64,000 bases of DNA, taken from contig NZ_CP021646.1 of NCBI RefSeq assembly GCF_002208135.1, forward strand, positions 3,494,501-3,558,500. Direction: 5' to 3'. The notes beneath the pieces are model-generated. The model had not been told where the DNA came from, searched no databases, and saw nothing but the letters and a program-made list of their open reading frames with translations. The stretch comes from Pseudoalteromonas piscicida (GTDB lineage: Bacteria > Pseudomonadota > Gammaproteobacteria > Enterobacterales > Alteromonadaceae). Every line of letters begins with the position of its first letter. Within the stretch, counting starts at the first letter, position 1. Below are positions 1 through 64,000 of this stretch, piece after piece. The position numbers and the translations under genes were made by a program.

Positions 1-1
1 A

Positions 2-397
2 CGTTCAGTATCTATTCCTGTGGTGGCAAACGGTGACATTACGTCTCCTCAAAAAGCGCGACAGGTGCTGGAATACACGGGCGCAGATGCCATTATGATT
101 GGTCGAGCCGCCCAAGGTCGTCCTTGGATTTTCCGAGAAATAGACCACTATTTGCAAACCGGTGAACATTTGCCAGAACCTGAAATAGCAGAGGTTCGAG
201 CAATATTGATGGAGCACTTAGTAAATCTTCATCAATTCTATGGTGAGCCAATGGGAGCGCGCATCGCACGCAAGCATGTATCTTGGTATTTGCAGGCCCA
301 TGACCAAGAAGGTCAATTTAGGCGAGTATTCAATGCCTTGGAGACGCCAGAAGCGCAAATCGAGGCATTAGAAGACTATTTTGAAACATTAGGGTGA
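2..397 (+). CDS. dusB: tRNA-dihydrouridine synthase B, C-terminal part (5' end outside window)
   Basis: The reading frame is open from base 2, so this is the last 131 or so codons of a longer gene. DusB is an FMN enzyme that uses NADPH to reduce a D-loop uridine of tRNA to dihydrouridine. Visible family motifs are VVANGDI (about residue 7 of the fragment) and GADAIMIGRAAQGRPW, which form the FMN-phosphate end of the TIM barrel. The tail is the helical tRNA-binding domain. It lies 45 bases upstream of fis, the conserved dusB-fis operon of gammaproteobacteria, and that context separates it from DusA and DusC. The GTG at base 20 is internal, not a start. Confidence 0.95.
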   Translation, partial: RSVSIPVVANGDITSPQKARQVLEYTGADAIMIGRAAQGRPWIFREIDHYLQTGEHLPEPEIAEVRAILMEHLVNLHQFYGEPMGARIARKHVSWYLQAHDQEGQFRRVFNALETPEAQIEALEDYFETLG

Positions 398-442
398 ATG
401 AATTTATTCATCCTTCAGGCTAACTAAGAAAGAGACATAACG

Positions 443-733
443 ATGTTCGAACAAAATGTGACTTCTCCATTTATTACTAACGCTCATGTTCAGTCACAAG
501 AGAAACCGCAACCTTTGCGCGATGCAGTTAAAAAAGCTGTACATCACTACCTAAAGCAGCTTAATGGTCAAGACGTACAAGACGTTTATGAGTTAGTTCT
601 TTCTGAGCTTGAAGCACCTCTACTTGAAGAGGTTATGACTTATACTCGTGGTAACCAGACTCGCGCAGCGATCCTTTTAGGTATCAACCGTGGCACACTT
701 CGCAAGAAGCTAAAAAAATACGGCATGAACTAA
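443..733 (+). CDS. fis: DNA-binding protein Fis
   Basis: Fis is a 96-residue nucleoid protein, close to the 98 residues of E. coli Fis. It bends DNA as a homodimer and adjusts rRNA promoters, recombination and replication in fast-growing cells. The C-terminal helix-turn-helix is clear ([20 protein letters not shown], about residues 73-92), and the preceding segment [17 protein letters not shown] matches the dimer core. It is the second gene of dusB-fis and ends at a strong intrinsic terminator. In relatives the operon is driven from upstream of dusB, which is outside the window. Confidence 0.97.
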
Positions 734-758
734 GCACTGCTGGTAAAATTTAGTTGAT

Positions 759-785
759 AAAAAAGCACCTTCGGGTGCTTTTTTA
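759..785 (+). terminator. Intrinsic terminator after fis
   Basis: A perfect stem AAGCACC/GGTGCTT closes on a TTCG tetraloop. It has an A-run before it and a run of T after it, 26 bases past the fis stop codon. Confidence 0.9.
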
Positions 786-944
786 TTGTTTAAAATTCAG
801 CAGCTAGCGGACATTTATCCTTTTCATGTCGCACTTTTCTCATGTTTATCTCGCCTTTTAACATCGTCATCTTAACAATAATGCGCTAAAATACCGGCTT
901 TCTAAGCTAGCCCTTAACTAATCATTGAGGAAACCTGAACCATC

Positions 945-2531
945 ATGGATATACATCGTCCAATTCGTCGCGCCCTACTAAGCGTGTCAGATAAAACCGG
1001 TATCGTTGAATTCGCCACAGCACTTGCAGCTCAAGGCGTAGAAATTTTATCAACTGGCGGTACTTGCAAACTACTTGCAGACAACGGCATTAAAGTAACA
1101 GAAGTATCTGATTACACTGGCCACCCAGAAATCATGGATGGTCGCGTTAAAACGCTTCACCCGAAAGTGCACGGCGGTATCTTAGGACGTCGCGGTCAAG
1201 ACGAAGACGTCATGACTGAAAACAATATTTCAGCAATCGATATGGTAGTAGTCAACTTATACCCCTTCGCACAAACTGTTGCGAAAGCTGACTGTAGCCT
1301 AGAAGATGCAATCGAAAACATCGATATTGGTGGTCCTACTATGGTTCGTGCTGCAGCTAAAAACCACAAAGACGTAACCATCGTTGTAAATGCGAATGAC
1401 TACAACCGTGTCATTGAAGAAATGAAGGCGAATTCTGGCTCTACAACGTACAAGACACGTTTCGACCTTGCTATTGCGGCCTACGAGCATACCGCACAGT
1501 ATGACGGTATGATTGCCAACTACTTCGGTAAAATGGTTCCTGATTATACTGAAGAAGCAGCTGAAGAAACCAAATTCCCTCGCACTATCAATATGCAATT
1601 CACTAAGAAGCAAGATATGCGTTACGGTGAAAATTCGCATCAAGACGCTGCTTTCTATGTTGAAAACAACATTGAAGAAGCATCCGTCGCGACGGCTAAA
1701 CAACTTCAAGGTAAAGCGCTGTCTTATAACAATATCGCTGATACCGATGCAGCACTTGAGTGTGTTAAAGAGTTTGATAAGCCTGCTTGTGTTATCGTAA
1801 AACACGCCAACCCTTGTGGTGTTGCGGTAGATGAAAACATTCTTGCCGCCTATGACCGCGCGTTTAAGACCGACCCAACTTCTGCCTTCGGTGGTATCAT
1901 CGCCTTTAACCGAGAGCTAGACGGCGACACGGCGGAAGCCATCGTAGCGCGTCAGTTTGTTGAAGTTATCATCGCGCCTAGCGTATCAGAAGAAGCCGCA
2001 CAAATCGTTGCTGCGAAGCAAAATGTACGCTTGCTAGAATGTGGCCAGTGGTCAAACAAAACCACAGGTACTGATATTAAGCGTGTTAACGGCGGTATCT
2101 TAGTACAAGATCGTGACCAAGGTATGGTTGGTTTGGACGACCTTAAGGTGGTTTCAAAACGTCAACCTACAGAGCAAGAGCTGAAAGATCTACTGTTTTG
2201 CTGGAAAGTCGCTAAATTTGTTAAGTCCAACGCGATTGTTTACGCCCGTGATGGTATGACTATTGGTGTGGGCGCGGGCCAAATGAGCCGCGTATACTCT
2301 GCAAAAATCGCAGGGATCAAAGCCGCCGATGAAAACCTAGAAGTACCAGGTTCAGTGATGGCATCTGATGCGTTCTTCCCATTCCGTGATGGCATTGACG
2401 CCGCTGCAGCTGCGGGTATTACCGCAGTTATCCAGCCGGGTGGTTCAATGCGTGATGAAGAGGTGATTGCCGCCGCTGATGAAGCCGGAATGGCAATGGT
2501 GTTTACCGGCATGCGCCACTTCCGCCATTAA
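945..2531 (+). CDS. purH: Bifunctional AICAR formyltransferase / IMP cyclohydrolase
   Basis: PurH catalyses the last two steps of IMP synthesis: formylation of AICAR with 10-formyl-tetrahydrofolate, then ring closure. At 528 residues it is the usual length. The N-terminal cyclohydrolase domain (about 1-150) begins with [12 protein letters not shown] and carries the STGGT phosphate loop. The C-terminal transformylase domain holds RYGENSHQ and the catalytic IVKHANPCG segment. The start follows TTGAGGAAAC. It ends at a strong terminator and is separated from purD by one lipoprotein gene, so a single purHD transcript is unlikely. No clear PurR operator was seen in the 211 bases upstream. Confidence 0.98.
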
Positions 2532-2535
2532 TCAA

Positions 2536-2568
2536 TAAAGCGCGAAACTTATGAGTTTCGCGCTTTTT
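2536..2568 (+). terminator. Intrinsic terminator after purH
   Basis: A perfect 12-bp stem (AAGCGCGAAACT with AGTTTCGCGCTT) closes on TATG and is followed by a T-run. It starts a few bases after the purH stop codon. Confidence 0.92.
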
Positions 2569-2631
2569 GTTTCAGCTAATTTCCAGTATTCTGGCTACAG
2601 CATAATCATAACAGAATGAAGGAAGCTAACG

Positions 2632-3468
2632 ATGAATCTAGGTATGAAATCTCTTATCGCTGCGGCAGTATTTACCACTTTAGTGGGCTGTAACGCGACA
2701 GAATCCAACTCCAGCCAAGCGGTACCAAGCGCGATTGCAAAAGCCGTTGCTAGCGACAATCGAGCTGAGAAAAATAGAGCCCGAGACCAGTATCGCCATC
2801 CAAGTGAAACGCTTGCTTTTTTTGGCATTGAACCATCAATGACCGTGGTAGAAATTGCACCTGGTGGTGGCTGGTATAGCGAGATTTTAGCACCGCTGGT
2901 TAAAGGTCAAGGCACCTATTATGCAGCGCACTTCCCTGCTGATTCAGATGTTGGCTACTATCAACGCTCATTAAAAAGCTACAAAGAAAAAGTAGCAACC
3001 AACCCAGACTATAGTGAAGTAAAGATCACAGAATTTGCACCAGTGACACACAGCAATATTGCACCAGAGGGTAGTGCTGACGTGGTACTTACCTTCCGTA
3101 ACGTGCATAACTGGTACATGGGTAAAGGGGATGAAGGTGTACTTAGCGCGTTCAACGCGTTTAATAAGGCACTGAAACCTGGTGGCATTTTAGGTGTGGT
3201 TGAACACCGTCTGCCTGAGCACCGCCAACTTGATGATCAAAAGTCGTCAGGTTATATGAAGCAAAGTTATGTTGTTGATATCGCCAAGCAAGCTGGGTTT
3301 GAATTAGTTGCAAGCAGCGACATTAACGCCAACCCTCTAGACAGCGCCAATCACCCGAAAGGCGTCTGGACTCTGCCACCTCGCTTAGCGCTAGGTGATG
3401 AAAAAGCAGCGCAATATAAAGCGATTGGGGAAAGCGACCGCATGACCTTAAAATTCAAAAAGCTTTAA
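2632..3468 (+). CDS. Predicted lipoprotein with class I SAM-methyltransferase-like fold
   Basis: This 278-residue protein starts with a lipoprotein signal (hydrophobic stretch, then lipobox LVGC, Cys20), so it should be membrane-anchored outside the cytoplasm. The mature part looks like a class I methyltransferase of the COG4798 type: a motif I-like EIAPGGGWYSEILAP near residue 75, a long central region, and KPGGILGVVEHR in the position of motif post III. SAM is not known to be available in the periplasm, so the activity is uncertain and the fold may be reused. The start follows GAAGGAAGC. The gene sits 15 bases upstream of purD and may share its transcript. No specific function is recognised. 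Confidence 0.75.
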   Translation: MNLGMKSLIAAAVFTTLVGCNATESNSSQAVPSAIAKAVASDNRAEKNRARDQYRHPSETLAFFGIEPSMTVVEIAPGGGWYSEILAPLVKGQGTYYAAHFPADSDVGYYQRSLKSYKEKVATNPDYSEVKITEFAPVTHSNIAPEGSADVVLTFRNVHNWYMGKGDEGVLSAFNAFNKALKPGGILGVVEHRLPEHRQLDDQKSSGYMKQSYVVDIAKQAGFELVASSDINANPLDSANHPKGVWTLPPRLALGDEKAAQYKAIGESDRMTLKFKKL

Positions 3469-3483
3469 TAGGAAAATTTCGCC

Positions 3484-4767
3484 ATGAATGTACTAGTCAT
3501 TGGCAGCGGTGGACGTGAGCATGCGCTTGCGTTCAAAGCCGCACAAAACCCATCTGTAAAAACGGTTTTTGTAGCACCTGGTAACGCAGGCACTGCGCTT
3601 GAGCCTAAACTCGAAAACGTGGCTATCGGCGTTGAAGATATCGATGCCTTGGTCGTCTTTGCGAAAGAAAACAATGTGCAATTAACCATTGTTGGCCCTG
3701 AAGCACCACTGGTTATCGGTGTGGTTGACCGTTTCCGTGACGAAGGCTTAGCTATTTTTGGACCTACTCAAGCGGCAGCACAGTTGGAAGGTTCAAAGTC
3801 GTTTACTAAAGACTTTTTAGCACGTCACGATATTCCAACAGCGGCTTATCAAACGTTTGAAGAGATTGAGCCTGCACTTGCCTACTTGAAAGCACAAGGC
3901 GCACCTATCGTCGTTAAGGCTGATGGTCTTGCTGCTGGTAAAGGGGTCATCGTGGCAATGACCGAAGCGGAAGCGGAAGAAGCTATCCGCGATATGCTTG
4001 CTGGTAATGCTTTTGGCAAAGCAGGCAGCCGTGTTGTTATTGAAGAGTTCTTAGAAGGTGAAGAAGCCTCTTTCATCGTGATGGTTGACGGCAAAAATGT
4101 ACTTCCTTTTGCCACCAGCCAAGATCACAAACGTGCATACGATGGTGATAAAGGCCCAAATACAGGTGGCATGGGTGCTTATTCTCCTGCTCCTGTGGTC
4201 ACGCCAGATATTCATGATCGCATCATGGCTGAAGTGATCAATCCAACGGTTGAAGGTATGGCGAAAGAAGGTCACCCTTATACTGGTTTCCTATACGCTG
4301 GTTTGATGATCACAGCGGACGGCACACCAAAAGTTATCGAGTATAACTGCCGCTTTGGCGACCCTGAAACACAGCCTATCATGTTACGCCTACAATCGGA
4401 TCTTGTTGAGCTGATTGAAGCGGCTAACCGTGAAGAGCTAGATCAAACTGTGATTGAGTTTGATCCACGTGCGGCAGTAGGTGTCGTTCTGGCAGCCAAA
4501 GGTTATCCTGGTAGCTACCCTAAAGGTGACGCGATTTCTGGCCTACAAGTAAATTACGCTGAAGGTGAAAAAGTGTTCCATGCTGGGACTAAGCAAGATG
4601 GTGAACACGTCGTGACTGCTGGTGGTCGAGTATTATGTGCAACGGCCCTTGGCCACACAGTAACCGAAGCGCAAAAACGCGCCTACTCTCTAGTGAAAGA
4701 CATTCACTGGGACGGTGTAGAGTACCGCACAGATATCGCGTATCGCGCAATCGCACGCGAAAGCTAA
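3484..4767 (+). CDS. purD: Phosphoribosylamine-glycine ligase (GAR synthetase)
   Basis: PurD joins phosphoribosylamine and glycine using ATP, the second step of purine synthesis. It is 427 residues long, typical for the family. The N-domain starts MNVLVIGSGGREHALAFK. The ATP-grasp domain (about 100-320) shows IVVKADGLAAGKGV, the HKRAYDGDKGPNTGGMGAYSP segment and EYNCRFGDPETQ, which carry the nucleotide and metal ligands. It follows the lipoprotein gene by 15 bases and ends at an intrinsic terminator. In E. coli purH and purD are adjacent; here a foreign gene and a terminator separate them. Confidence 0.98.
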   Translation: MNVLVIGSGGREHALAFKAAQNPSVKTVFVAPGNAGTALEPKLENVAIGVEDIDALVVFAKENNVQLTIVGPEAPLVIGVVDRFRDEGLAIFGPTQAAAQLEGSKSFTKDFLARHDIPTAAYQTFEEIEPALAYLKAQGAPIVVKADGLAAGKGVIVAMTEAEAEEAIRDMLAGNAFGKAGSRVVIEEFLEGEEASFIVMVDGKNVLPFATSQDHKRAYDGDKGPNTGGMGAYSPAPVVTPDIHDRIMAEVINPTVEGMAKEGHPYTGFLYAGLMITADGTPKVIEYNCRFGDPETQPIMLRLQSDLVELIEAANREELDQTVIEFDPRAAVGVVLAAKGYPGSYPKGDAISGLQVNYAEGEKVFHAGTKQDGEHVVTAGGRVLCATALGHTVTEAQKRAYSLVKDIHWDGVEYRTDIAYRAIARES

Positions 4768-4784
4768 TTCACGTTAAGCTTTGC

Positions 4785-4811
4785 AAGGCCAGCGCGACGC
4801 TGGCCTTTTTC
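4785..4811 (+). terminator. Intrinsic terminator after purD
   Basis: A perfect 10-bp stem AAGGCCAGCG/CGCTGGCCTT with a CGA loop is followed by T5, 17 bases past the purD stop. Confidence 0.93.
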
Positions 4812-4881
4812 ATTTTTACACACTGCGTTTCTAAGTTTGTAATGGTATCCTACCCTTTTATGAGCATTTTTAGGGGCAAAG

Positions 4882-5703
4882 ATGCAAGTACAAGGTACAC
4901 TCAGCAAGTTAAAATCAGCGCTTGTTGAACCTATTCAATATCAATTACCCGTGGGTGATAACTTAGTATCGCTCAACGATTACTTTGGTAAATCCGTCAC
5001 CCTTACCTTCACTGGCAATATATTTTGCAGTAGCTGTGGTAAAAAAACCAAAAAGAGCTATTCGCAAGGTCACTGTTTTGTGTGCATGAAAAAGCTAGCG
5101 AGCTGCGACATGTGCATTATGAAGCCAGAGACCTGCCACTATGATCAAGGCACCTGTCGTGAACCCCAGTGGGGCGAAGAAAACTGCATGATCCCGCACT
5201 ATGTGTATTTAGCCAATACCTCAGGTCTTAAAGTTGGGATCACCCGTCATACACAGATCCCGACTCGTTGGATAGATCAAGGCGCAACGCAAGCACTGCC
5301 TATTTTTAAGGTGCAAACCCGTCACCAGTCAGGATTAGTGGAAGTGGCACTGGCTCAGTTTATTGCCGATAAGACTAACTGGCGCAATATGCTTAAAGGC
5401 ATCAACCCTGAAATAGACCTCAAGGCAGAAGCTACTAAGCTTATCCCGCAGATCCAAGCAAAGCTCGATGAACTTGCCGAACTCTTTGGTGCAACCGCCA
5501 TTGAAGTGCTTGACGAAGAAGTGGTTGATCTCACCTTCCCTGTAGAGCAGCACCCGAGTAAAATCAGCTCGTTCAACTTTGACAAAGACCCTGTAGTTTC
5601 AGGCGTGCTTGAAGGGATCAAAGGCCAGTACCTTATTTTTGATAATGGCGTGATCAATATCCGTAAGTTTACCTCTTACGAAATCACCTTCTCTGCCGAA
5701 TAA
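4882..5703 (+). CDS. DUF2797 family protein: cysteine-rich zinc module plus GIY-YIG-like segment
   Basis: This 273-residue protein is of the DUF2797 type, whose function is not established. The first half carries a dense cysteine module: CxxC at 49/52, CxxC at 65/68, CxxC at 75/78, then C85, C92 and C102. It probably binds two or more zinc ions. It is followed by VYLANTSGLKVGITR (about 108-122), which resembles the two conserved strands of GIY-YIG nucleases, although the usual downstream catalytic residues cannot be assigned with certainty. There is no signal peptide, so it is cytoplasmic. Its 3' end overlaps the convergent GGDEF/EAL gene by 28 bases. A nucleic-acid role is inference from the fold only. 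Confidence 0.75.
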   Translation: MQVQGTLSKLKSALVEPIQYQLPVGDNLVSLNDYFGKSVTLTFTGNIFCSSCGKKTKKSYSQGHCFVCMKKLASCDMCIMKPETCHYDQGTCREPQWGEENCMIPHYVYLANTSGLKVGITRHTQIPTRWIDQGATQALPIFKVQTRHQSGLVEVALAQFIADKTNWRNMLKGINPEIDLKAEATKLIPQIQAKLDELAELFGATAIEVLDEEVVDLTFPVEQHPSKISSFNFDKDPVVSGVLEGIKGQYLIFDNGVINIRKFTSYEITFSAE

Positions 5704-8198
5704 AATGCATGCCAGTCGTCTTCTGTAAGTGGCTTACAGAAGACGTAACCTTGGATTGTATGGCAACCTAGCTTACGCAGATAACGTTTCTGTACAGGCT
5801 TTTCTACGCCCTCAGCTACCACTTGCAGGTTTAGCGCCTTTGCCATAGCCACAATTGCCGAAACAATTTCGCTGTTGCCATATTCATCGGGCACTTTAGC
5901 AATAAAACTAGCATCTATTTTTAGAATGTCGATGGGCAGCTTAGCCAAGTAACTCAACGCAGAATACCCAGTACCAAAGTCATCAATTGCCAGTTTTACA
6001 CCCAGCTCCTTGAGTTTTTTCAAGGTATACTTAGCCTCAAGCAGATTACCAATAAAGCTATTTTCAGTAAGCTCAAGCTCAAGATGCTTGCCTTCGACGT
6101 TATGCTTTTTTAATGCCTGCGCAACACATTGACAAAGGTCACCCTGAGTGACATGTGACGCCGAGATATTGATCGCCAAGCGCCTAATCTCAATACCTGC
6201 GTGTTGCCATTTCGCCAAGTGCTGACAGGCTTTATCTATTACCCATTGATCTAAGCGAATAATAAGCCCAAGTTCCTCTGCAAGTGGAATAAATTGAGCC
6301 GGCGAGATCATCCCAAGACTTGGGTCACGCCATCGCAGCAAACACTCAACACTAGAAATGCGACTACTGGTTAAGCACTGCAGTGGCTGAAAGTGCAGTT
6401 CAAACTCATCATTCTCCAGGGCATTCTGAAAGCGGCTTAGCATGGATAAACGCTCAAATGAGCGTGCATTCATCGAAGCTTCGAATAACTGAAAGGAATT
6501 ACGCCCTACTTCTTTAGAGCGATACATAGCAACATCAGCGTGCTTCAGCAACGTTTCTGTATCATGACCATCTTCGGGATAAATAGCAGCCCCCATCGAG
6601 GCCGTCGCAGCTACCTGCATATCACCAAGTTGAAAGGGGCTCGATAATGCCATCAATATTTGGTCTGCAAACTCAATGACTTCCGACATGCCATTCACTT
6701 CGCTCAGTAGCACAACGAATTCGTCGCCACCAAGGCGCGCTAACGTGTCACCTTCGTTTAGAATTGATTTTATCCGCTCGCTAACCTGTACCAACAACTC
6801 ATCTCCGGCACTGTGACCAAGAGAGTCATTCACTTCCTTAAAGCGGTCTAAATCTATAAACATCACACTGAGTTTTTGCTTATAGCGGTGCGCTGATGCC
6901 AATGCCATAGAAAGTCTGTCGTAAAACAAGCGGCGATTAGGCAACCCAGTCAATTCATCAAAATAGGCTAAGCGAGCAATTTTTTCTTCAGCATTTTTGC
7001 GCTCCGTAATATCGCTAAAAATGGCTGCGTAGAGCATGTCGTCACTGTACGGCTCTCTGATCTCAATAATCGTGAGCCATTCAACATAAATCTCACCGCT
7101 CTTTTTTCGGTTGCAGATCTCGCCCTGCCAAACGCCTGTTTCTCTGAGCGTTTGCCACATGCTCTGGTAATACGCTTCGTCATGTAGTCCAGAGCTCAAT
7201 ATGCTTGGGTTCTTCCCTAACACTTCGTAATCTTTGTAGCCGGTAAGCGCACTAAACGCAGGATTGATCTGGATTATTTCACCTGAGCTCTTGGTGATCA
7301 TGATGCCGTCGAGAGAAGCATCAATAATGCGGTTAGCTAGATAAAGGTTCTTTTCCGATTTTTGCAGTGCAATATCACGTTGTACTAAGACTTTTTCTAG
7401 TTCGCTACAATACGCAGTTTCAATTTCAGTCAGGACATTTTTGAGCGCCAATAGCCCTATCACTTGTTGCGAGTCTGGGGAGGTCACCACTAAATGACGA
7501 ATGGAGTTTACCGTCATCAATCTGTAAGCGTCGAATAGGCTGTCTTTTGGCGTCATGGAGAGCATAGGGTAGCTGGCTAATTGCCAGCAAGGTTGACGCC
7601 AATCGGGGTTAAGAATGATATGAGCGATATCACGCTGAGTAATAATGCCATACTCATTTAATTCACGGTGATACACCAGCACTGCGGTAAGATTAAGCTC
7701 ACGCATATGATTAATAACATCAGAGACACAGTCTTCACTATCTAAAATCACAATGCTCGAGTCAAAGTGCTGCTCAATTGGCCTAAAATGCAAATAATGG
7801 TCGAGTCCTTGGCTACGTACAATATCGGATAAAGAAACCACACCGCAAGGTAGATTATCCGAGTCAACCACGAGTAAGTGACGGATCCCCAGTTGGTGGA
7901 ACTTGATCGTTGCCTCGCTCAAGGTTTTATCTATTTGAATTTTTTGCACCGGTGTTGTCATCACTGACCGGATCGGTACCTGCGCAAAGTCAGGGTCGTT
8001 AAAGTTGAGCTTAACGCAATCCGACTCAGTCCAGATACCAATGATGTCATCAGCACGGGTAATAAAGATCGAGCTCACTCTGCTTGCTCGCATTTGCGCA
8101 ACCGCATCATATAGACTGGTTTGCTCATCGCAGCATAACAAGCTATTGGTAAATACTTCTTTGATCTGTAACTGACGTGAATCACCAACCATAAGCAC
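5676..8198 (-). CDS. Diguanylate cyclase/phosphodiesterase with four CBS motifs and PAS (CBS-CBS-PAS-GGDEF-EAL)
   Basis: This 840-residue cytoplasmic protein has two tandem CBS pairs (about 8-130 and 145-265), a PAS domain (about 285-400, with the NPAFSALTGY signature), a GGDEF domain with intact GGDEF at 490-494, and an EAL domain. The EAL signature reads ECL at 618-620, but other catalytic elements are present: LTENSF, AIDDFGTGYS and VVAEGVE. CBS pairs commonly bind adenine nucleotides, so the protein may link energy state and a PAS signal to cyclic-di-GMP turnover. That link is inference. No membrane segments are seen. The start could be 8198 or the second ATG six bases downstream. It is transcribed alone and convergent with the DUF2797 gene. 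Confidence 0.9.
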   Translation of the reverse strand: MLMVGDSRQLQIKEVFTNSLLCCDEQTSLYDAVAQMRASRVSSIFITRADDIIGIWTESDCVKLNFNDPDFAQVPIRSVMTTPVQKIQIDKTLSEATIKFHQLGIRHLLVVDSDNLPCGVVSLSDIVRSQGLDHYLHFRPIEQHFDSSIVILDSEDCVSDVINHMRELNLTAVLVYHRELNEYGIITQRDIAHIILNPDWRQPCWQLASYPMLSMTPKDSLFDAYRLMTVNSIRHLVVTSPDSQQVIGLLALKNVLTEIETAYCSELEKVLVQRDIALQKSEKNLYLANRIIDASLDGIMITKSSGEIIQINPAFSALTGYKDYEVLGKNPSILSSGLHDEAYYQSMWQTLRETGVWQGEICNRKKSGEIYVEWLTIIEIREPYSDDMLYAAIFSDITERKNAEEKIARLAYFDELTGLPNRRLFYDRLSMALASAHRYKQKLSVMFIDLDRFKEVNDSLGHSAGDELLVQVSERIKSILNEGDTLARLGGDEFVVLLSEVNGMSEVIEFADQILMALSSPFQLGDMQVAATASMGAAIYPEDGHDTETLLKHADVAMYRSKEVGRNSFQLFEASMNARSFERLSMLSRFQNALENDEFELHFQPLQCLTSSRISSVECLLRWRDPSLGMISPAQFIPLAEELGLIIRLDQWVIDKACQHLAKWQHAGIEIRRLAINISASHVTQGDLCQCVAQALKKHNVEGKHLELELTENSFIGNLLEAKYTLKKLKELGVKLAIDDFGTGYSALSYLAKLPIDILKIDASFIAKVPDEYGNSEIVSAIVAMAKALNLQVVAEGVEKPVQKRYLRKLGCHTIQGYVFCKPLTEDDWHAFYSAEKVIS

Positions 8199-8268
8199 AC
8201 TCTCGCAATATTATTCCATTTTGAAGTATACTGGGCGCCACTTTTGATAACTTGACCAAGAACAAATT

Positions 8269-8571
8269 ATGGCGATAAAAAGCTATCCTTTATTGCTGGT
8301 ATTAGACCAAAGTATAGAGTTTATCGAAGATGAAAAAGCACTAAGAGATGCAACACATCTGATCGATAATGCGTCACTCAAACGTGTAATGCTAGTATAC
8401 CCAAACGAACGCTGCAGCAATATACAAGATGCGCCCGTGCAATGTATTGATTTGAAATATTTAACCGAATTAGTGCAACAATATCTCATTGACGAAGGCC
8501 AGTGTTGCGTGAGCAAAATCCAACTGAGAAATACTCAGCAGGCTTTTGATTTACTTGAAAGTCTAAACTAG
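8269..8571 (+). CDS. Small conserved hypothetical protein (possibly DUF4144)
   Basis: A 100-residue soluble protein without signal peptide or transmembrane segment. It alternates short hydrophobic strands (YPLLLVLD, KRVMLVYP) with acidic stretches. The size and the pattern LLLVLDQSIEFIEDE resemble small gammaproteobacterial proteins of the DUF4144 group, but that is a weak recollection and not a firm assignment. It is divergent from the CBS-PAS-GGDEF-EAL gene (70-base gap, so a shared promoter region) and overlaps the convergent deacetylase gene by 4 bases. The function is unknown. Confidence 0.6.
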   Translation: MAIKSYPLLLVLDQSIEFIEDEKALRDATHLIDNASLKRVMLVYPNERCSNIQDAPVQCIDLKYLTELVQQYLIDEGQCCVSKIQLRNTQQAFDLLESLN

Positions 8572-9488
8572 CAGGTTTCAACCAGCGCTTTTATATGTGT
8601 CACGGCGCTGCGGCCTAAAGAAGAAAGATCGTAGCCCCCTTCTAAGTAGGAAATAATCCCCAAACAGTCCGGTGCTTTTGCGAACTCAACCACTTGCTCA
8701 GTAAACCACTGGTAATCTTGTTCAACAAACTTGAGTCCGCCCATATCATCCTCCAAATGACCATCAAACCCTGCACTGATAAAAATGAGCTGAGGTTTAA
8801 ATGATTGCAGCTTAGGTAACCATTGCTGCTCCACCAAGGCCTTTAAGTCTGCGCCATCCGCTCCCGCACTCAAAGGGGAATTGATAAGTGTTTGATGATT
8901 CTCAATCGCGGTATTCGGATAAAAAGGGTGTTGAAACAAAGAGCAAAGTAACACGCTATGATCGTCTTTGAAAATATCTTGCGTGCCATTACCATGATGT
9001 ACATCGATGTCCAATATAGCCACTCGCTCTACCCCCTTTGTCTTGGCATAAGCGGCAGCAATGGCAACATTATTAAAGACACAAAATCCCGATGAAGTAC
9101 TTTGATTGGCGTGATGCCCAGGAGGTCTCACAGAGCAAAACGCAGCGTCAAGTTTACCAGCAACTACCTCGTCCACCGCAAGTATTCCTGCGCCGACAGC
9201 GCGTTCAATTGCTTTCATAGAGTCAGGACAAAGCCAAGTGTCACCGTCTAACTCAGTTAACCCTTCATTAGGGATTTTATCCATTACTTCTTTGATCATG
9301 GCTTGATCATGAACCAATGCATAGTGTGACGTATCAGCTTTCAGCGCCGTTTTGTGTTCAATGGCGATATCAAGTCCAGACGCTAGCAACCGGTCTGATA
9401 TCGCATCTAACCTCGCAGGACACTCAGGATGTTCCTCAGTCATTTTATGCTTGCGGCAATATGGATGAGTAATAATTGCAGTACGCAT
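8568..9488 (-). CDS. Histone deacetylase family (acetylpolyamine/acetyl-lysine) deacetylase
   Basis: A 306-residue member of the arginase-deacetylase fold. The zinc-site and catalytic motifs are intact: RPPGHHA (the tandem His), GFCVFNNVAIAA, LDIDVHHGNGTQ (Asp and His ligands), FISAGFDGH (second Asp ligand) and EGGY near the end. Bacterial members remove acetyl groups from acetylpolyamines, acetylated lysines or acetoin-related substrates. The substrate cannot be told from sequence. It has no signal peptide and is cytoplasmic. It appears to be a single-gene unit, with a 104-base gap separating it from the serine hydrolase gene upstream. Confidence 0.9.
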   Translation of the reverse strand: MRTAIITHPYCRKHKMTEEHPECPARLDAISDRLLASGLDIAIEHKTALKADTSHYALVHDQAMIKEVMDKIPNEGLTELDGDTWLCPDSMKAIERAVGAGILAVDEVVAGKLDAAFCSVRPPGHHANQSTSSGFCVFNNVAIAAAYAKTKGVERVAILDIDVHHGNGTQDIFKDDHSVLLCSLFQHPFYPNTAIENHQTLINSPLSAGADGADLKALVEQQWLPKLQSFKPQLIFISAGFDGHLEDDMGGLKFVEQDYQWFTEQVVEFAKAPDCLGIISYLEGGYDLSSLGRSAVTHIKALVETC

Positions 9489-9550
9489 AACGAATATACA
9501 TCCTATGTTAGTTTGCGACGTGGTTGATTAAAGTAGTTATCCTCTCACTA

Positions 9551-9580
9551 TATCAAAGCCACAATAACGTAGCTTTGATA
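9551..9580. repeat. 9-bp inverted repeat between two minus-strand genes
   Basis: TATCAAAGC (9551-9559) pairs with GCTTTGATA (9572-9580) across a 12-base loop. It lies just past the stop of the serine hydrolase gene and upstream of the deacetylase start. There is no T-run, so it is a weak terminator at best; an operator for the deacetylase gene is also possible. Confidence 0.4.
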
Positions 9581-9592
9581 CTTTGGTATATC

Positions 9593-11155
9593 TTAGTGCT
9601 GGATTTCTTTCGCTGTTAAATTCAAATTGTGGAAATCGAAACTAAAATCGGTTATTTCCGGATTAACATACTCCATCTGTGCAGACTCAACCCGTTGAGA
9701 TTTATCCATCACAAAATTGATATAAGCATCTGCTTCAAGTAATGGCTCATCCCAACGTACCACAAAGGTGTTACCAGTAAGGTGCTCAAGTTTTCCCTTT
9801 AGGCGCTTAGTATGCGTAAAATCAATGCGCAGTTCCTTACCGAGCTTTTCCACCACGACATCGCCATACCAAGCACTATTTAGTGTCCCAGTGTAGTTGT
9901 TTAATGGCAAAGCAGGCTGTGGTTTTGCAACTTCGATTATCCCGGCTTTGGCATATTTTTCTTGTTGCGCCTTAAAGTAGTCATCGGCGATGATCTGGAC
10001 CCAGTCTTTATCTTCTAGACCAAGCGCATCTTCAAACACTTCATTAATAATAGCGGAAAGTGCTGGGTATTTTTGTTGGTTTGATAAGACAACCACACCT
10101 AATTTCTTCTCTGGGATCATCGCCACTTGCGACACCATTCCTAAAATCCCACCGCCGTGACCCACTTTTTTATAACCAAAGTAGTCCTCTACCGCCCAAC
10201 CAAGGCCATACCCTCTAAACTGCTGATGGTATACTTCTGCGGCTTTTCCTGATGGAATACGCGTAATGTGTGGATGCCACATTTGCACTTGTTGCTCTTG
10301 ACTAAACAATTGTTCGCCAGAAGGTAAGCGACCCCCTCCAAGCTGAGTTTGTAACCACTTGGTCATGTCATCAACGTTAGATGCAATGGCCCCAGCACCA
10401 CGAAAATCTTCTAGGTAGTTAACAAAGAATGGCGTAAGTTTGCCATCCATCGGAATATGGCCTGTCGCCCAATTGCTATTGTTAGCCGGGATCCGAGAGA
10501 ATCCAGCCTTTGAGTCATCCATATCCAGCTTAGTAAACATCTCCTGCTCAACGAAATCACGCCAATCTTTGCCACTGACTCGGCTTACAACTTCTCCAGC
10601 AACAACAAACATCAAATTGTTATAAGCGTAATGGCTGCGGAAACTTGAATCAGGCTTGAGGTGTGAAATACCTGCTAGCAATTCAGGCATGGTTTTATCA
10701 GTATCAGGCCAGATCATAAGATCACCCGCACCAAGGCCCAATCCACTTCGATGACTTAACAAATCGCGGATCGTCATCTCTTGAGTTACATAACTATCGT
10801 AAAGCTTAAATTCTGGAATGTGTTTGGTGACTTTGTCATCCCAACTCAGCTTGCCTTGATCTATCAACATCGCCAGCGCTGCTGCCGTGAATGCTTTGGT
10901 GTTGGATGCAATACCAAACAAGGTATCCGCATTGACCTTAGCTGGCTTATTCAAATGTGTCACACCAAAGCCTTTGGTCATGACAACCTTGCCATCTTCT
11001 ACGATACCAATTGCCAAGCCTGGAATATTAAACTTTGCCATTGCGCTTTTTATCGCAGTTTCAACATCCTGCTGGTTTACTGCCGCGCTTGCCTGTGCAC
11101 TAAGAAAACTTGCTGCAACTAGGCCGGAGGTTAATAGCCATTGTTTTATTTTCAT
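9593..11155 (-). CDS. Secreted serine hydrolase, beta-lactamase class C family, with C-terminal DUF3471 domain
   Basis: The preferred start is the ATG at 11155, because it follows AAGGA with 6 bases spacing and gives a clean signal peptide (MKIKQWLLTSGLVAASFLS, cleavage after AQASA). An in-frame start exists at 11206. The mature enzyme has the SxxK nucleophile (SNTK), the YAYNN tyrosine motif and an HGGG third motif in place of KTG. This is typical of esterase or peptidase-like relatives of AmpC, not of true cephalosporinases. The last 100 residues or so match the DUF3471 domain (YTGTLNSAWYGDVVVEK onward). Likely periplasmic. It is not a confident antibiotic-resistance call, and the substrate is unknown. 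Confidence 0.88.
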   Translation of the reverse strand: MKIKQWLLTSGLVAASFLSAQASAAVNQQDVETAIKSAMAKFNIPGLAIGIVEDGKVVMTKGFGVTHLNKPAKVNADTLFGIASNTKAFTAAALAMLIDQGKLSWDDKVTKHIPEFKLYDSYVTQEMTIRDLLSHRSGLGLGAGDLMIWPDTDKTMPELLAGISHLKPDSSFRSHYAYNNLMFVVAGEVVSRVSGKDWRDFVEQEMFTKLDMDDSKAGFSRIPANNSNWATGHIPMDGKLTPFFVNYLEDFRGAGAIASNVDDMTKWLQTQLGGGRLPSGEQLFSQEQQVQMWHPHITRIPSGKAAEVYHQQFRGYGLGWAVEDYFGYKKVGHGGGILGMVSQVAMIPEKKLGVVVLSNQQKYPALSAIINEVFEDALGLEDKDWVQIIADDYFKAQQEKYAKAGIIEVAKPQPALPLNNYTGTLNSAWYGDVVVEKLGKELRIDFTHTKRLKGKLEHLTGNTFVVRWDEPLLEADAYINFVMDKSQRVESAQMEYVNPEITDFSFDFHNLNLTAKEIQH

Positions 11156-11202
11156 TATTTTTCCTTGGATTTTCTTGCCACAACCAATCACGATATTGCG
11201 AG

Positions 11203-11733
11203 TCATGCCTTGAGGTTTAAGTTCGTAGCATCACATTGGTAGATGGCTAATTCTTGTTGTTGTCTGTCACTATTATTATCTGTAACGTGTGATTGTGCCG
11301 AAATTGCTTGTAAATAGCTGGTCGGAAAACGATGCTCTTTTGCCCCGGCCAACACATGATGTACGTACCAATCGAAAGGTAATTGTTGTTCCACAAAAGT
11401 GTTAGCGATATAGCACCAGGCATCCACTATACTGCCATCTTGCCTTTCAACTGGTAAGCAATGGCAGGTGTAACGCTCCCCTTCAATGTCGTCCAAACGC
11501 GCTTTTTCTTGCTCATCCAACGCATACAAAACGCCATAAACATGGCTATTCATCTCTGTACTCGGCGCAATACTGCACTTGGCTGAACCATCGGTGCTCA
11601 ACATGTCGAAAGTCAGCCGATAGCCGTGCAATTTACCTACTCCAAGCAGCTTCGCGTGTGGTAAGCGAGCAAATAAACGCGCAGTCGACATATTTGAACC
11701 AAAGCTAAAGTTAATAATGTTTTTGTTACTCAT
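11203..11733 (-). CDS. Gamma-glutamylcyclotransferase family protein
   Basis: A 176-residue cytoplasmic protein with the GGCT fold. The glycine-rich binding loop reads FSFGSNM near the N-terminus, followed by the HGYRLTFD strand, VYGVLYALDE, and the acidic LDDIEGERY segment that carries the likely catalytic glutamate. Relatives convert gamma-glutamyl peptides to 5-oxoproline in glutathione breakdown, but many bacterial members are untested. It abuts the LysE gene (the stop and start share base 11733), so the two are probably co-transcribed with the upstream unknown gene. Confidence 0.85.
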   Translation of the reverse strand: MSNKNIINFSFGSNMSTARLFARLPHAKLLGVGKLHGYRLTFDMLSTDGSAKCSIAPSTEMNSHVYGVLYALDEQEKARLDDIEGERYTCHCLPVERQDGSIVDAWCYIANTFVEQQLPFDWYVHHVLAGAKEHRFPTSYLQAISAQSHVTDNNSDRQQQELAIYQCDATNLNLKA

Positions 11734-12356
11734 TACATCACCAATCTTACTGCAAGCAGTAACATGATCACACCGATCCCGCGATCAAACCAATGTCCTG
11801 CACGACGAAAGAATTGTCTTACCGTTGTTTTTGATAAAACCAATGATAAAAACGAAAACCAAGCCCACGTAGCCAACGCCATATAAACGCCGTAAAACAG
11901 CTGCACACTACTTGGTGTGGTTGGCTCAATCACTAAGGTAAAAAGCGATAAGAAAAACAGGGTCGCTTTAGGATTCAAGGCATTGACTAAAAAGCCTCGC
12001 TTTAACGCAGTCCAGTTAGACTCAGTGACAGCCTGCTCGTTGATACTTTCTTGCTCTGAATTGGGTTTTGCATACCTCAGCGCTTGAACACCAAGATAAG
12101 CAAGGTAAAGTGCGGCTAAGTATTTTACTGCAGTGAACAAGGTTTCGGATTGAGATAGCAGTAATGCAACTCCCAATAAGCAATAACTGACATGTACTAA
12201 AATACCAACACCAACACCAAAACTGGTCCAAAGTGCGTTTACTCTACCCTGCTGCACACTTTGTTTAAGCACTATCGCGAAATCGGGCCCTGGACTTGCG
12301 ACGGCAAAAAAGTGTGCCAGTGCAATTAGGATAAATTCATCAAGATAAGCGAGCAT
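11733..12356 (-). CDS. LysE/RhtB family amino-acid exporter
   Basis: An inner-membrane exporter of about 207 residues with six predicted helices. The family signature AVASPGPDFAIVLKQS lies in the first loop, with the conserved AYLGVQALR and FLVNALNPKATLFFLS segments further on. The start at 12356 is chosen because AGGAG lies 7 bases upstream; the longer frame to 12404 has no ribosome site. The family exports lysine, arginine, homoserine, threonine or leucine, and specificity cannot be read here. It overlaps the upstream gene by 17 bases and touches the GGCT gene, suggesting a three-gene unit. Confidence 0.9.
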   Translation of the reverse strand: MLAYLDEFILIALAHFFAVASPGPDFAIVLKQSVQQGRVNALWTSFGVGVGILVHVSYCLLGVALLLSQSETLFTAVKYLAALYLAYLGVQALRYAKPNSEQESINEQAVTESNWTALKRGFLVNALNPKATLFFLSLFTLVIEPTTPSSVQLFYGVYMALATWAWFSFLSLVLSKTTVRQFFRRAGHWFDRGIGVIMLLLAVRLVM

Positions 12357-13130
12357 GTACATGCTCCTGTAAGGCAAGTAAATCACCTCGCTCCGAGTTA
12401 TCAATTAGGGTATTAATTTGCTTTTTCGCCTTTTTATACTGACTCACAAGATGTGACTTAAGATGCTTATGACCATCTTTCACCCCTTTAAAATGACAAA
12501 CTAGGGCGTGCACAAATACACTCTGCTGCTCCGTCAGTGCAGCTTTTCGGTTGGCATATTGGTTGTAGCAAGAACCACACCCTCCTCTAAAGTGATATAC
12601 CGTATTAGACACCATGATCCCAAAGCCAAAAAAGCTCGCCAGTACATCACAGGCCGCGTCTACTTGCGCTTCTCCACCAGGAGGTAACACGCCACGCTGT
12701 AAAATTAAGACTTTTGCCATAACACCTGCATAACTGGCGATCAAATCTTGCGGCTGATTTATTTGATTAGGATTATAAGAAATCAAAATAGGCGCAGCTG
12801 TGTCAGCAATGACCGCTTGCTCACCTCGCCAACGCCCTTCAATGTTAAGCTTAGTCATACTAGTCGACGCGAGCATCCGTTCAGGCGCAACCAAAGTGAT
12901 TGGCCACTGTTGTAACCCGCATAGGATTTTACGCGGGAGAAAACCACTGCCGCCATCTCTTCAATACTGGATACCGGCTCTGGAAAACAACTGGAAGTCG
13001 GAGTAATGATCTGCGTTTCATTTAAAAAGTACTCGCCATCAAAGTGTTCAAATGCCCAGACAAAGGTATCAATTAACCATTGGGTTTCTTCATCGCTAAG
13101 CAAAGGCGAGACTTTAAATAAGGACAGCAT
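12340..13130 (-). CDS. Unrecognised conserved-looking protein, about 263 aa, frameshifted as read
   Basis: Two overlapping frames (13130-12855 and 12894-12340) join into one protein if a single base is restored near the A4 run at 12940-12943. The second frame stays sensible upstream of its nominal start (LPRKILCGLQQWPITLVAPE), so this is one gene and not two. The total length plus one base is divisible by three. Features: an acidic aromatic-rich N-terminus, a hydrophobic middle with FFGFGIMVSNTVYHF and a CGSC motif, and a basic C-terminal helix (HLKSHLVSQYKKAKKQI). No signal peptide is evident. I do not recognise the family. It is the first gene of a unit with lysE and GGCT. Confidence 0.55.
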
Positions 13131-13211
13131 GCTAATAATTCACTCTTTTCTGGAATAACCCCTGATAAATAGCATAAACTCTGAGTCTAATGCAAAAACA
13201 TGGAGTTTCAC

Positions 13212-13541
13212 ATGCCACACTTTATTCTCGAACACTCACCTAATTTGCCAATTGAAACCGAGGCGTTAGTATCACAGGTGCAGCAATTTGCCTGTGCATG
13301 TGGCTTGTTTTCTCCAACTTCAGTCAAAACCCGTGCTGTTGCTTTTGAGCATTTTCAGTTAGGTGATGGCAAACAAGGATTTATTCACCTGCAAATCCAT
13401 ATGATGGCTGGTAGAACTGTAGAGCAAAAACAAATGCTGACGGAAGGTGCTTTGAAACTTTTGCTCGCAAAGGTCGGGGAGCATTTTGCACTCAGCGTCC
13501 ACTGCTATGATTTATTATCCGACATTTACCGCAAAAACTAA
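13212..13541 (+). CDS. 5-carboxymethyl-2-hydroxymuconate delta-isomerase family (tautomerase fold)
   Basis: A protein of about 109 residues. The start at 13212 is preferred over 13200 because GGAG lies 6 bases upstream and because it exposes Pro1 after Met removal (MPHFILEHS), the catalytic base of this tautomerase superfamily. The pattern FEHFQLGDGKQGFIHLQI and the C-terminal HCYDLLSDIYRKN fit the CHMI family, which acts in homoprotocatechuate degradation. No other genes of that pathway are nearby, so the physiological substrate may differ. It is followed by rsuA after 23 bases. Confidence 0.82.
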   Translation: MPHFILEHSPNLPIETEALVSQVQQFACACGLFSPTSVKTRAVAFEHFQLGDGKQGFIHLQIHMMAGRTVEQKQMLTEGALKLLLAKVGEHFALSVHCYDLLSDIYRKN

Positions 13542-13564
13542 TTTATTATTCGAGTTGTTTAACT

Positions 13565-14275
13565 ATGAAATTTCCATGTAGATTGGAGAAATTTTTGAGC
13601 CGCGTTGCAGAGATGCCACGAAGCAAGGTCAAAATTAATATTAAAAAAGGTCTAGTTACCGTCAATGGTAATGTCGTCAAAAAAGGCGATATCCAAGTCA
13701 CCCCAGCCGACCATATTACTTTCGATGGCGAACGCTTACAGTATTTAGGTTTACGTTACTATATGCTAAACAAACCACAAGGTTATGTATGTGCAAATAG
13801 TGACGAATTACACCCAACAGTATTCGATTTAATCGAAGAACCTAACTTAAAAGATTTTCATTTTGCGGGTAGACTGGATATCGATACAACGGGTTTAGTA
13901 CTGCTCACTAATGATGGCGATTGGTCTCATCAAATTACCTCCCCGAAAAAACAAAAGTTTAAAACTTATGTGCTAGAAAGTCGTGACGAGCTCACTGAAG
14001 AAGCATTAACACAGCTTAAACAAGGCGTAGAGCTACATGGTGAGAAACAAGCAACCCTGCCAGCAAAAGCAGAGCTTATTGATAAATTTGCACTACGCTT
14101 ATCTATTTGCGAAGGAAAATATCATCAGGTAAAACGCATGCTTGCCGCTGTTGGCAACCAAGTAGTTGAACTTCATAGAGAAAATATAGCAGGGATCGAG
14201 CTTGATCCGACTCTTGCTGAGGGAGAATATCGCCCATTAACTGATGAGGAAATAAGCATAATTAATGCAACTTAG
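13565..14275 (+). CDS. rsuA: 16S rRNA pseudouridine(516) synthase RsuA
   Basis: A 236-residue enzyme that isomerises U516 of 16S rRNA. It has an N-terminal S4 RNA-binding domain (about 1-60, RLEKFLSRVAEMPRSKVK) and a catalytic domain with the family motif GRLDIDTTGLVLLTNDGDW, containing the nucleophilic Asp. The late KYHQVKRMLAAVGNQVVELHR segment is typical of the RsuA/RluB/E/F group. Length and the S4 domain favour RsuA over RluE, which lacks S4. It is in the same orientation as and close to the CHMI-like gene, but no functional link is known. Confidence 0.9.
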   Translation: MKFPCRLEKFLSRVAEMPRSKVKINIKKGLVTVNGNVVKKGDIQVTPADHITFDGERLQYLGLRYYMLNKPQGYVCANSDELHPTVFDLIEEPNLKDFHFAGRLDIDTTGLVLLTNDGDWSHQITSPKKQKFKTYVLESRDELTEEALTQLKQGVELHGEKQATLPAKAELIDKFALRLSICEGKYHQVKRMLAAVGNQVVELHRENIAGIELDPTLAEGEYRPLTDEEISIINAT

Positions 14276-14401
14276 TAATCATCTTCAAGTAGTATGAGTA
14301 AATATCATCTCAAAATAGCCTTTATAAAGCATTAACCTACTTACAAACTCCCCCTAAACATGCTAAATCATGTAATGAGAGTATTTTTAGGGGGCGATCC
14401 T

Positions 14402-16033
14402 GTGTTTTCTAGTTTCACATTAAAAGCAAAAATAATTACCTTTGCCGCCGCAATATTTATTTCCTTACTTGCTGTAGCCTTTGTAGGCCTTCAAGCTCTG
14501 CGCCATGCCAGTGAAAGCGATAATATTGCGCGTATCAATCAGTTAATGAAAAGCACCGTTAATATTGTTAAACAATTTGAGCTGTTTGCAGAGCAAGGAA
14601 AACTGACGGACCAACAAGCAAAAGAAATGGCGATTCAGGTTTTAAGAGAAAATAAATACCATGACTCTGAATATGTGTACGTAGTGAATGACAAAATGGA
14701 CTTCGTAGCGACACCTCATGATCCCCAATTGCACGATACTAGCTTTAACGACTTTAAAGATGCCGATGGCAAAAGCATAGGCAGCATGGTGAAGCGCTTA
14801 GTCGGCAACCAGTTTGATCGGATCATTACCTACAATTGGACTTCATTACGAGATGGAGAAATTGTCGACCTAACCTCCGTGGTGCAAAAAACCCCAGGAT
14901 TTGGCTGGTACGTCGGCACAGGTATTAGTTATAAAGAAGTGAACGAGCGCTATTGGGATACCGCTATTTGGCTAGTGGCACTTTCTTTAGCAGTTGCTGT
15001 TGCATTAACCACCGCACTTGCGCGATTTGGACTATCACTCAACAATAAGCTAGGTGCCGAAATCAATGATGTACTCGCAATCGTAAAACACGTCTCACGA
15101 GGTAACCTCACGACACCAATAAACACCTCGGATTGTGAAGATTATAGTATTCTCGCAGCCATGGCCTATATGCAAGACGGATTGAAAGGGGTAGTTGAAG
15201 GACTCAAAGACGCAACCAAGGCGCTACAAAACCAAACATCAGACAGCGAAGTGCGCTCAGTAGAACTTGAAAACCTAACTCGCAGTTTAAACGCAGAAAC
15301 TCAAATGGTGGCTTCTGCAATTACCGAGCTCACAGCATCAGCACAAACCGTTGTCGAACATGCAGAACAAGCTGCGAATTCGGTTCAAGAGGCCGAAAAG
15401 CAAGGTAATGCAGCCGACAAACTGACAGCACAGGCTGCGACTGAAATTGCATTATTAGAGCAACAAATTGACAGCGCTGGTAATAACATTCAAGTGCTAG
15501 ATGAAGAAGTATCTAATATCGCCAATGTACTTACCGTTATCCAATCTATCGCCGAGCAAACCAATCTACTGGCACTCAATGCCGCAATAGAAGCTGCGCG
15601 AGCTGGAGAGCAAGGACGAGGCTTTGCTGTCGTAGCGGACGAAGTCAGGCAGCTTGCTCAACGCACTCAAACCAGCACAGAAGAGATCCGCACCATGATC
15701 ACTAAACTGCAAAGTGCGACTCAGGATGCTAAAGCTTCGGTAAGTTTAAGTATTGCAACAAGTGAAAAGACGGTGAGTATGTCGTCTAAGGCATCCCAAG
15801 CGCTTGCGCAAGTCGCCGATTCTTTAAAATCTATATCACAGATGAGTCATCAAATATCTCAAGCAGCTAAAGAGCAACTGGATGCCGGTGAAGATACAGC
15901 CAAACGCGTCGTGATTATTTCTGATACCGCGTCCCAAACGGCTAGCGTCTCTGAAAAAGCACATAAAGCAACAGATACGATTAAATCATTATCCGGAAAT
16001 CTGGAGCTTGAGATGGCTAAATTCAAGGTGTGA
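14402..16033 (+). CDS. Methyl-accepting chemotaxis protein with periplasmic Cache sensor
   Basis: A transmembrane chemoreceptor of about 543 residues. The GTG at 14402 is preferred because AGGGGG lies 7 bases upstream and it gives a normal short N-terminus before TM1; an ATG at 14360 is in frame but has no ribosome site. Domains in order: TM1, a single-Cache (sCache_2-like) sensor with [18 protein letters not shown] and [11 protein letters not shown]2, HAMP-like region, and the signalling hairpin [32 protein letters not shown]. There is no C-terminal CheR/CheB pentapeptide. Relatives of this sensor bind small organic acids. It stands alone, 239 bases upstream of the small peptide gene. Confidence 0.92.
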
Positions 16034-16156
16034 AAAATGATTTTATCCTTACTTTTCATACCATTAGAATAGTGTAAATATATCTAAACTATTATTTGAA
16101 AATTTTCTTTAATTTTTCATTCACCTTGTGTTTATTTGGTGTTAAGTTTGTACCTG

Positions 16157-16196
16157 TCGGGAGTGTCGGTTGAGTAGTCTGGCACGACCCTCCTGA
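16157..16196 (+). other. Imperfect stem-loop in the MCP-peptide intergenic region
   Basis: CGGGAG-T-GTCG (16158-16168) can pair with CGAC-C-CTCCTG (16185-16195), with one G-T pair and one mismatch, around a 16-base loop. No T-run follows. It ends just upstream of the peptide promoter and could be a weak terminator for the receptor gene or a protein-binding site. Confidence 0.35.
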
Positions 16197-16198
16197 AG

Positions 16199-16213
16199 TT
16201 GTGATATTCACAA
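16199..16213. promoter_or_regulatory. Inverted repeat overlapping the -35 of the peptide promoter
   Basis: TTGTGA-TAT-TCACAA is a perfect 6-bp palindrome with a 3-base centre. It overlaps the putative -35 (16207-16212). The spacing is wrong for CRP (6-base centre). A repressor operator is inferred. Confidence 0.45.
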
Positions 16214-16235
16214 TAAAAGACCAATCCAATATAAT
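16207..16235 (+). promoter_or_regulatory. Sigma-70-type promoter of the GG-leader peptide gene
   Basis: TTCACA (16207-16212, five of six matches to the -35 consensus) and a perfect TATAAT (16230-16235) are separated by exactly 17 bases. Transcription should start near 16242, giving a leader of about 37 bases before the ATG at 16279. Confidence 0.65.
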
Positions 16236-16239
16236 TTGA

Positions 16240-16258
16240 TCACTTGAAATTCAAGTGA
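16240..16258. promoter_or_regulatory. 19-bp palindrome at the predicted transcription start of the peptide gene
   Basis: TCACTTGAA-A-TTCAAGTGA is a perfect 9-bp inverted repeat around one base. It covers the expected +1 and lies 8 bases before the AAGGA ribosome site, so it could act as an operator or as an RNA hairpin limiting translation. Confidence 0.55.
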
Positions 16259-16278
16259 GTTCAATAAGGACTATGATA

Positions 16279-16404
16279 ATGCAAAAGCTAAATTTGAAAG
16301 AATGCAAAAAGGTTTCTGGTGGCAATATTTATGAGCCAAACGATCCTAAAGCAGCAAAAAGCGAAACTCCTACTGCAAATAATGAAGCTAACAAAAAAGA
16401 TTAG
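16279..16404 (+). CDS. Small double-glycine-leader peptide (bacteriocin/pheromone-like precursor)
   Basis: A 41-residue ORF below usual gene-calling size. The start at 16279 is chosen because AAGGA ends 8 bases upstream; an ATG at 16273 is too close. Residues 1-15 read MQKLNLKECKKVSGG, a classic GG leader of the Bacteriocin_IIc type that is cut by C39-peptidase ABC exporters. The predicted mature peptide is 26 residues, starts NIYEPND, and is very hydrophilic (rich in Asn, Lys, Ala, Glu, Pro, no Cys) with net charge near -1. It is unlike the amphipathic, glycine-rich membrane-active bacteriocins. It has its own promoter and lies 9 bases upstream of a membrane-protein gene. No exporter is in the window. 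A signalling or immunity-paired peptide is inference. Confidence 0.68.
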   Translation: MQKLNLKECKKVSGGNIYEPNDPKAAKSETPTANNEANKKD

Positions 16405-16413
16405 CACTCACCT

Positions 16414-17034
16414 ATGAAGAAAAACTTTTCATTAGGAGACTTACTCATTCCTTATGCTATTGTCGCAGTAGGCCTCCTAGTTCTGTATGATATTAGGTTT
16501 CATTTCTATCTCATTTACCTGTTAATCGTTTTAACGGTCTTTATTTTGGGTGCTCGATTAAAAGACATCAATATATGTGCTTTATCTCTTCTTGCTATCG
16601 TACCGTTCACCCTAGAGACTGCTGTTTTTTCCTCCGGTTTCATAAGCTTAGATTCGTCTAAAGATCAGAGGTTACTTCAAAATACTCTCATTTTTGGCGC
16701 ACACTTTTTAATCGACTTAATGGTCGTATTCCCACTTACATACCGTGTGGAATTGACGAGAAAGTTATTTCCTAAATTCAAAACCCGCTATACGTTTGCC
16801 GATGCAATAATGCCTTGGTTAGCAATATTTAGCGTATGTATGAGCTTTGCTGCCTTAGTTGAAAATTACCTTAGAAATGCAAAAGGTGTGAACCTTACGT
16901 TCTTTTTCTACAGCTTTGACGTTAGCGGTTATTTGATATATAGCGCAAACTGTTTAATTTTGTTGATTTTAGCCGCAGTTACTTACAAGGAAGCGTATGA
17001 TTATGCACTTCCAAGCCTGAGGAAAAAGAGATAG
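16414..17034 (+). CDS. Unrecognised six-helix membrane protein downstream of the GG peptide
   Basis: A 206-residue integral membrane protein with about six hydrophobic helices (roughly 10-28, 29-46, 50-72, 90-107, 130-150 and 172-192) and a basic C-terminus (SLRKKR). I recognise no family and see no metal or catalytic motif. It starts 9 bases after the peptide stop with no strong ribosome site of its own, so translation is probably coupled to the peptide. By analogy with small peptide operons it could be an immunity protein, a receptor or a transport helper, but nothing in the sequence decides between these. Its stop is 5 bases from the stop of the convergent solute-binding protein gene. Confidence 0.7.
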   Translation: MKKNFSLGDLLIPYAIVAVGLLVLYDIRFHFYLIYLLIVLTVFILGARLKDINICALSLLAIVPFTLETAVFSSGFISLDSSKDQRLLQNTLIFGAHFLIDLMVVFPLTYRVELTRKLFPKFKTRYTFADAIMPWLAIFSVCMSFAALVENYLRNAKGVNLTFFFYSFDVSGYLIYSANCLILLILAAVTYKEAYDYALPSLRKKR

Positions 17035-17039
17035 CCAAC

Positions 17040-17831
17040 TCAAAAGTAAGGGTTTACTAGCTCAATACTATCGCTTTCAAGTTGCTTATTAAGACCATAC
17101 TTTTGTTTTAAGGATTGTAACTCGCCAGACGCTTGAAGTTTGGCAAGTCCCTCTTCCAAAGCCGTTGCTAAAGCCTGCTTATCCTTATTCACAAAGAAAT
17201 AAAATGCGGTTGAATACTCAAGGTGAAAATCAGGCACTATCATCAACTTTTCATTATTTTGCGCAATGAGCTCTGAATCAGCCTCGATTATTGAGCGTGG
17301 AAAATAATCCGCTTTTTTATCCACAATCAGATTAAACATAGTTTGATAATCGGAGATAGGTCTGACCTTAAGGCCGTTATAACTAAGAATTTTGGTGTCA
17401 GGCCAATCGTGCCCCTGAACCGCGGTAAAACGCTTTAAATCGTCAAGCGAGCGAACAGCCTTTATGGCTGGATAAATATCTTTATGAACAATCAGCACGC
17501 GTTTGCCGATAAGTCCATCGTATAAAGGGACCTTAATAGGAATAGCAATTTGCTCACGAGCTGGGCTGGTCATTGACCAATGTAAATCAACCTTACCTCG
17601 GCTTAGTGCCATTAACGTTCGCTGTTGATGAGGATGGATTTTGATGTGTTCAATTTGAGCTGAGTACTTCGCAGCAGCCAGTGCTTTTTCTAGTATTTCA
17701 TAGAGATAAAGATCGCGATCATACAAGGTTCGCGCCTCTTTCGCGACATAGATTAACTCAGGAGCTTGCGCCGCGATAGAGGTGCTTTGAAACACCAGAG
17801 CGGAGATAATTACACTCAACTTTAACTTCAT
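17040..17831 (-). CDS. Periplasmic solute-binding protein, family 3-like (orphan)
   Basis: A secreted protein of about 263 residues with the type II periplasmic-binding fold. The start at 17831 is chosen because GAGGG lies 7 bases upstream and it places the signal peptide (MKLKLSVIISALVFQS, cleavage near IAAQA) at the N-terminus; an ATG at 17870 is in frame. Conserved features are a YEILEKALAAAKY segment near the ligand cleft, ALSRGKVDLHWSMTSPAREQ (typical of SBP_bac_3) and KLQASGELQSLKQKYGL at the end. No permease or ATPase genes are adjacent. Such orphan proteins are common in Alteromonadales, and the ligand is unknown. Confidence 0.8.
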   Translation of the reverse strand: MKLKLSVIISALVFQSTSIAAQAPELIYVAKEARTLYDRDLYLYEILEKALAAAKYSAQIEHIKIHPHQQRTLMALSRGKVDLHWSMTSPAREQIAIPIKVPLYDGLIGKRVLIVHKDIYPAIKAVRSLDDLKRFTAVQGHDWPDTKILSYNGLKVRPISDYQTMFNLIVDKKADYFPRSIIEADSELIAQNNEKLMIVPDFHLEYSTAFYFFVNKDKQALATALEEGLAKLQASGELQSLKQKYGLNKQLESDSIELVNPYF

Positions 17832-17917
17832 CGCACAACCCTCTTTTAGGGGAAACAATACTACAATCAAGAGTATTTTTACGGATTGCTATTACTATTG
17901 CGTAACTAAAAATATAG

Positions 17918-19698
17918 TCAACCAGCATTTTCCAGTCGTACAGTGGATACCGTCGGCTTGCGACGGTTACATACAAATAAATAGCTATTACGATAGCGCT
18001 TTGCTTCTTTCTTAGCATCGGTTGCTAAAGCTGCAACTTGGTGCGAATTTATACAGTGTTGTAAATCTGGTCTCACTAAACCAATCGATAAAGTGAGTAA
18101 AGGCACAAATTGCTTCTGCCCTTCACGATTTGTTGCCCAGTAACCACCAGCACTAACATGTTCAGGAGTAAAGAAGGCTTTTGATTTGAGTTCAAACTGA
18201 GTGATGATCTCATGACACAACACCTCTGCATCAGTATTATCGAACACCACCATAAAGTCATCGCCCCGATATGCCCAACGAAACTTGAGCTCTGCGCACA
18301 TACATCAACCGTCACCTCGGCGAGTAGCTTAATTACGCTATCACCACTGGCATATCCATATAAATCGTTAAACTGCTTAAAATGATTAAGGTCGATATAT
18401 GCAAGAGAAAAGTCATGATGTGAACGTAATCTTTGCTCTATTGCCTCATTTATCGCAACGTTTCCTGGCAACATGGTCAATGGATTGGCATGTTGAGCAT
18501 GACGAATTTTTTCTTCTGTGATGTGCTTAAGTATGTCTCTCAATGGCGCTAAGCCAAGATAACGACCATCTCTTGTAATAATGATATGACGTCTAATATC
18601 AAACTCATGGTCGGTTATTTGCTTACTCACCGTATCAAGCTCTTGCTGCTCATCCACCACTAACGGCTGCTTGTCCATCAATTTAGTTACTGACTTCTTA
18701 TCAAAAAGTGCATGACCATAAGGCGCTGCGAAAACCTCTGTTAGTTGATCTCTGTGTAGCAGCCCCACAGGCTCCCTAGCATCGTTAACCACAGCAAGGC
18801 TGGTAAGCTTGCGATCTTGTTCAAACAACCTGTGAGCATCGATACACTGCGTGCATTCGTGGATTGCATTGGCCTCTTTGGCAAGCCAACCAATTGCCAT
18901 CGACTGTTCAAATTGATTGAAGGTCGTTTTGGATTCAGTATGTAAAGATTTAAACAGTGCGAGTTCTGTAGGAGGTTTGCGAGTTGGCTTTGCAAGTAAG
19001 AAGCCTTGTGCAATCACTATACCGAGCTGCTCAATAAGTTTCAGCTCTTCAATTCGTTCAATCCCCTCGGCAATGACTTGAGTACTAGTGGCTTTAGCAA
19101 GCTCAATAATAGACTTTAAAAACTCGCGTTTCACCACACTTTGGTCACAATGGTCGATAAAATATCTGTCGACTTTGACGTAGTCAGGGCATAACTCCGA
19201 CCACTTTTTGAGACCAGAATAACCCGCACCCAAATCATCAATCGCAATTTGAAATCCAAGTTCTCGATAATGGGTAATTGTCGTTAGTAGCAGATTCGCG
19301 TCATCGACTTTATCTTGCTCAGTCACTTCTATGACGACGCGCTTAGGATCAAGCCCATACACTTCAGTAAGATGCCGTGTTTCACCCTTTGGATGGCTCG
19401 GGTCGAGCAACGCTTTTGGGCTAACATTTAAAAATAACTTACCGGGAAGATTGAGTGAGACGAATTGCTTAATAGCCGCTTCACGACAGATAATCTCGAG
19501 CTCTGACAAACGCTCCTGCATACTCGCAATCGCAAAAAGCTTGTCTGGAGATTCCAACAGCGAGCCGGACATGCCACGACTCAATGCTTCAAACCCTAAG
19601 ATTTGGCGTTTCGCAAGATCGTAGATAGGCTGAAACAGTGTATATACCGCTTTTTCTTTTATTATTGTATTAAGTACTAACGTACGCGAAGGATCCAC
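17918..19698 (-). CDS. EAL-CBS-GGDEF cyclic-di-GMP protein, frameshifted as read
   Basis: The intact product would be about 593 residues. The N-terminal EAL domain (about 15-245) keeps GFEALSRG, LNVSP, VIEVTEQ, AIDDLGAGYSGL, VKVDRYF and VIAEGIER, so it should be an active phosphodiesterase. A CBS pair follows (about 255-385), then a GGDEF domain (about 400-560). The frame breaks inside the signature: reading goes FVGHIG then out of frame, but adding one C to the C4 run at 18264-18267 restores FVGHIGGDDFMVVF and joins the frame ending at 17918. The GGDDF variant can still be active in known enzymes. It is cytoplasmic and transcribed alone. The shift is probably a base-call error, as in three other genes here. 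Confidence 0.82.
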
Positions 19699-19810
19699 AG
19701 CATCAAGCTCACTGTAAAAGTATAATCGCGCACGGTAGCAACTATGTATGACAGATATATGTCAATCGGGTGAAATGTACCCAATTTGCAATTGAATGAT
19801 TTTCAACCGC

Positions 19811-20338
19811 TTACTTCAGCGCTCTCTCTACCTGATCAAAGTGTGCTATCACTTCCACAATTTCCATCTCTGCGCTCTTATAATCCTCAGCGCCACTAAA
19901 TCCTTTCATCGCAATCGCTTGCACAGTTGCTGGATGCACTAATAAATCTTTGGCATGGTAGCAAACTGGGTCGTCAAACTTGGGTAATTTACCATCTGCA
20001 TGATAGCCCGTTTCGATCTCTTCAAGTGGTAACGTAGGAATGATATCAGCGGCTTTGTCCAAGGCATCCAGATAAGTCTGGCATTGAGGGTGCTTAGCTA
20101 CAAATTCCTTTAGTAAGGTCCTAGAAAGGGTCACAAGGTCTGCTGATTGGGTTTTAAGTGCTGCAGCATCCTTTTCTATACGAATATCCGCAAGTAATGC
20201 CTCCGCTTGAACTTTGTATTGTGCTAAAGGTGAGGTTGCTTCTGTGGGAGCAGACTCTGTGCGTTGTTCTAATTCAGGTTGCTTAGAACAGGCGGTCATT
20301 AATGTTAATGCGCCAACCGCCATCACAAGTTTGTACAT
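19811..20338 (-). CDS. Predicted iron-regulated lipoprotein of unknown function
   Basis: A 175-residue lipoprotein: the signal ends in lipobox LMTAC (Cys17), and the mature part is helical with two cysteines (about 115 and 130) in FVAKHPQCQTYLDALDKA and DDPVCYHAKDLLVHPA. I do not recognise the family. The ribosome site AGGAG is good, and a 17/19 match to the Fur consensus overlaps or directly follows the likely -10. The gene is therefore expected to be induced by iron starvation. A role in iron or haem handling is inference from that regulation alone. It stands alone between the EAL-CBS-GGDEF gene and secF. Confidence 0.75.
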   Translation of the reverse strand: MYKLVMAVGALTLMTACSKQPELEQRTESAPTEATSPLAQYKVQAEALLADIRIEKDAAALKTQSADLVTLSRTLLKEFVAKHPQCQTYLDALDKAADIIPTLPLEEIETGYHADGKLPKFDDPVCYHAKDLLVHPATVQAIAMKGFSGAEDYKSAEMEIVEVIAHFDQVERALK

Positions 20339-20354
20339 AAGTATCTCCTTTATT

Positions 20355-20373
20355 GATAACGATTATCATTATA
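20355..20373 (-). promoter_or_regulatory. Fur box upstream of the lipoprotein gene
   Basis: On the minus strand the site reads TATAATGATAATCGTTATC, matching 17 of 19 bases of the consensus GATAATGATAATCATTATC. It includes or abuts a TATAAT -10 and ends 16 bases before the ATG at 20338, just ahead of the AGGAG ribosome site. This is the layout for Fur repression. Confidence 0.8.
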
Positions 20374-20421
20374 TACAAACGTCATTTTTTAGAAACAATA
20401 AAATGACGTGTTACAAGCAAC

Positions 20422-20446
20422 AAAAAAGCGGCACAAAGGCCGCTTT
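20422..20446 (-). terminator. Intrinsic terminator after secF
   Basis: On the minus strand AAAGCGGC/GCCGCTTT forms an 8-bp stem with a 6-base loop and is followed by T6. It closes the tgt-yajC-secD-secF operon. Confidence 0.88.
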
Positions 20447-20470
20447 CGATTATCACATCAATTTCTGTGA

Positions 20471-21415
20471 TTAAGGCATAGCATCTAGGTCTGCACCTTC
20501 TTTTTCAACTTCTACCGGGATCAAATCTTCTTTGCTTACGCCCATTGCCACCGCAACTGAACTGGCAACATAAACTGAAGAATAGGTACCGATAAATACA
20601 CCGAACAGTAAGGCCGTCGCAAAACCATGAATGGTTTGACCGCCCCATACAAATAGCGCAATCAATACGAGGATAGTCGTGATTGAGGTCACTAATGTAC
20701 GATTAAGCGTTTGTGTCAGTGAAATGTTGATGATCTCTAGCGTGTCGTCAATACGTACTTTACGGAAGTTTTCACGAATACGGTCAGACACAACGATAGT
20801 ATCGTTGAGTGAGTAACCTATTACCGCCAATATTGCCGCCAAAATCGTTAAGTCAAATTCCAGACCTAAGATTGAGAACAGCCCCATTGTCAGCACTACA
20901 TCGTGGAAAAGTGCAAATACTGCACCCACCGCAAAGCGCCATTCAAAACGAAAAGCAACATAGATCAGGATACAGATAAGCGCGGTGAGCATCGCCAAGC
21001 CACCCTGCTCTTTTAGATCTTCACCAACACTTGGACCTACGAATTCAATGCGGCGCATAACCACACTTTCATCCGCTTGTTTCAGCGCTGCAATGAGTTG
21101 GTTACCCAATACTTCAGCTTTCACGTCGTCCCCACGAGGGGCGAGTCGTACTAATACCTCTTGGCTTGAACCAAAAAGTTGTACAGAGGCATCGGCAAAA
21201 CCGCTTTCAGCTAATACACTACGTACCTTTGCTAAGTCTGCTGGCTGAGAAAATCCAACTTCAACTGCCGTACCACCGGTAAAGTCCAAACCAAAGTTTA
21301 GTCCTTTCACCATAAACGAGCCGATTGAAGCCAAGATCAACAAAACAGAGAAAGCCATGGAAAGCTTTCTTGCCGACATAAAACGGATAGTGCCTTTTAA
21401 GTTTAATAATTGCAT
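20471..21415 (-). CDS. secF: Protein translocase subunit SecF
   Basis: A 314-residue inner-membrane protein that works with SecD and YajC to pull exported proteins through SecYEG using the proton gradient. It has six helices. TM1 is followed by GLNFGLDFTGGTAVEV (the D1 motif), a periplasmic domain, and the C-terminal helices with AVIGYSLNDTIVVSDRIRENF. It starts 9 bases after secD and is the last gene of the operon. Confidence 0.97.
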   Translation of the reverse strand: MQLLNLKGTIRFMSARKLSMAFSVLLILASIGSFMVKGLNFGLDFTGGTAVEVGFSQPADLAKVRSVLAESGFADASVQLFGSSQEVLVRLAPRGDDVKAEVLGNQLIAALKQADESVVMRRIEFVGPSVGEDLKEQGGLAMLTALICILIYVAFRFEWRFAVGAVFALFHDVVLTMGLFSILGLEFDLTILAAILAVIGYSLNDTIVVSDRIRENFRKVRIDDTLEIINISLTQTLNRTLVTSITTILVLIALFVWGGQTIHGFATALLFGVFIGTYSSVYVASSVAVAMGVSKEDLIPVEVEKEGADLDAMP

Positions 21416-21424
21416 GTCCGTCTC

Positions 21425-23284
21425 CTAGATTGATAGCTTAGTGATACGTCTGCCACCGATGATGGCATTAATAACTGCACGCGTACCAACGATCGCTGTA
21501 AACATCGAAGTAATGATACCGATAGCTAAGGTTACCGCGAAGCCTGCAATTGGACCTGTACCAACAGAGAATAGGATCACCGCAGCAATTAAAGTGGTGA
21601 TGTTGGCATCAAAAATCGTACTAAATGCACTGTCGTAACCATGGTGAACGGCTTGCTGTGGACTGCGGCCTTCCGCTATTTCTTCACGAATACGCTCAAA
21701 GATAAGTACGTTGGCATCAACGGCCATACCGACGGTTAATACAATACCTGCAATACCCGGCAACGTCAGCGTCGCACCTGGGATCATCGACATCACACCC
21801 ACAATCATAATGAGGTTAGCCGCAAGCGCCAAGTTTGCTACCAGACCGAAGCCCTTGTAGTACAGCAACATAAAGGCAAGAACAAACGCAAAACCAAGGA
21901 CAACCGCAGTCATACCCGCTTCAATGTTTTCCTGACCTAGGCTTGGACCTACAGTACGCTCTTCAACGATTTGAATCGGCGCAACCAGTGCACCTGCACG
22001 TAGTAGCAAGCTTAAGTTGTGTGCTTCTGCAGGGCTATCAATACCGGTAATACGGAAAGAGCTATTTAAACGCGCTTGAATCGTTGCAACGTTGATCACT
22101 TCTTCCACTTTGATTGGTGGTAACGCTTTGCCGTTTTCATCTTTTTTGCCAGATGGTTTGTACTCGATGAAAACCGTCGCCATACGTTTACCGATAGCAC
22201 GTTTAGTAAAGGCATTCATTTTTGCCCCACCTTTGCTATCAAGCTTGATATTCACCTGAGGGCGCTGATATTCATCCATACCAGATTGCGCACCGGTGAT
22301 ATGCGTACCTTCAAGAATAACGCGCTTTTTCAGCACAACAGGATAGCCATCTTTATGCGGGATCACTTCTGTACCAGGAGGAATGCGACCTTGTGCTGCT
22401 GCACGCACGTCGGCATTTTCGTCTACTTCACGGAACTCAAGCGTCGCCGTGGCGCCGAGGATTTCTTTCGCACGAGCCGTGTCTTGGACACCTGGAAGTT
22501 GAACAATTATGCGCTCACCACCTTGACGTTGAACATTTGGTTCAGCAACACCTAGTTGGTTAATACGGTTACGAATAATGGTTTCGTTTTGCTTGATAGC
22601 GTATTCGCGCAACTCTTTATATTTAAGGTCGCTGAGGCTTGAGAAGAAAGCGAGGCTATCGCTACTATCATTGATAAAGTCGTTACCCGGGTAACGCTTT
22701 CTCAAGAAGCTCATTGCTGCGTCTTTATCTTCTTCCGAACGCATCGTTACTTGTACACGATCACTATTCGACACTCGACGCACCGAGCGATAACGCAGTT
22801 TTTCATCTCGTAAATCGCTCTTAAAATCTTGCTCCATTTGCTCAAGCGCATTGTCCATCGCAGTGACCATATCCACTTCCATTGTGAAGTGAACACCACC
22901 ACTTAAATCTAGACCAAGCTTCATTGGATTTGCACCTAAGTCTTTTAACCACTCAGGTTGTGCAGGAGACATATTGATTGCTGAAATGTAATCGTCGCTT
23001 AAGGTACCACGCAAAATATCTTGCGCTTTAAGCTGATCTTCAACATTTTTGAAGCGAACAAGAATTTGACCATCTTCTAACACAGAAGATTTTACAGCAA
23101 GCTTGTTCTTTTGCAGGGTTTCGTTAACTTGATCTAATACACTGAGCGTCGCATCTGCACCTTTTGTGCCAGACACTTGTATGGCCGGATCGCGACCATA
23201 CAAGTTAGGTGTGGCATAAAGAATACCGATAGCTAACACAGCGAGAACAAGTAAGTACTTCCACATTGGAAACTTGTTTAACAC
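21425..23284 (-). CDS. secD: Protein translocase subunit SecD
   Basis: A 619-residue protein, the usual length. TM1 near the N-terminus is followed by the large periplasmic P1 domain with [17 protein letters not shown], then five helices containing the proton-path region [19 protein letters not shown]. It pairs with SecF to complete post-translocational pulling. In the order tgt-yajC-secD-secF it is separated by 24 bases from yajC and 9 from secF. Confidence 0.98.
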
Positions 23285-23308
23285 TGGGCTATCCCTTTAT
23301 TGTTATTC

Positions 23309-23647
23309 TTATAGAGATTTCATTGTACCTTTAGGTAACACAGCTGAAACCGCTGACTTTTGCACTGTCACTTCAGTTTGGTCGTTCAGTGCGATTACAA
23401 CGAAGTCTTTGTCATCAGCAACTTTCGTGATTTTACCCACAAGTCCACCTTGAGTTAGTACTTCGTCCCCCTTGCCTAATGCACCCATTAGGTCTTTGTG
23501 CTCTTTAACACGCTTAGCTTGTGGGCGGTAAATTAAAAAATAAAATACCAGACCAAAAATACCTAACATGATCAGCATTTCCATGCCACCACCAGCTGGT
23601 GCTGCCGCTGCATTGCTTGCATGCGCGTTTGAGATAAAAAAGCTCAT
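23309..23647 (-). CDS. yajC: Preprotein translocase accessory subunit YajC
   Basis: A 112-residue protein with one N-terminal membrane helix (about 23-41) and a cytoplasmic beta domain. The family signature FYFLIYRPQAKRVKEHKDLM and GDEVLTQGGLVGKI are present. It forms the SecDF-YajC complex and sits between tgt and secD as in most gammaproteobacteria. Confidence 0.96.
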   Translation of the reverse strand: MSFFISNAHASNAAAAPAGGGMEMLIMLGIFGLVFYFLIYRPQAKRVKEHKDLMGALGKGDEVLTQGGLVGKITKVADDKDFVVIALNDQTEVTVQKSAVSAVLPKGTMKSL

Positions 23648-23667
23648 TTCACTTCCTCGTTTATAAA

Positions 23668-24843
<1,176 letters not shown>

Positions 24844-24913
24844 CTAAAAAACGTGCTAAGCCAATGCTTAGGGCAGTGATCTTTCGATTCTACCAAGATT
24901 ACCAGCGCAATTC

Positions 24914-25125
24914 TAATACCAATTATCTTAATTAAGTGTTCTATTTTGAGGCGAGAAAATCTTGTCGATAACACCGCTGCCGCGTCCTGCTCACGCCGAG
25001 GTACCTACGTCCTGTAGGCAAGGCAAAAATTTTGATATTTAGTTGCTCTAAATAAGAAATTTTTAACGCAATTAGCGTCAGATTTACTCCTTCAAATTGA
25101 GCAAGTGTTAAGACTAATTGGTATA
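24914..25125. repeat. Repeat/MITE-like element between queA and tgt
   Basis: A non-coding stretch of about 210 bases bounded by ATACCAATTA (24916-24925) and its exact inverse TAATTGGTAT (25115-25124). Inside are nested palindromes: AAAAATTT/AAATTTTT enclosing ATTTAG/CTAAAT (25025-25064), ACGC-aatta-GCGT just after, and CCTAC/GTAGG near 25000. Terminal inverted repeats with a hairpin-rich core are typical of miniature mobile elements. Only one copy is present in the window, and the claim that it is dispersed rests on general resemblance to Alteromonadales intergenic repeats. The rest of the 424-base gap holds the tgt promoter region and the queA terminator. Confidence 0.55.
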
Positions 25126-25185
25126 ATATTGGGATAAAAAACACAAAGTCCATATCAAGCCGACAACTTTACAACCATAAAACGC

Positions 25186-25212
25186 AAAATGCCCAGCAAC
25201 ACTGGGCATTTT
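25186..25212 (-). terminator. Intrinsic terminator after queA
   Basis: AAAATGCCCAG/CTGGGCATTTT is a perfect 11-bp stem with a 5-base loop, 19 bases past the queA stop. The T-rich 3' arm acts as the U-tract on the minus strand. Confidence 0.88.
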
Positions 25213-25231
25213 AATAGTTGTATGGCGTGAG

Positions 25232-26269
25232 TTACTTATCTTGCTTTTGCAAGAACATCGCATCACCGTAACTAAAGAAGCGGTATTTCTGTTCAATTGC
25301 GGTTTGATAGGCCCTCATAATATGCTGTTGCCCTGCAAATGCACTCACTAACATGATGAGCGTTGATTCTGGTAAGTGAAAGTTAGTCACCATTGCATCT
25401 ACCACGTTAAAACGATAGCCCGGATAAATAAAAATATCGGTATCACCATAAAGTGGAGCAATTTCACCGCCGTTTGCTTTAGCCGCAGACTCAAGTGAGC
25501 GCACCGACGTAGTACCTACCGCGATGACGCGTCCTCCTCTGGCTTTTGCCGCTTTGATTGCCTCCACGACTTCTGCTGAGACCTCGATATATTCTGAGTG
25601 CATAACATGCTCTTCCACCGAATCGACTCGCACCGGCTGGAACGTACCTGCGCCCACGTGTAAAGTAACAAAGGCCATCTCAACACCTTTGTCTTTTAGC
25701 TTGGCCATTAATTCATCATCAAAGTGCAGTCCAGCGGTAGGTGCAGCAACGGCACCGGGTTTTTCACCATAAACGGTCTGATAACGCTCTTTGTCTTCTT
25801 CATCATCCGGTCTGTCTATATAGGGAGGTAAAGGCATGTGGCCAATTTTATCTAAAATAGTCAATACGTTTTCTTCGCCTTCGAATCTCAGCTCAAATAA
25901 CTCTCCGTGGCGCTGAACCATTTCTGCGGTTGCTTGGCCTTCAAGCTCAATCTTAGTACCAGGTTTTGGCGATTTGCTCGCTCTAACGTGAGCAAGCACA
26001 GTACGTTCATCAACAACACGCTCAACCAGTACCTCTAGTTTTCCACCACTGGCTTTTTGGCCAAACATGCGAGCAGGAATAACTTTAGTGTTATTAAAGA
26101 TGATTAAGTCTTCTGGATTAATGAGTGTCAAAATATCTTTAAATACTTTGTGTTCTATTTCGCCACTATTGCCATTTAAGGTAAGAAGACGACTGCTAGA
26201 GCGTTCCTTCATTGGATGTCTGGCAATCAACTCATCAGGAAGATCAAAACTAAAGTCTGCTACGCGCAT
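25232..26269 (-). CDS. queA: S-adenosylmethionine:tRNA ribosyltransferase-isomerase
   Basis: A 345-residue enzyme that transfers and isomerises the ribosyl group of SAM onto preQ1-tRNA to make epoxyqueuosine. Family markers are the N-terminal [27 protein letters not shown], the central [29 protein letters not shown] and the late [19 protein letters not shown]. The length is typical. It is transcribed alone; its own terminator and the repeat-like element separate it from tgt. Confidence 0.97.
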
Positions 26270-26589
26270 GGAAAGGCCTCATTTCTAAAAGTGCGCCAAG
26301 TCTAGTGCGGTGTTTTGGCGAAATCAAGTGCTTGTAACCTTGCGTAAATACCTTTAACCTAGCGAGTCTAAAACGGTACTCACCATGTAAAATTTTATAC
26401 GGTGTGCACCTTTGTTTAGTGCGTTCTTTATTCTTTACGTTTAAACAATAACTTATCGCTATCGGCTATGATTTCCGAGCAAAGTTCGTGTCACTGTTTG
26501 ATTATTATCAAGCAGCGGTTAAGTACGATTTGCTAACTTTAAGACAAGCCCAATGATTGTGTCGCAGTATCTGGTGAGGTTTTTTTATT
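26270..26589. other. 320-base intergenic region between divergent queA and the REC-GGDEF-EAL gene
   Basis: It holds the promoter regions of two divergent genes. No ORF, terminator or convincing -35/-10 pair was picked out. A short inverted repeat TTGAT-tatt-ATCAA lies near 26500, and a GAGG ribosome site at 26576-26579 serves the downstream GTG start. Confidence 0.4.
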
Positions 26590-29097
26590 GTGTCTAGACA
26601 ACTAACGTTGCTCATTGTTAACGCCAGTGCTCACGAGCGTCAAGCCTTGACTAAAACTCTTAGTGTATTAGATGTCTTTACTATCATTGCCAAATCTGAC
26701 TCTCAAGATGCCCTAAGCTTACTGAAGACTCAAGCTGTAGATTTAGTGATCACTGGCTTGGATGTCGGAAAGATTGACGGCTGGCGATTCTCGCGCATGA
26801 TACGCTCAGGTTTGCTGACGACGCCAAAGAATACGCCCATCGTGCTTATTCCACCAACTTATTGTGAGCGCATAGCCGAAACCACCGCCCGCAGCTACAG
26901 TATTGATGCCGTGCTGCCATTTGAGCGCCAAGATATGTTGCCTCAAATTCTGGCCAACGTGTTGTCAACGCATTTAGATAAAAGCAGTCGTCTCAACTTA
27001 CTCTTGTTAGAACCCAATCAACAACGTGCGCAAAAAATTTGTGAGCACTTATCGCACAATTTCGTTTGCACACATGTGAGTTCAGCGGCTAGCGCTTTAT
27101 CGCTATTTCTACAAGATCATTACGCCATTGTTTTAATGGACACTACGTCTGATTTATCAGGTTCCGCAGAAAGCTTAGTCGACAGTATTCTCAAACATCG
27201 TCCAAGCCAAGCCATTGTAACCATTATTGACAAACGCGATGCCGACCATGCCGAACAACTATTATTGTTAGGTGTTACCGACTTTGTTCGAGCGCCATAC
27301 GATATGCCCTTTTTAAGCAAAGTATGCGACCATGCGGCGCGGCGAGAAGATTTTATGGTGAGCTATGCCGAGTTTGCTAATAAAGTTGAGCAACTCAGTC
27401 GCAGTGAAAGTCGCTATAAGGATTTATTCTCTGCGCACCAACGGATCTTGCTGCACCTTAGAACAGTAGTCGTTGAATTGGATCTAGAAGGCGCGATCCG
27501 CTTTATAAACCCTGCATGGGAATACCTCTCAGGCTATGGTATAAAGTCGAGCCTCAATACCCAGCTCAGCAACTACATAGCTAAAGAAGACCTCGTTTTA
27601 CTCAAAAAGGTTATTCGGGAAATTCAAAGTGGCGTAAGGCAGCATGCGCAAGTAGAACTTCAGCTCAGCCATAAAGCTGGACACCTAGTGTGGGTTGAAT
27701 GTCGCCTGCAACTTATCAAGAATACCTCAAGTTCGGTCGCCATTACTGCAACACTCGATAACATTCACGAGCGTAAGCAAGCTGAACTGCAACTTAGACA
27801 CTTAGCACTACATGATACGCTTACGGGCTTACACAATCGCTACTACTTTGACCAGCAATTAAATCAGCTGTGTAATGAAGTAAAGTCTGCTGAAGATGTA
27901 GAACATGCGCTAATTTACATCGACTTAGATCACTTTAAGATCATCAATGACAGTAAAGGCCATCAGCAAGGAGATATTGTTCTCAAAGAAGTATCTGAGT
28001 TGTTTGGCGACAAAATAGGTGAAGAGCACCTCACTTTCCGTATTGGTGGCGACGAGTTTGCAGTGCTGCTTAAGCACACCAATTTACTTGATGCTCATAT
28101 GTGCGCTGAAAGCATTTGCATGGCTATCGAAGAACATAAATTCCATTTTGAAGATAATGCATACTCTCTCAGTTGCTCTATCGGATTAACGCAAATTACC
28201 AATGAAAATGCGGATCCCAGCGAGTGTTTGAAACAAGCAGACATAGCCCTTTATATTGCCAAAAATCTCGGCCGCAACTTGGTGCATTGTTATAACAAAG
28301 AAGATGAACAAAACCAGACACTGCAAACCGGTTTAGAGTGGGGTCATAGCGTTAGACAAGCGCTCCAGAACAACAGCATAGAACTTCACTATCAACCGAT
28401 CTGGGATTTCAAAAAGGAACAAATAGCCTACTATGAAGCACTGCTCAGGTTAAAGATCAGCGGTGAGACAATTTACCCAAATCAGTTTATTCCTGCATTA
28501 GAGCTACTTAATGATACATTTTTGATGGATCAATGCGTGATCAGAACAGCCATTAAAGCACTGGCTGAACATGAGATCCTGAGCCAAGTGGCGATTAACT
28601 TATCCGCTCATTCATTTTTAGATGAACGACTGCAGCCTCATATTCAAGCCTGTTTAAAGGAGCACCAAGTTTCGGCTAATCGCGTTATTTTTGAGATCAC
28701 AGAATCTGCCAGTATTAACAATCTCAACGCAACTCAGACGATGATCAAGAACCTAAACGATCTTGGCTGTCATTTCGCTATTGATGATTTTGGCACAGGC
28801 TTCAGTACTTTTAGCTACTTAAAACAGCTACCCGCACAGCATGTTAAGATAGATGGCTCCTTTGTTCGAGACATGCTCAACGACCCAATTGATCTAGCAC
28901 TGGTCAAAGCTGTAAACGATATTAGTCACTCATTAGATAAGTGTTCAGTTGCCGAATATGTCGAAAACAAAGAAATATTTCAAAAACTTAAAGAAATAGG
29001 TGTGGACTATGGACAGGGTTACTTTATCTCCAGACCGCTCCCTATTGAGCAACTAGCGAGCAGTGCAAAAACTATTTTATCTCTAAAAACAGCGTAG
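26590..29097 (+). CDS. REC-REC-PAS-GGDEF-EAL cyclic-di-GMP protein with a degenerate first receiver
   Basis: An 835-residue cytoplasmic protein starting at GTG 26590, with GAGG 10 bases upstream. Two receiver-like domains come first (about 1-125 and 135-255). In the first, the usual phospho-acceptor Asp is replaced (DLVITGLDVGKIDGW has Gly at that place). The second keeps an Asp in IVLMDTTSD. A PAS domain follows (about 285-400), then GGDEF intact at 486-490 (RIGGDEFAVLL) and EAL intact at 616-618 with ITESAS, AIDDFGTGFS and VAEYVE. It is likely bifunctional or phosphodiesterase-dominant. No cognate kinase is adjacent. It is transcribed alone. Confidence 0.9.
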   Translation: MSRQLTLLIVNASAHERQALTKTLSVLDVFTIIAKSDSQDALSLLKTQAVDLVITGLDVGKIDGWRFSRMIRSGLLTTPKNTPIVLIPPTYCERIAETTARSYSIDAVLPFERQDMLPQILANVLSTHLDKSSRLNLLLLEPNQQRAQKICEHLSHNFVCTHVSSAASALSLFLQDHYAIVLMDTTSDLSGSAESLVDSILKHRPSQAIVTIIDKRDADHAEQLLLLGVTDFVRAPYDMPFLSKVCDHAARREDFMVSYAEFANKVEQLSRSESRYKDLFSAHQRILLHLRTVVVELDLEGAIRFINPAWEYLSGYGIKSSLNTQLSNYIAKEDLVLLKKVIREIQSGVRQHAQVELQLSHKAGHLVWVECRLQLIKNTSSSVAITATLDNIHERKQAELQLRHLALHDTLTGLHNRYYFDQQLNQLCNEVKSAEDVEHALIYIDLDHFKIINDSKGHQQGDIVLKEVSELFGDKIGEEHLTFRIGGDEFAVLLKHTNLLDAHMCAESICMAIEEHKFHFEDNAYSLSCSIGLTQITNENADPSECLKQADIALYIAKNLGRNLVHCYNKEDEQNQTLQTGLEWGHSVRQALQNNSIELHYQPIWDFKKEQIAYYEALLRLKISGETIYPNQFIPALELLNDTFLMDQCVIRTAIKALAEHEILSQVAINLSAHSFLDERLQPHIQACLKEHQVSANRVIFEITESASINNLNATQTMIKNLNDLGCHFAIDDFGTGFSTFSYLKQLPAQHVKIDGSFVRDMLNDPIDLALVKAVNDISHSLDKCSVAEYVENKEIFQKLKEIGVDYGQGYFISRPLPIEQLASSAKTILSLKTA

Positions 29098-29255
29098 TAA
29101 CAACTTTATACTAAAGGTTACTTTTACTTCTTGCAAAGTCCACTATAATTAAAGATATCAGTTTAAAATGTCACCAACTTTTAAGGTAACACCTTAATTT
29201 TATGGACATTCAAAGGAATGAGTTACATCTTGCTATGGACTTCAAGGGGTAAATT

Positions 29256-29453
29256 ATGCTGTCATTATCACTGTTTTTATTACTTGCAAACTTGCTCATT
29301 GCTTATCAATGTTATCGTTATGCCAACACAAAAGGATACCCGGTAAAATTGTTTACGGGGCTTGGTTTACTACCCTACTTTAATCTAGTGGTTTGGGTTT
29401 ACTTACTCTTTTTACCAAATTTAACTACTGCAAAAAATATAGAGCAGGCTTAA
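29256..29453 (+). CDS. Small two-helix membrane protein
   Basis: A 65-residue protein with two hydrophobic helices (about 2-20 and 32-53) joined by a short basic loop (YRYANTKGYP). AGGGG lies 7 bases before the ATG, which supports translation. No family is recognised. The pattern (short hairpin membrane protein with PYFNLVVWVYLLF) resembles phospholipase-D N-terminal-like or other small inner-membrane proteins only loosely. It ends before a bidirectional terminator. Confidence 0.6.
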   Translation: MLSLSLFLLLANLLIAYQCYRYANTKGYPVKLFTGLGLLPYFNLVVWVYLLFLPNLTTAKNIEQA

Positions 29454-29500
29454 TACAAGCAAGTGTAGTTCCTTTACTAGTGTAAGTTCCTTTATAAATA

Positions 29501-29524
29501 AAACAGCATGTAATCATGCTGTTT
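29501..29524. terminator. Bidirectional terminator between convergent genes
   Basis: AAACAGCATG/CATGCTGTTT is a perfect 10-bp stem with a TAAT loop. T-runs are available on both strands. It serves the small membrane protein gene (+) and the sigma-factor operon (-). Confidence 0.85.
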
Positions 29525-29543
29525 TACCCAAAGCTTAGGTTAA

Positions 29544-30434
29544 CTAAAAGCGATAGCTAGTTACTGTCTCGGCTAGCTCCTTAGCCGTTTTATCACCTTT
29601 AACACATTGCTGCACCAAGGATTTTGGATAAACAAATATCTGTTTGTTGTGTGAATTGCTGAGCTCACTGTAAATAAAGCTTATATGCTCATTTTTAGGT
29701 AAACTCCTTAAACCCGCACCATAGTCGCATAAACTTCGAGCTAAGCTGGTTACTAGCATTTTTTCAAGTGCCAGCTGCTTTTCCGCTTTCTCTTTCGCGC
29801 GTTTGACTCGAGAAGCCTCAAGACTCGCTTTCAGCTTATCCTTAAGGTCTTTTAATTCCGAATCCTTAAGCGAAAGCTTCTCTATGCGCTTCTCAACTTC
29901 TCTCAATGACTCGGTAAATTCTTTTACTTGATCTTCACTTTCATGCCTTTTTGCAAATTCCAACTCCGCTTTTTGGCGCTCAAGCTCCCGCAATTGAATT
30001 CTATTCTCTCTTTCTTGCTCTACGGCTTCGCGGACCTTCTCGGCTCCTGCTCTCACCTTCTCAGCAGCATCCGAGTAAGCTTGAGAAACAGCTTCTGCTA
30101 TCGGCTGCGAAATCTCGACCTCCGCAATCGCCATATCAAATTCCGGCAGTTCAAATTCCCCTATTGCAGCCACATCATCCAAATTTTCGATGTGAGAGAT
30201 CCACTCCAAACGGTGCCGACGTTTTAAAGCGAGTTCAAATACAACCCCCTGATCTTTCAAATAATAGCCTGAAACGCTACGGACTTGATCTTGCGTGTCA
30301 TGCTGCAGCGCACTCACTAATACGCGCTCAAAAATAGCGACCTCGCGCTTTAGTGCTTCGTCAACAGCTTGAGCCTGAGCGAAACTTGTAGAAATGGCAG
30401 CGACAGCGCCAAAACAAAGTGGAATTAACTTCAT
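29544..30434 (-). CDS. Secreted coiled-coil protein, third gene of the ECF sigma operon
   Basis: A 296-residue protein with a signal peptide (MKLIPLCFGAVAAISTSFAQ, cleavage after AQA) and a long charged coiled coil (about 125-235, rich in Glu/Lys/Arg with repeated REAVEQERENR-type heptads). The C-terminal region of about 60 residues holds two cysteines (CDYGAGLRSLP and QQCVKGD). No family is recognised. Its start overlaps the stop of the anti-sigma-like gene by 4 bases, so the two are translationally coupled. A periplasmic sensor, or an envelope effector of the sigma factor, is a reasonable inference. Confidence 0.7.
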   Translation of the reverse strand: MKLIPLCFGAVAAISTSFAQAQAVDEALKREVAIFERVLVSALQHDTQDQVRSVSGYYLKDQGVVFELALKRRHRLEWISHIENLDDVAAIGEFELPEFDMAIAEVEISQPIAEAVSQAYSDAAEKVRAGAEKVREAVEQERENRIQLRELERQKAELEFAKRHESEDQVKEFTESLREVEKRIEKLSLKDSELKDLKDKLKASLEASRVKRAKEKAEKQLALEKMLVTSLARSLCDYGAGLRSLPKNEHISFIYSELSNSHNKQIFVYPKSLVQQCVKGDKTAKELAETVTSYRF

Positions 30435-31003
30435 GGTTTACCTCGATACTGTGCTAAATTTTGTGTCGGTGCTTGCTCTACTTGCTCTGCTAATTCATTC
30501 AATTGCAGCCTAAGTAGGGCTTGATCTTGTGCTCTTTGTGCCTGGATCAGATCAACGAGATTATTCATTGCCAAACTGCGCTCTTTACGATTTTGTTCAA
30601 CCACTTGCGTGGCTAACTTAGCGAGCGTGGCTTGATCTATTGGCTTTGTCTCATCAAGTTTTGCAAGCATGGCCTGCATAGCGCTTTGCTGCTGTGCCAG
30701 TTGCGTTTGTTGAACATTCAACTGTTGATGCAAGCCTAAATTCTGTAGCCAAAGTCCCGAGACACCAAGCCCAACAACCAGCCAAGCTGCGACGGCAGCA
30801 ACTGACCAAGAGCGAGTTTGGTGTTGCAAAGTGAGCGGTGAGGGAGGCGTTTGCTCTTCGAAGCTAGCAGCACGCTGTTGCCAAGTAGCTGCAGCACTCA
30901 TCATTTCTCGATATTCACTATCTTCCTGAAGTACGGCCAACTCGGCCTCAGAAAGCACTTTGCCATCCAACCATTGCTCAAATAAGTATGCTAATTTAGC
31001 CAT
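30431..31003 (-). CDS. Putative anti-sigma factor (single-pass membrane protein)
   Basis: A 190-residue protein with a short cytoplasmic N-terminal domain (about 1-65), one membrane helix (about 68-87, VAAVAAWLVVGLGVSGLWL) and a Gln-rich coiled periplasmic tail. Size, topology and position directly after the ECF sigma gene (8-base overlap) are those of anti-sigma factors, although the HxxxCxxC zinc motif of the ZAS class is absent. It overlaps the next gene by 4 bases. The assignment rests mainly on context. Confidence 0.65.
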   Translation of the reverse strand: MAKLAYLFEQWLDGKVLSEAELAVLQEDSEYREMMSAAATWQQRAASFEEQTPPSPLTLQHQTRSWSVAAVAAWLVVGLGVSGLWLQNLGLHQQLNVQQTQLAQQQSAMQAMLAKLDETKPIDQATLAKLATQVVEQNRKERSLAMNNLVDLIQAQRAQDQALLRLQLNELAEQVEQAPTQNLAQYRGKP

Positions 31004-31544
31004 GATTTTGCACCTCTAGTTGCCCTTTCATCTTACCTAATGCACTGTATAGCCTGGCTTTCACCGTATTACTTGATAACTCAAGCTGCAGCGCAATTTC
31101 ATCAAAGGTGTAATGCTGGAAAAACTTTAGTTCCACGACAATTCGCTGCTCAAATGGTAATTGTTTCAACGCGATATATATCTCTTCATTACTTTGTTGC
31201 TGCACTATTTTGGTGTCAGGTCCGTGTTGTGGTGCCTCTGGCTCTCTACCTTCAATCGATTCAAACTTATGCTTTCGCATGTGATCCACTATCCTTGCAT
31301 GGGTAATTTTAAATACCCAAGTCGAGAACTTAGCATCACCATTAAAGGTATGCAGATTTCGATACATACTTAAAAATACATCCTGAGCGATATCTAGCGC
31401 GTCTTGCGGGTTACCAACGAGCCTTAGGCATTGATTATAAACACGGCTATGATGCTGGGCGCAAAGCTTTGACCATGCTCCTTGATTGCCTTGCAGTGCT
31501 CTTTTTATTAATTGTTTTTCGCTATTAAAAAACACGCAGTTCAC
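30996..31544 (-). CDS. RNA polymerase sigma factor, ECF subfamily
   Basis: A 182-residue ECF sigma factor. Region 2 is clear (DALDIAQDVFLSMYRNLHTF and FSTWVFKITHARIVDHMRK, about 48-95), and so is region 4 (LPFEQRIVVELKFFQHYTFDEIA followed by NTVKARLYSALGKMK, about 128-172). The start is uncertain: GTG at 31544 or 31535, neither with a strong ribosome site. It heads a three-gene operon with an anti-sigma-like protein and a secreted coiled-coil protein. An ECF-like promoter (AAC, 17 bases, CGAT) lies just upstream and may give autoregulation. Confidence 0.9.
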   Translation of the reverse strand: MNCVFFNSEKQLIKRALQGNQGAWSKLCAQHHSRVYNQCLRLVGNPQDALDIAQDVFLSMYRNLHTFNGDAKFSTWVFKITHARIVDHMRKHKFESIEGREPEAPQHGPDTKIVQQQSNEEIYIALKQLPFEQRIVVELKFFQHYTFDEIALQLELSSNTVKARLYSALGKMKGQLEVQNHG

Positions 31545-31570
31545 TCATCCAATCTATTCACTAACTATTA

Positions 31571-31594
31571 ATCGTAGCTGCTGCAAAAAAAGTT
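31571..31594 (-). promoter_or_regulatory. Possible ECF-type promoter of the sigma operon
   Basis: On the minus strand AAC (31594-31592) and CGAT (31574-31571) are separated by 17 bases including a T-run, the usual layout of ECF group promoters. It lies 26 bases before the putative GTG start. The motifs are short, so chance occurrence is possible. Confidence 0.35.
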
Positions 31595-31612
31595 GTAGAG
31601 ACAGGGAAATTT

Positions 31613-31646
31613 TTTGAAAAAAAAGCACCGCTAAGGTGCTTTTTCA
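31613..31646 (-). terminator. Intrinsic terminator after oxyR
   Basis: AAAAGCACC/GGTGCTTTT forms a 9-bp stem with a 5-base loop. On the minus strand it is followed by a long T-run, 12 bases past the oxyR stop. Confidence 0.88.
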
Positions 31647-31658
31647 TAATCGTTACTA

Positions 31659-32570
31659 TTACTGCGACTGACATTGGCCACTGATATAGCCACCAACAAA
31701 ATCGCTAAACAATCTAAAGTCTCTGATCCGCCCCGTAGTACGACGCCAAATCAGACCAATTTCACGATATGCATGATCTTGTGGTGGCATGGCAACTAAA
31801 GGTTTCCCTTCCAAAATCCCCGCATTGATCGCCATTTGGGGTAAAAACGTCACGCCATTTTTGTATTCCACCATACTTAATAAAGTATGCAGGTTTGCCG
31901 CCTCAAATGGATTGATGCATGCGCTACGATTTAAATGGCAAGCGCTAAGTGCATGTCCCGTCATACAGTGCTCTTTTTCGAGTAAAAATACACTTTGATC
32001 AGGCAGCAGGTTAAAGTCCTCTATCGGCTCTGGTACGCTGTACTCTGCATGGCGAACCAAACTAAAGTGGTCTTTTGCGAGCACTTGAGTATGAAACTTA
32101 TCAGTTCTATATGGCAACGCCAACATTGCCATATCAATATGACCATGCTCTAGCTTATCCAGTAAGTTATCACTGGTATCTTCAACCAGTACTAAATTAA
32201 GCGCTTCAAACTCCTTTTTGCACGCCTGATAAAGTGGCGCAGCAATAAAACTCGCGATAGTGGGAATGATCCCTAACGTCAACTTGCCAGACAATGGATT
32301 TTTGTAGCTTTTAGTCAGCTCTTTAACACTCATCGTGTCATCGATAATTTTCCGCGCTCGTTCAACCACTTCTTCACCAATATCGGTAAACATTAGGCTG
32401 CGATTTTCGCGTTCAATTAGCTGACACCCCAATGTCTCTTCAAGGTTTTGTATCGCGCTACTTAGCGTCGATTGACCAATAAAGCATGCTTCCGCTGCAC
32501 GACCAAAATGTTGGTGCTGGTGCACCGCAAGAAGGTATTGTAGTTGTTTGATACTAGGTAAATTCGTCAC
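31659..32570 (-). CDS. oxyR: LysR-type peroxide-sensing regulator OxyR
   Basis: A 303-residue LysR regulator with an N-terminal winged helix (about 1-60, HFGRAAEACFIGQSTLSSAI) and the two-lobed effector domain. Cys202 (KEHCMTGHALSAC) and Cys211 are nine residues apart and line up with the redox pair Cys199/Cys208 of E. coli OxyR, which form a disulfide on contact with peroxide. The gene is transcribed alone between two terminators. No catalase or peroxiredoxin gene is adjacent. Confidence 0.94.
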   Translation of the reverse strand: MTNLPSIKQLQYLLAVHQHQHFGRAAEACFIGQSTLSSAIQNLEETLGCQLIERENRSLMFTDIGEEVVERARKIIDDTMSVKELTKSYKNPLSGKLTLGIIPTIASFIAAPLYQACKKEFEALNLVLVEDTSDNLLDKLEHGHIDMAMLALPYRTDKFHTQVLAKDHFSLVRHAEYSVPEPIEDFNLLPDQSVFLLEKEHCMTGHALSACHLNRSACINPFEAANLHTLLSMVEYKNGVTFLPQMAINAGILEGKPLVAMPPQDHAYREIGLIWRRTTGRIRDFRLFSDFVGGYISGQCQSQ

Positions 32571-32602
32571 AAGCTTTACTCTTAATTTTCAACAGCACAA
32601 AT

Positions 32603-32638
32603 AAAAAGACCCCAACACCAAAGGTGTTGAGATCTTTT
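32603..32638 (-). terminator. Terminator after pit
   Basis: An AACACC/GGTGTT core (loop AAA) is extended by partly paired AAAAAGA...TCTTTT arms, with a T-run on the minus strand. It lies 41 bases past the restored pit stop. Confidence 0.7.
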
Positions 32639-32678
32639 CAAGCTAAAAGTCTGTCTTTTTGAAAAGTACGGTTTATTT

Positions 32679-33946
32679 TTATACGCCGAACACTAATCTC
32701 AAAATATAGAATATAACAATAGCAAGGGCAGCACCAACTGGCAACGTAATTACCCAAGAAACTACGATGTTACGAATAACACCCATGTTTAATGCCGCAA
32801 TACCACGCGCCATACCCACCCCAATACCGCACCAACTAAGGTTTGAGTTGTAGAGATTGGTAGGCCTGTGCCTGATGCGATTACTACTGTTGAAGCAGCG
32901 GCAAGTTCAGCTGCGAAACCACGACTTGGAGTAAGGTGTGTAATACCTTCACCGATAGTCTTGATAACTTTCTTACCAAGAATCGCAAGACCTGCAACAA
33001 TACCTAAACCACCTAGCGGTAAGATCCACCAAGCAAGCGCCGCTTTCTTAGCAATTTCACCGTCGTTTTCAACAATGTTTACCACTGCAGCTAATGGACC
33101 AATTGCGTTAGCAACGTCATTAGAACCATGCGCGAATGCCATACAACATGCCGTTAGTACCATAAGGATAGCGAATACTTTTTCAACATTGTTGAACTGC
33201 ATTTGCTTGTCAGCATTGGGATCCATTTTCAACTTAGAAATCGCAATCTTACCGATAACAGCAATGATAATAGCGATACCGATAGCAAGGGCAAAACCTT
33301 CGAATGTGCCAAGCTTGATACCAATATGCTTAAGGCCTTTTTTGATTGTAACCAAAGACATGACAAAGCCCGCTAGACCCATGTAAATAGGCACAAAGCG
33401 TTTGGCATTTTCTAATGGCTTATTGGTATCGAAAATGAGCTTTTGGGCACTCATGAAGATGAGATAGGCAATAAAGCCAGAGATGGCAGGGGTAACTATC
33501 CAGCTACCAACAATGCCTGCAACTTTACCCCATTGGATTGCTTCGCTGCCTACTGCCACTAGCGCAAAACCAATAATTGCACCAATGATTGAGTGCGTTG
33601 TAGATACCGGCCAACCTAGCATTGAGGCCATTAATAACCAAGCGCCCGCAGCAAAAAGTGCAGAGATCATTCCCAGTATCATCAGTTCAGGAATATCTAT
33701 GAAAGGAGTAGAGTCTATAATCCCTTTACGGATCGTTGATGTTACTTCACCACCCGCAAGGTAAGCCCCTGCGAATTCGAAGATCATAGCAATAATAATT
33801 GCTTGTTTGATGGTAAGCGCTTTTGAACCTACCGAAGTACCCATAGCATTCGCAACATCGTTTGCGCCAATACCATAAGCCATAAAGAAACCAACTGCTG
33901 CGGCAATTAAAACCAATACTGTGCCGTAGGATGCAATGATATCCAT
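32679..33946 (-). CDS. pitA: Inorganic phosphate transporter PiT family, frameshifted near the C-terminus as read
   Basis: A low-affinity phosphate symporter with about ten helices. The restored length is 422 residues. The duplicated family signature GANDVANAMGTSVGS (N-half) and GSNDVANAIGPLAAVV (C-half) is intact. As given, the frame stops at 32789 after VGAVLG, but adding one C to the C4 run at 32819-32822 yields the expected tail VGMARGIAALNMGVIRN and further helices to a stop at 32679. The gene follows the DUF47 gene by 36 bases; this pairing is common because DUF47 proteins assist Pit. The defect is most likely a base-call error. Confidence 0.9.
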
Positions 33947-33982
33947 AAGAAACCTTACTTTATTTTAAAAGATCGATTTTTA

Positions 33983-34660
33983 TTAACGAGCTAACATCAG
34001 CTCAAGACGTGAACCAACGCGCTCTGCGATATCTGCAAGCCCACCGACCCATTCGATGATCTTGTATAAGAACATCGCATCAATTGGGTTAAGCTCGCTT
34101 TCAACAGCGCGTAACTCTCGACGAATTTTAATTTGCATATCGTCGGTATCTTGCTCGATGGCATCAAGCTCAACTAGCATTTTTTCAACTAAAGTGACTT
34201 CGCGGCCTCTAAAGCCTGTCTCAAGCAGTTCATCAAACTCATTAATCGCTTCTGATGCTTGTTTAGTTGCGTCCACACAACGAGTGACATAAGCAAGAAA
34301 ATCTTTTTGAATGGATTCAGGGATGACCATTTCGCGACCGATAACGCGACCTGCGATATCTTTCGCTTTATTGGCTATCTTATCTTGGTGGGTGATAAGT
34401 TCCAGTAAGTCAGTCCGTTCTACTGGCATGAATAAACCACGAGGCAAATGTAAGCGTACTTCACGCTTTAGTTCATCTGCTTCACGCTCTAGGTTGCGGA
34501 TTTCAATGCGAATTGCATCCGCTTCTGTCCACTCCCCTTTGAAGACATGGTTAAAAAATGGGATCAAAGCCGCACTGGCTTGATGGACTATTTTTATATG
34601 CTCTTCAATTGGCTTAATAGGAGATTTAGCAAATACTCCTAAAAACGCGTTACTAGGCAT
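33983..34660 (-). CDS. DUF47/TIGR00153 family PhoU-like protein, Pit partner
   Basis: A 225-residue all-helical cytoplasmic protein of the DUF47 family (relatives of PhoU). Paired acidic motifs are typical: AIRIEIRNLEREADELKREV and LDAIEQDTDDMQIKIRREL. Members sit upstream of pit genes and are thought to modulate Pit-mediated phosphate uptake. Here it is 36 bases ahead of pit on the same strand, so co-transcription is expected. It has no signal peptide. Confidence 0.9.
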   Translation of the reverse strand: MPSNAFLGVFAKSPIKPIEEHIKIVHQASAALIPFFNHVFKGEWTEADAIRIEIRNLEREADELKREVRLHLPRGLFMPVERTDLLELITHQDKIANKAKDIAGRVIGREMVIPESIQKDFLAYVTRCVDATKQASEAINEFDELLETGFRGREVTLVEKMLVELDAIEQDTDDMQIKIRRELRAVESELNPIDAMFLYKIIEWVGGLADIAERVGSRLELMLAR

Positions 34661-34767
34661 AACTGACCCTTAAATCATATTTGTATGCATGTGCAAGGTG
34701 TAATTTTACAGCATTGCGCGCTGTTGTGAACGGTTTTATTTCAAGTTTAGATGAACTTACTATGAAA

Positions 34768-34788
34768 TTGCGCGCCGAAAGCGCGCAA
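34768..34788 (-). terminator. Hairpin after phoU, probable end of the pst operon
   Basis: TTGCGCGC/GCGCGCAA is a perfect 8-bp GC-rich stem with a 5-base loop, 14 bases past the phoU stop. On the minus strand it is followed only by AATTTCAT, so termination may be partial. Confidence 0.6.
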
Positions 34789-34802
34789 CTAGTTGATAAG
34801 CG

Positions 34803-35504
34803 TCACAAGGTTTTTGCGATATCTTCTTGAGATGTATGACGAATATCTTTGCCATTTACGAAATAAATCACGTATTCCGCAATATTCTGACAACGATCAC
34901 CGATACGCTCTAATGAACGCACAGACCAAATTAAGTCCATAATTTTTGGAATAGAGCGAGGGTCTTCCATCATATAGGTCATAATTTGACGCGTTACAGC
35001 TTCGTATTCACGATCCACTTTGGCGTCAGCTTTATGCACTTCAAATGCTTTTTGTGCGTCCATACGGGCAAACGCGTCGAGCACATCATGTAGCATTTGC
35101 GACACTTGGCGACCCATATTGTCAATATTCACTAATAGGTCTTGCTGATCTTTGGTAAACGAGTCTAATGCAACCTTAGCAATACGCTCAGCTTCATCTC
35201 CGATGCGTTCAAGATCTGCAATCGTTTTTGCGATGGCAACAACCAAACGCAAGTCACTGGCTGCTGGCTGTCTTTTCGCGATAATACGCGTACATTCTTC
35301 GTCAATATTCACTTCCATCGCATTGACTTTGTAGTCGTTCTGACTAACTTTTTTCGCTTTTTCAGCATCATTGTGATTCACCGCATCAAGCGCAGTGTTT
35401 AGTTGCTGCTCTACCAGTCCACCCATACTGAGTACGTGATTTCTTACGTTTTCTAGCTCTTCATTAAAGCGACCAGAAATGTGCTTATTAATATTGTGTT
35501 CCAT
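34803..35504 (-). CDS. phoU: Phosphate signalling protein PhoU
   Basis: A 233-residue, three-helix-bundle repeat protein. It carries the two metal-binding signatures, seen as RLVVAIAKTIADLERIGDEAERI and SVRSLERIGDRCQNIAEYVIY. PhoU connects the Pst transporter to the PhoR kinase and represses the Pho regulon when phosphate is plentiful. It follows pstB by 23 bases at the end of pstC-pstA-pstB-phoU. Confidence 0.97.
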   Translation of the reverse strand: MEHNINKHISGRFNEELENVRNHVLSMGGLVEQQLNTALDAVNHNDAEKAKKVSQNDYKVNAMEVNIDEECTRIIAKRQPAASDLRLVVAIAKTIADLERIGDEAERIAKVALDSFTKDQQDLLVNIDNMGRQVSQMLHDVLDAFARMDAQKAFEVHKADAKVDREYEAVTRQIMTYMMEDPRSIPKIMDLIWSVRSLERIGDRCQNIAEYVIYFVNGKDIRHTSQEDIAKTL

Positions 35505-35527
35505 TATATTCTCCTCGCAAGCTCGCC

Positions 35528-36355
35528 TTAACCGTAACGACCTGTAATATAGTCTTCTGTTTTCTTCTTAGACGGCGTGGTGAATAAGGTATTGGTATCT
35601 GCATACTCAATTAACTCACCCATATACATAAACGCAGTTTGATCAGATACACGCGCTGCTTGCTGCATGTTATGTGTAACGATAACTACAGTATACTTGT
35701 TTTTCAGATCGTTAATGAGCTCTTCGATAACCAATGTTGAAATCGGATCGAGTGCTGATGTTGGTTCATCCAATAACAATACTTCGGGTTCAATCGCGAT
35801 AGAGCGAGCAATCACCAAACGCTGCTGTTGACCACCAGATAAACCAAATGCACTGTCGTGAAGTCGGTCTTTTACTTCATCCCAAAGCGCGGCGCCACGG
35901 AGTGACTTTTCAACCACTTCGTCTAACTTACGCTTATCTTTGATACCTTGCAGGCGCAGACCATAAACCACATTCTCATAAATAGATTTAGGGAAAGGGT
36001 TTGGTCTTTGAAATACCATACCTACGTTACGGCGCAGTGCCGCAACATCTACGCTCTTGTCATAAATGTTCTGTCCTTGAAGGTTGATTTCTCCTTCGAT
36101 ACGACAGCTATCAACAAGGTCGTTCATGCGGTTAATACAACGCAGTAACGTTGACTTACCACAACCTGATGGACCGATAAATGCGGTTACCTGCCCTTTT
36201 GGGATCAACATATTGACGTTGCTAAGGGCTTGTTTATCACCATAGTAAAGATCTAGGTTTTTGATCTCTAGTGCGGTGAGTTCTGGACTTAAGTTTGCTA
36301 AATCAAGCTTGTTGTTGCCGTTTGCTTGATTGACTTCTGGCGCTACTGTAATCAT
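35528..36355 (-). CDS. pstB: Phosphate ABC transporter ATP-binding protein PstB
   Basis: A 275-residue ABC ATPase. Walker A is GPSGCGKST, the signature is LSGGQQQR, and Walker B is [13 protein letters not shown]. The H-loop is [13 protein letters not shown]. It powers PstCA-mediated phosphate import. The N-terminal extension of about 28 residues is Asn-rich and family-variable. It is preceded by pstA and followed by phoU in one operon. Confidence 0.98.
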
Positions 36356-36382
36356 GTTTTTACCTATTAAAAATCTTTACTA

Positions 36383-38032
36383 TTAATGCTCTAACGATCT
36401 GAATTTTTCGCGTAAGTGGTTACGAATACCAATCGCTGTGATATTCAGTGCAATAATCACCGTAACCAGTAGGAACGCGGTTGCATAAACCAAAGGTCTA
36501 GCAGCTTCAACATTCGGGCTTTGGAAGCCAACATCATAAATATGGAATCCTAAGTGCATAAACTTACGATCCAAGTGAATATAGGGGAAGTTTCCGTCAA
36601 GCGGTAGTGTTGGTGCCATTTTGACTACACCAACCAGCATCAGAGGAGCTACCTCACCCGCTGCACGAGCAACAGCAAGAATAAGACCCGTCATAATTGC
36701 CGGACTCGCCATTGGTACAATGATCCGCCATAAGGTTTCTGCTTGAGTTGCACCAAGCGCCAGTGAACCATGACGCACTGAGCTTGGGATCCGAGACAAA
36801 CCTTCTTCCGTGGATACAATAACCACTGGCAAAGTAAGGATAGCAAGTGTAAGTGCCGACCAAATTACCCCTGGTGTACCAAATACAGGACTTGGCGCAG
36901 CCTCAGGATAGAAGAGCTCGTCAATTGACCCACCTAACATATAAACGAAGAATCCTAGACCAAACACCCCATATACTATGGATGGAACGCCTGCAAGGTT
37001 GATGACCGCGATGCGGATCATCTTAGTCACAGCGTTCTTTGCTGCATATTCATGAAGATAAATTGCGGCAATAACACCGAATGGTGTCACGATCACTGCC
37101 ATCAACATAACCATAAATACCGTACCAAAGATTGCTGGGAATACCCCACCTTCGGTGTTTGCTTCACGCGGGTCATCGCTCACGAACTTACTGATTTGTA
37201 CTAAGTAATGACCCACTTTGGCAAAAAAGCCCATGTCATTTGGAAACCAAACGTCCAACACTTGGTACAGAGGTAAAGTCACTTCTTCACCACGCATGTC
37301 ACGTACCACAACTTGGTCACGCTTTGCCTGCTTTCTTAGCTCAAATAAACGTTTTTCGAAGACTTTGTAATCTTCGCGTAGCTCAGCACGGCGTGCATCT
37401 AGCTCTGCTAACTTTTCTGCTGTCAGTTCATTATCAAGCTGGTACGACTTTTCTTTTAAACGTAGACGTTCAAGCTCATAGTTAATGTGCCCGATTTCGC
37501 TATTTTGTAGGTCAAGCGCTTCGTCATTAAGGTCAACGGCACGCTCAACAAGCTCATGCAGCCTTTCAATTGGCTGGTCAGTTACTACTTTACCGTCTTC
37601 TAAAACGCGGGCAACATAGCCATAGAAATTACCATTTTTACTACGCTCAAATACTGCTAATTCTGCTGGAGTAGACTGGCTTTTGATGTCTGTTGATAAT
37701 ACCCAACGGAAATCAAGCTCTACATATTCACGATTACCCGTTTTAACGAGCAAACGCTCAATTTGATCGCTGTTGTAGCCTGAAAGGTCAAATCCAGCTG
37801 CTTCAAGGCGCGATTTTGGTACCATCTCGCGATCGTATATTTCACCAATTACCGTTTGCTTAGCAACCGAACCATCAAGATGCATCTCAACAACTTCTGA
37901 TGGCCAAAAGAAGCTCAGTCCTTTCCACGCTATCATTGCAAGTAGTCCAATTACAGAAATCAAACTAATACTGACCGCGCCACCTGTCATCCAGATCCAC
38001 GGAGAACCTGACTTAAACCACTGTTTTATCAT
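36383..38032 (-). CDS. pstA: Phosphate ABC transporter permease PstA, long form with coiled-coil insert
   Basis: A 549-residue permease, almost twice the roughly 300 residues of E. coli PstA. The C-terminal half (about 290-549) is the normal six-helix permease with LALGATQAETLWRIIVPMAS, the EAA loop that contacts PstB. The N-terminal half has one membrane helix (about 15-37), a soluble segment and a predicted coiled coil (about 170-240). This long form is known from Vibrio and Shewanella relatives. The insert may be periplasmic. It lies between pstC (15-base gap) and pstB. Confidence 0.95.
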   Translation of the reverse strand: MIKQWFKSGSPWIWMTGGAVSISLISVIGLLAMIAWKGLSFFWPSEVVEMHLDGSVAKQTVIGEIYDREMVPKSRLEAAGFDLSGYNSDQIERLLVKTGNREYVELDFRWVLSTDIKSQSTPAELAVFERSKNGNFYGYVARVLEDGKVVTDQPIERLHELVERAVDLNDEALDLQNSEIGHINYELERLRLKEKSYQLDNELTAEKLAELDARRAELREDYKVFEKRLFELRKQAKRDQVVVRDMRGEEVTLPLYQVLDVWFPNDMGFFAKVGHYLVQISKFVSDDPREANTEGGVFPAIFGTVFMVMLMAVIVTPFGVIAAIYLHEYAAKNAVTKMIRIAVINLAGVPSIVYGVFGLGFFVYMLGGSIDELFYPEAAPSPVFGTPGVIWSALTLAILTLPVVIVSTEEGLSRIPSSVRHGSLALGATQAETLWRIIVPMASPAIMTGLILAVARAAGEVAPLMLVGVVKMAPTLPLDGNFPYIHLDRKFMHLGFHIYDVGFQSPNVEAARPLVYATAFLLVTVIIALNITAIGIRNHLREKFRSLEH

Positions 38033-38047
38033 GTCATGTCACTCCAA

Positions 38048-40285
38048 TTACATTGAGCTGTACTTTTCACGCAGCTGCTGACGAACAAATTCAGCAACGG
38101 TGTTAAATACGAAAGTAAAAATAAACAATACAAAGGCAGCTAGGAACAGGATGCGATAGTGAGAGCTGCCAACTTCAGACTCCGGCATTTCCACCGCAAT
38201 GTTTGCAGCGAGCGTACGCATACCTTGAAAGATACTCCAGTCCATGATTGGCGTGTTACCGGTTGCCATCAATACGATCATGGTTTCACCCACTGCACGG
38301 CCAAGACCCATCATTACTGCAGAGAAGATACCGGGACTTGCAGTAAGTAATACAACACGAACCAAAGTCTGCCACTGCGTAGCACCGAGTGCCAATGAGC
38401 CATTTGAAAGATGCTTAGGTACGCTAAATACAGCATCTTCTGCAATAGAGAAGATAGTAGGAATAACCGCAAATCCCATCGCGATACCCACTACCAGCGA
38501 GTTACGCTGATCGAATGTTAGCCCTAACTCATTGGTTAGATACTGGCGCACATTACCGCTAAATAGCCAAGACTCAACACCAGCGCTCATGGCAAATGAA
38601 ATCCAGCCGACGATCAGCACAACAGGGATCAGCAAGATTGAATGCCAACCTTCAGGCACAAAGTGTCTGACTTTTGCAGGTAACTTAGTCCAACCAAATG
38701 CCGTTGCAATCATCGCAATTGGTAATAGCACCAATAAGGCAACCACTGCAGGTAGATGAGTTTCAATTAAAGGCGCTAACCAAAGACCAGCCAAGAAGCC
38801 CAAGATAACCGTTGGTAGTGCTTCCATTATCTCTACCGTTGGTTTCACCACGCGGCGCAATTCACTCGACATAAAATAGGCGGTGTAAATTGCTGACGCT
38901 AATGCGATTGGCACGGCAAACAGCATGGCGTAAAGCGCCGCTTTAATGGTACCGAACGAAATAGGTACTAATGAGAATTTCGACTCAAAGTCATCACTCG
39001 CAGAGGTTGACTGCCAAGTATAAGCAGGCTCCGGATACCCTTCGTACCACACTTCTTGCCACAGTGCAGACCAAGTAACTTCAGGGTGCTCATTGTGCAG
39101 CTCTACCACCGTTAACGTGTCACCGGCTAGTAACAAAGCCGCATTAGCGCGCGGCGCTACTGCAAACTTCTGTACTACTTTATCTGTGACTTTACCTTGC
39201 CATAAGTGCGCTTCACTGGTGGTGTAATACAAACCTAACTGACCATTTTCGTTGGTCGTGAAGAAAGTACGGCGATAGTATTCACTGAATAGTTTGACCT
39301 GTTTGCTCTTTGGTGTTTCAAAAGAACGGATTTTAGCAAACTGGCGTCCATCATCGGTATTGACTTCAAACCATTGTGAAACCTCACCATTGTCGTTAGC
39401 AAGCATTAACGAGTTTGCGCCCGCTAGTAGGTTCATATCGACTAAGTTGGCATTTTCCTCGTTTGCAGCAAGCAATTGGAATAACTCAACTTCAGAAGCA
39501 TAGCGAGAGTCAAAAACGTAAACTTGGTTTGCTGAGCGAACAAATGTACGCGACGTATCGGGAGAAATAAGTAACTCATCAACGCGGCCATCAATATCTA
39601 ACTCAGTACGCTCAACGGCCCACTCAACTTCTCCAGTAAACATGTTTTCTTCCGCAACAAAAGACGCAAAAATCACACGTTTATCCGCAGTTTGAGCAAC
39701 TACCGCTGTTTTGTCTTCGAAGTGACTAAAGGCAAACTTACGAATTGCTTGCCCTTGTTCATCAACAATCAGTTGCTTCGCATTGAGTGGATAACTTAAG
39801 CGAGGGGTTAAAACACGTTGATTACCAGGGAAGCTTACCGTGAACATCGGCTTCACTAATTGTACCTGACCATTATCCAGACCGAATGCATATTGCCCTA
39901 GGAAAGGCGCACTCTCTGCAAATGATGTGATATTACCGTCGAGTGCAACATCTAATGTATCTAGCAATTTACCAGCGCCTTCACCTTTGATTTGGTAATA
40001 ATCTACCGTTCCTTGGCTACCGAGTAAGTACGCAATTTCAGTTTGTTCTTCTACCCCTACTCCCAAATATGCTTTGTCTTGTGTAAGCTGAATATCCATA
40101 CGCTTTTCAACCTTTGCCGATTCAAAGATTGGTTGAACAACATACAATAAGTAGAAGAAGATAAGTAAAAGTGCGACTAAGACCATTACTCCACCAGAAG
40201 TAATGCCAAATTGTGCAAACCTGTCTTTGAAGAGACGGCTTCTATCCGTTTTAAAGGATGGCTTTTGCGGATTTGAAGTCATCAA
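38048..40285 (-). CDS. pstC: Phosphate ABC transporter permease PstC, long form
   Basis: A 745-residue permease against about 320 in E. coli. One helix near the N-terminus (about 28-52) is followed by a 380-residue soluble insert built of repeated beta-strand blocks that look propeller-like. The normal permease follows, with the EAA loop LALGATQWQTLVRVVLLTAS. It is the first gene of the pst operon and is preceded by a PHO-box promoter. PstS, the binding protein, is not in this window, so it must be encoded elsewhere. The insert's role is unknown. Confidence 0.95.
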   Translation of the reverse strand: MMTSNPQKPSFKTDRSRLFKDRFAQFGITSGGVMVLVALLLIFFYLLYVVQPIFESAKVEKRMDIQLTQDKAYLGVGVEEQTEIAYLLGSQGTVDYYQIKGEGAGKLLDTLDVALDGNITSFAESAPFLGQYAFGLDNGQVQLVKPMFTVSFPGNQRVLTPRLSYPLNAKQLIVDEQGQAIRKFAFSHFEDKTAVVAQTADKRVIFASFVAEENMFTGEVEWAVERTELDIDGRVDELLISPDTSRTFVRSANQVYVFDSRYASEVELFQLLAANEENANLVDMNLLAGANSLMLANDNGEVSQWFEVNTDDGRQFAKIRSFETPKSKQVKLFSEYYRRTFFTTNENGQLGLYYTTSEAHLWQGKVTDKVVQKFAVAPRANAALLLAGDTLTVVELHNEHPEVTWSALWQEVWYEGYPEPAYTWQSTSASDDFESKFSLVPISFGTIKAALYAMLFAVPIALASAIYTAYFMSSELRRVVKPTVEIMEALPTVILGFLAGLWLAPLIETHLPAVVALLVLLPIAMIATAFGWTKLPAKVRHFVPEGWHSILLIPVVLIVGWISFAMSAGVESWLFSGNVRQYLTNELGLTFDQRNSLVVGIAMGFAVIPTIFSIAEDAVFSVPKHLSNGSLALGATQWQTLVRVVLLTASPGIFSAVMMGLGRAVGETMIVLMATGNTPIMDWSIFQGMRTLAANIAVEMPESEVGSSHYRILFLAAFVLFIFTFVFNTVAEFVRQQLREKYSSM

Positions 40286-40313
40286 TATACCCTTTGGTTT
40301 AAAAATTGGGGGT

Positions 40314-40347
40314 ATTATATTTCATCAAGATGACAGTTGTGTTACAC
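40314..40347 (-). promoter_or_regulatory. PHO-box promoter of pstC-pstA-pstB-phoU
   Basis: On the minus strand GTGTAAC-ACAA-CTGTCAT (40347-40330) has the 7-4-7 layout of PhoB half-sites, one of them perfect. It is followed after exactly 10 bases by a perfect TATAAT (40319-40314). This is the canonical arrangement in which PhoB replaces the -35 element. Confidence 0.75.
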
Positions 40348-40516
40348 CTGAGACACTATTGAACTTTCTTCAATTGGCATTAGCCATCAAATTCATTATG
40401 AGAATAATGGAACTAATCGGCTCAAAAAATGCTCTGATTGTTAGCCTAGAGTAAATACATAAATTTCGTTGCATTTCTTTACATTAAGTGTTTATGGGCA
40501 CTGGACAAAGTAAGTT

Positions 40517-40532
40517 TTTAGACTAGTCTAAA
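40517..40532. promoter_or_regulatory. Perfect 16-bp palindrome upstream of gcvR
   Basis: TTTAGACTAGTCTAAA is fully self-complementary and lies 55 bases before the gcvR start. Its size fits the operator of a dimeric regulator, but no specific regulator is recognised. The remainder of the 302-base pstC-gcvR gap holds the pst promoter and no ORF. Confidence 0.5.
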
Positions 40533-40587
40533 TCATGCGCCGAATTCGTTTTTTCGCCTACGGGCGCCACAAAAAAAGAGACATGAT

Positions 40588-41094
40588 ATGAAGCAGTTAA
40601 TATTAACACTTATAGGTAAGGACCGACCGGGTCTCGTTGAGGAAATCTCTTCCACTATTCTTTCCAACCATGGCAATTGGTTAACCAGTAACTTAAGCCA
40701 CCTTGCCGGACAATTCGCAGGCATCGTGCAAGTTGAGGTTGCCGAAGAACATTTGCAAGAAATACAAGATGCGTTGCATAAATTGCCAGGGTTAGACGTT
40801 AGCGTTGAATCAGGCGAAAACTTGCCAGCACAGGATGAGCCAGATACATTAAATTTAATCATCACAGGTAACGATAGACCGGGAATTGTGCAAGAGCTTG
40901 CTACGGTTATTCGCCACAAGGGTGCAAACATCACACACTTAACCTCAAAACAACGTAGTGCACCGAACTGGGGACTGCCTATTTTCAGCGCTTTCGCAAC
41001 TGTGACTTTACCTGCTGGCACGGTCAAGGAAAACGTAATTGAAGCACTCGAGTCAATCACCAGTGACTTGATCGTGGACATAGAAGAAAGCTAA
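40588..41094 (+). CDS. gcvR: Glycine cleavage system repressor GcvR (two ACT domains)
   Basis: A 168-residue cytoplasmic protein with two ACT domains (about 1-80 and 88-168). Each opens with the recurring motif GKDRPGLVEEIS or GNDRPGIVQELA. GcvR binds glycine and antagonises GcvA at the gcv promoter. The domain order and length match E. coli GcvR. The start is the ATG at 40588. It is followed by ppk1 after 107 bases that contain a separate promoter, so the two are probably independent. Confidence 0.9.
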   Translation: MKQLILTLIGKDRPGLVEEISSTILSNHGNWLTSNLSHLAGQFAGIVQVEVAEEHLQEIQDALHKLPGLDVSVESGENLPAQDEPDTLNLIITGNDRPGIVQELATVIRHKGANITHLTSKQRSAPNWGLPIFSAFATVTLPAGTVKENVIEALESITSDLIVDIEES

Positions 41095-41121
41095 AACCTA
41101 CACTATACTCATGATAGTTGA

Positions 41122-41155
41122 ATGACAAACACGACAGGCGCGTTGTGTTTGTCAT
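41122..41155. repeat. 11-bp inverted repeat overlapping the ppk1 PHO box
   Basis: ATGACAAACAC (41122-41132) is the exact inverse of GTGTTTGTCAT (41145-41155), and two further pairs extend it inward past one mismatch. The arms carry PHO half-sites in opposite orientation, so the hairpin may be a by-product of clustered PhoB sites or a separate operator. Confidence 0.5.
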
Positions 41156-41166
41156 AATTATGTCAC
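41149..41166 (+). promoter_or_regulatory. PHO box upstream of ppk1
   Basis: TTGTCAT-AATT-ATGTCAC has the 7-4-7 PhoB layout with 6/7 and 5/7 matches to CTGTCAT. Ten bases further a weak -10 (TAAGCT, 41177-41182) keeps the three most conserved positions. The ppk1 start is at 41202. Pho control of ppk is known in other gammaproteobacteria. Confidence 0.6.
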
Positions 41167-41201
41167 ACACCCTGCTTAAGCTGTAAAAATAAGCTGTACC
41201 T

Positions 41202-43310
41202 ATGGAAAGAACCATGCAGGCCGTATCTCCAGAGCATAAAACTATCACGTACTTTGCCAAAGAATTAAGCTGGCTCTCTTTTAACGAACGCGTTTTACAA
41301 GAAGCCAAGGACCCAACCAACCCGATCATCGAGCGGATCCGGTTTCTTGGTATATTTTCCAATAACTTAGATGAGTTTTTCCAAGTCCGTGTTGCGGATG
41401 TAAAGCGCCGTATCTTATTAAATAATCTGCCTGATACCAATTTCGATGAAGATGAAGCGCTACTTGCTGACATTCAAAAGAAGGTGTTGGAACTTGGCAA
41501 AAAGTTCAATGCTATTTATGACCAGATCCTCATCGATTTAAATGAGCATCATATCCATATTAAGCAACCTGATGCGCTGTCTGACTTCCACAAAAATTGG
41601 TTGGCTAACTACTTTAAAGACCAAGTGCTGCCTCACCTATTACCAATGATGATTAACGAAAGTAAGGACTATTCGGACAACATCAACGACACTATGACTC
41701 ACCTGTTTGTGGAGTTAAATGGTGAGAAGCAGCACCATGCCTTTTTGGAAGTCCCGACTGACCGTCTAAATCGTTTTGTCCAGCTACCACCAGAAAAAAC
41801 CCGTCGACATAAAACGATTGTGTTGCTTGACGATGTTATTCGATTCTTTATTGCCGATGTGTTTAAAAGTTTCTTCAAATTTGACCGCATTGACGCCTAT
41901 TCGATGAAGCTTACTCGAGACGCTGAATACAACTTAGATGATGAGCTTGAAGAAGGTGTGTTGGATACCATGTCCAAAGGCCTCAAGCAGCGCTTGTATG
42001 CCGAACCCGTGCGCTTAGTGTATGAAGAATCAATGCCGGAAGAAATGATCAAGTTGATGAAAAAGCGCTTAGGAGTAACAGGCCAAGATGCCATGATCCC
42101 AGGTGGTAGATATCGCAATTTCAGAGATTTTATGTCTTTTCCAAACGTTGGTCGTGGTTACTTAGAAAATAAGCCATTGCCGCCACTTAAAAGTGCTGCC
42201 TTTTCAAAATATAGCAGCGTCTTTCGCGCGATTTCAGTTCAGGATATTTTACTGTATTACCCCTACCATACCTTTAATCACATGCTGGAATATATCCGCC
42301 AAGCGGCGTTTGACCCCAGAGTGACACAAATAAAGGTCAACATTTATCGCGTGGCCAAACAATCTCGTTTAATCGCTTCACTGATCAATGCAGCAAAGAA
42401 CGGTAAGAAAGTCACCGTGATGGTTGAGTTAAAAGCCCGCTTCGATGAGCAAAATAATATTGAGTGGGCAAAACTCATGAGTGAATACGGTATTAAGGTC
42501 ATGATAGGCATACCGGCGCTCAAGGTACATAGTAAGCTTTGTGTGGTTCACCGCAGAGAAAAAGGCAAAATCGTAAAATACGCTCACATAGGTACGGGTA
42601 ACTTCCACGAAAAAACCGCCAGGATTTATACTGATTTCAGTCTGTTTACCAAGCACCCTGATATCACGGAAGAATGCGATAGCGTATTTCGCTTTATTGA
42701 GAGTAGTTACCTGCCGTTTAGATTCGAGCACTTGATGATTTCGCCTATCAACGCGCGTAGCCAAATTCTAGCATTGATCGATGAAGAGATAACCCATGCC
42801 GAGCAAGGTCGAACAGGTAAGGTAACAATTAAGATCAATAACTTAGTTGATAAACAACTCGTTGATAAGCTGTACGAAGCATCGCGTAAAGGCGTCAAGA
42901 TCCGCCTCATCGTACGCGGCATGTGTGCCCTTGTGCCCGGTATAGTGCAGTTTAGCGATAATATAAAAATCATAAGTATCGTCGATCGTTTCTTAGAGCA
43001 CCCGCGAGTGATGATTTTCGACAACAACGGCGACCCTAAAGTCTACATTTCCTCTGCAGACTGGATGACTCGTAACCTCGACCACCGTGTTGAAGTTGGC
43101 ACCCCCATTTATGCCGAACATTTGAAAAAGCTGATTATCGATATCATTGAGTTGCAATTTAAAGATCGCACTAAAGCCAGAATTATTGACGCCGAACAGA
43201 AGAATCTGTACGTTCGCCGAGGTAACCGTAAAAAAATTCGCTCTCAGATCGCGATTTATGACCATTTAAAAAAATGGGAGTTGCACCAATTAAATGAAGC
43301 GAAAGAATAA
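41202..43310 (+). CDS. ppk1: Polyphosphate kinase 1
   Basis: A 702-residue enzyme that polymerises the gamma-phosphate of ATP into polyphosphate. The N-domain opens KELSWLSFNERVLQEA and has FLGIFSNNLDEFFQVR. The catalytic C-domains carry VHSKLCVVHRRE (the His that is autophosphorylated) with IGTGNFHEKTARIYTDFS, and the second His-containing loop SSADWMTRNLDHRVEVG. The length is typical. It lies 17 bases ahead of ppx, the degrading enzyme, in the usual ppk-ppx operon, and is preceded by a likely PHO box. Confidence 0.98.
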   Translation: MERTMQAVSPEHKTITYFAKELSWLSFNERVLQEAKDPTNPIIERIRFLGIFSNNLDEFFQVRVADVKRRILLNNLPDTNFDEDEALLADIQKKVLELGKKFNAIYDQILIDLNEHHIHIKQPDALSDFHKNWLANYFKDQVLPHLLPMMINESKDYSDNINDTMTHLFVELNGEKQHHAFLEVPTDRLNRFVQLPPEKTRRHKTIVLLDDVIRFFIADVFKSFFKFDRIDAYSMKLTRDAEYNLDDELEEGVLDTMSKGLKQRLYAEPVRLVYEESMPEEMIKLMKKRLGVTGQDAMIPGGRYRNFRDFMSFPNVGRGYLENKPLPPLKSAAFSKYSSVFRAISVQDILLYYPYHTFNHMLEYIRQAAFDPRVTQIKVNIYRVAKQSRLIASLINAAKNGKKVTVMVELKARFDEQNNIEWAKLMSEYGIKVMIGIPALKVHSKLCVVHRREKGKIVKYAHIGTGNFHEKTARIYTDFSLFTKHPDITEECDSVFRFIESSYLPFRFEHLMISPINARSQILALIDEEITHAEQGRTGKVTIKINNLVDKQLVDKLYEASRKGVKIRLIVRGMCALVPGIVQFSDNIKIISIVDRFLEHPRVMIFDNNGDPKVYISSADWMTRNLDHRVEVGTPIYAEHLKKLIIDIIELQFKDRTKARIIDAEQKNLYVRRGNRKKIRSQIAIYDHLKKWELHQLNEAKE

Positions 43311-43327
43311 CCGTTGAGGAAGAATAT

Positions 43328-44812
43328 ATGCGCGACTACCCTTCTATTGCCGCAGTGGATTTAGGTTCAAATAGTTTTCACCTTGTTGTAGCAAGAGAAG
43401 TAGATGGTCGCCTTCAACTCCTCCATAAAGAAAAGCAACGCGTTTACTTGGCTGCGGGCCTTGATGATGATTTCAATTTAAGTGACGACGCGATAGCCCG
43501 AGCATTGGATACGCTCTCGCAATTTGCGACGACACTACATGATTTTCCTAAAGAGTCCGTTCAAGTAGTAGCGACCTACACGCTACGAAATTGCAAAAAC
43601 CTTAATTATTTTCTCGCTAAGGCGAAACAGGTTTTTCCATATCCAATCAATGTGATTTCAGGCCAAGAAGAAGCTCGCCTTATCTACCAAGGTGTCGCCA
43701 ATCATGAACATGATAGTCATAACCGTTTGGTTATCGACATTGGAGGTGGCAGCACAGAGTTAGTTATTGGTCAGCACCTTACGCACAAACTGTTAAGTAG
43801 TCGCAATGTGGGCTGCGTAACCATGCAAAAAGCCTACTTTTTTGACGGAAAGCTATCTGCAAAGCGATTCAAAAAGGCAGAAATAAAAGCAGAGCAACAA
43901 ATTGAGAGTATTACCGCAAGCTACCTAAAACTCGGCTGGAATACCGTTATCGGCACATCTGGTACCATTAAAGCAATTGCTGCTATGGTTAACGAACTAA
44001 CCCAAGCCGATGAAATTACCCTGCCTATTTTGGAGCAAATTAAACAGCTATTTATTGATGCTGGGCACATAGACAATATTTCCTTAAAAGCACTACCTGA
44101 GGAGCGAAAAACCAGTATTGCAGGCGGCCTTGCTGTATTGATAGCACTATTTAGACAGTTAGGGCTCGAGCGCATGCGCCTTAGTGAATATGCATTGCGA
44201 GAAGGTTTATTGTTTGAAATGCATCAAACTGACGAGTTTGATATTCGCACCCGCACAATTAACACGTTCAGCGATCACTATAATATTGATAAGCAACACG
44301 CCGAAAATATTTGTGAAACCATCAAACTATTTACGACTCAACTAAAAGCGCACTGGCAACTATCCTCTTATGATGTCGAAATGTTATGTTGGGCAGCAAA
44401 ACTCCATGAGGTGGGACTCGCCATAAACTCTTCTGGCATGCATAAACACGGTGCTTATATTGTCAGACATAGCCAACTTCCTGGCTTTACTCAAGCCCAG
44501 CAATTAAGGCTAAGTGCACTTGTACGCTTTTATCGAAAAAAGATAAAAACGCCAGAGTTAACAGAGTTAGTCAACGAAGAGCTAACACACTTTAATCGTA
44601 TTTTGGCGGTGTTTCGCCTCAGCGTCCTAGTGAACCAAAAGCGCCAACAAGACCAACTTCCCGAGCTAAGTATCACAGCTGTTGATAACGCTTTGATACT
44701 TCACATTGCGGCTGAGTGGCTTGAATCACACTCGCTGTTTCAAGCAGATCTCGAGCAAGAACAAAACTATCTAAAAACAATCGGTATTCAATTTAACCTG
44801 AGATTTGGATAA
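43328..44812 (+). CDS. ppx: Exopolyphosphatase
   Basis: A 494-residue enzyme of the actin-like Ppx/GppA family. Phosphate-1 motif AAVDLGSNSFHLVVAR, the phosphate-2 region DIGGGSTELVIG and GTSGTIKAIAAMV are present. The C-terminal half is the HD-like helical domain (WAAKLHEVGLAINSSGMHKH). It hydrolyses terminal phosphate from polyphosphate, and a role on pppGpp is possible in the family. GAGGAAGA precedes the ATG. It is co-transcribed with ppk1. Confidence 0.95.
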   Translation: MRDYPSIAAVDLGSNSFHLVVAREVDGRLQLLHKEKQRVYLAAGLDDDFNLSDDAIARALDTLSQFATTLHDFPKESVQVVATYTLRNCKNLNYFLAKAKQVFPYPINVISGQEEARLIYQGVANHEHDSHNRLVIDIGGGSTELVIGQHLTHKLLSSRNVGCVTMQKAYFFDGKLSAKRFKKAEIKAEQQIESITASYLKLGWNTVIGTSGTIKAIAAMVNELTQADEITLPILEQIKQLFIDAGHIDNISLKALPEERKTSIAGGLAVLIALFRQLGLERMRLSEYALREGLLFEMHQTDEFDIRTRTINTFSDHYNIDKQHAENICETIKLFTTQLKAHWQLSSYDVEMLCWAAKLHEVGLAINSSGMHKHGAYIVRHSQLPGFTQAQQLRLSALVRFYRKKIKTPELTELVNEELTHFNRILAVFRLSVLVNQKRQQDQLPELSITAVDNALILHIAAEWLESHSLFQADLEQEQNYLKTIGIQFNLRFG

Positions 44813-44818
44813 GTATTA

Positions 44819-44932
44819 CCAATAGCTAACTATTGGAAGGGAATTCAACGCCATTAGCGCTTAGATGGGCAGCTAGAAAGGCGCTAATTATCCGCAACTC
44901 CGATTACTTACCTTTTCACTTTGCCAGGTAAG
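44819..44932. repeat. Three consecutive hairpins between ppx and the EAL-HDOD gene
   Basis: CCAATAG-ctaa-CTATTGG (44819-44836), ATTAGCGC (44853-44860) with GCGCTAAT (44881-44888), and CTTACCT (44907-44913) with AGGTAAG (44926-44932). All stems are perfect. None has a clear T-run. They fill most of the 122-base gap between two convergent genes. Factor-independent termination, mRNA 3'-end protection or a palindromic repeat unit are all possible. Confidence 0.5.
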
Positions 44933-44934
44933 AA

Positions 44935-46212
44935 CTACTGTTCATCACCTGCCACAATAGAAAGGATCTCATCTGCATAAGCTCGACTAGAAAGCGCCAT
45001 ATCATAGAGGTAATTGGTCGGTGTTGCTGGTCTGATAGCTTGTAAAATAAGCTCAGCTTCTCGCCAATCGTTGCGCTCAATTTCGAACGCTAAACGTAGC
45101 GCTCCACCAAGTAAGCCTTGATAACTCAGTAACGCACTGGAAAGCGAATCATCGAGAGAAAACTCCGCTGCAATAACAGAAAGCTCAACATCAAGGATCA
45201 CATCTAGGATGGACATAAGACCAAGCAAATAGCCAGTTTCCGACATTTCTTCGCCACCTGGCATTAAGAATGTTTCCACAAACTTGGCACGAGTTAAGCC
45301 CATTCTTGTCAGCTCACTGGGTTTATCTGAACCCAATTCGCTCAATGCCAGTATTTTAACAAACTGCCTAATTGCGTCTTCGCCTAAATACACAACAGCC
45401 TGAGAGATAGACTTAATTTCTAATCTATCTTCACCGGCTTTAGCATTCGCAAGTTTTAGCAATCGTGCAGTTAAACTCAGATCTTTGCTTACTCTTGTTT
45501 GTATTTCTTTGAAGCATAAAGATTTTTTCGCCGTTGCTTGTAGCAGCTGAAACACCACCATTTTCGATGGTTCAACGTTGCCATGGTTGAGCATTTCAGG
45601 TTTGGCGAAAAAGAAACCTTGGAAAAAGTCTGCTCCAGATGATTTGATGATCTCGAACTCTTCTTTTGTTTCGATACGCTCAACAATGATTTTAATATCC
45701 GGATACTGGCGCTTGAGCTTTTTTACCGCCATATTGGTTTTTATAATTGGCTGCTCAACCTCAATTTTGACGAATTCCATGAGTGGTAGCAACGGATCCC
45801 ACTTTGACGTGCCGTCGTAGTCATCCAAAGCAAATCGATAGCCTTTCTCTATTAACTTAGTCACCGTATTCACAAGAGAAGGGATATTTTTAGAGCGCTC
45901 CACAATTTCCACCACAAGCTTCTGTGGCGCTAATAAGCTAGGTAATTCTTGCAGTAATGATTCGTCGGATAGATTTATAAAAGCGAGCTGCCCCGCAGCC
46001 AAACGCTCTACACCGATAAACATTAAGGAGTTAAAAAACATTCGCCCAGTCGCTTGCCCATCGCTTACCCCAACTGGGAAAGCATTGTTATCTGAGTCTC
46101 TGTAAAGCAACTCATAGGCAAAGACTTCTTGATCTGGCCGCAAAATGGCCTGTCTTGCAATATACTGCACTGCTGATTTACGTATTTCAGTCACCGGACC
46201 ACTCATTAACAT
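44935..46212 (-). CDS. EAL-HDOD protein with degenerate EAL domain (CdgJ/YuxH-like)
   Basis: A 425-residue cytoplasmic protein. The N-terminal EAL domain (about 15-210) has YELLYRDS in place of EAL and ALDDYDG in place of DDFG, so several metal ligands are missing and it probably binds or senses but does not cleave cyclic-di-GMP. The C-terminal HDOD domain (about 220-420) follows, with KEIQTRVSKDLSLTARLLKLAN. This architecture is known in Vibrio CdgJ and Bacillus YuxH and is linked to motility control. It is transcribed alone and convergent with ppx. Loss of catalysis is inference from the motifs. Confidence 0.85.
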   Translation of the reverse strand: MLMSGPVTEIRKSAVQYIARQAILRPDQEVFAYELLYRDSDNNAFPVGVSDGQATGRMFFNSLMFIGVERLAAGQLAFINLSDESLLQELPSLLAPQKLVVEIVERSKNIPSLVNTVTKLIEKGYRFALDDYDGTSKWDPLLPLMEFVKIEVEQPIIKTNMAVKKLKRQYPDIKIIVERIETKEEFEIIKSSGADFFQGFFFAKPEMLNHGNVEPSKMVVFQLLQATAKKSLCFKEIQTRVSKDLSLTARLLKLANAKAGEDRLEIKSISQAVVYLGEDAIRQFVKILALSELGSDKPSELTRMGLTRAKFVETFLMPGGEEMSETGYLLGLMSILDVILDVELSVIAAEFSLDDSLSSALLSYQGLLGGALRLAFEIERNDWREAELILQAIRPATPTNYLYDMALSSRAYADEILSIVAGDEQ

Positions 46213-46247
46213 TCGTATCCTTTTTTAGATAAAAGGAAACCACGTGT

Positions 46248-46278
46248 CTCGGAGCGTATAATATGGTAACGCCCCGAG
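46248..46278. promoter_or_regulatory. Hairpin or operator upstream of the EAL-HDOD gene
   Basis: CTCGG-a-GCG (46248-46256) pairs with CGC-c-CCGAG (46270-46278) around a 13-base AT-rich loop. It lies 36 bases upstream of the gene start. An operator or a leader hairpin; the function is not evident. Confidence 0.35.
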
Positions 46279-46420
46279 CAATAAAAAGTTTCGCTATTTT
46301 ACAACACGTATAACCAAAAGTTACCAACTTATTAAACTAAGTCCTTATAAAGAGTAGGCTTTTAATTCACAGAACGCCAGTGGCTTGCCTGTCTAAGAAA
46401 AGTTAAGCTAAGATGAGTGC

Positions 46421-47158
46421 ATGAAGCAAGTTTTGATCGTCTGGTTATTCGCCTTTGCCGGTTTGACTAAGGCTGAACAAGTCCCCTACTTAAAGTACAG
46501 TTTAAGTGGCTCGGGCAGCTTTTACCCGTATTTTACTCACAGCGAAGATGCACCAGGGATCCTGCCCGAAATGGTGGAAGCCATTTTGGTAAAAGCAAAG
46601 ATCAGAGGCGAAAACCTGCTTCTCCCAGCGAAACGCACCAACTTTTATCTAGAGAAGCAGCAAATTGATTTTGATATCATCAGTCCAGATTGGCTGAACG
46701 AGCAGCAGAGGCAAGACGATAGATTTATCTATTCAGACCCCATCCTACCTATTAAAGAATATATTGTTACTCGTCAATCTCAACCACCTATATTAACCCT
46801 AGCGGGTATCGAAGTTGGTACAGTTAGAGGCTACTATTACCATGATGACCAAATATTCGAGCGGGTTGATTTTGCATCCGAAAAAGAGTTGCTGCAAGCC
46901 CTAAACCTAGGCAGGGTTGAACATATTATTATTGGCGATTTACCCGCACTATATTGGTCTGAACAACTTGGCATTGCTTTTAGCTTCAATCAACTACATT
47001 CAGAAGGGATGCTGCAGCTGCGGTTGTTAGGTAAGCATCATGGATTACTTAAGCGGATAAATCAGGCTATCGCACAGCTTAAACATTCTGGTGAAATCGA
47101 AAAAATAGCACAGCAGTATATTTCACAACTACCAATACATGCTAAAGGTGGCAGATAA
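46421..47158 (+). CDS. Periplasmic solute-binding protein, family 3-like (orphan)
   Basis: A 245-residue secreted protein with a signal peptide (MKQVLIVWLFAFAGLTKA). The fold is the type II periplasmic binding protein: DAPGILPEMVEAIL in the first lobe, YIVTRQSQPPILTLAGIEVG at the hinge and LKHSGEIEKIAQQYI at the end. No permease or ATPase genes are adjacent. It is the second orphan of this type in the window (the other is at 17040-17831). The ligand is unknown. Confidence 0.78.
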   Translation: MKQVLIVWLFAFAGLTKAEQVPYLKYSLSGSGSFYPYFTHSEDAPGILPEMVEAILVKAKIRGENLLLPAKRTNFYLEKQQIDFDIISPDWLNEQQRQDDRFIYSDPILPIKEYIVTRQSQPPILTLAGIEVGTVRGYYYHDDQIFERVDFASEKELLQALNLGRVEHIIIGDLPALYWSEQLGIAFSFNQLHSEGMLQLRLLGKHHGLLKRINQAIAQLKHSGEIEKIAQQYISQLPIHAKGGR

Positions 47159-47265
47159 CATCTGCTCTGGACATAGATCAAGTTAAATGCATAAATTCTT
47201 CCCATAAATTGAGTATCAAGTGACGCATTTGGTATAATGGCACTTTTACAGCTTGGGAAATCATT

Positions 47266-47835
47266 ATGACTATCGCTGCCGCGCTTGCTGAGCGCAGTAA
47301 CAATCAATGTGAGCTCTGTACCTCAACGGATGGTCTCGAAGTATACGAAGTGCCACCAGTCGCCGAAGCACATTCTGACAAATGTGTTTATCTTTGTAGC
47401 CAGTGCAAACCACAGGTTGAAGGTCAACAGGATTTAGAAGCCAACCATTGGCACTGTTTAAACGATAGTATGTGGAGCCAGGTTCCTGCCGTTCAGGTTG
47501 TTGCCTACCGTATGCTTAAGCGCCTTGCGCCAGATAATGGCTGGGCTCAAGATGCATTAGACATGCTGTATCTAGAAGATGAGACTCGAGCATGGGCTGA
47601 TCAAGCACTTGCAGAGGATGACGACCTTGTCCACCTAGATAGTAACGGAGTGAAGCTCAGCGCTGGTGACACAGTGACTTTGATTAAAGACTTGGATGTC
47701 AAAGGTAGTAGCCTAGTTGCAAAACGCGGAACTGCAGTACGTAACATTCGCCTTTCGCCTTCAAACCCAGAGCATATTGAAGGCCGTGTAGAAGGTCAAA
47801 ACATCGTTATTTTAACGAAGTTTGTTAAGAAATAA
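47266..47835 (+). CDS. yjdM: PhnA/YjdM family zinc-ribbon protein
   Basis: A 189-residue cytoplasmic protein. The N-terminal region carries a zinc ribbon (CELC at about 18-21 and CSQC at about 45-48), and the C-terminal region is the PhnA domain with DSNGVKLSAGDTVTLIKDLD VKGSS. It is not part of phosphonate breakdown in most bacteria despite the old name, and the activity is unsettled. The N-terminal extension is longer than the roughly 110-residue E. coli YjdM. It is convergent with rlmJ across a long inverted repeat. Confidence 0.88.
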   Translation: MTIAAALAERSNNQCELCTSTDGLEVYEVPPVAEAHSDKCVYLCSQCKPQVEGQQDLEANHWHCLNDSMWSQVPAVQVVAYRMLKRLAPDNGWAQDALDMLYLEDETRAWADQALAEDDDLVHLDSNGVKLSAGDTVTLIKDLDVKGSSLVAKRGTAVRNIRLSPSNPEHIEGRVEGQNIVILTKFVKK

Positions 47836-47850
47836 CTAGGCGCCCTAAGA

Positions 47851-47902
47851 TAAACTGCTAAGTGTCTTCACTGTCTTATCAACTGGATAGCTTAGCAGTT
47901 TA
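47851..47902. terminator. Long inverted repeat between convergent yjdM and rlmJ
   Basis: TAAACTGCTAAG (47851-47862) is the exact inverse of CTTAGCAGTTTA (47891-47902), a perfect 12-bp stem with a 28-base loop. T-rich sequence follows on the plus strand. It probably ends both transcripts, although the loop is long for a standard terminator. Confidence 0.55.
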
Positions 47903-47905
47903 TTT

Positions 47906-48748
47906 CTATTCTTCGACTAATTGAATGCTGCGATAAAACGCACCATCATCCTCAGCCAATAGCGCAACCAATTCAGGCAACACTTTATCCATGGTTTTCT
48001 TTAAGGTCCAAGGCGGATTGATCACCATCATGCCAGAAGCCGTCATGCCTCGCTCTTGGGTATCTGCACGAGTAGCAAGTTCAAACACTTGAATATTGCG
48101 CACTCCAGATTCAATCAGGCTCGACTCCATTGCATCAATGCGTTCACGCTCAACAACAGGATACCAGATCATATACACACCTGAATCAAACTTTTTGTGT
48201 GCTTTTATGATGCTTTTGATCGCAACATCATAATCAGATTTAATCTCATAAGGTGGATCCATCAGCACGCAGGCTCTGCGTGAAGCTGGTGGCACCAATC
48301 CTAAAAGCCCTTTAAAACCATCACTACCAGTTACTCGCAGTGACTTTTTATGTGCTGTATTTTGCTTTAACAGCTCCAGATCTTTTGGATGTAGCTCAAA
48401 AAACCAGCCGTTATCCTGACGACGTAAGAAGTGTTCCGCCACCTTAGGAGAGCCGGGGTAATGGCTTAGTTTATCGCCTTCGTTAAAAGACTTGATTAAT
48501 GCAACATAATCACTAATCGCTGACACTGATCCTGAATAATTCCATAGCTTAGCGATGCCTTGAAGGTACTCCTGAGTTTTTTGTGCATCATTGCTCGCCA
48601 GCTCAAAAAAGCCAGCACCAGAGTGCGTATCCACATAGTCGTACGGCTTATCTTTTTTAGTCATGTATGACAACGCTTCTGCCAATACTAAGTGTTTGAT
48701 CACATCGGCAGGGTTTCCTGCATGAAAAGAATGTCGGTAACTGAGCAT
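47906..48748 (-). CDS. rlmJ: 23S rRNA (adenine(2030)-N(6))-methyltransferase RlmJ
   Basis: A 280-residue SAM-dependent enzyme. The N-terminal MLSYRHSFHAGNPADVIKHL is diagnostic of RlmJ. The catalytic N6-adenine motif DPPYE appears in VLMDPPYEIKSDYD, and a helical insertion lies between the motifs. It methylates A2030 of 23S rRNA. It is transcribed alone, convergent with yjdM and divergent from the zapA operon. Confidence 0.96.
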   Translation of the reverse strand: MLSYRHSFHAGNPADVIKHLVLAEALSYMTKKDKPYDYVDTHSGAGFFELASNDAQKTQEYLQGIAKLWNYSGSVSAISDYVALIKSFNEGDKLSHYPGSPKVAEHFLRRQDNGWFFELHPKDLELLKQNTAHKKSLRVTGSDGFKGLLGLVPPASRRACVLMDPPYEIKSDYDVAIKSIIKAHKKFDSGVYMIWYPVVERERIDAMESSLIESGVRNIQVFELATRADTQERGMTASGMMVINPPWTLKKTMDKVLPELVALLAEDDGAFYRSIQLVEE

Positions 48749-48981
48749 AACCCCGCCTTGATAAAAATAATAACAACACAGGTAAATAAACCTGAGCTAA
48801 ATTTGAGCAATGATTCATCAATTTTTAACTTTAGACTGAATCACTTCTGAACAAAATATTCCAATATCGGCATTATCTCTTAAAAGTTGAGAAAAATCAG
48901 TAGAAAGTCGCGTAAACACTAGCATCCTTAGCCGCTTTGTTTTACATTTGCATGACAAATCACAGTCATATGAGCGCATTT

Positions 48982-49209
48982 ATGAATAATCAGGATCTCC
49001 AAAAACTCGACCAGTTGATTGACCAACTTTTGAGCCAAAATAACCAGTTAAAATCGGAAGTTTCGGCACTGAAAGAACAAAATCAAAAACTCATCGATGA
49101 AAATGAAACACTACAGCTTGAAATGCTAGAAAGCGAAGAAAAGCAAAAAGAGTTTAGTTCATCTTTATCTGGTCTACTTGATAAGTTGCAAACTCAACAG
49201 GCTAGCTAA
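48982..49209 (+). CDS. Small coiled-coil protein of the TIGR02449 type, upstream of zapA
   Basis: A protein of about 75 residues that is almost wholly coiled coil (heptads such as LDQLIDQLLSQNNQLKSEVS). The start at 48982 is a choice: in-frame ATGs also lie at 48937, 48955 and 48970, and none has a clear ribosome site. Small proteins of this kind precede zapA in many gammaproteobacteria and resemble ZapB in form. Its stop overlaps the zapA start in TAATG, so the two are translationally coupled. A divisome role is inference from context. Confidence 0.75.
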   Translation: MNNQDLQKLDQLIDQLLSQNNQLKSEVSALKEQNQKLIDENETLQLEMLESEEKQKEFSSSLSGLLDKLQTQQAS

Positions 49210-49493
49210 TGTCTGAGCAGAATAACCAAGTAACAGTGACGTTACTTGGCAAGTCACATCAATTTGCATGTGCGCCAGATCAAGAGGAAGCGCTGCATAA
49301 CGCCGTGGCGCTTTTAGACCGACGTGTAGAAGAAATGCGTAAACGCTCAACCGTTCGCAATGATCACAATGCGTTACTACTCGCAGCCCTACACCTTTGT
49401 CATGATTTACAAGCATTGGAATCAAAGCAACAGCAAAACGCAGAGTTCGTTTCCACGCTCATCGACAAATTAGCGCCGCCAGCAGGCGAATAA
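49209..49493 (+). CDS. zapA: Cell division protein ZapA
   Basis: A 94-residue cytoplasmic protein that bundles FtsZ filaments at midcell. The N-terminal beta-rich head has VTVTLLGKSHQFACAPDQEE, followed by the long C-terminal coiled coil ending near the terminus. It overlaps both neighbours in TAATG junctions, giving a three-gene coupled operon. No room is left for 6S RNA directly downstream, where it lies in E. coli. Confidence 0.92.
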   Translation: MSEQNNQVTVTLLGKSHQFACAPDQEEALHNAVALLDRRVEEMRKRSTVRNDHNALLLAALHLCHDLQALESKQQQNAEFVSTLIDKLAPPAGE

Positions 49494-50476
49494 TGCCGAC
49501 ATACTGGATCAACCCTATCTTATTACGTAGCACCTCACTAATTTGGGCTATCGTTTTATTGGCGGCGAGTTTTCCAAGCACCGCCGCCAATCCTAACCAG
49601 TTCCACAAGGTAAATGATTCGGTTTATTTTATCCAAGGAAAAGCTCGCGCTTTGCAGCCAAACCAAGCGCTGGTTATCGGCAAGCAGTGTGCGCTACTGG
49701 CATCCTTACATGGTGATCTTGTCACCACCGAGGCCTTGATTATTGAATTAAAAAAGCACCTCACCGTCCCCCTTTGCTACGTGGTCTCTCTGCATTCTGA
49801 TATCAAACAAGATACCAGCATCGTGCTACTCAAGCATGCTTATCCAAATTTACAATGGCTTAGTCCTACGACAATATCAGCCAACGCATTGACGACAGCC
49901 TTTCACTCACAACTTGAGCTTTTCAGCCAAAGCATAGTGCTCAGTGAAAACCGCATCGCGTCTCTTGAGTCAACTGAACAACCAAAGTGGCAAAAAAAAA
50001 TTGCACTAGCAAAAAACAGGATTGCGACATGGTCAAAGCTCATCATGCAAGCACCATCAAGCAAGGTCATTGGTAACGTACCTGAAAGCGTGGAGCTAGG
50101 TGGTCTGATGGTTGAACTTACTCAAGTCACGGGTTTTAGCGGTCATGACATCAGTGTTTATCTGCCGAAATATCGGGGCTTGATAGCAGGTTATAGCGTG
50201 GATCAGATTCCACTTGCACATTTACCGCATACTACGCAGTGGCAACAAACTATTACTCGCTTTAATCGCTATGCACTTGATTGGATATTGCCGGCAACGG
50301 GAAAACCCTATCGTCCTGAAATGCTGACCACTCCAGCACAGTTTTTGGCTTTATTAGAGCTACAAGATAGTCAACAAGCAGTTGAAAAAATTGGTGTTTT
50401 ATATCCAGACAAACACATGCAGCAACGCGCATTATTACAGTGGCAACACTTTCAGCAGCAAAGAAATTTTGAATAA
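49493..50476 (+). CDS. Secreted degenerate metallo-beta-lactamase-fold protein coupled to zapA
   Basis: A 327-residue protein with a signal peptide (about 1-31, cleavage near STAAN). It follows the MBL-fold pattern (VNDSVYFIQGKAR, then a strand and CALLASLHGDLVTT), but the metal motif HxHxDH is replaced by VSLHSDIKQD and the later ligands are missing. It is therefore unlikely to be an active metalloenzyme. The start shares bases with the zapA stop (TAATG). The rest is helical and basic. No named family is recognised; a structural or binding role is inference. Confidence 0.65.
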   Translation: MPTYWINPILLRSTSLIWAIVLLAASFPSTAANPNQFHKVNDSVYFIQGKARALQPNQALVIGKQCALLASLHGDLVTTEALIIELKKHLTVPLCYVVSLHSDIKQDTSIVLLKHAYPNLQWLSPTTISANALTTAFHSQLELFSQSIVLSENRIASLESTEQPKWQKKIALAKNRIATWSKLIMQAPSSKVIGNVPESVELGGLMVELTQVTGFSGHDISVYLPKYRGLIAGYSVDQIPLAHLPHTTQWQQTITRFNRYALDWILPATGKPYRPEMLTTPAQFLALLELQDSQQAVEKIGVLYPDKHMQQRALLQWQHFQQQRNFE

Positions 50477-50503
50477 AACTTAACCTCTCGGTATAGTTAA
50501 AGG

Positions 50504-51999
50504 ATGAACAGAGTATTAATACAACTGAGTGGGTTAATATTATTAGCCGTGCTCTCAGGATGTAAAAGCAGTAGTAGTCCACAGGTGAGCAGGCAAGCCA
50601 TTTTGTCGGCTCTCACTCAAGTGCCCGCAGAAAAGCCAGTCACGCCTCCTGCTATAGTTGAGGTAAAACGACCCAAAGTCACTACCGTTAAAGCCCCCTC
50701 AGAGACGATGATTTATGGCAACACATTCGGAAAAAGCTCAGTTTTAATACCGCATCTCACCCAAGGTTAGATAAGCGCATAAAATGGTATTTATCACAGC
50801 CTAATTATCTCAATGTGGTAAATAGGCGCGCCGCTCCCTATTTTTATCACGTAGTAAAAAAGGTAGAACGCAAAGGCCTTCCTATTGAAATCGCCTTGCT
50901 CCCTTTTGTCGAAAGTGACTTTAGACCAAAGGCCAAATCACAACAAAATGCTGTTGGGGTTTGGCAACTAGTGGATGCCACTGCCTACCATTTCGGCGTC
51001 AAGAAGGACGAATGGTATGACGGTCGGCAGGATGTGTTAGCATCGACCGACGCCGCGCTCGACTATTTGCTGTACTTGCACGAGCGTTTTGATGGCGACT
51101 GGCTACATGCGCTTGCTGCCTATAATAGTGGTGAAGGGCGGGTCAAGAAGGCTATCTCAAAAAATAAAAAAGCTGGAAAGTCGACCCACTTTTGGCATTT
51201 AACATTACCAAAAGAAACCGCGGACTACGTACCCAAACTCTTAGCGCTCAGCCATTTACTAAAAACTTCACCCAAGGGGTTTAAAATACCGAGTTTGCCC
51301 AACAAGGCCACCACGTCAGTACTTGATATTGGACAGCAATTTGATGTTAACCAACTGGCTAAGCTCAGTGGTATCAAAAAGCGTCAGTTATACGCACTCA
51401 ACCAAGGGTTTTTAAAGCATAGAAGCTCTCCGAATGGTCCACATAAAGTGCTACTGCCATTATCTGAACAAGCATTATTGAAAAGTGCATTTTTCAGAGA
51501 AAACTTCAGTCAAGGCTACACAGTCAAAGCCAACGACACACTCTACCGCGTCGCATTAAATGCGGGGATGAGCGTAAGTGCATTAAAAGCACTAAATAAC
51601 AAGACCACTGATTTGATCCGAGTTGGTGAAAAGCTTTTAGTTTCCGAGAGTAATGAGCAATTAGACTTACTCGTCGACTATGACGTGAGCCCTTACATTC
51701 AAGAAATAAAAGCCAAGCCCACACCTCAAGTAGAACATCATCACACCATAAAACAAGGCGAGTCACTGTGGACTATCAGCCGTCACTACAAGGTCGCGGT
51801 AAAAGATTTATTAAATTGGAATTCACTCACTGCACAAAGCCTACTAAAACCAGGCAAAGTGTTAATGGTGTTTCTACCAGCCTCTGCTACGCCAAAAAGC
51901 AATAAGACTCAACCTGCTGGCTCATCAATCTCCAGCATTGAAGCGATCCAATCAATTCTGCGCCATGGTAATCCAAAACAAGGTGAGAGCCCAAATTAA
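50504..51999 (+). CDS. mltD: Membrane-bound lytic murein transglycosylase D, frameshifted as read
   Basis: A lipoprotein of about 498 residues once one base is restored. The first frame (from 50504) gives a lipoprotein signal (LAVLSGC, Cys20) and runs to a stop at 50770. The second frame covers 50719 onward and reads DDLWQHIRKKLSF, as expected at the start of the MltD domain. Adding one C to the C5 run at 50694-50698 joins them. The SLT catalytic Glu is in LLPFVESDFRPKAKS with GVWQL. Two LysM modules follow (YTVKANDTLYRVA and HTIKQGESLWTIS). The protein cleaves peptidoglycan glycan strands. The defect is probably a base-call error. Confidence 0.88.
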
Positions 52000-52100
52000 A
52001 AGGATAGACTTGCGTCCAAGAAGCGCACTCACGTAAACTACAGGCTTTAAAGGTGGATACTAAATGGCGTCCCCAAATACTATTTATTAAAGGTTTACTT

Positions 52101-52589
52101 ATGCAAATTGCAAAGAACACAGTGGTAGAGTTTCATTACACACTTCATGAAGGTGACAGCCAAATCGAATCAAGCAAAGAAGGCGAGCCACTAAACTACC
52201 TACACGGTACTGAAGGCATGCTACCTAGTCTTGAAAGTGAACTTGAAGGTAAAACCGGTGGCGATAGCTTTACGGTAACCTTAACGCCTGAGCAAGCTTA
52301 CGGCGAATATCAAGAAGGTCTAGTACAGCGTATTCCTATTAAGCACCTTCAAGGTCTTGGTGACAGCAAAGTTTGGAAGCCAGGCATGACTGCTATTGTC
52401 GATTCAAACCAAGGTCGTCATCAGGTTAAGGTGGTAAAAGTAGGACGCTTTAATGCGGACTGTGACTTAAACCACCCATTCGCAGGCAAAACACTAACGT
52501 TTGATGTTGAGATCCTTTCTGTACGCGAAGCAACTGCAGAAGAAATTTCACACGGTCACGTACACGCAGCTGGCGGCTGCGGACACTAA
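52101..52589 (+). CDS. FKBP-type peptidyl-prolyl isomerase, SlyD-like
   Basis: A cytoplasmic protein of about 162 residues. The start at 52101 gives [19 protein letters not shown] after AAAGG, typical of the SlyD group; the longer frame to 52053 lacks support. An FKBP core with an insert-in-flap domain is seen ([21 protein letters not shown] and [14 protein letters not shown]). The C-terminal tail [12 protein letters not shown] is a short version of the His-rich nickel-binding tail of E. coli SlyD. It is coupled to the following SDR gene by TAATG. Confidence 0.9.
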
Positions 52590-53320
52590 TGATGAACAAA
52601 GTTGCCATCGTTACAGGTGGCAGCTTTGGCATTGGCGCCGCCATTGTCAACAAGCTGCTATCGCAACAATACACCGTTTATAACCTCGATATTCAGCCCA
52701 GTGAACAAGGGATTTTTCGCCATTGTGACGTCAGTAAAGTCGCCGATGTAAAAGCAACAGTTGCAGATATAGTCGCAGAAACAGGGCAAATAGATGCGCT
52801 CGTTTCAAACGCGGGGAAACATCTGAGTGCAACAATCGAAGATACCGACGAAGCCACATTTGACGCCCTTTTTGCATTGAATGTGAAAGGCGCTTACGCT
52901 GCCATTCAAGCCGTATTACCAAGCATGAAGTCACAAGGTAGCGGTAGCATCGTATTGATGTCGTCGGATCAGGCGGTTATTGGTAAACCTAACTCCTTCG
53001 CTTATAACCTGTCTAAATGTGCGCTTGCTTCGATGGCGAAAACCACAGCATTGGATTACGCCAAATTTAACATTCGCGCGAATGCAGTGTGCCCAGGTAC
53101 AATTGAAACTCCGTTATTCCATCATGCCATTGATAGTTACTGCGCGCGCAGCGGTGCAGATAAAGCAGAAATCGTTGCAGAAGAAGCCCAGTTGCAGCCA
53201 TTGGGTCGATTAGGGCAACCGCAAGAGGTTGCAGCACTGGTCGCTTTCTTACTAAGTGAGGATGCGAGTTTTATCACAGGTAGCCTACAAAGCATTGATG
53301 GCGGTTATACCGCACAGTAA
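52589..53320 (+). CDS. Short-chain dehydrogenase/reductase
   Basis: A 243-residue classical SDR. The cofactor loop is [14 protein letters not shown] is at about 75, the catalytic Ser is in VLMSSDQAV and the YxxxK motif is YNLSK. The C-terminal IDGGYT is typical. The start overlaps the FKBP gene stop in TAATG. It lies 13 bases ahead of an amidohydrolase of the lactonase type, a pairing seen in L-fucose or other sugar-acid oxidation. The exact substrate is not readable. Confidence 0.85.
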
Positions 53321-53333
53321 AAAGGAATGCGTG

Positions 53334-54167
53334 ATGAGTCTGAGAATTATTGATAGCCACCTACACTTTTTCGATTTAGCGTTAGGGCAATATTCTTGGC
53401 TCAAGCACAACCCGCCCGCTTGGCCTAATCTGGAAAAAATAAGACAGAATCATACCCTTACAAGTCTCCACCACCATTCACAGTTTACACTCGAAGCCTT
53501 AGTGCATGTGGAAGCCGGTTTTGATAATCAAAACCCCATCAATGAATTACATTGGTTAAATCAGGAACTAGGCAGCTTTCCTTTTAAAGCCGTCGGTTAC
53601 GCATCCATTAACGCGACTCCTGAGCAATTTAGCGCTGCCATAGAGCGTTTAGCATATCCTAAGCTAGTGGCGATAAGAGACATCACAGAAGGCATCGATA
53701 GCCAACGTTTATCCGCGCCTTCAGTGCTCGAAAACCTCACTTGTCTTGCCGAGCATGGACTACATTTTGAGGCCCAGTTAGAATTTAAGCAAAGCGAAAA
53801 AGTCGATCTGTTATTGCAACTTGCAGAACAAAAATCTGGCCTAAAAATCGTATTTAACCATGCTGGGTTTATTGACGCCACCAGCCCTTGCAGAGATATT
53901 TTGAGGCGCATTCGAGCGCTCAACAACGTCATGATTAAGTGCTCTGGCCACGAAATGTTAGCAAGCCCGCTGACACTCCCTGAATGGCTTACCCACTTAA
54001 TCACATATGCGGGAGAAGAGAGCCTAATGCTAGGTTCAAATTATCCGGTTTCTCTCATGCAAAAAAGCTACTGGCAAATATGGCAGGATTATTTAGACGT
54101 GATAGGCATATCGTCCACTTGGCATAAACTCAGCCGAGATAATGCCAAAAACTGCTATGGATTATGA
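53334..54167 (+). CDS. Amidohydrolase family 2 protein (sugar-lactonase type)
   Basis: A protein of about 277 residues. The start at 53334 is chosen because AAGGA lies 7 bases upstream; the frame extends 26 codons further inside the SDR gene. The N-terminal metal motif is IIDSHLHFFD, followed by YSWLKHNPP, and later IVFNHAG and MLGSNYPVS, the layout of L-fuconolactonase/rhamnonolactonase relatives. It is an inferred partner of the upstream SDR. It overlaps the convergent YggN-like gene by 6 bases. Confidence 0.85.
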   Translation: MSLRIIDSHLHFFDLALGQYSWLKHNPPAWPNLEKIRQNHTLTSLHHHSQFTLEALVHVEAGFDNQNPINELHWLNQELGSFPFKAVGYASINATPEQFSAAIERLAYPKLVAIRDITEGIDSQRLSAPSVLENLTCLAEHGLHFEAQLEFKQSEKVDLLLQLAEQKSGLKIVFNHAGFIDATSPCRDILRRIRALNNVMIKCSGHEMLASPLTLPEWLTHLITYAGEESLMLGSNYPVSLMQKSYWQIWQDYLDVIGISSTWHKLSRDNAKNCYGL

Positions 54168-54932
54168 GCGGATCTGAACCAGATCGTAAGCAACCAGCTC
54201 AGGTACTATGCGCTGCAGTTTTTCTTCCGTTTGATCTAAGGTGTTTAAGCACTCGCAATATTCTTCAGCTTTCTCTTCTAACTGGTGGGCTTTTTTCTGC
54301 AGCGATTTATCTATTTCTTTCGAAATAATCTCCATGCGTTGACCCATATCGTTAATGCGATCTTCGATATTCCCTTCGCGAGATTTAAACGCATCCCCTA
54401 AAGAAACTAAAATGGATCCCAACGAGCCATGAACAGCTGAGTGAATTTTTTGACTGATCTCTTTAGTAAAGAAATCATCAATTTTAGAAAGTGACTGTGG
54501 TGCGATAAAGAAGAAATCGTCTCCACGCTTAAACTTATCCATCAGCGCACGCTCAACGTATTGCAACTGCGTTTTGAGCACTTCAGGCTCTTTGTCGGAC
54601 ATCCCCTCAACCACTTGCTCAATCGCACTTAATCCGAGGTTTACGCCATCGGTCGCCAGATTAACCAGTTCAGGAACGGTATCCCGTATTCCTAAAGAAT
54701 ACTCGCGCACAACTCTCTCCCCTTCCTGATCTAACTCAATCCAGCGGCCTAGAATAAAAAGCTGACTATCATTGTTGATTTGGATTCGGGTCTGACCATC
54801 ATCAACGATACGAATTTCGTTGTCAGTGATAATAAGGCCATGCCCAAGTTCAACATCGCACTTATTTGTAGCATGTGCAGAAGACGCCAGTACGGCACAA
54901 GACAAGGCTATCGCGCTGAGTAATCGATTCAT
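54162..54932 (-). CDS. DUF2884 (YggN-like) periplasmic protein
   Basis: A 256-residue secreted protein with a signal peptide (MNRLLSAIALSCAVLASSAHA). Early residues form the DUF2884 core (CDVELGHGLIITDNEIRI and RIQINNDSQLFILGRW). The C-terminal 80 residues are a coiled coil ending in EYCECLNTLDQTEEKL. The function is not established. It is transcribed alone, convergent with the amidohydrolase, and has a GGAGG ribosome site. The 169-base gap upstream to 55101 shows no ORF or clear terminator. Confidence 0.82.
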   Translation of the reverse strand: MNRLLSAIALSCAVLASSAHATNKCDVELGHGLIITDNEIRIVDDGQTRIQINNDSQLFILGRWIELDQEGERVVREYSLGIRDTVPELVNLATDGVNLGLSAIEQVVEGMSDKEPEVLKTQLQYVERALMDKFKRGDDFFFIAPQSLSKIDDFFTKEISQKIHSAVHGSLGSILVSLGDAFKSREGNIEDRINDMGQRMEIISKEIDKSLQKKAHQLEEKAEEYCECLNTLDQTEEKLQRIVPELVAYDLVQIRS

Positions 54933-55101
54933 ATGGCCTCCTATGTGCAGAATGTAAGACGGGAAAGGGGTGCTTCAGGAGAGTACCAAAAGATCAAACA
55001 ATCCCAAAGCCATTTTAGACGGATGAAAGTAACAAGCTATGTCTGATTGACAATATTAGAGATTCCTGTGCATTAGCATCAAAAGCAGCAGGAAATAAGG
55101 G

Positions 55102-55605
55102 CTATTGATAGTATCTCACCAATCTGACAAAGGCATCCGCGGTTTTAATGGTTGGATTATTTTTACCATCCGCAAACTGATACACCCAAGCAAACTGAGG
55201 CTCGCTAGTCTGAGTCGTTGCCGACCAGTAATTATTACTTTTGGTCGTTGGAAATACCGTTATGTTTATCGCTGGAGTCACACACTCGTGATACACAATG
55301 CTGGCAAGCTCTTTAACATTAGGCACTTGCCAATCTGTAAATCCTGCAAAATCGTCTTCGTTGGCAACCACTAATGCCTGTTGCCAAGTGAGTTGCTGAG
55401 CATTGTCTTCACAGCTTTGAGAGGTAGCGTTGTAACTTTGCCCAAAGTTGCAGCGTTGCCACATTAGTCCCGTTTGACTATCAAGCACTGTGCCGTTGCT
55501 GTTTATCGTATAGCGACTGGTATTAGAACCTGTACCAACGCAAGTTTGCGCCTGGCAGACAACAGAAAATGACAACATGAATAATGTAATTGCAATAATC
55601 TTCAT
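55102..55605 (-). CDS. Secreted DUF1566 domain protein
   Basis: A 167-residue protein with a signal peptide (MKIIAITLFMLSFSVVCQAQ). The rest is one DUF1566 (Lcl C-terminal) domain: GTVLDSQTGLMWQRCNFGQS, GFTDWQVPNVKELASIVY, NNYWSATTQ and DAFVRLVRYYQ. Four cysteines (C22 and others) suggest a disulfide-stabilised extracellular fold. It is the last gene of a four-gene operon that also encodes a larger DUF1566 lipoprotein 10 bases upstream. The function is unknown. Confidence 0.8.
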   Translation of the reverse strand: MKIIAITLFMLSFSVVCQAQTCVGTGSNTSRYTINSNGTVLDSQTGLMWQRCNFGQSYNATSQSCEDNAQQLTWQQALVVANEDDFAGFTDWQVPNVKELASIVYHECVTPAINITVFPTTKSNNYWSATTQTSEPQFAWVYQFADGKNNPTIKTADAFVRLVRYYQ

Positions 55606-55615
55606 ACGACGCTCC

Positions 55616-57301
55616 CTAAGGGTTCCTTACTAATCTAACAAATGCGCTGCTAGACTTTTCTACTGCAAAATCATTGCCCGTATCCATGTCGATGACATAA
55701 GCCCTTCTAAGCATGCTACCAGTACCATCTAAACTCGACTGCAAGGTCCAGTAATAGCGATGACCAAGTGTAGTTGTGCTAGGTAAGTGAGGGAAAAGCG
55801 CTTCATCTATCACAGCAGAGCTTGCACTGCCGTAATCTAGTAGTCCAAGTAGTTCCATATAAGTCGGTAAGCGCCAATTGTTACCACCACAGTAACTTTG
55901 CTCTCCAACGGCAGGATTATTCACTTCATCAATCAAAGCTTGAATACCACAATGACTATCCTGTGGGCAGGTTGTATTTGCTGCGGCCTGCACACTCCCC
56001 TCAGCAACCGCTCCGTCTACCTCAACATACCAGGTATAACTATTTTGTGCGTTACGAGAAGAAGTGTTTGGTAATGTACCTGCACTTGCTTCTTTCACTT
56101 CCCAAATAAGCCCTGTGACGTTATCACGAACGCAAGCAAAGTCCGTAGCGTCATCAGGCAATTCATCCGCAAAGCGATTTAGTTTGGTGAAGTCAAAACC
56201 TGCTCGACCACTGCCCTCTTTCGCCACCTGAGTGGCAAAATAATCACGTCCACGCTGCGCATCTTGAGCCGTAAACTGCGTCATACTACAGGTGATCACA
56301 TCCGTATTGTTATAACACGTTGTTTGGCCACTGTCGTTTAGTTTACCTAATGGCTTTTTCTCGATATCAATGCGCACAGTATCGGTAGCAGAGCGGTTTT
56401 GCGAGTCAGTAACCGTCAGCTCAAATTCCACTTGCGACAAAATATTTTGATCGGGAGCATCGAAGGTTGTTGAACACCCAGTAGCAGAGCTCAACGCAAC
56501 CTGAGTGCCCGCCGTCACTTGTCGCCATACACACTGTTTCTGACCGGAAACAGTGTCGCTGTTTGAGCCATCAAGCTTGACCTCATCAAACTCTTGCACC
56601 TGCTGGTCGCTCCCTGCATCTGCCACTACTACGCTCGAATGCGCTAGTAGCCCAAGGGTAAATTGGGTACTGGCTTGTCCGCCTTCATCATCGGTAACCG
56701 TCAACTGCCAGATTGATGACAGAGAAGTGGCCAATAATGGATGTACAAAAGATAAAGTAGCCGTATTCAAACCTGTAGGCTGTATTGTTGTGGGACCACT
56801 TACTTGCTGCCATTGATAAGCAACCACTTGTCCATTTTCGTCTGGGTCGGAAGAGCCTGCGGCACTAAGGGTAATAGTATCTTTATATTTGGCTGGCAGT
56901 GTTTCCGGTGCGGTTTGGCTGATACTTGGTATGGGTAATTGATTGTTAGATTTGACAGCAACCGTCACTTGGTCACTTGCAAGACTGCCGTCAGGCGCAA
57001 CATAATCGACCTGAATGAGTAAATTGACATCGGCTTTGATATCCGGCGCAACAAAAGCTGCTTGTTGCTCGGTGATTGGGAATTCACTGATGTTAGCACC
57101 AGAGATCACCTGCCAGTTAAAGGTACCGCCTGCAGGTGATGCTTGTGCATTCAGGGTGACTTCTGTTTTTTCGGTCACTTGAAGATCAGCACCCGCATTA
57201 ACCGACGCGCTGACTTGACTCGGTTCATCACTACCAGAGCCCCCACCGCAACCCGTTAATATTAACGCAAGTACAACCCAACTTCCCTTGAATGCATTCA
57301 T
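55616..57301 (-). CDS. Lipoprotein with PKD/Ig-like repeats and C-terminal DUF1566 domain
   Basis: A 561-residue lipoprotein (lipobox LTGC, followed by GGGSGSDEPSQ). Three Ig/PKD-like domains follow at about 30-115, 118-215 and 225-315 (SVNAGADLQVTEKTEVTLNA, SSDPDENGQVVAYQWQQV and VADAGSDQQVQEFDEVKLDG). The C-terminal DUF1566 domain (about 340-560) contains DNVTGLIWEVK, NWRLPTYMELLGLLDYG and AFVRLVRNP. It is anchored to the outer membrane or surface. It is the third gene of the operon, 15 bases after a small protein gene. No function is known. Confidence 0.82.
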   Translation of the reverse strand: MNAFKGSWVVLALILTGCGGGSGSDEPSQVSASVNAGADLQVTEKTEVTLNAQASPAGGTFNWQVISGANISEFPITEQQAAFVAPDIKADVNLLIQVDYVAPDGSLASDQVTVAVKSNNQLPIPSISQTAPETLPAKYKDTITLSAAGSSDPDENGQVVAYQWQQVSGPTTIQPTGLNTATLSFVHPLLATSLSSIWQLTVTDDEGGQASTQFTLGLLAHSSVVVADAGSDQQVQEFDEVKLDGSNSDTVSGQKQCVWRQVTAGTQVALSSATGCSTTFDAPDQNILSQVEFELTVTDSQNRSATDTVRIDIEKKPLGKLNDSGQTTCYNNTDVITCSMTQFTAQDAQRGRDYFATQVAKEGSGRAGFDFTKLNRFADELPDDATDFACVRDNVTGLIWEVKEASAGTLPNTSSRNAQNSYTWYVEVDGAVAEGSVQAAANTTCPQDSHCGIQALIDEVNNPAVGEQSYCGGNNWRLPTYMELLGLLDYGSASSAVIDEALFPHLPSTTTLGHRYYWTLQSSLDGTGSMLRRAYVIDMDTGNDFAVEKSSSAFVRLVRNP

Positions 57302-57316
57302 ATTATTCCTTGTGAA

Positions 57317-57649
57317 TTATAGATAACTATCTTGATGTATCCGCACAAACAACTTAGTGCCAACTTTACTGTAATCTATTTTGTATTCTCGACCATCTAA
57401 AGCCTGAATAAACAACAACCGCTTTACTTCACCAAATACATCAATACTCGAAACGTGGACGACTTCTAAGTAACGCTCTTTGGCCTCTCTTCGATTTCTA
57501 GGCAGCTCTTCCTTAAAAGGCACCAAACCATTTGCAGTCACCTTGATTTTTGGGTGTGTTTCACCATTCACAATCACAAGATCTAACTTCTTCTCTTTGT
57601 GAATAATGGTATTACGCCCACTTTTAATATAGGCCGTTTCTAAGCTCAT
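57317..57649 (-). CDS. Small unrecognised protein in the DUF1566 operon
   Basis: A 110-residue protein without signal peptide or membrane helix. It is basic and beta-rich (KKLDLVIVNGETHPKIKVTA, RLLFIQALDGREYKIDYSKV). No family is recognised. It lies between the DUF2982-like membrane gene (22 bases upstream) and the PKD-DUF1566 lipoprotein gene (15 bases downstream), so it is part of the same unit. Confidence 0.6.
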   Translation of the reverse strand: MSLETAYIKSGRNTIIHKEKKLDLVIVNGETHPKIKVTANGLVPFKEELPRNRREAKERYLEVVHVSSIDVFGEVKRLLFIQALDGREYKIDYSKVGTKLFVRIHQDSYL

Positions 57650-57671
57650 ATTGGTGTATCCTGTTACATCT

Positions 57672-58391
57672 TCAGTAGGTGGTTTGTTCTTCTAACAATG
57701 CTTTTACCACCTCTTTAGGGTTAAGTTTCCAGCGGTTTAACATGACTGAAAATTGCCAAATATCCCTGTCTAAGGCAGTCGCGGGAATCAATAAATCATA
57801 TCCCGTCACTGTCTTTAAATTATCCATCCGGTTTGCAAACATTGCCATTAAACCAGTATATTCCTTTCCCGCCTTGGAGCGAAAAACGGTTTCTTCTATC
57901 AACCATTCAGATGGGCAGTTGCCATTTTCGCAATGCATTTTAACAGCTTGTAAAAAAATATGCCGCTGCTCGATCAATAATTTACCCGCAAGTCGAGGTG
58001 TTAAATTTAATAAAAACGCATCAATATCATTAAGTTTAATACCAACTGCATTTAACTCAAGTGTTTCAACACCTTGTTGAACTTTGGGAATGCCGCTGGA
58101 GTGGAAGTTTACAATGGATAGCGGCCAAGCTCCATATTTATGCACATACCTAAGCTCTTGTTCTGTAATGTATAAACTAAAGTATGGTTGCTGACTTTTG
58201 AGAAAGCCAACAAAAATAGCCACTAACATGGCGCTGGCAAGAAATATTTCTACAATAGTAATAGCAGTACCACGCAAGTTGACAAAAAGCATGATAACAA
58301 CCAATCCAATTGCACCAACCAGCATAAATTCAACGCCATTTCGATCAGCGGTTGCACGTAGTTTTGCTTCAAGCATGGGTATACCAGACAT
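57672..58391 (-). CDS. Two-helix membrane protein, first gene of the DUF1566 operon (possibly DUF2982)
   Basis: A 239-residue inner-membrane protein with two adjacent helices (about 20-38 and 42-65) and a cytoplasmic C-terminal domain of about 170 residues. The domain has SLYITEQELRYVHKYGAWPL and the ending DIWQFSVMLNRWKLNPKEV, which resemble the DUF2982 family. That assignment is from memory and uncertain. It heads the four-gene minus-strand operon. The 213-base gap to the divergent efflux operon is AT-rich and holds both promoters. Confidence 0.6.
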   Translation of the reverse strand: MSGIPMLEAKLRATADRNGVEFMLVGAIGLVVIMLFVNLRGTAITIVEIFLASAMLVAIFVGFLKSQQPYFSLYITEQELRYVHKYGAWPLSIVNFHSSGIPKVQQGVETLELNAVGIKLNDIDAFLLNLTPRLAGKLLIEQRHIFLQAVKMHCENGNCPSEWLIEETVFRSKAGKEYTGLMAMFANRMDNLKTVTGYDLLIPATALDRDIWQFSVMLNRWKLNPKEVVKALLEEQTTY

Positions 58392-58604
58392 AAAAGATGT
58401 ACATGATGATCGCCCATGCGACTAATTTACGTATTGTGATACACCGTTTACATGAATGACTGCTTTTCATAATATTTAATTTAGGTACAAACACTTAAAT
58501 TGAATTACATTTTCGTTTAATGCACAAATTTACAGGATATGCCGTCGACTTTGTTAGCCTTTAATTTTGTAAACTAGAGACAAATTATAATCTGGGTCAC
58601 TTTT

Positions 58605-59657
58605 ATGCGTCATCAATCAGGAAAAGCACTGTTTCCTTTTATCATTGTAGTGCTAGTCGTCATCAGCGGCTATTTATATTTACCAGCCTCGGAAGGCAAA
58701 ATGAGTGGCAACTCGACACCCGTAACCTCCGTTCAAGCTCATACTGTAGCTAAAGAGGAGCGTATTATTGCTGTTCACTCTATTGGTTCCGCTAGAGCAA
58801 ATCAAGCAATCAACGTGAGTAGCGCCCAAAGCGACTATGTGGCAGCCCTATATTTCGATGACGGAGACGTAGTAAAAAAAGGTGACAAGCTAGTCCAGTT
58901 GCGTGATGCGGAAGAGAAACTCGATATCGAAGCGCTGAAGGTGACGCTAAAAGAAGAAATTAGACAACTAAACCGTCTTAAAGATCTTGCAAAAACTCAA
59001 TCGGCAGCTCGCTCTCAACTAGAAGCGCAATCAGCGAAGGTGGATACCTTAACCGCACAATTGGAAGCCACCAAAACAAAACTCGCTGAGATGACCATTT
59101 ATGCTCCATTCGATGGATTATTGGGTACTCGAAATATCTCCATTGGTAGCTTCGTTAACAACAGTACTGTGATTACCACGTTAGACGATATTAGTATCAT
59201 CAAAGTAGATTTTCAGGTCCCAGAAAAATACCTAGCGCAACTACAGCTTGGCATGCAAGTGAATGCACAAAGTGAAGCTTATCCAGAGCAGGTATTTTCA
59301 GGTAAGGTTTCTCATATTGATCCGCGTATTAATGAACAAACTCGCTCGGTACGAGTGACAGCGAGCTTCACCAATCTAGATCATAAACTCCGCCCAGGAA
59401 TGCTGCTACATATGGGACTTGAACTGGCTCGATTACAAGCCCTTGTGGTGCCAGAAAAAAGCATCATTCCAAGACAAGATAAGCACTTTGTATTTGTCAT
59501 TGACGACCAAGGTAAAGCGCAGCAACGCGAAGTACACCTGCAAACTCGCTTTAGCGGCTGGGTGGCGATTGACGAAGGGCTGACAGAGGGACAACAAGTG
59601 ATCACGGAAGGCGCCATGAAGATCCGCTCAGGCTCAAAAGTTGCGGTAAAGGGGTAA
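58605..59657 (+). CDS. RND efflux periplasmic adaptor (membrane fusion protein)
   Basis: A 350-residue inner-membrane-anchored adaptor. A single N-terminal helix (about 8-26) is followed by the lipoyl/hairpin region (residues about 65-165, VAALYFDDGDVVKKGDKLVQL) and beta-barrel and membrane-proximal domains (ITTLDDISIIKVDFQVPEKY and RLQALVVPEKSIIPRQ). It links the RND pump to an outer-membrane channel. It lies 6 bases ahead of the pump gene. No TolC-like gene is adjacent, so the channel is encoded elsewhere. Confidence 0.94.
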   Translation: MRHQSGKALFPFIIVVLVVISGYLYLPASEGKMSGNSTPVTSVQAHTVAKEERIIAVHSIGSARANQAINVSSAQSDYVAALYFDDGDVVKKGDKLVQLRDAEEKLDIEALKVTLKEEIRQLNRLKDLAKTQSAARSQLEAQSAKVDTLTAQLEATKTKLAEMTIYAPFDGLLGTRNISIGSFVNNSTVITTLDDISIIKVDFQVPEKYLAQLQLGMQVNAQSEAYPEQVFSGKVSHIDPRINEQTRSVRVTASFTNLDHKLRPGMLLHMGLELARLQALVVPEKSIIPRQDKHFVFVIDDQGKAQQREVHLQTRFSGWVAIDEGLTEGQQVITEGAMKIRSGSKVAVKG

Positions 59658-59663
59658 GACGAC

Positions 59664-62600
59664 GTGAGAATCACTGATACGGCGGTTAAGCGCCCGATCT
59701 TCGCGATCGTCATTAACTTACTGCTGCTAACATTTGGCTTAGTGGCATTCACTATGCTACCTCTGCGCGAATACCCTGATATTGAAACCCCGATAGTCAG
59801 TGTAAGCACTAACTATACAGGTGCGTCAGCGGAAGTTGTAGAAACCAAGATCACCCAAGTACTAGAAAACCGGATTTCGGGGATCGAAGGTATTAAAAGC
59901 ATAAACTCCAGTAGCCGCAACGGTAGCTCTAATATCACGATCGAATTTAATATCGATCGCGACATCGACGCTGCCGCAAATGATGTGCGAGAGCGCGTTT
60001 CTCGTGCGCTGGATAGATTACCAGAGCAAGTCAGGCCGCCTGAAGTATCGAAATCAAACAGCGACGAAAGCCCTATCGCTTGGTTTGTACTCAACAGCGA
60101 AACCATGGATACCTTGCAGCTTTCGGACTACGCCCAACGCTTTATCGTTGACCGCTTGGCGGTTGTTGATGGCGTATCGAATGTGCGTATTGGCGGTGAA
60201 CGTCAATACGCCATGAAGATCTGGCTAGATCGAAAGGCGATGGCCGCTCGTGGGGTCACCAGTAGTGATATTGAACAAGTGCTACGTAGAGAAAACGTAG
60301 AGTTACCCGCAGGTGAAATAGAATCCGTAGACCGTGATTTTTCTGTTCGCATTGCCAGAAGTTATAAAACGCAAGAAGACTTTGACAACCTAGTGATTAA
60401 GCGTGGCGAACAAGGCTATTTGGTGCGACTTGGTGAGGTTGCGCAGGTGGTACTTGAAGCCGCTGATGACGAAAGTACCTTCCGTGGTAATGGTAAAAAT
60501 ATGATTGGCCTTGGCGTTGTAAAGCAAGCCAAAGCCAATACGCTAGAAGTGGTCGACAATGCCCGTAAAGAGCTTGAAAAAATAAAACGCAACCTGCCTC
60601 AAGGCACTACCATAGAAGACAGCTACGATTCTTCTATTTTTATCCGTGAGTCCATTGCTGAAGTATACAGCACACTTGCGATTGCCATGGCGTTGGTGGT
60701 ACTCGTCATCTACATCTTCCTTGGCAATATCCGCGCTACGCTGATCCCTGCTGTTACCGTGCCAGTTGCCTTAGTTGCAACCTTTATGTTCTTACTGGCC
60801 ATGGGATATTCTATCAACTTGCTGACACTGCTTGCACTCGTGCTTGCCATCGGCCTTGTGGTCGATGACGCCATTGTAATGCTTGAAAATATCTACCGCC
60901 GCATCGAGCTTGGCGAACCCAAGTTACTGGCAGCGTACCGTGGCGCGCGTGAAGTAGGCTTTGCCATCATTGCAACAACGCTGGTTTTGGTTGCCGTATT
61001 TATTCCCTTGGTCTTTATGGATGGTCGTATTGGTGCCCTATTTACCGAGTTTGCCTTTGCTGTTAGTGCTGCAGTGCTGTTTTCCAGTATTACCGCGTTG
61101 ACCTTGTCTCCAGCCCTTTGCTCCAAAGTATTAAAACCAAGCAATAAAGAAAACCGCTTTAGTCAGTGGATGGACCGTCAATTTGGTCGACTTGAACAGG
61201 GGTATCGTCGAGTTTTACAAGACAACTTATCGCGTAGATACAGCCTGATTGTGATGTTGGCACTGGCGGGCTTTACCAGCTATAGCCTGTTTAAACAGAT
61301 CCCGTCTGAACTGACACCAAAAGAAGACCGTGGTACTTTCTTCGTTATGATGAATGGCCCAGAAGGGGCAAGCTACGAAAATAACTCGCAAAATATGGCA
61401 AAAATTGAAGAGCGACTGCTTCCTTATGTAGACTCAGAGGAGCTTAGCCGCGTGCTTATTCGCGTGCCTGGTTGGGGTGGTCAAGGCGGTGTTGCGATTA
61501 TCGGCATGCCAGACTGGGATGAGCGAAAACGCTCTACTTGGGAAGTCATGGATGAGATCAGCGGTAAAATGCAGGATGTTACAGATATTCGCGCCTTTGC
61601 TATTATGCGCCGTGGTATTGGCGGCGGCGGTAACTCACGCCCCATTGAGTTTGTACTGCAAGGTAACGACTATGACGAGTTGGCCGCATGGCGCGATCGC
61701 ATTCTAGAACGCGCACGTGAAAATAAAGGACTGGTTCGCCTCGATCACGATTACAAAGAAACCTTCCCACAGTTTTTGATAAGCATTGATAAAACCAAAG
61801 CCGCAGACTTGGGCGTGTCGGTGAGTGCCATTGGTCAAACGCTCGAAACCATGCTGGGACAACGTCGTGTTACCACCTTTATTGACCGCGGTGAAGAATA
61901 CGATGTGATCTTAAAAGGCACCAAAGCCGATTTCTCTGCCCCAGATAATATTTCTGATATTTATGTGAAATCTCGTAGCGATGAGCTAGTGCCGTTAGAC
62001 AGTTTGATCACCATAAAAGAGGAGGCCACGGCTTCTCGATTAAACCGCTACAACCGTATGCGCGCAATCACTATTACAGCAAACCTCGCTGGCGACTATA
62101 CACTAGAACAAGCCCTCGACTTTTTAAATACAGTTGCCGCCGAAGAAAATGATATCGACGGTGCCATCGACTACAAGGGCGAGTCGCAGCTGTTTTATGA
62201 AGGCGCGTCAGCGATGACCTATGTGTTTATTCTGGCGCTCACCGTTACGTTCTTGGTATTAGCCGCACAGTTTGAAAGCTTTGTCCATCCACTGGTTATC
62301 ATGCTCACTGTACCGCTGGGTTTAGTTGGTGCGATGTATGGGTTATTTATCACCGACAGCACGCTAAACATTTATAGCCAAATTGGTATCGTGATGTTGA
62401 TTGGCCTTAGTGCCAAAAACGGTATCTTAATCGTAGAATTTGCTAACCAATTGCGCGACAAAGGCATCGCCTTCGAACAAGCCATTGTTGATGCCGCAGC
62501 ACAGCGGTTAAGACCTATTATTATGACCTCGCTAACGACCGTGATGAGCTCTATCCCGCTTGTGTTTGCAACAGGCCCTGGGTTCGAAAGCCGCATGGTG

Positions 62601-62762
62601 ATCGGTGTCGTGATTTTTGCCGGTGTTAGCGTTGCCACCATTTTGACCTTGTTTGTTATCCCAACTGCCTATACTTTACTAGCTAAGAAGACGCAATCTC
62701 CAGAAGAGACAACAAAACGTCTGGAAGAGCAGTCGAAACAACATCCTGAGCAGGAGGTATAA
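59664..62762 (+). CDS. RND family efflux permease (HAE1 type)
   Basis: A 1032-residue proton-driven pump with the GTG start at 59664. It opens MRITDTAVKRPIFAIVINLL. It has the duplicated six-helix layout with two large periplasmic loops. The proton-relay aspartates in TM4 are present (LVLAIGLVVDDAIVMLENIY), and the TM10-11 region has GIVMLIGLSAKNGILIVEFA. It forms a tripartite pump with the upstream adaptor and a TolC-type channel. The substrate is not readable. It is coupled to msrA by TAATG. Confidence 0.95.
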   Translation: MRITDTAVKRPIFAIVINLLLLTFGLVAFTMLPLREYPDIETPIVSVSTNYTGASAEVVETKITQVLENRISGIEGIKSINSSSRNGSSNITIEFNIDRDIDAAANDVRERVSRALDRLPEQVRPPEVSKSNSDESPIAWFVLNSETMDTLQLSDYAQRFIVDRLAVVDGVSNVRIGGERQYAMKIWLDRKAMAARGVTSSDIEQVLRRENVELPAGEIESVDRDFSVRIARSYKTQEDFDNLVIKRGEQGYLVRLGEVAQVVLEAADDESTFRGNGKNMIGLGVVKQAKANTLEVVDNARKELEKIKRNLPQGTTIEDSYDSSIFIRESIAEVYSTLAIAMALVVLVIYIFLGNIRATLIPAVTVPVALVATFMFLLAMGYSINLLTLLALVLAIGLVVDDAIVMLENIYRRIELGEPKLLAAYRGAREVGFAIIATTLVLVAVFIPLVFMDGRIGALFTEFAFAVSAAVLFSSITALTLSPALCSKVLKPSNKENRFSQWMDRQFGRLEQGYRRVLQDNLSRRYSLIVMLALAGFTSYSLFKQIPSELTPKEDRGTFFVMMNGPEGASYENNSQNMAKIEERLLPYVDSEELSRVLIRVPGWGGQGGVAIIGMPDWDERKRSTWEVMDEISGKMQDVTDIRAFAIMRRGIGGGGNSRPIEFVLQGNDYDELAAWRDRILERARENKGLVRLDHDYKETFPQFLISIDKTKAADLGVSVSAIGQTLETMLGQRRVTTFIDRGEEYDVILKGTKADFSAPDNISDIYVKSRSDELVPLDSLITIKEEATASRLNRYNRMRAITITANLAGDYTLEQALDFLNTVAAEENDIDGAIDYKGESQLFYEGASAMTYVFILALTVTFLVLAAQFESFVHPLVIMLTVPLGLVGAMYGLFITDSTLNIYSQIGIVMLIGLSAKNGILIVEFANQLRDKGIAFEQAIVDAAAQRLRPIIMTSLTTVMSSIPLVFATGPGFESRMVIGVVIFAGVSVATILTLFVIPTAYTLLAKKTQSPEETTKRLEEQSKQHPEQEV

Positions 62763-63295
62763 TGGCGAATTTACAAACCGCAACTTTTGGTGGTGGTTGT
62801 TTTTGGTGTATTGACGCGGCATTTCGTCGCGTCAATGGCGTTGAGTCAGTGCAATCAGGTTACGCAGGAGGCCACACAGACAACCCAACCTATCAAATGA
62901 TATGTCAAGGAGACAGTGGCCATGCAGAAGTGGTACAGCTACAATTTGATGCCAATATTGTCAGCTTTGATACTTTGCTTGATATGTTTTTTACGCTGCA
63001 TGACCCAACACAGCTGAATCGCCAAGGCAACGATATTGGTACTCAGTACCGCAGTGTGGTGTTTTATCATGACAAGCAGCAACAGCAGCAAACCCAAGAT
63101 TGTATTGCTCAGCTTCAAAGCCAGTTGAGTGAAAAGATAGTGACGGAGGTGAGCCCAGCCCCTGAGTTTTATCCTGCTGAGCACTATCACCAAGATTATT
63201 ACACTGAAAACCCAAATCAAGGCTATTGCAGCGTGATGATTGCCCCTAAAATTGCAAAATTTGAAAGCCATTTTGCGGCAAATTTAAAGCACTAA
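62762..63295 (+). CDS. msrA: Peptide methionine (S)-S-oxide reductase MsrA
   Basis: A 177-residue enzyme that repairs oxidised methionine. The catalytic motif is GGGCFWC with nucleophilic Cys13 and Cys16, followed by FRRVNGVESVQSGYAGG and HAEVVQLQFD. The late YHQDYYTENP is the usual methionine-binding segment. It has no signal peptide, so it is cytoplasmic. It starts in the stop codon of the RND permease gene (TAATG), so its translation depends on the pump transcript. Confidence 0.96.
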   Translation: MANLQTATFGGGCFWCIDAAFRRVNGVESVQSGYAGGHTDNPTYQMICQGDSGHAEVVQLQFDANIVSFDTLLDMFFTLHDPTQLNRQGNDIGTQYRSVVFYHDKQQQQQTQDCIAQLQSQLSEKIVTEVSPAPEFYPAEHYHQDYYTENPNQGYCSVMIAPKIAKFESHFAANLKH

Positions 63296-63302
63296 ACTTG
63301 TT

Positions 63303-63330
63303 TGCCGAACGCAGTAGATTGCGTTCGGCA
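63303..63330. terminator. Hairpin between convergent msrA and the last gene
   Basis: TGCCGAACGCA (63303-63313) and TGCGTTCGGCA (63320-63330) form a perfect 11-bp stem with a 6-base loop, 7 bases past the msrA stop. The flanks have no strong T-run, so termination efficiency is uncertain. It could serve both strands. Confidence 0.6.
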
Positions 63331-63336
63331 CACGGC

Positions 63337-64000
63337 TTACGGCAACATAGGTATAGCAAATACATAAAAGCTAGTGCGGCCATCTTTAATCCGCAAATGC
63401 CCACGCATGACTTCCATTTCTAGATTCGCAGTATCACCAGGTCTTAAGGTATCTAAGCCTTTAAGCGGAACCACACCTGAATTGATTAACTGTGCGTTGT
63501 GTTTAATGACCTGCGGAATATCTTCGCTCATATCCACACCTAAGAACTCAAACACATCAATCACAATACGGCTAAATTCAGTATAAAGCTTGTCAAAAAT
63601 CCCCGGAGTCAAGGTGTCTATCAAATCGAGGATCCACGGCAACTCTACTTTTGTCGTCACCACAGGCTTAAAGCTAGAAATTAAAGGATCCAGCTCAAGT
63701 TGCTGGGTACGTACATCATACTTACCTTTTATGGTGACATTTTCGTTGTTAATATAGACATGGATATAAATATTCATTCCAAGCTGCTTCTTACGAAACT
63801 TAGCGTAAGACTTCAGATCGAAGCCATCGATCAGCACCGGCACTTTATTTTGCGCATCGACTCTACCTGCGATTTTCATATGCATGGTGCCGTAGAGGCT
63901 AGTGGTGTGGCTCACTTTATTTGAACTAGATTGCGCGGCAATATTGTTGACAATATCAGTCGTCAACTCTTTGTAGTTATGTTCCACATTCGAAAATTGC
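63337..64000 (-). CDS. Unrecognised protein, 5' end outside window
   Basis: An open frame of 221 codons that runs to the window edge without a stop (Q-F-S-N precedes the GTG at 63987), so the start is probably beyond base 64000 and the true N-terminus is unknown. Visible parts are mostly beta-strand and short helix (GTMHMKIAGRVDAQNKVPVL, IDLIDTLTPGIFDKLYTEF and LEMEVMRGHLRIKDGRTSFY). No family is recognised. It is convergent with msrA. Confidence 0.6.
   Translation of the reverse strand, partial: QFSNVEHNYKELTTDIVNNIAAQSSSNKVSHTTSLYGTMHMKIAGRVDAQNKVPVLIDGFDLKSYAKFRKKQLGMNIYIHVYINNENVTIKGKYDVRTQQLELDPLISSFKPVVTTKVELPWILDLIDTLTPGIFDKLYTEFSRIVIDVFEFLGVDMSEDIPQVIKHNAQLINSGVVPLKGLDTLRPGDTANLEMEVMRGHLRIKDGRTSFYVFAIPMLP

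Follow-up and report, generated by a model that had tools for sequence, protein, structure and literature searches.

What might a short peptide gene and a membrane-protein gene, lying 9 bases apart on the chromosome of a marine Pseudoalteromonas, be doing together? The window, which is the whole stretch of 64,000 nucleotides that was analysed, corresponds to C1:3494501-3558500 of a 5.3-Mb genome in two contigs. An earlier note had proposed that the two genes form a candidate peptide system, in which a 41-residue ORF with a double-glycine leader is followed by a 206-residue membrane protein, and this layout was confirmed from the sequence. The coding features of the locus are the following:

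16279..16404, plus strand: peptide precursor gene, 41 amino acids, ATG at 16279, stop at 16402-16404, leader codons under purifying selection.
16279..16323, plus strand: double-glycine leader MQKLNLKECKKVSGG, with L at -12, C at -7, V at -4, G at -2 and G at -1, fitting the family leader.
16324..16401, plus strand: predicted mature peptide NIYEPNDPKAAKSETPTANNEANKKD, 26 residues, consisting of the allele-type core NIYEPNDPKA and a variable tail; the cleavage is predicted.
16414..17034, plus strand: six-helix membrane protein, a predicted receptor or immunity protein, 206 amino acids, ATG at 16414, stop at 17032-17034.

A second in-frame ATG is present in the window at 16273; position 16279 was taken as the start because its spacing from the ribosome site is better and the ATG at 16273 is out of frame in the ortholog L011. 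In the alignment of the window peptide with its orthologs the codon differences within the leader are purely synonymous in 11/11 sequences, indicating purifying selection on the leader. The window leader has the double-glycine layout, with hydrophobic residues at -12, -7 and -4 and the glycines at -2 and -1. Among 155 distinct leader-plus-core units of the family, position -12 is occupied by L in 75% and I in 12%, position -4 by V or I in 88%, and position -7 by C in 43% and a hydrophobic residue in most of the others. The pattern used to find these units specified -4, the GG and a proline motif, with -12 and -7 excluded, and the inclusion of the proline motif makes statistics on the core partly circular. 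The resemblance to Bacteriocin_IIc leaders suggested earlier was not seen in profile searches: no Pfam or NCBIfam model, including PF10439, PF03047 and TIGR01847, matched the window peptide even at E 10. The precursor of a relative (L170) matches the NCBIfam bacteriocin leader model TIGR01847 in three stretches (35 bits, cut-off 15.7) and stays below the cut-offs of PF03047 and PF10439. A chance reading frame would likewise be short and without a family match; this explanation is contradicted by the synonymous-only variation of the leader and by the recurrence of the gene, which leave it a negligible probability.

Upstream of the peptide gene, several candidate control elements were recognised:

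16132..16152, plus strand: conserved upstream block TTATTTGGTGTTAAGTTTGTA, identical or 1-2 bases off in the loci of the window clade.
16207..16235, plus strand: promoter-like hexamers TTCACA-N17-TATAAT (TTCACA 16207-16212, TATAAT 16230-16235), the -10 element being unconserved in orthologs.
16240..16258, no strand assigned: inverted repeat TCACTTGA-AAT-TCAAGTGA, directly 5' of the ribosome site, read by eye.
16266..16270, plus strand: ribosome site AAGGA.

The ribosome site was noticed earlier and is kept in 11/11 orthologs. The strong promoter claimed for the locus fared less well: the hexamers and their 17-base spacing are present, but TATAAT is confined to the window copy among the 11 aligned rows, the others having TACTAT, TACAAT and similar sequences. 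The upstream block, which takes the form TTATTTGGTGTTAA in nine more distant loci (the L021-L032 set), may be a promoter or a regulator site. The core of the inverted repeat, CTTG-N-CAAG, is kept in 9/11 orthologs in the versions ACTTG/CAAGT and GCTTG/CAAGC, and could serve as an operator or as a hairpin in the 5'UTR or RNA. Across the orthologs the arms of this repeat show paired A-T/G-C exchanges, with G-T in two.

AlphaFold2 models the membrane protein of the window with six long helices (mean pLDDT 81.7), in agreement with the roughly six helices first read from its sequence, and the same number was obtained for P0026 (pLDDT 84.4), a relative fused to an XRE-type DNA-binding domain. In 30 diverse aligned members R111 and E150 are invariant, N53 and N151 occur in at least 90%, and there is no invariant Cys or His. 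The N-terminal DNA-binding domain of the fusions must be cytosolic, which together with six helices would place both ends of the protein inside; on this topology R111 would be expected at the inner face, and E150-N151 towards the outside, close to the end of helix 5. For the membrane protein no model of Pfam or NCBIfam exceeded its cut-off, and in Pfam no SdpI, AgrB, immunity or kinase model matched the window protein at E 10. In PDB fold searches with both models the membrane domain had no match at E <= 0.001, while the top rows for P0026 were XRE DNA-binding domains; the absence of SdpI and AgrB from these fold-search lists was given no evidential weight. The label DUF412 was rejected for the window protein (E 0.1, 13.1 bits, cut-off 23.6), as was a match in its own genome at C1:1366634 (E 0.02), a DUF412-like ORF beside ackA whose resemblance is attributed to chance. 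In a protein search that scored 7996 candidates, the window protein was 97% identical to a P. maricaloris protein, and further database relatives reach 90% (P. peptidolytica) and 87% (P. piscicida). No published description of the membrane-protein family or of the peptide pair was found, subscription papers and some preprints being outside the scope of the search.

Relatives of the membrane protein are encoded in 44 of 108 genomes of the genus. Iterated profile searches on the fetched loci recovered 171 ORFs of two kinds, one of about 190-230 amino acids with no DNA-binding domain and the other of 250-295 amino acids with an N-terminal XRE domain. After later loci had been added, 151 HTH-less members, with the window pair outside this number, and 42 XRE fusions were scored for a peptide just upstream by means of a tight motif (hydrophobic residue at -12, V/I/L at -4, GG or AG or GA, and the proline motif; XRE ORFs excluded). 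Such a peptide precedes 105/151 HTH-less members, 0/42 XRE-fused members and 2/517 control ORFs, the controls being other ORFs of at least 150 amino acids within the same loci; both control hits resemble genuine family peptides (...CDAVFGAGPWQPEDP...). The remaining 46/151 HTH-less members lack a peptide of the tight motif. With a looser motif the counts were 116/151 HTH-less members and 6/517 controls, at least one XRE ORF (L172) being miscounted as a peptide; at this setting the peptide occurs in 33 of 49 clusters (60% identity) and is also missing in six small clusters within the genus (L122, L066, the second gene of L038, L053, L126 and L044). The loosest motif (126/151 and 73/517) was too permissive and was discarded. 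The earlier note would have been undermined had relatives lost the GG site or the pairing of the two genes; both proved conserved, as the synonymous-only leader variation and the tight-motif counts attest, and the note's interpretation is supported to that extent.

The window pair is flanked by two genes:

14360-16033, upstream of the pair: chemoreceptor (MCP) gene, MCPsignal and sCache_2 by Pfam.
17040-17870, opposite strand, downstream of the pair: solute-binding protein gene by Pfam.

In 40/41 locus entries (36 genomes, some represented twice, and two contigs) the chemoreceptor gene adjoins the pair; the sole exception, L042, sits at a contig end. The GG-leader ORF and the 206-residue membrane protein are a conserved, co-inherited cassette in Pseudoalteromonas. 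Several variants of the arrangement were observed. In L014 (G045) the membrane gene is broken and the peptide ORF intact, and in L033, L037 and L038 (minus strand) the pair is directly followed by another HTH-less membrane gene, which lacks an accompanying peptide. In L152/L184 (G205) the ORF upstream of the membrane gene has no GG leader and ends in repeats of the YTGxGxxTxxxP(K/A) type; it is perhaps a differently exported precursor.

Comparison of 10 orthologs, with L014 kept in the 11-row alignment and omitted from the identity, DNA-profile and tree comparisons, revealed three matched alleles of core and membrane protein, [NG]IYEP, GIFEP and GIWMP:

Group A: L001 (window), L010, L011, L012 and L013, core NIYEP or GIYEP.
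Group B: L015, L016 and L017, core GIFEP.
Group C: L018 and L019, core GIWMP.

The core type agrees with the membrane-protein clade in 10/10 orthologs. Between L001 and each of L015, L016, L018 and L019, the chemoreceptors are 96.5-97.6% identical with dS of 0.42-0.63, the membrane proteins are 59-69% identical with dS saturated, and the DNA is 91-100% identical in the leader versus 52-64% in the core and tail. For L001 and L015 the values are 97.6% for the part of the chemoreceptor present in the loci, 92.9% for the solute-binding protein and 68.9% for the membrane protein; for L001 and L018 they are 96.7, 85.1 and 59.7%, respectively. Read from 5' to 3', the DNA of L015 is 94% identical in the intergenic region, 98% in the leader, 52% in the core and tail, 64-68% in the membrane gene and 92-95% beyond it. 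In the chemoreceptor tree the B-type L016 groups with the C-type L018 (support 100/99), and monophyly of the GIFEP group B (AU test, p 1.2e-12) and of group A (p 0.0016) is rejected on it. The tree of the membrane protein in turn rejects the chemoreceptor grouping (p 1.6e-4). The conflict of the trees and the identity profile together indicate that the core and the membrane protein travel jointly between chromosomes, and have been exchanged between species, while the leader and the flanks stay.

This pattern bears on the possibility that the exported peptide is functionally unrelated to its neighbour and that the pairing is a matter of operon convenience. The 9-base gap would suit it, as one transcript would fit both genes; against it, core type and membrane allele switch together in all of the 10 orthologs and the flanks do not, so that this explanation is quite improbable. 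Joint exchange of this kind would be the product expected of matched specificity, of a pheromone and its receptor or of a toxin and its immunity protein alike.

Relatives of the window pair provide two further lines of evidence. The first is the structure of the precursors, of which 20 of 102 distinct ones contain at least two leader-plus-core units by the tight motif; within these 20, the second unit of L094 and the first listed units of L093 and L098 are unlike leaders. Examples are:

L103, 5172-5960, minus strand: polyprotein with six units by motif, seven by eye.
L170, 2831-3325: polyprotein with three units by motif, five by eye.
L166 (own genome), 3988-4437: polyprotein with four units.

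Every polyprotein core has its own leader in front, e.g. LSIDILKKVNGG|SGGHKGPDPK in L170.

The second line is the association with XRE-type regulators. Within the 850 nt upstream of the gene, 84/149 HTH-less members have an XRE-like ORF, as do 32/49 clusters, and Pfam models HTH_3, HTH_19 and HTH_31 exceed their cut-offs in the sampled stand-alone and fused XREs. The window's own genome encodes nine family members, namely five HTH-less proteins, all accompanied by a GG peptide, and an array of four fusions on contig 2. A search of this genome with one XRE query found eight such proteins; the fusions account for four, and the remaining four lie next to the other pairs. The window pair, alone among the five, has no adjacent XRE, and none was found in the clusters of the window clade (0/8, 0/20, 0/2, 0/3, 0/1 and 0/1). 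At L005 5182-10489 (G000:C2, own genome) the four XRE-membrane fusions flank a locus of the order XRE, peptide, peptide, membrane protein; the XRE halves in this array are near-identical and the membrane halves divergent. A conserved ORF of 77 amino acids with no Pfam or NCBIfam match is present in 17/114 fetched loci, among them the four remaining own-genome loci, the window pair lacking it; examples, among others, are:

L005 10606-10836, minus strand: 77-residue ORF.
L166 2903-3133: 77-residue ORF.
L167 6338-6568: 77-residue ORF.
L168 3033-3257: 77-residue ORF.

The fusions also bear on an AgrB-like role, in which the membrane protein would be the processing enzyme or exporter of the peptide and not its receiver. 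The order of the genes, peptide then membrane protein, and a size near that of AgrB would agree with such a role. It would be redundant given the C39-type leader, the same domain occurs in XRE fusions with no adjoining peptide (none among 42), no AgrB model of Pfam matched, and the invariant residues are an arginine and a glutamate, not a Cys/His pair. A processing role is thus very improbable.

Export of the peptide is predicted to depend on a C39-peptidase ABC transporter. The own genome has two matches to PF03412 (C39), at C1:4097805 (E 4.8e-39) and C1:4072392 (E 5.5e-35), the latter with the architecture C39, ABC_membrane and ABC_tran. Both lie outside the 64-kb window, in which no C39 exporter was found, as had been observed before. 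Looking through the genome for further GG leaders and for exporters of the C39 class, as the earlier note had suggested, yielded five peptide/membrane-protein pairs and these two exporters. Searching the fetched flanks with the best-aligned C39 ORFs gave nothing but one weak ABC ORF, in L107, and therefore the exporter is apparently not encoded with the pair. A C39 match at E <= 2e-30 is present in 44/44 genomes of the genus with the family versus 21/64 without it (Fisher 1.7e-14, ignoring phylogeny). The surroundings of the two exporters were also inspected. Near 4.09 Mb on G000:C1 (L135 2801-5017 and 8009-11481) glycine-rich, class II bacteriocin-like GG peptides lie near a C39 exporter and an HlyD-like partner, and the leader MIMLEIKLNECKEVSGG at L135 4587-4805 closely resembles the window leader. 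Near 4.07 Mb (L134 1517-8098) the other C39 exporter is accompanied by an HlyD-like gene, a His_kinase histidine kinase and a LytTR response regulator.

It is somewhat more probable than the alternatives combined that the cassette encodes a peptide pheromone and its receptor, i.e. that it is a "pherotype" cassette. A C39-peptidase ABC transporter, encoded at another place in the genome, would cleave the peptide behind the Gly-Gly and export it, and the six-helix protein would recognise the proline-containing N-terminal segment NIYEPNDPK; this segment is taken as the recognised part because the core type follows the partner and the tail varies. In relatives, binding of the peptide might alter an XRE-type regulator that is either kept at the membrane or set free from it. 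For the two-gene form in the window, output may proceed via a regulator in trans, for which the eight XREs of the own genome, four stand-alone and four membrane-fused, are candidates, or the membrane protein may act without one.

The main competitor is a toxin/immunity system, in which the peptide is a small microcin-like toxin against which the six-helix protein shields the producing cell; the protein might also sense the toxin, in the manner of SdpI with SdpR. Exchange of matched partners at a fixed locus suits such a system equally well, the window clade has no neighbouring regulator, the own genome has class II bacteriocin-like GG peptides by a C39 exporter, one with a leader near that of the window, and SdpI of Bacillus subtilis offers a precedent as a membrane anti-toxin (PMC6818787). 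The predicted mature peptide speaks against it: it is hydrophilic, as first described, with 4 K, 2 D, 3 E, no Cys and mainly polar residues, and NIYEPNDPKAAKSETPTANNEANKKD is not the hydrophobic or amphipathic peptide that characterises class II pore-formers. Fusion of the membrane domain to a DNA-binding domain in 42 relatives, precursors that repeat near-identical cores, and the lack of any SdpI or immunity match in Pfam at E 10 also disagree with a toxin. Signalling is preferred because fusions of this membrane domain to DNA-binding domains exist and precursors repeat near-identical units; XRE regulators adjacent to or fused with the family in relatives, and the polyproteins, tilt the balance in the same direction. 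The toxin/immunity explanation is accordingly rather unlikely, at something over a quarter of the total weight.

Peptide pheromones with matched receptors are well known in Gram-positive bacteria. In the Rgg/SHP and ComR/ComS systems XRE-type receptors bind, by a cytosolic domain, a peptide that has been re-imported; the family described here resembles them in that an XRE DNA-binding domain is tied to a peptide gene (in relatives), whereas its partner domain is in the membrane. SdpI sequesters SdpR, an ArsR-type regulator. In PMC6818787 SdpI of Bacillus subtilis is presented as a membrane anti-toxin encoded with the repressor SdpR. SdpC/SdpI/SdpR and the present family share a secreted peptide (predicted here) and a membrane protein of similar size; a small DNA-binding regulator completes the Sdp locus and many loci of relatives here, but not that of the window pair. 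There is no sequence match to SdpI, the regulator is of the XRE and not the ArsR type, a GG leader replaces SdpAB processing, and the present peptides are not known to be toxic. With class II bacteriocins and microcins that have GG leaders, the window peptide shares the leader layout and the exporter class, and TIGR01847 matches the relative L170; unlike them, it has a hydrophilic proline-containing core, no pore-forming or glycine-zipper region and no adjacent exporter.

The closest parallels are the streptococcal CSP/ComD and BIP/BlpH systems, described as double-glycine pheromones with pherotypes in PMC7595303, where Rgg is also mentioned. They have in common with the present cassette the GG leader, the C39 exporter and an allele-matched peptide and membrane partner, and joint allelic variation of peptide and partner at one locus was indeed found here. 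They differ in employing a histidine kinase and a response regulator, in place of which there is a six-helix protein with no kinase domain; the window pair is flanked by genes for a chemoreceptor and for a solute-binding protein, not a kinase. Gram-negative hosts, the XRE link in relatives and the polyprotein nature of some precursors are further differences.

Beyond the genus, a family-level search found matches in 35/395 genomes and 10/52 genera (8 candidates scored per genome). Genus g14 (genomes G228 and G120) has strong multi-copy matches; in further genera with weaker matches an XRE ORF is present and the GG peptide absent (L161, L165). The order sample gave matches in 3/394 genomes, all Pseudoalteromonas, and the phylum sample in 1/398, the own genome (7 candidates scored per genome in each), and distant family members may have been missed by these searches.

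A broader proposal, which is tentative and falls short of an even chance, is that these loci constitute a Gram-negative peptide-hormone system. It would comprise GG peptides, single or prohormone-like with up to seven units, and a new family of six-helix receptors that control XRE partners or act as one-piece membrane-bound transcription factors, with five channels in one Pseudoalteromonas cell; the window would be a pherotype locus at which ligand and receptor are swapped jointly between species. If the toxin/immunity explanation were true instead, the peptides would be a microcin-like family, small and hydrophilic, for which a large number of matched immunity alleles exist. The cassette is likely to be a means of chemical communication between bacteria that has so far been overlooked and, if the peptide/receptor reading is true, it would provide a concrete genetic basis for peptide signalling in Gammaproteobacteria, with a testable ligand sequence for each locus.
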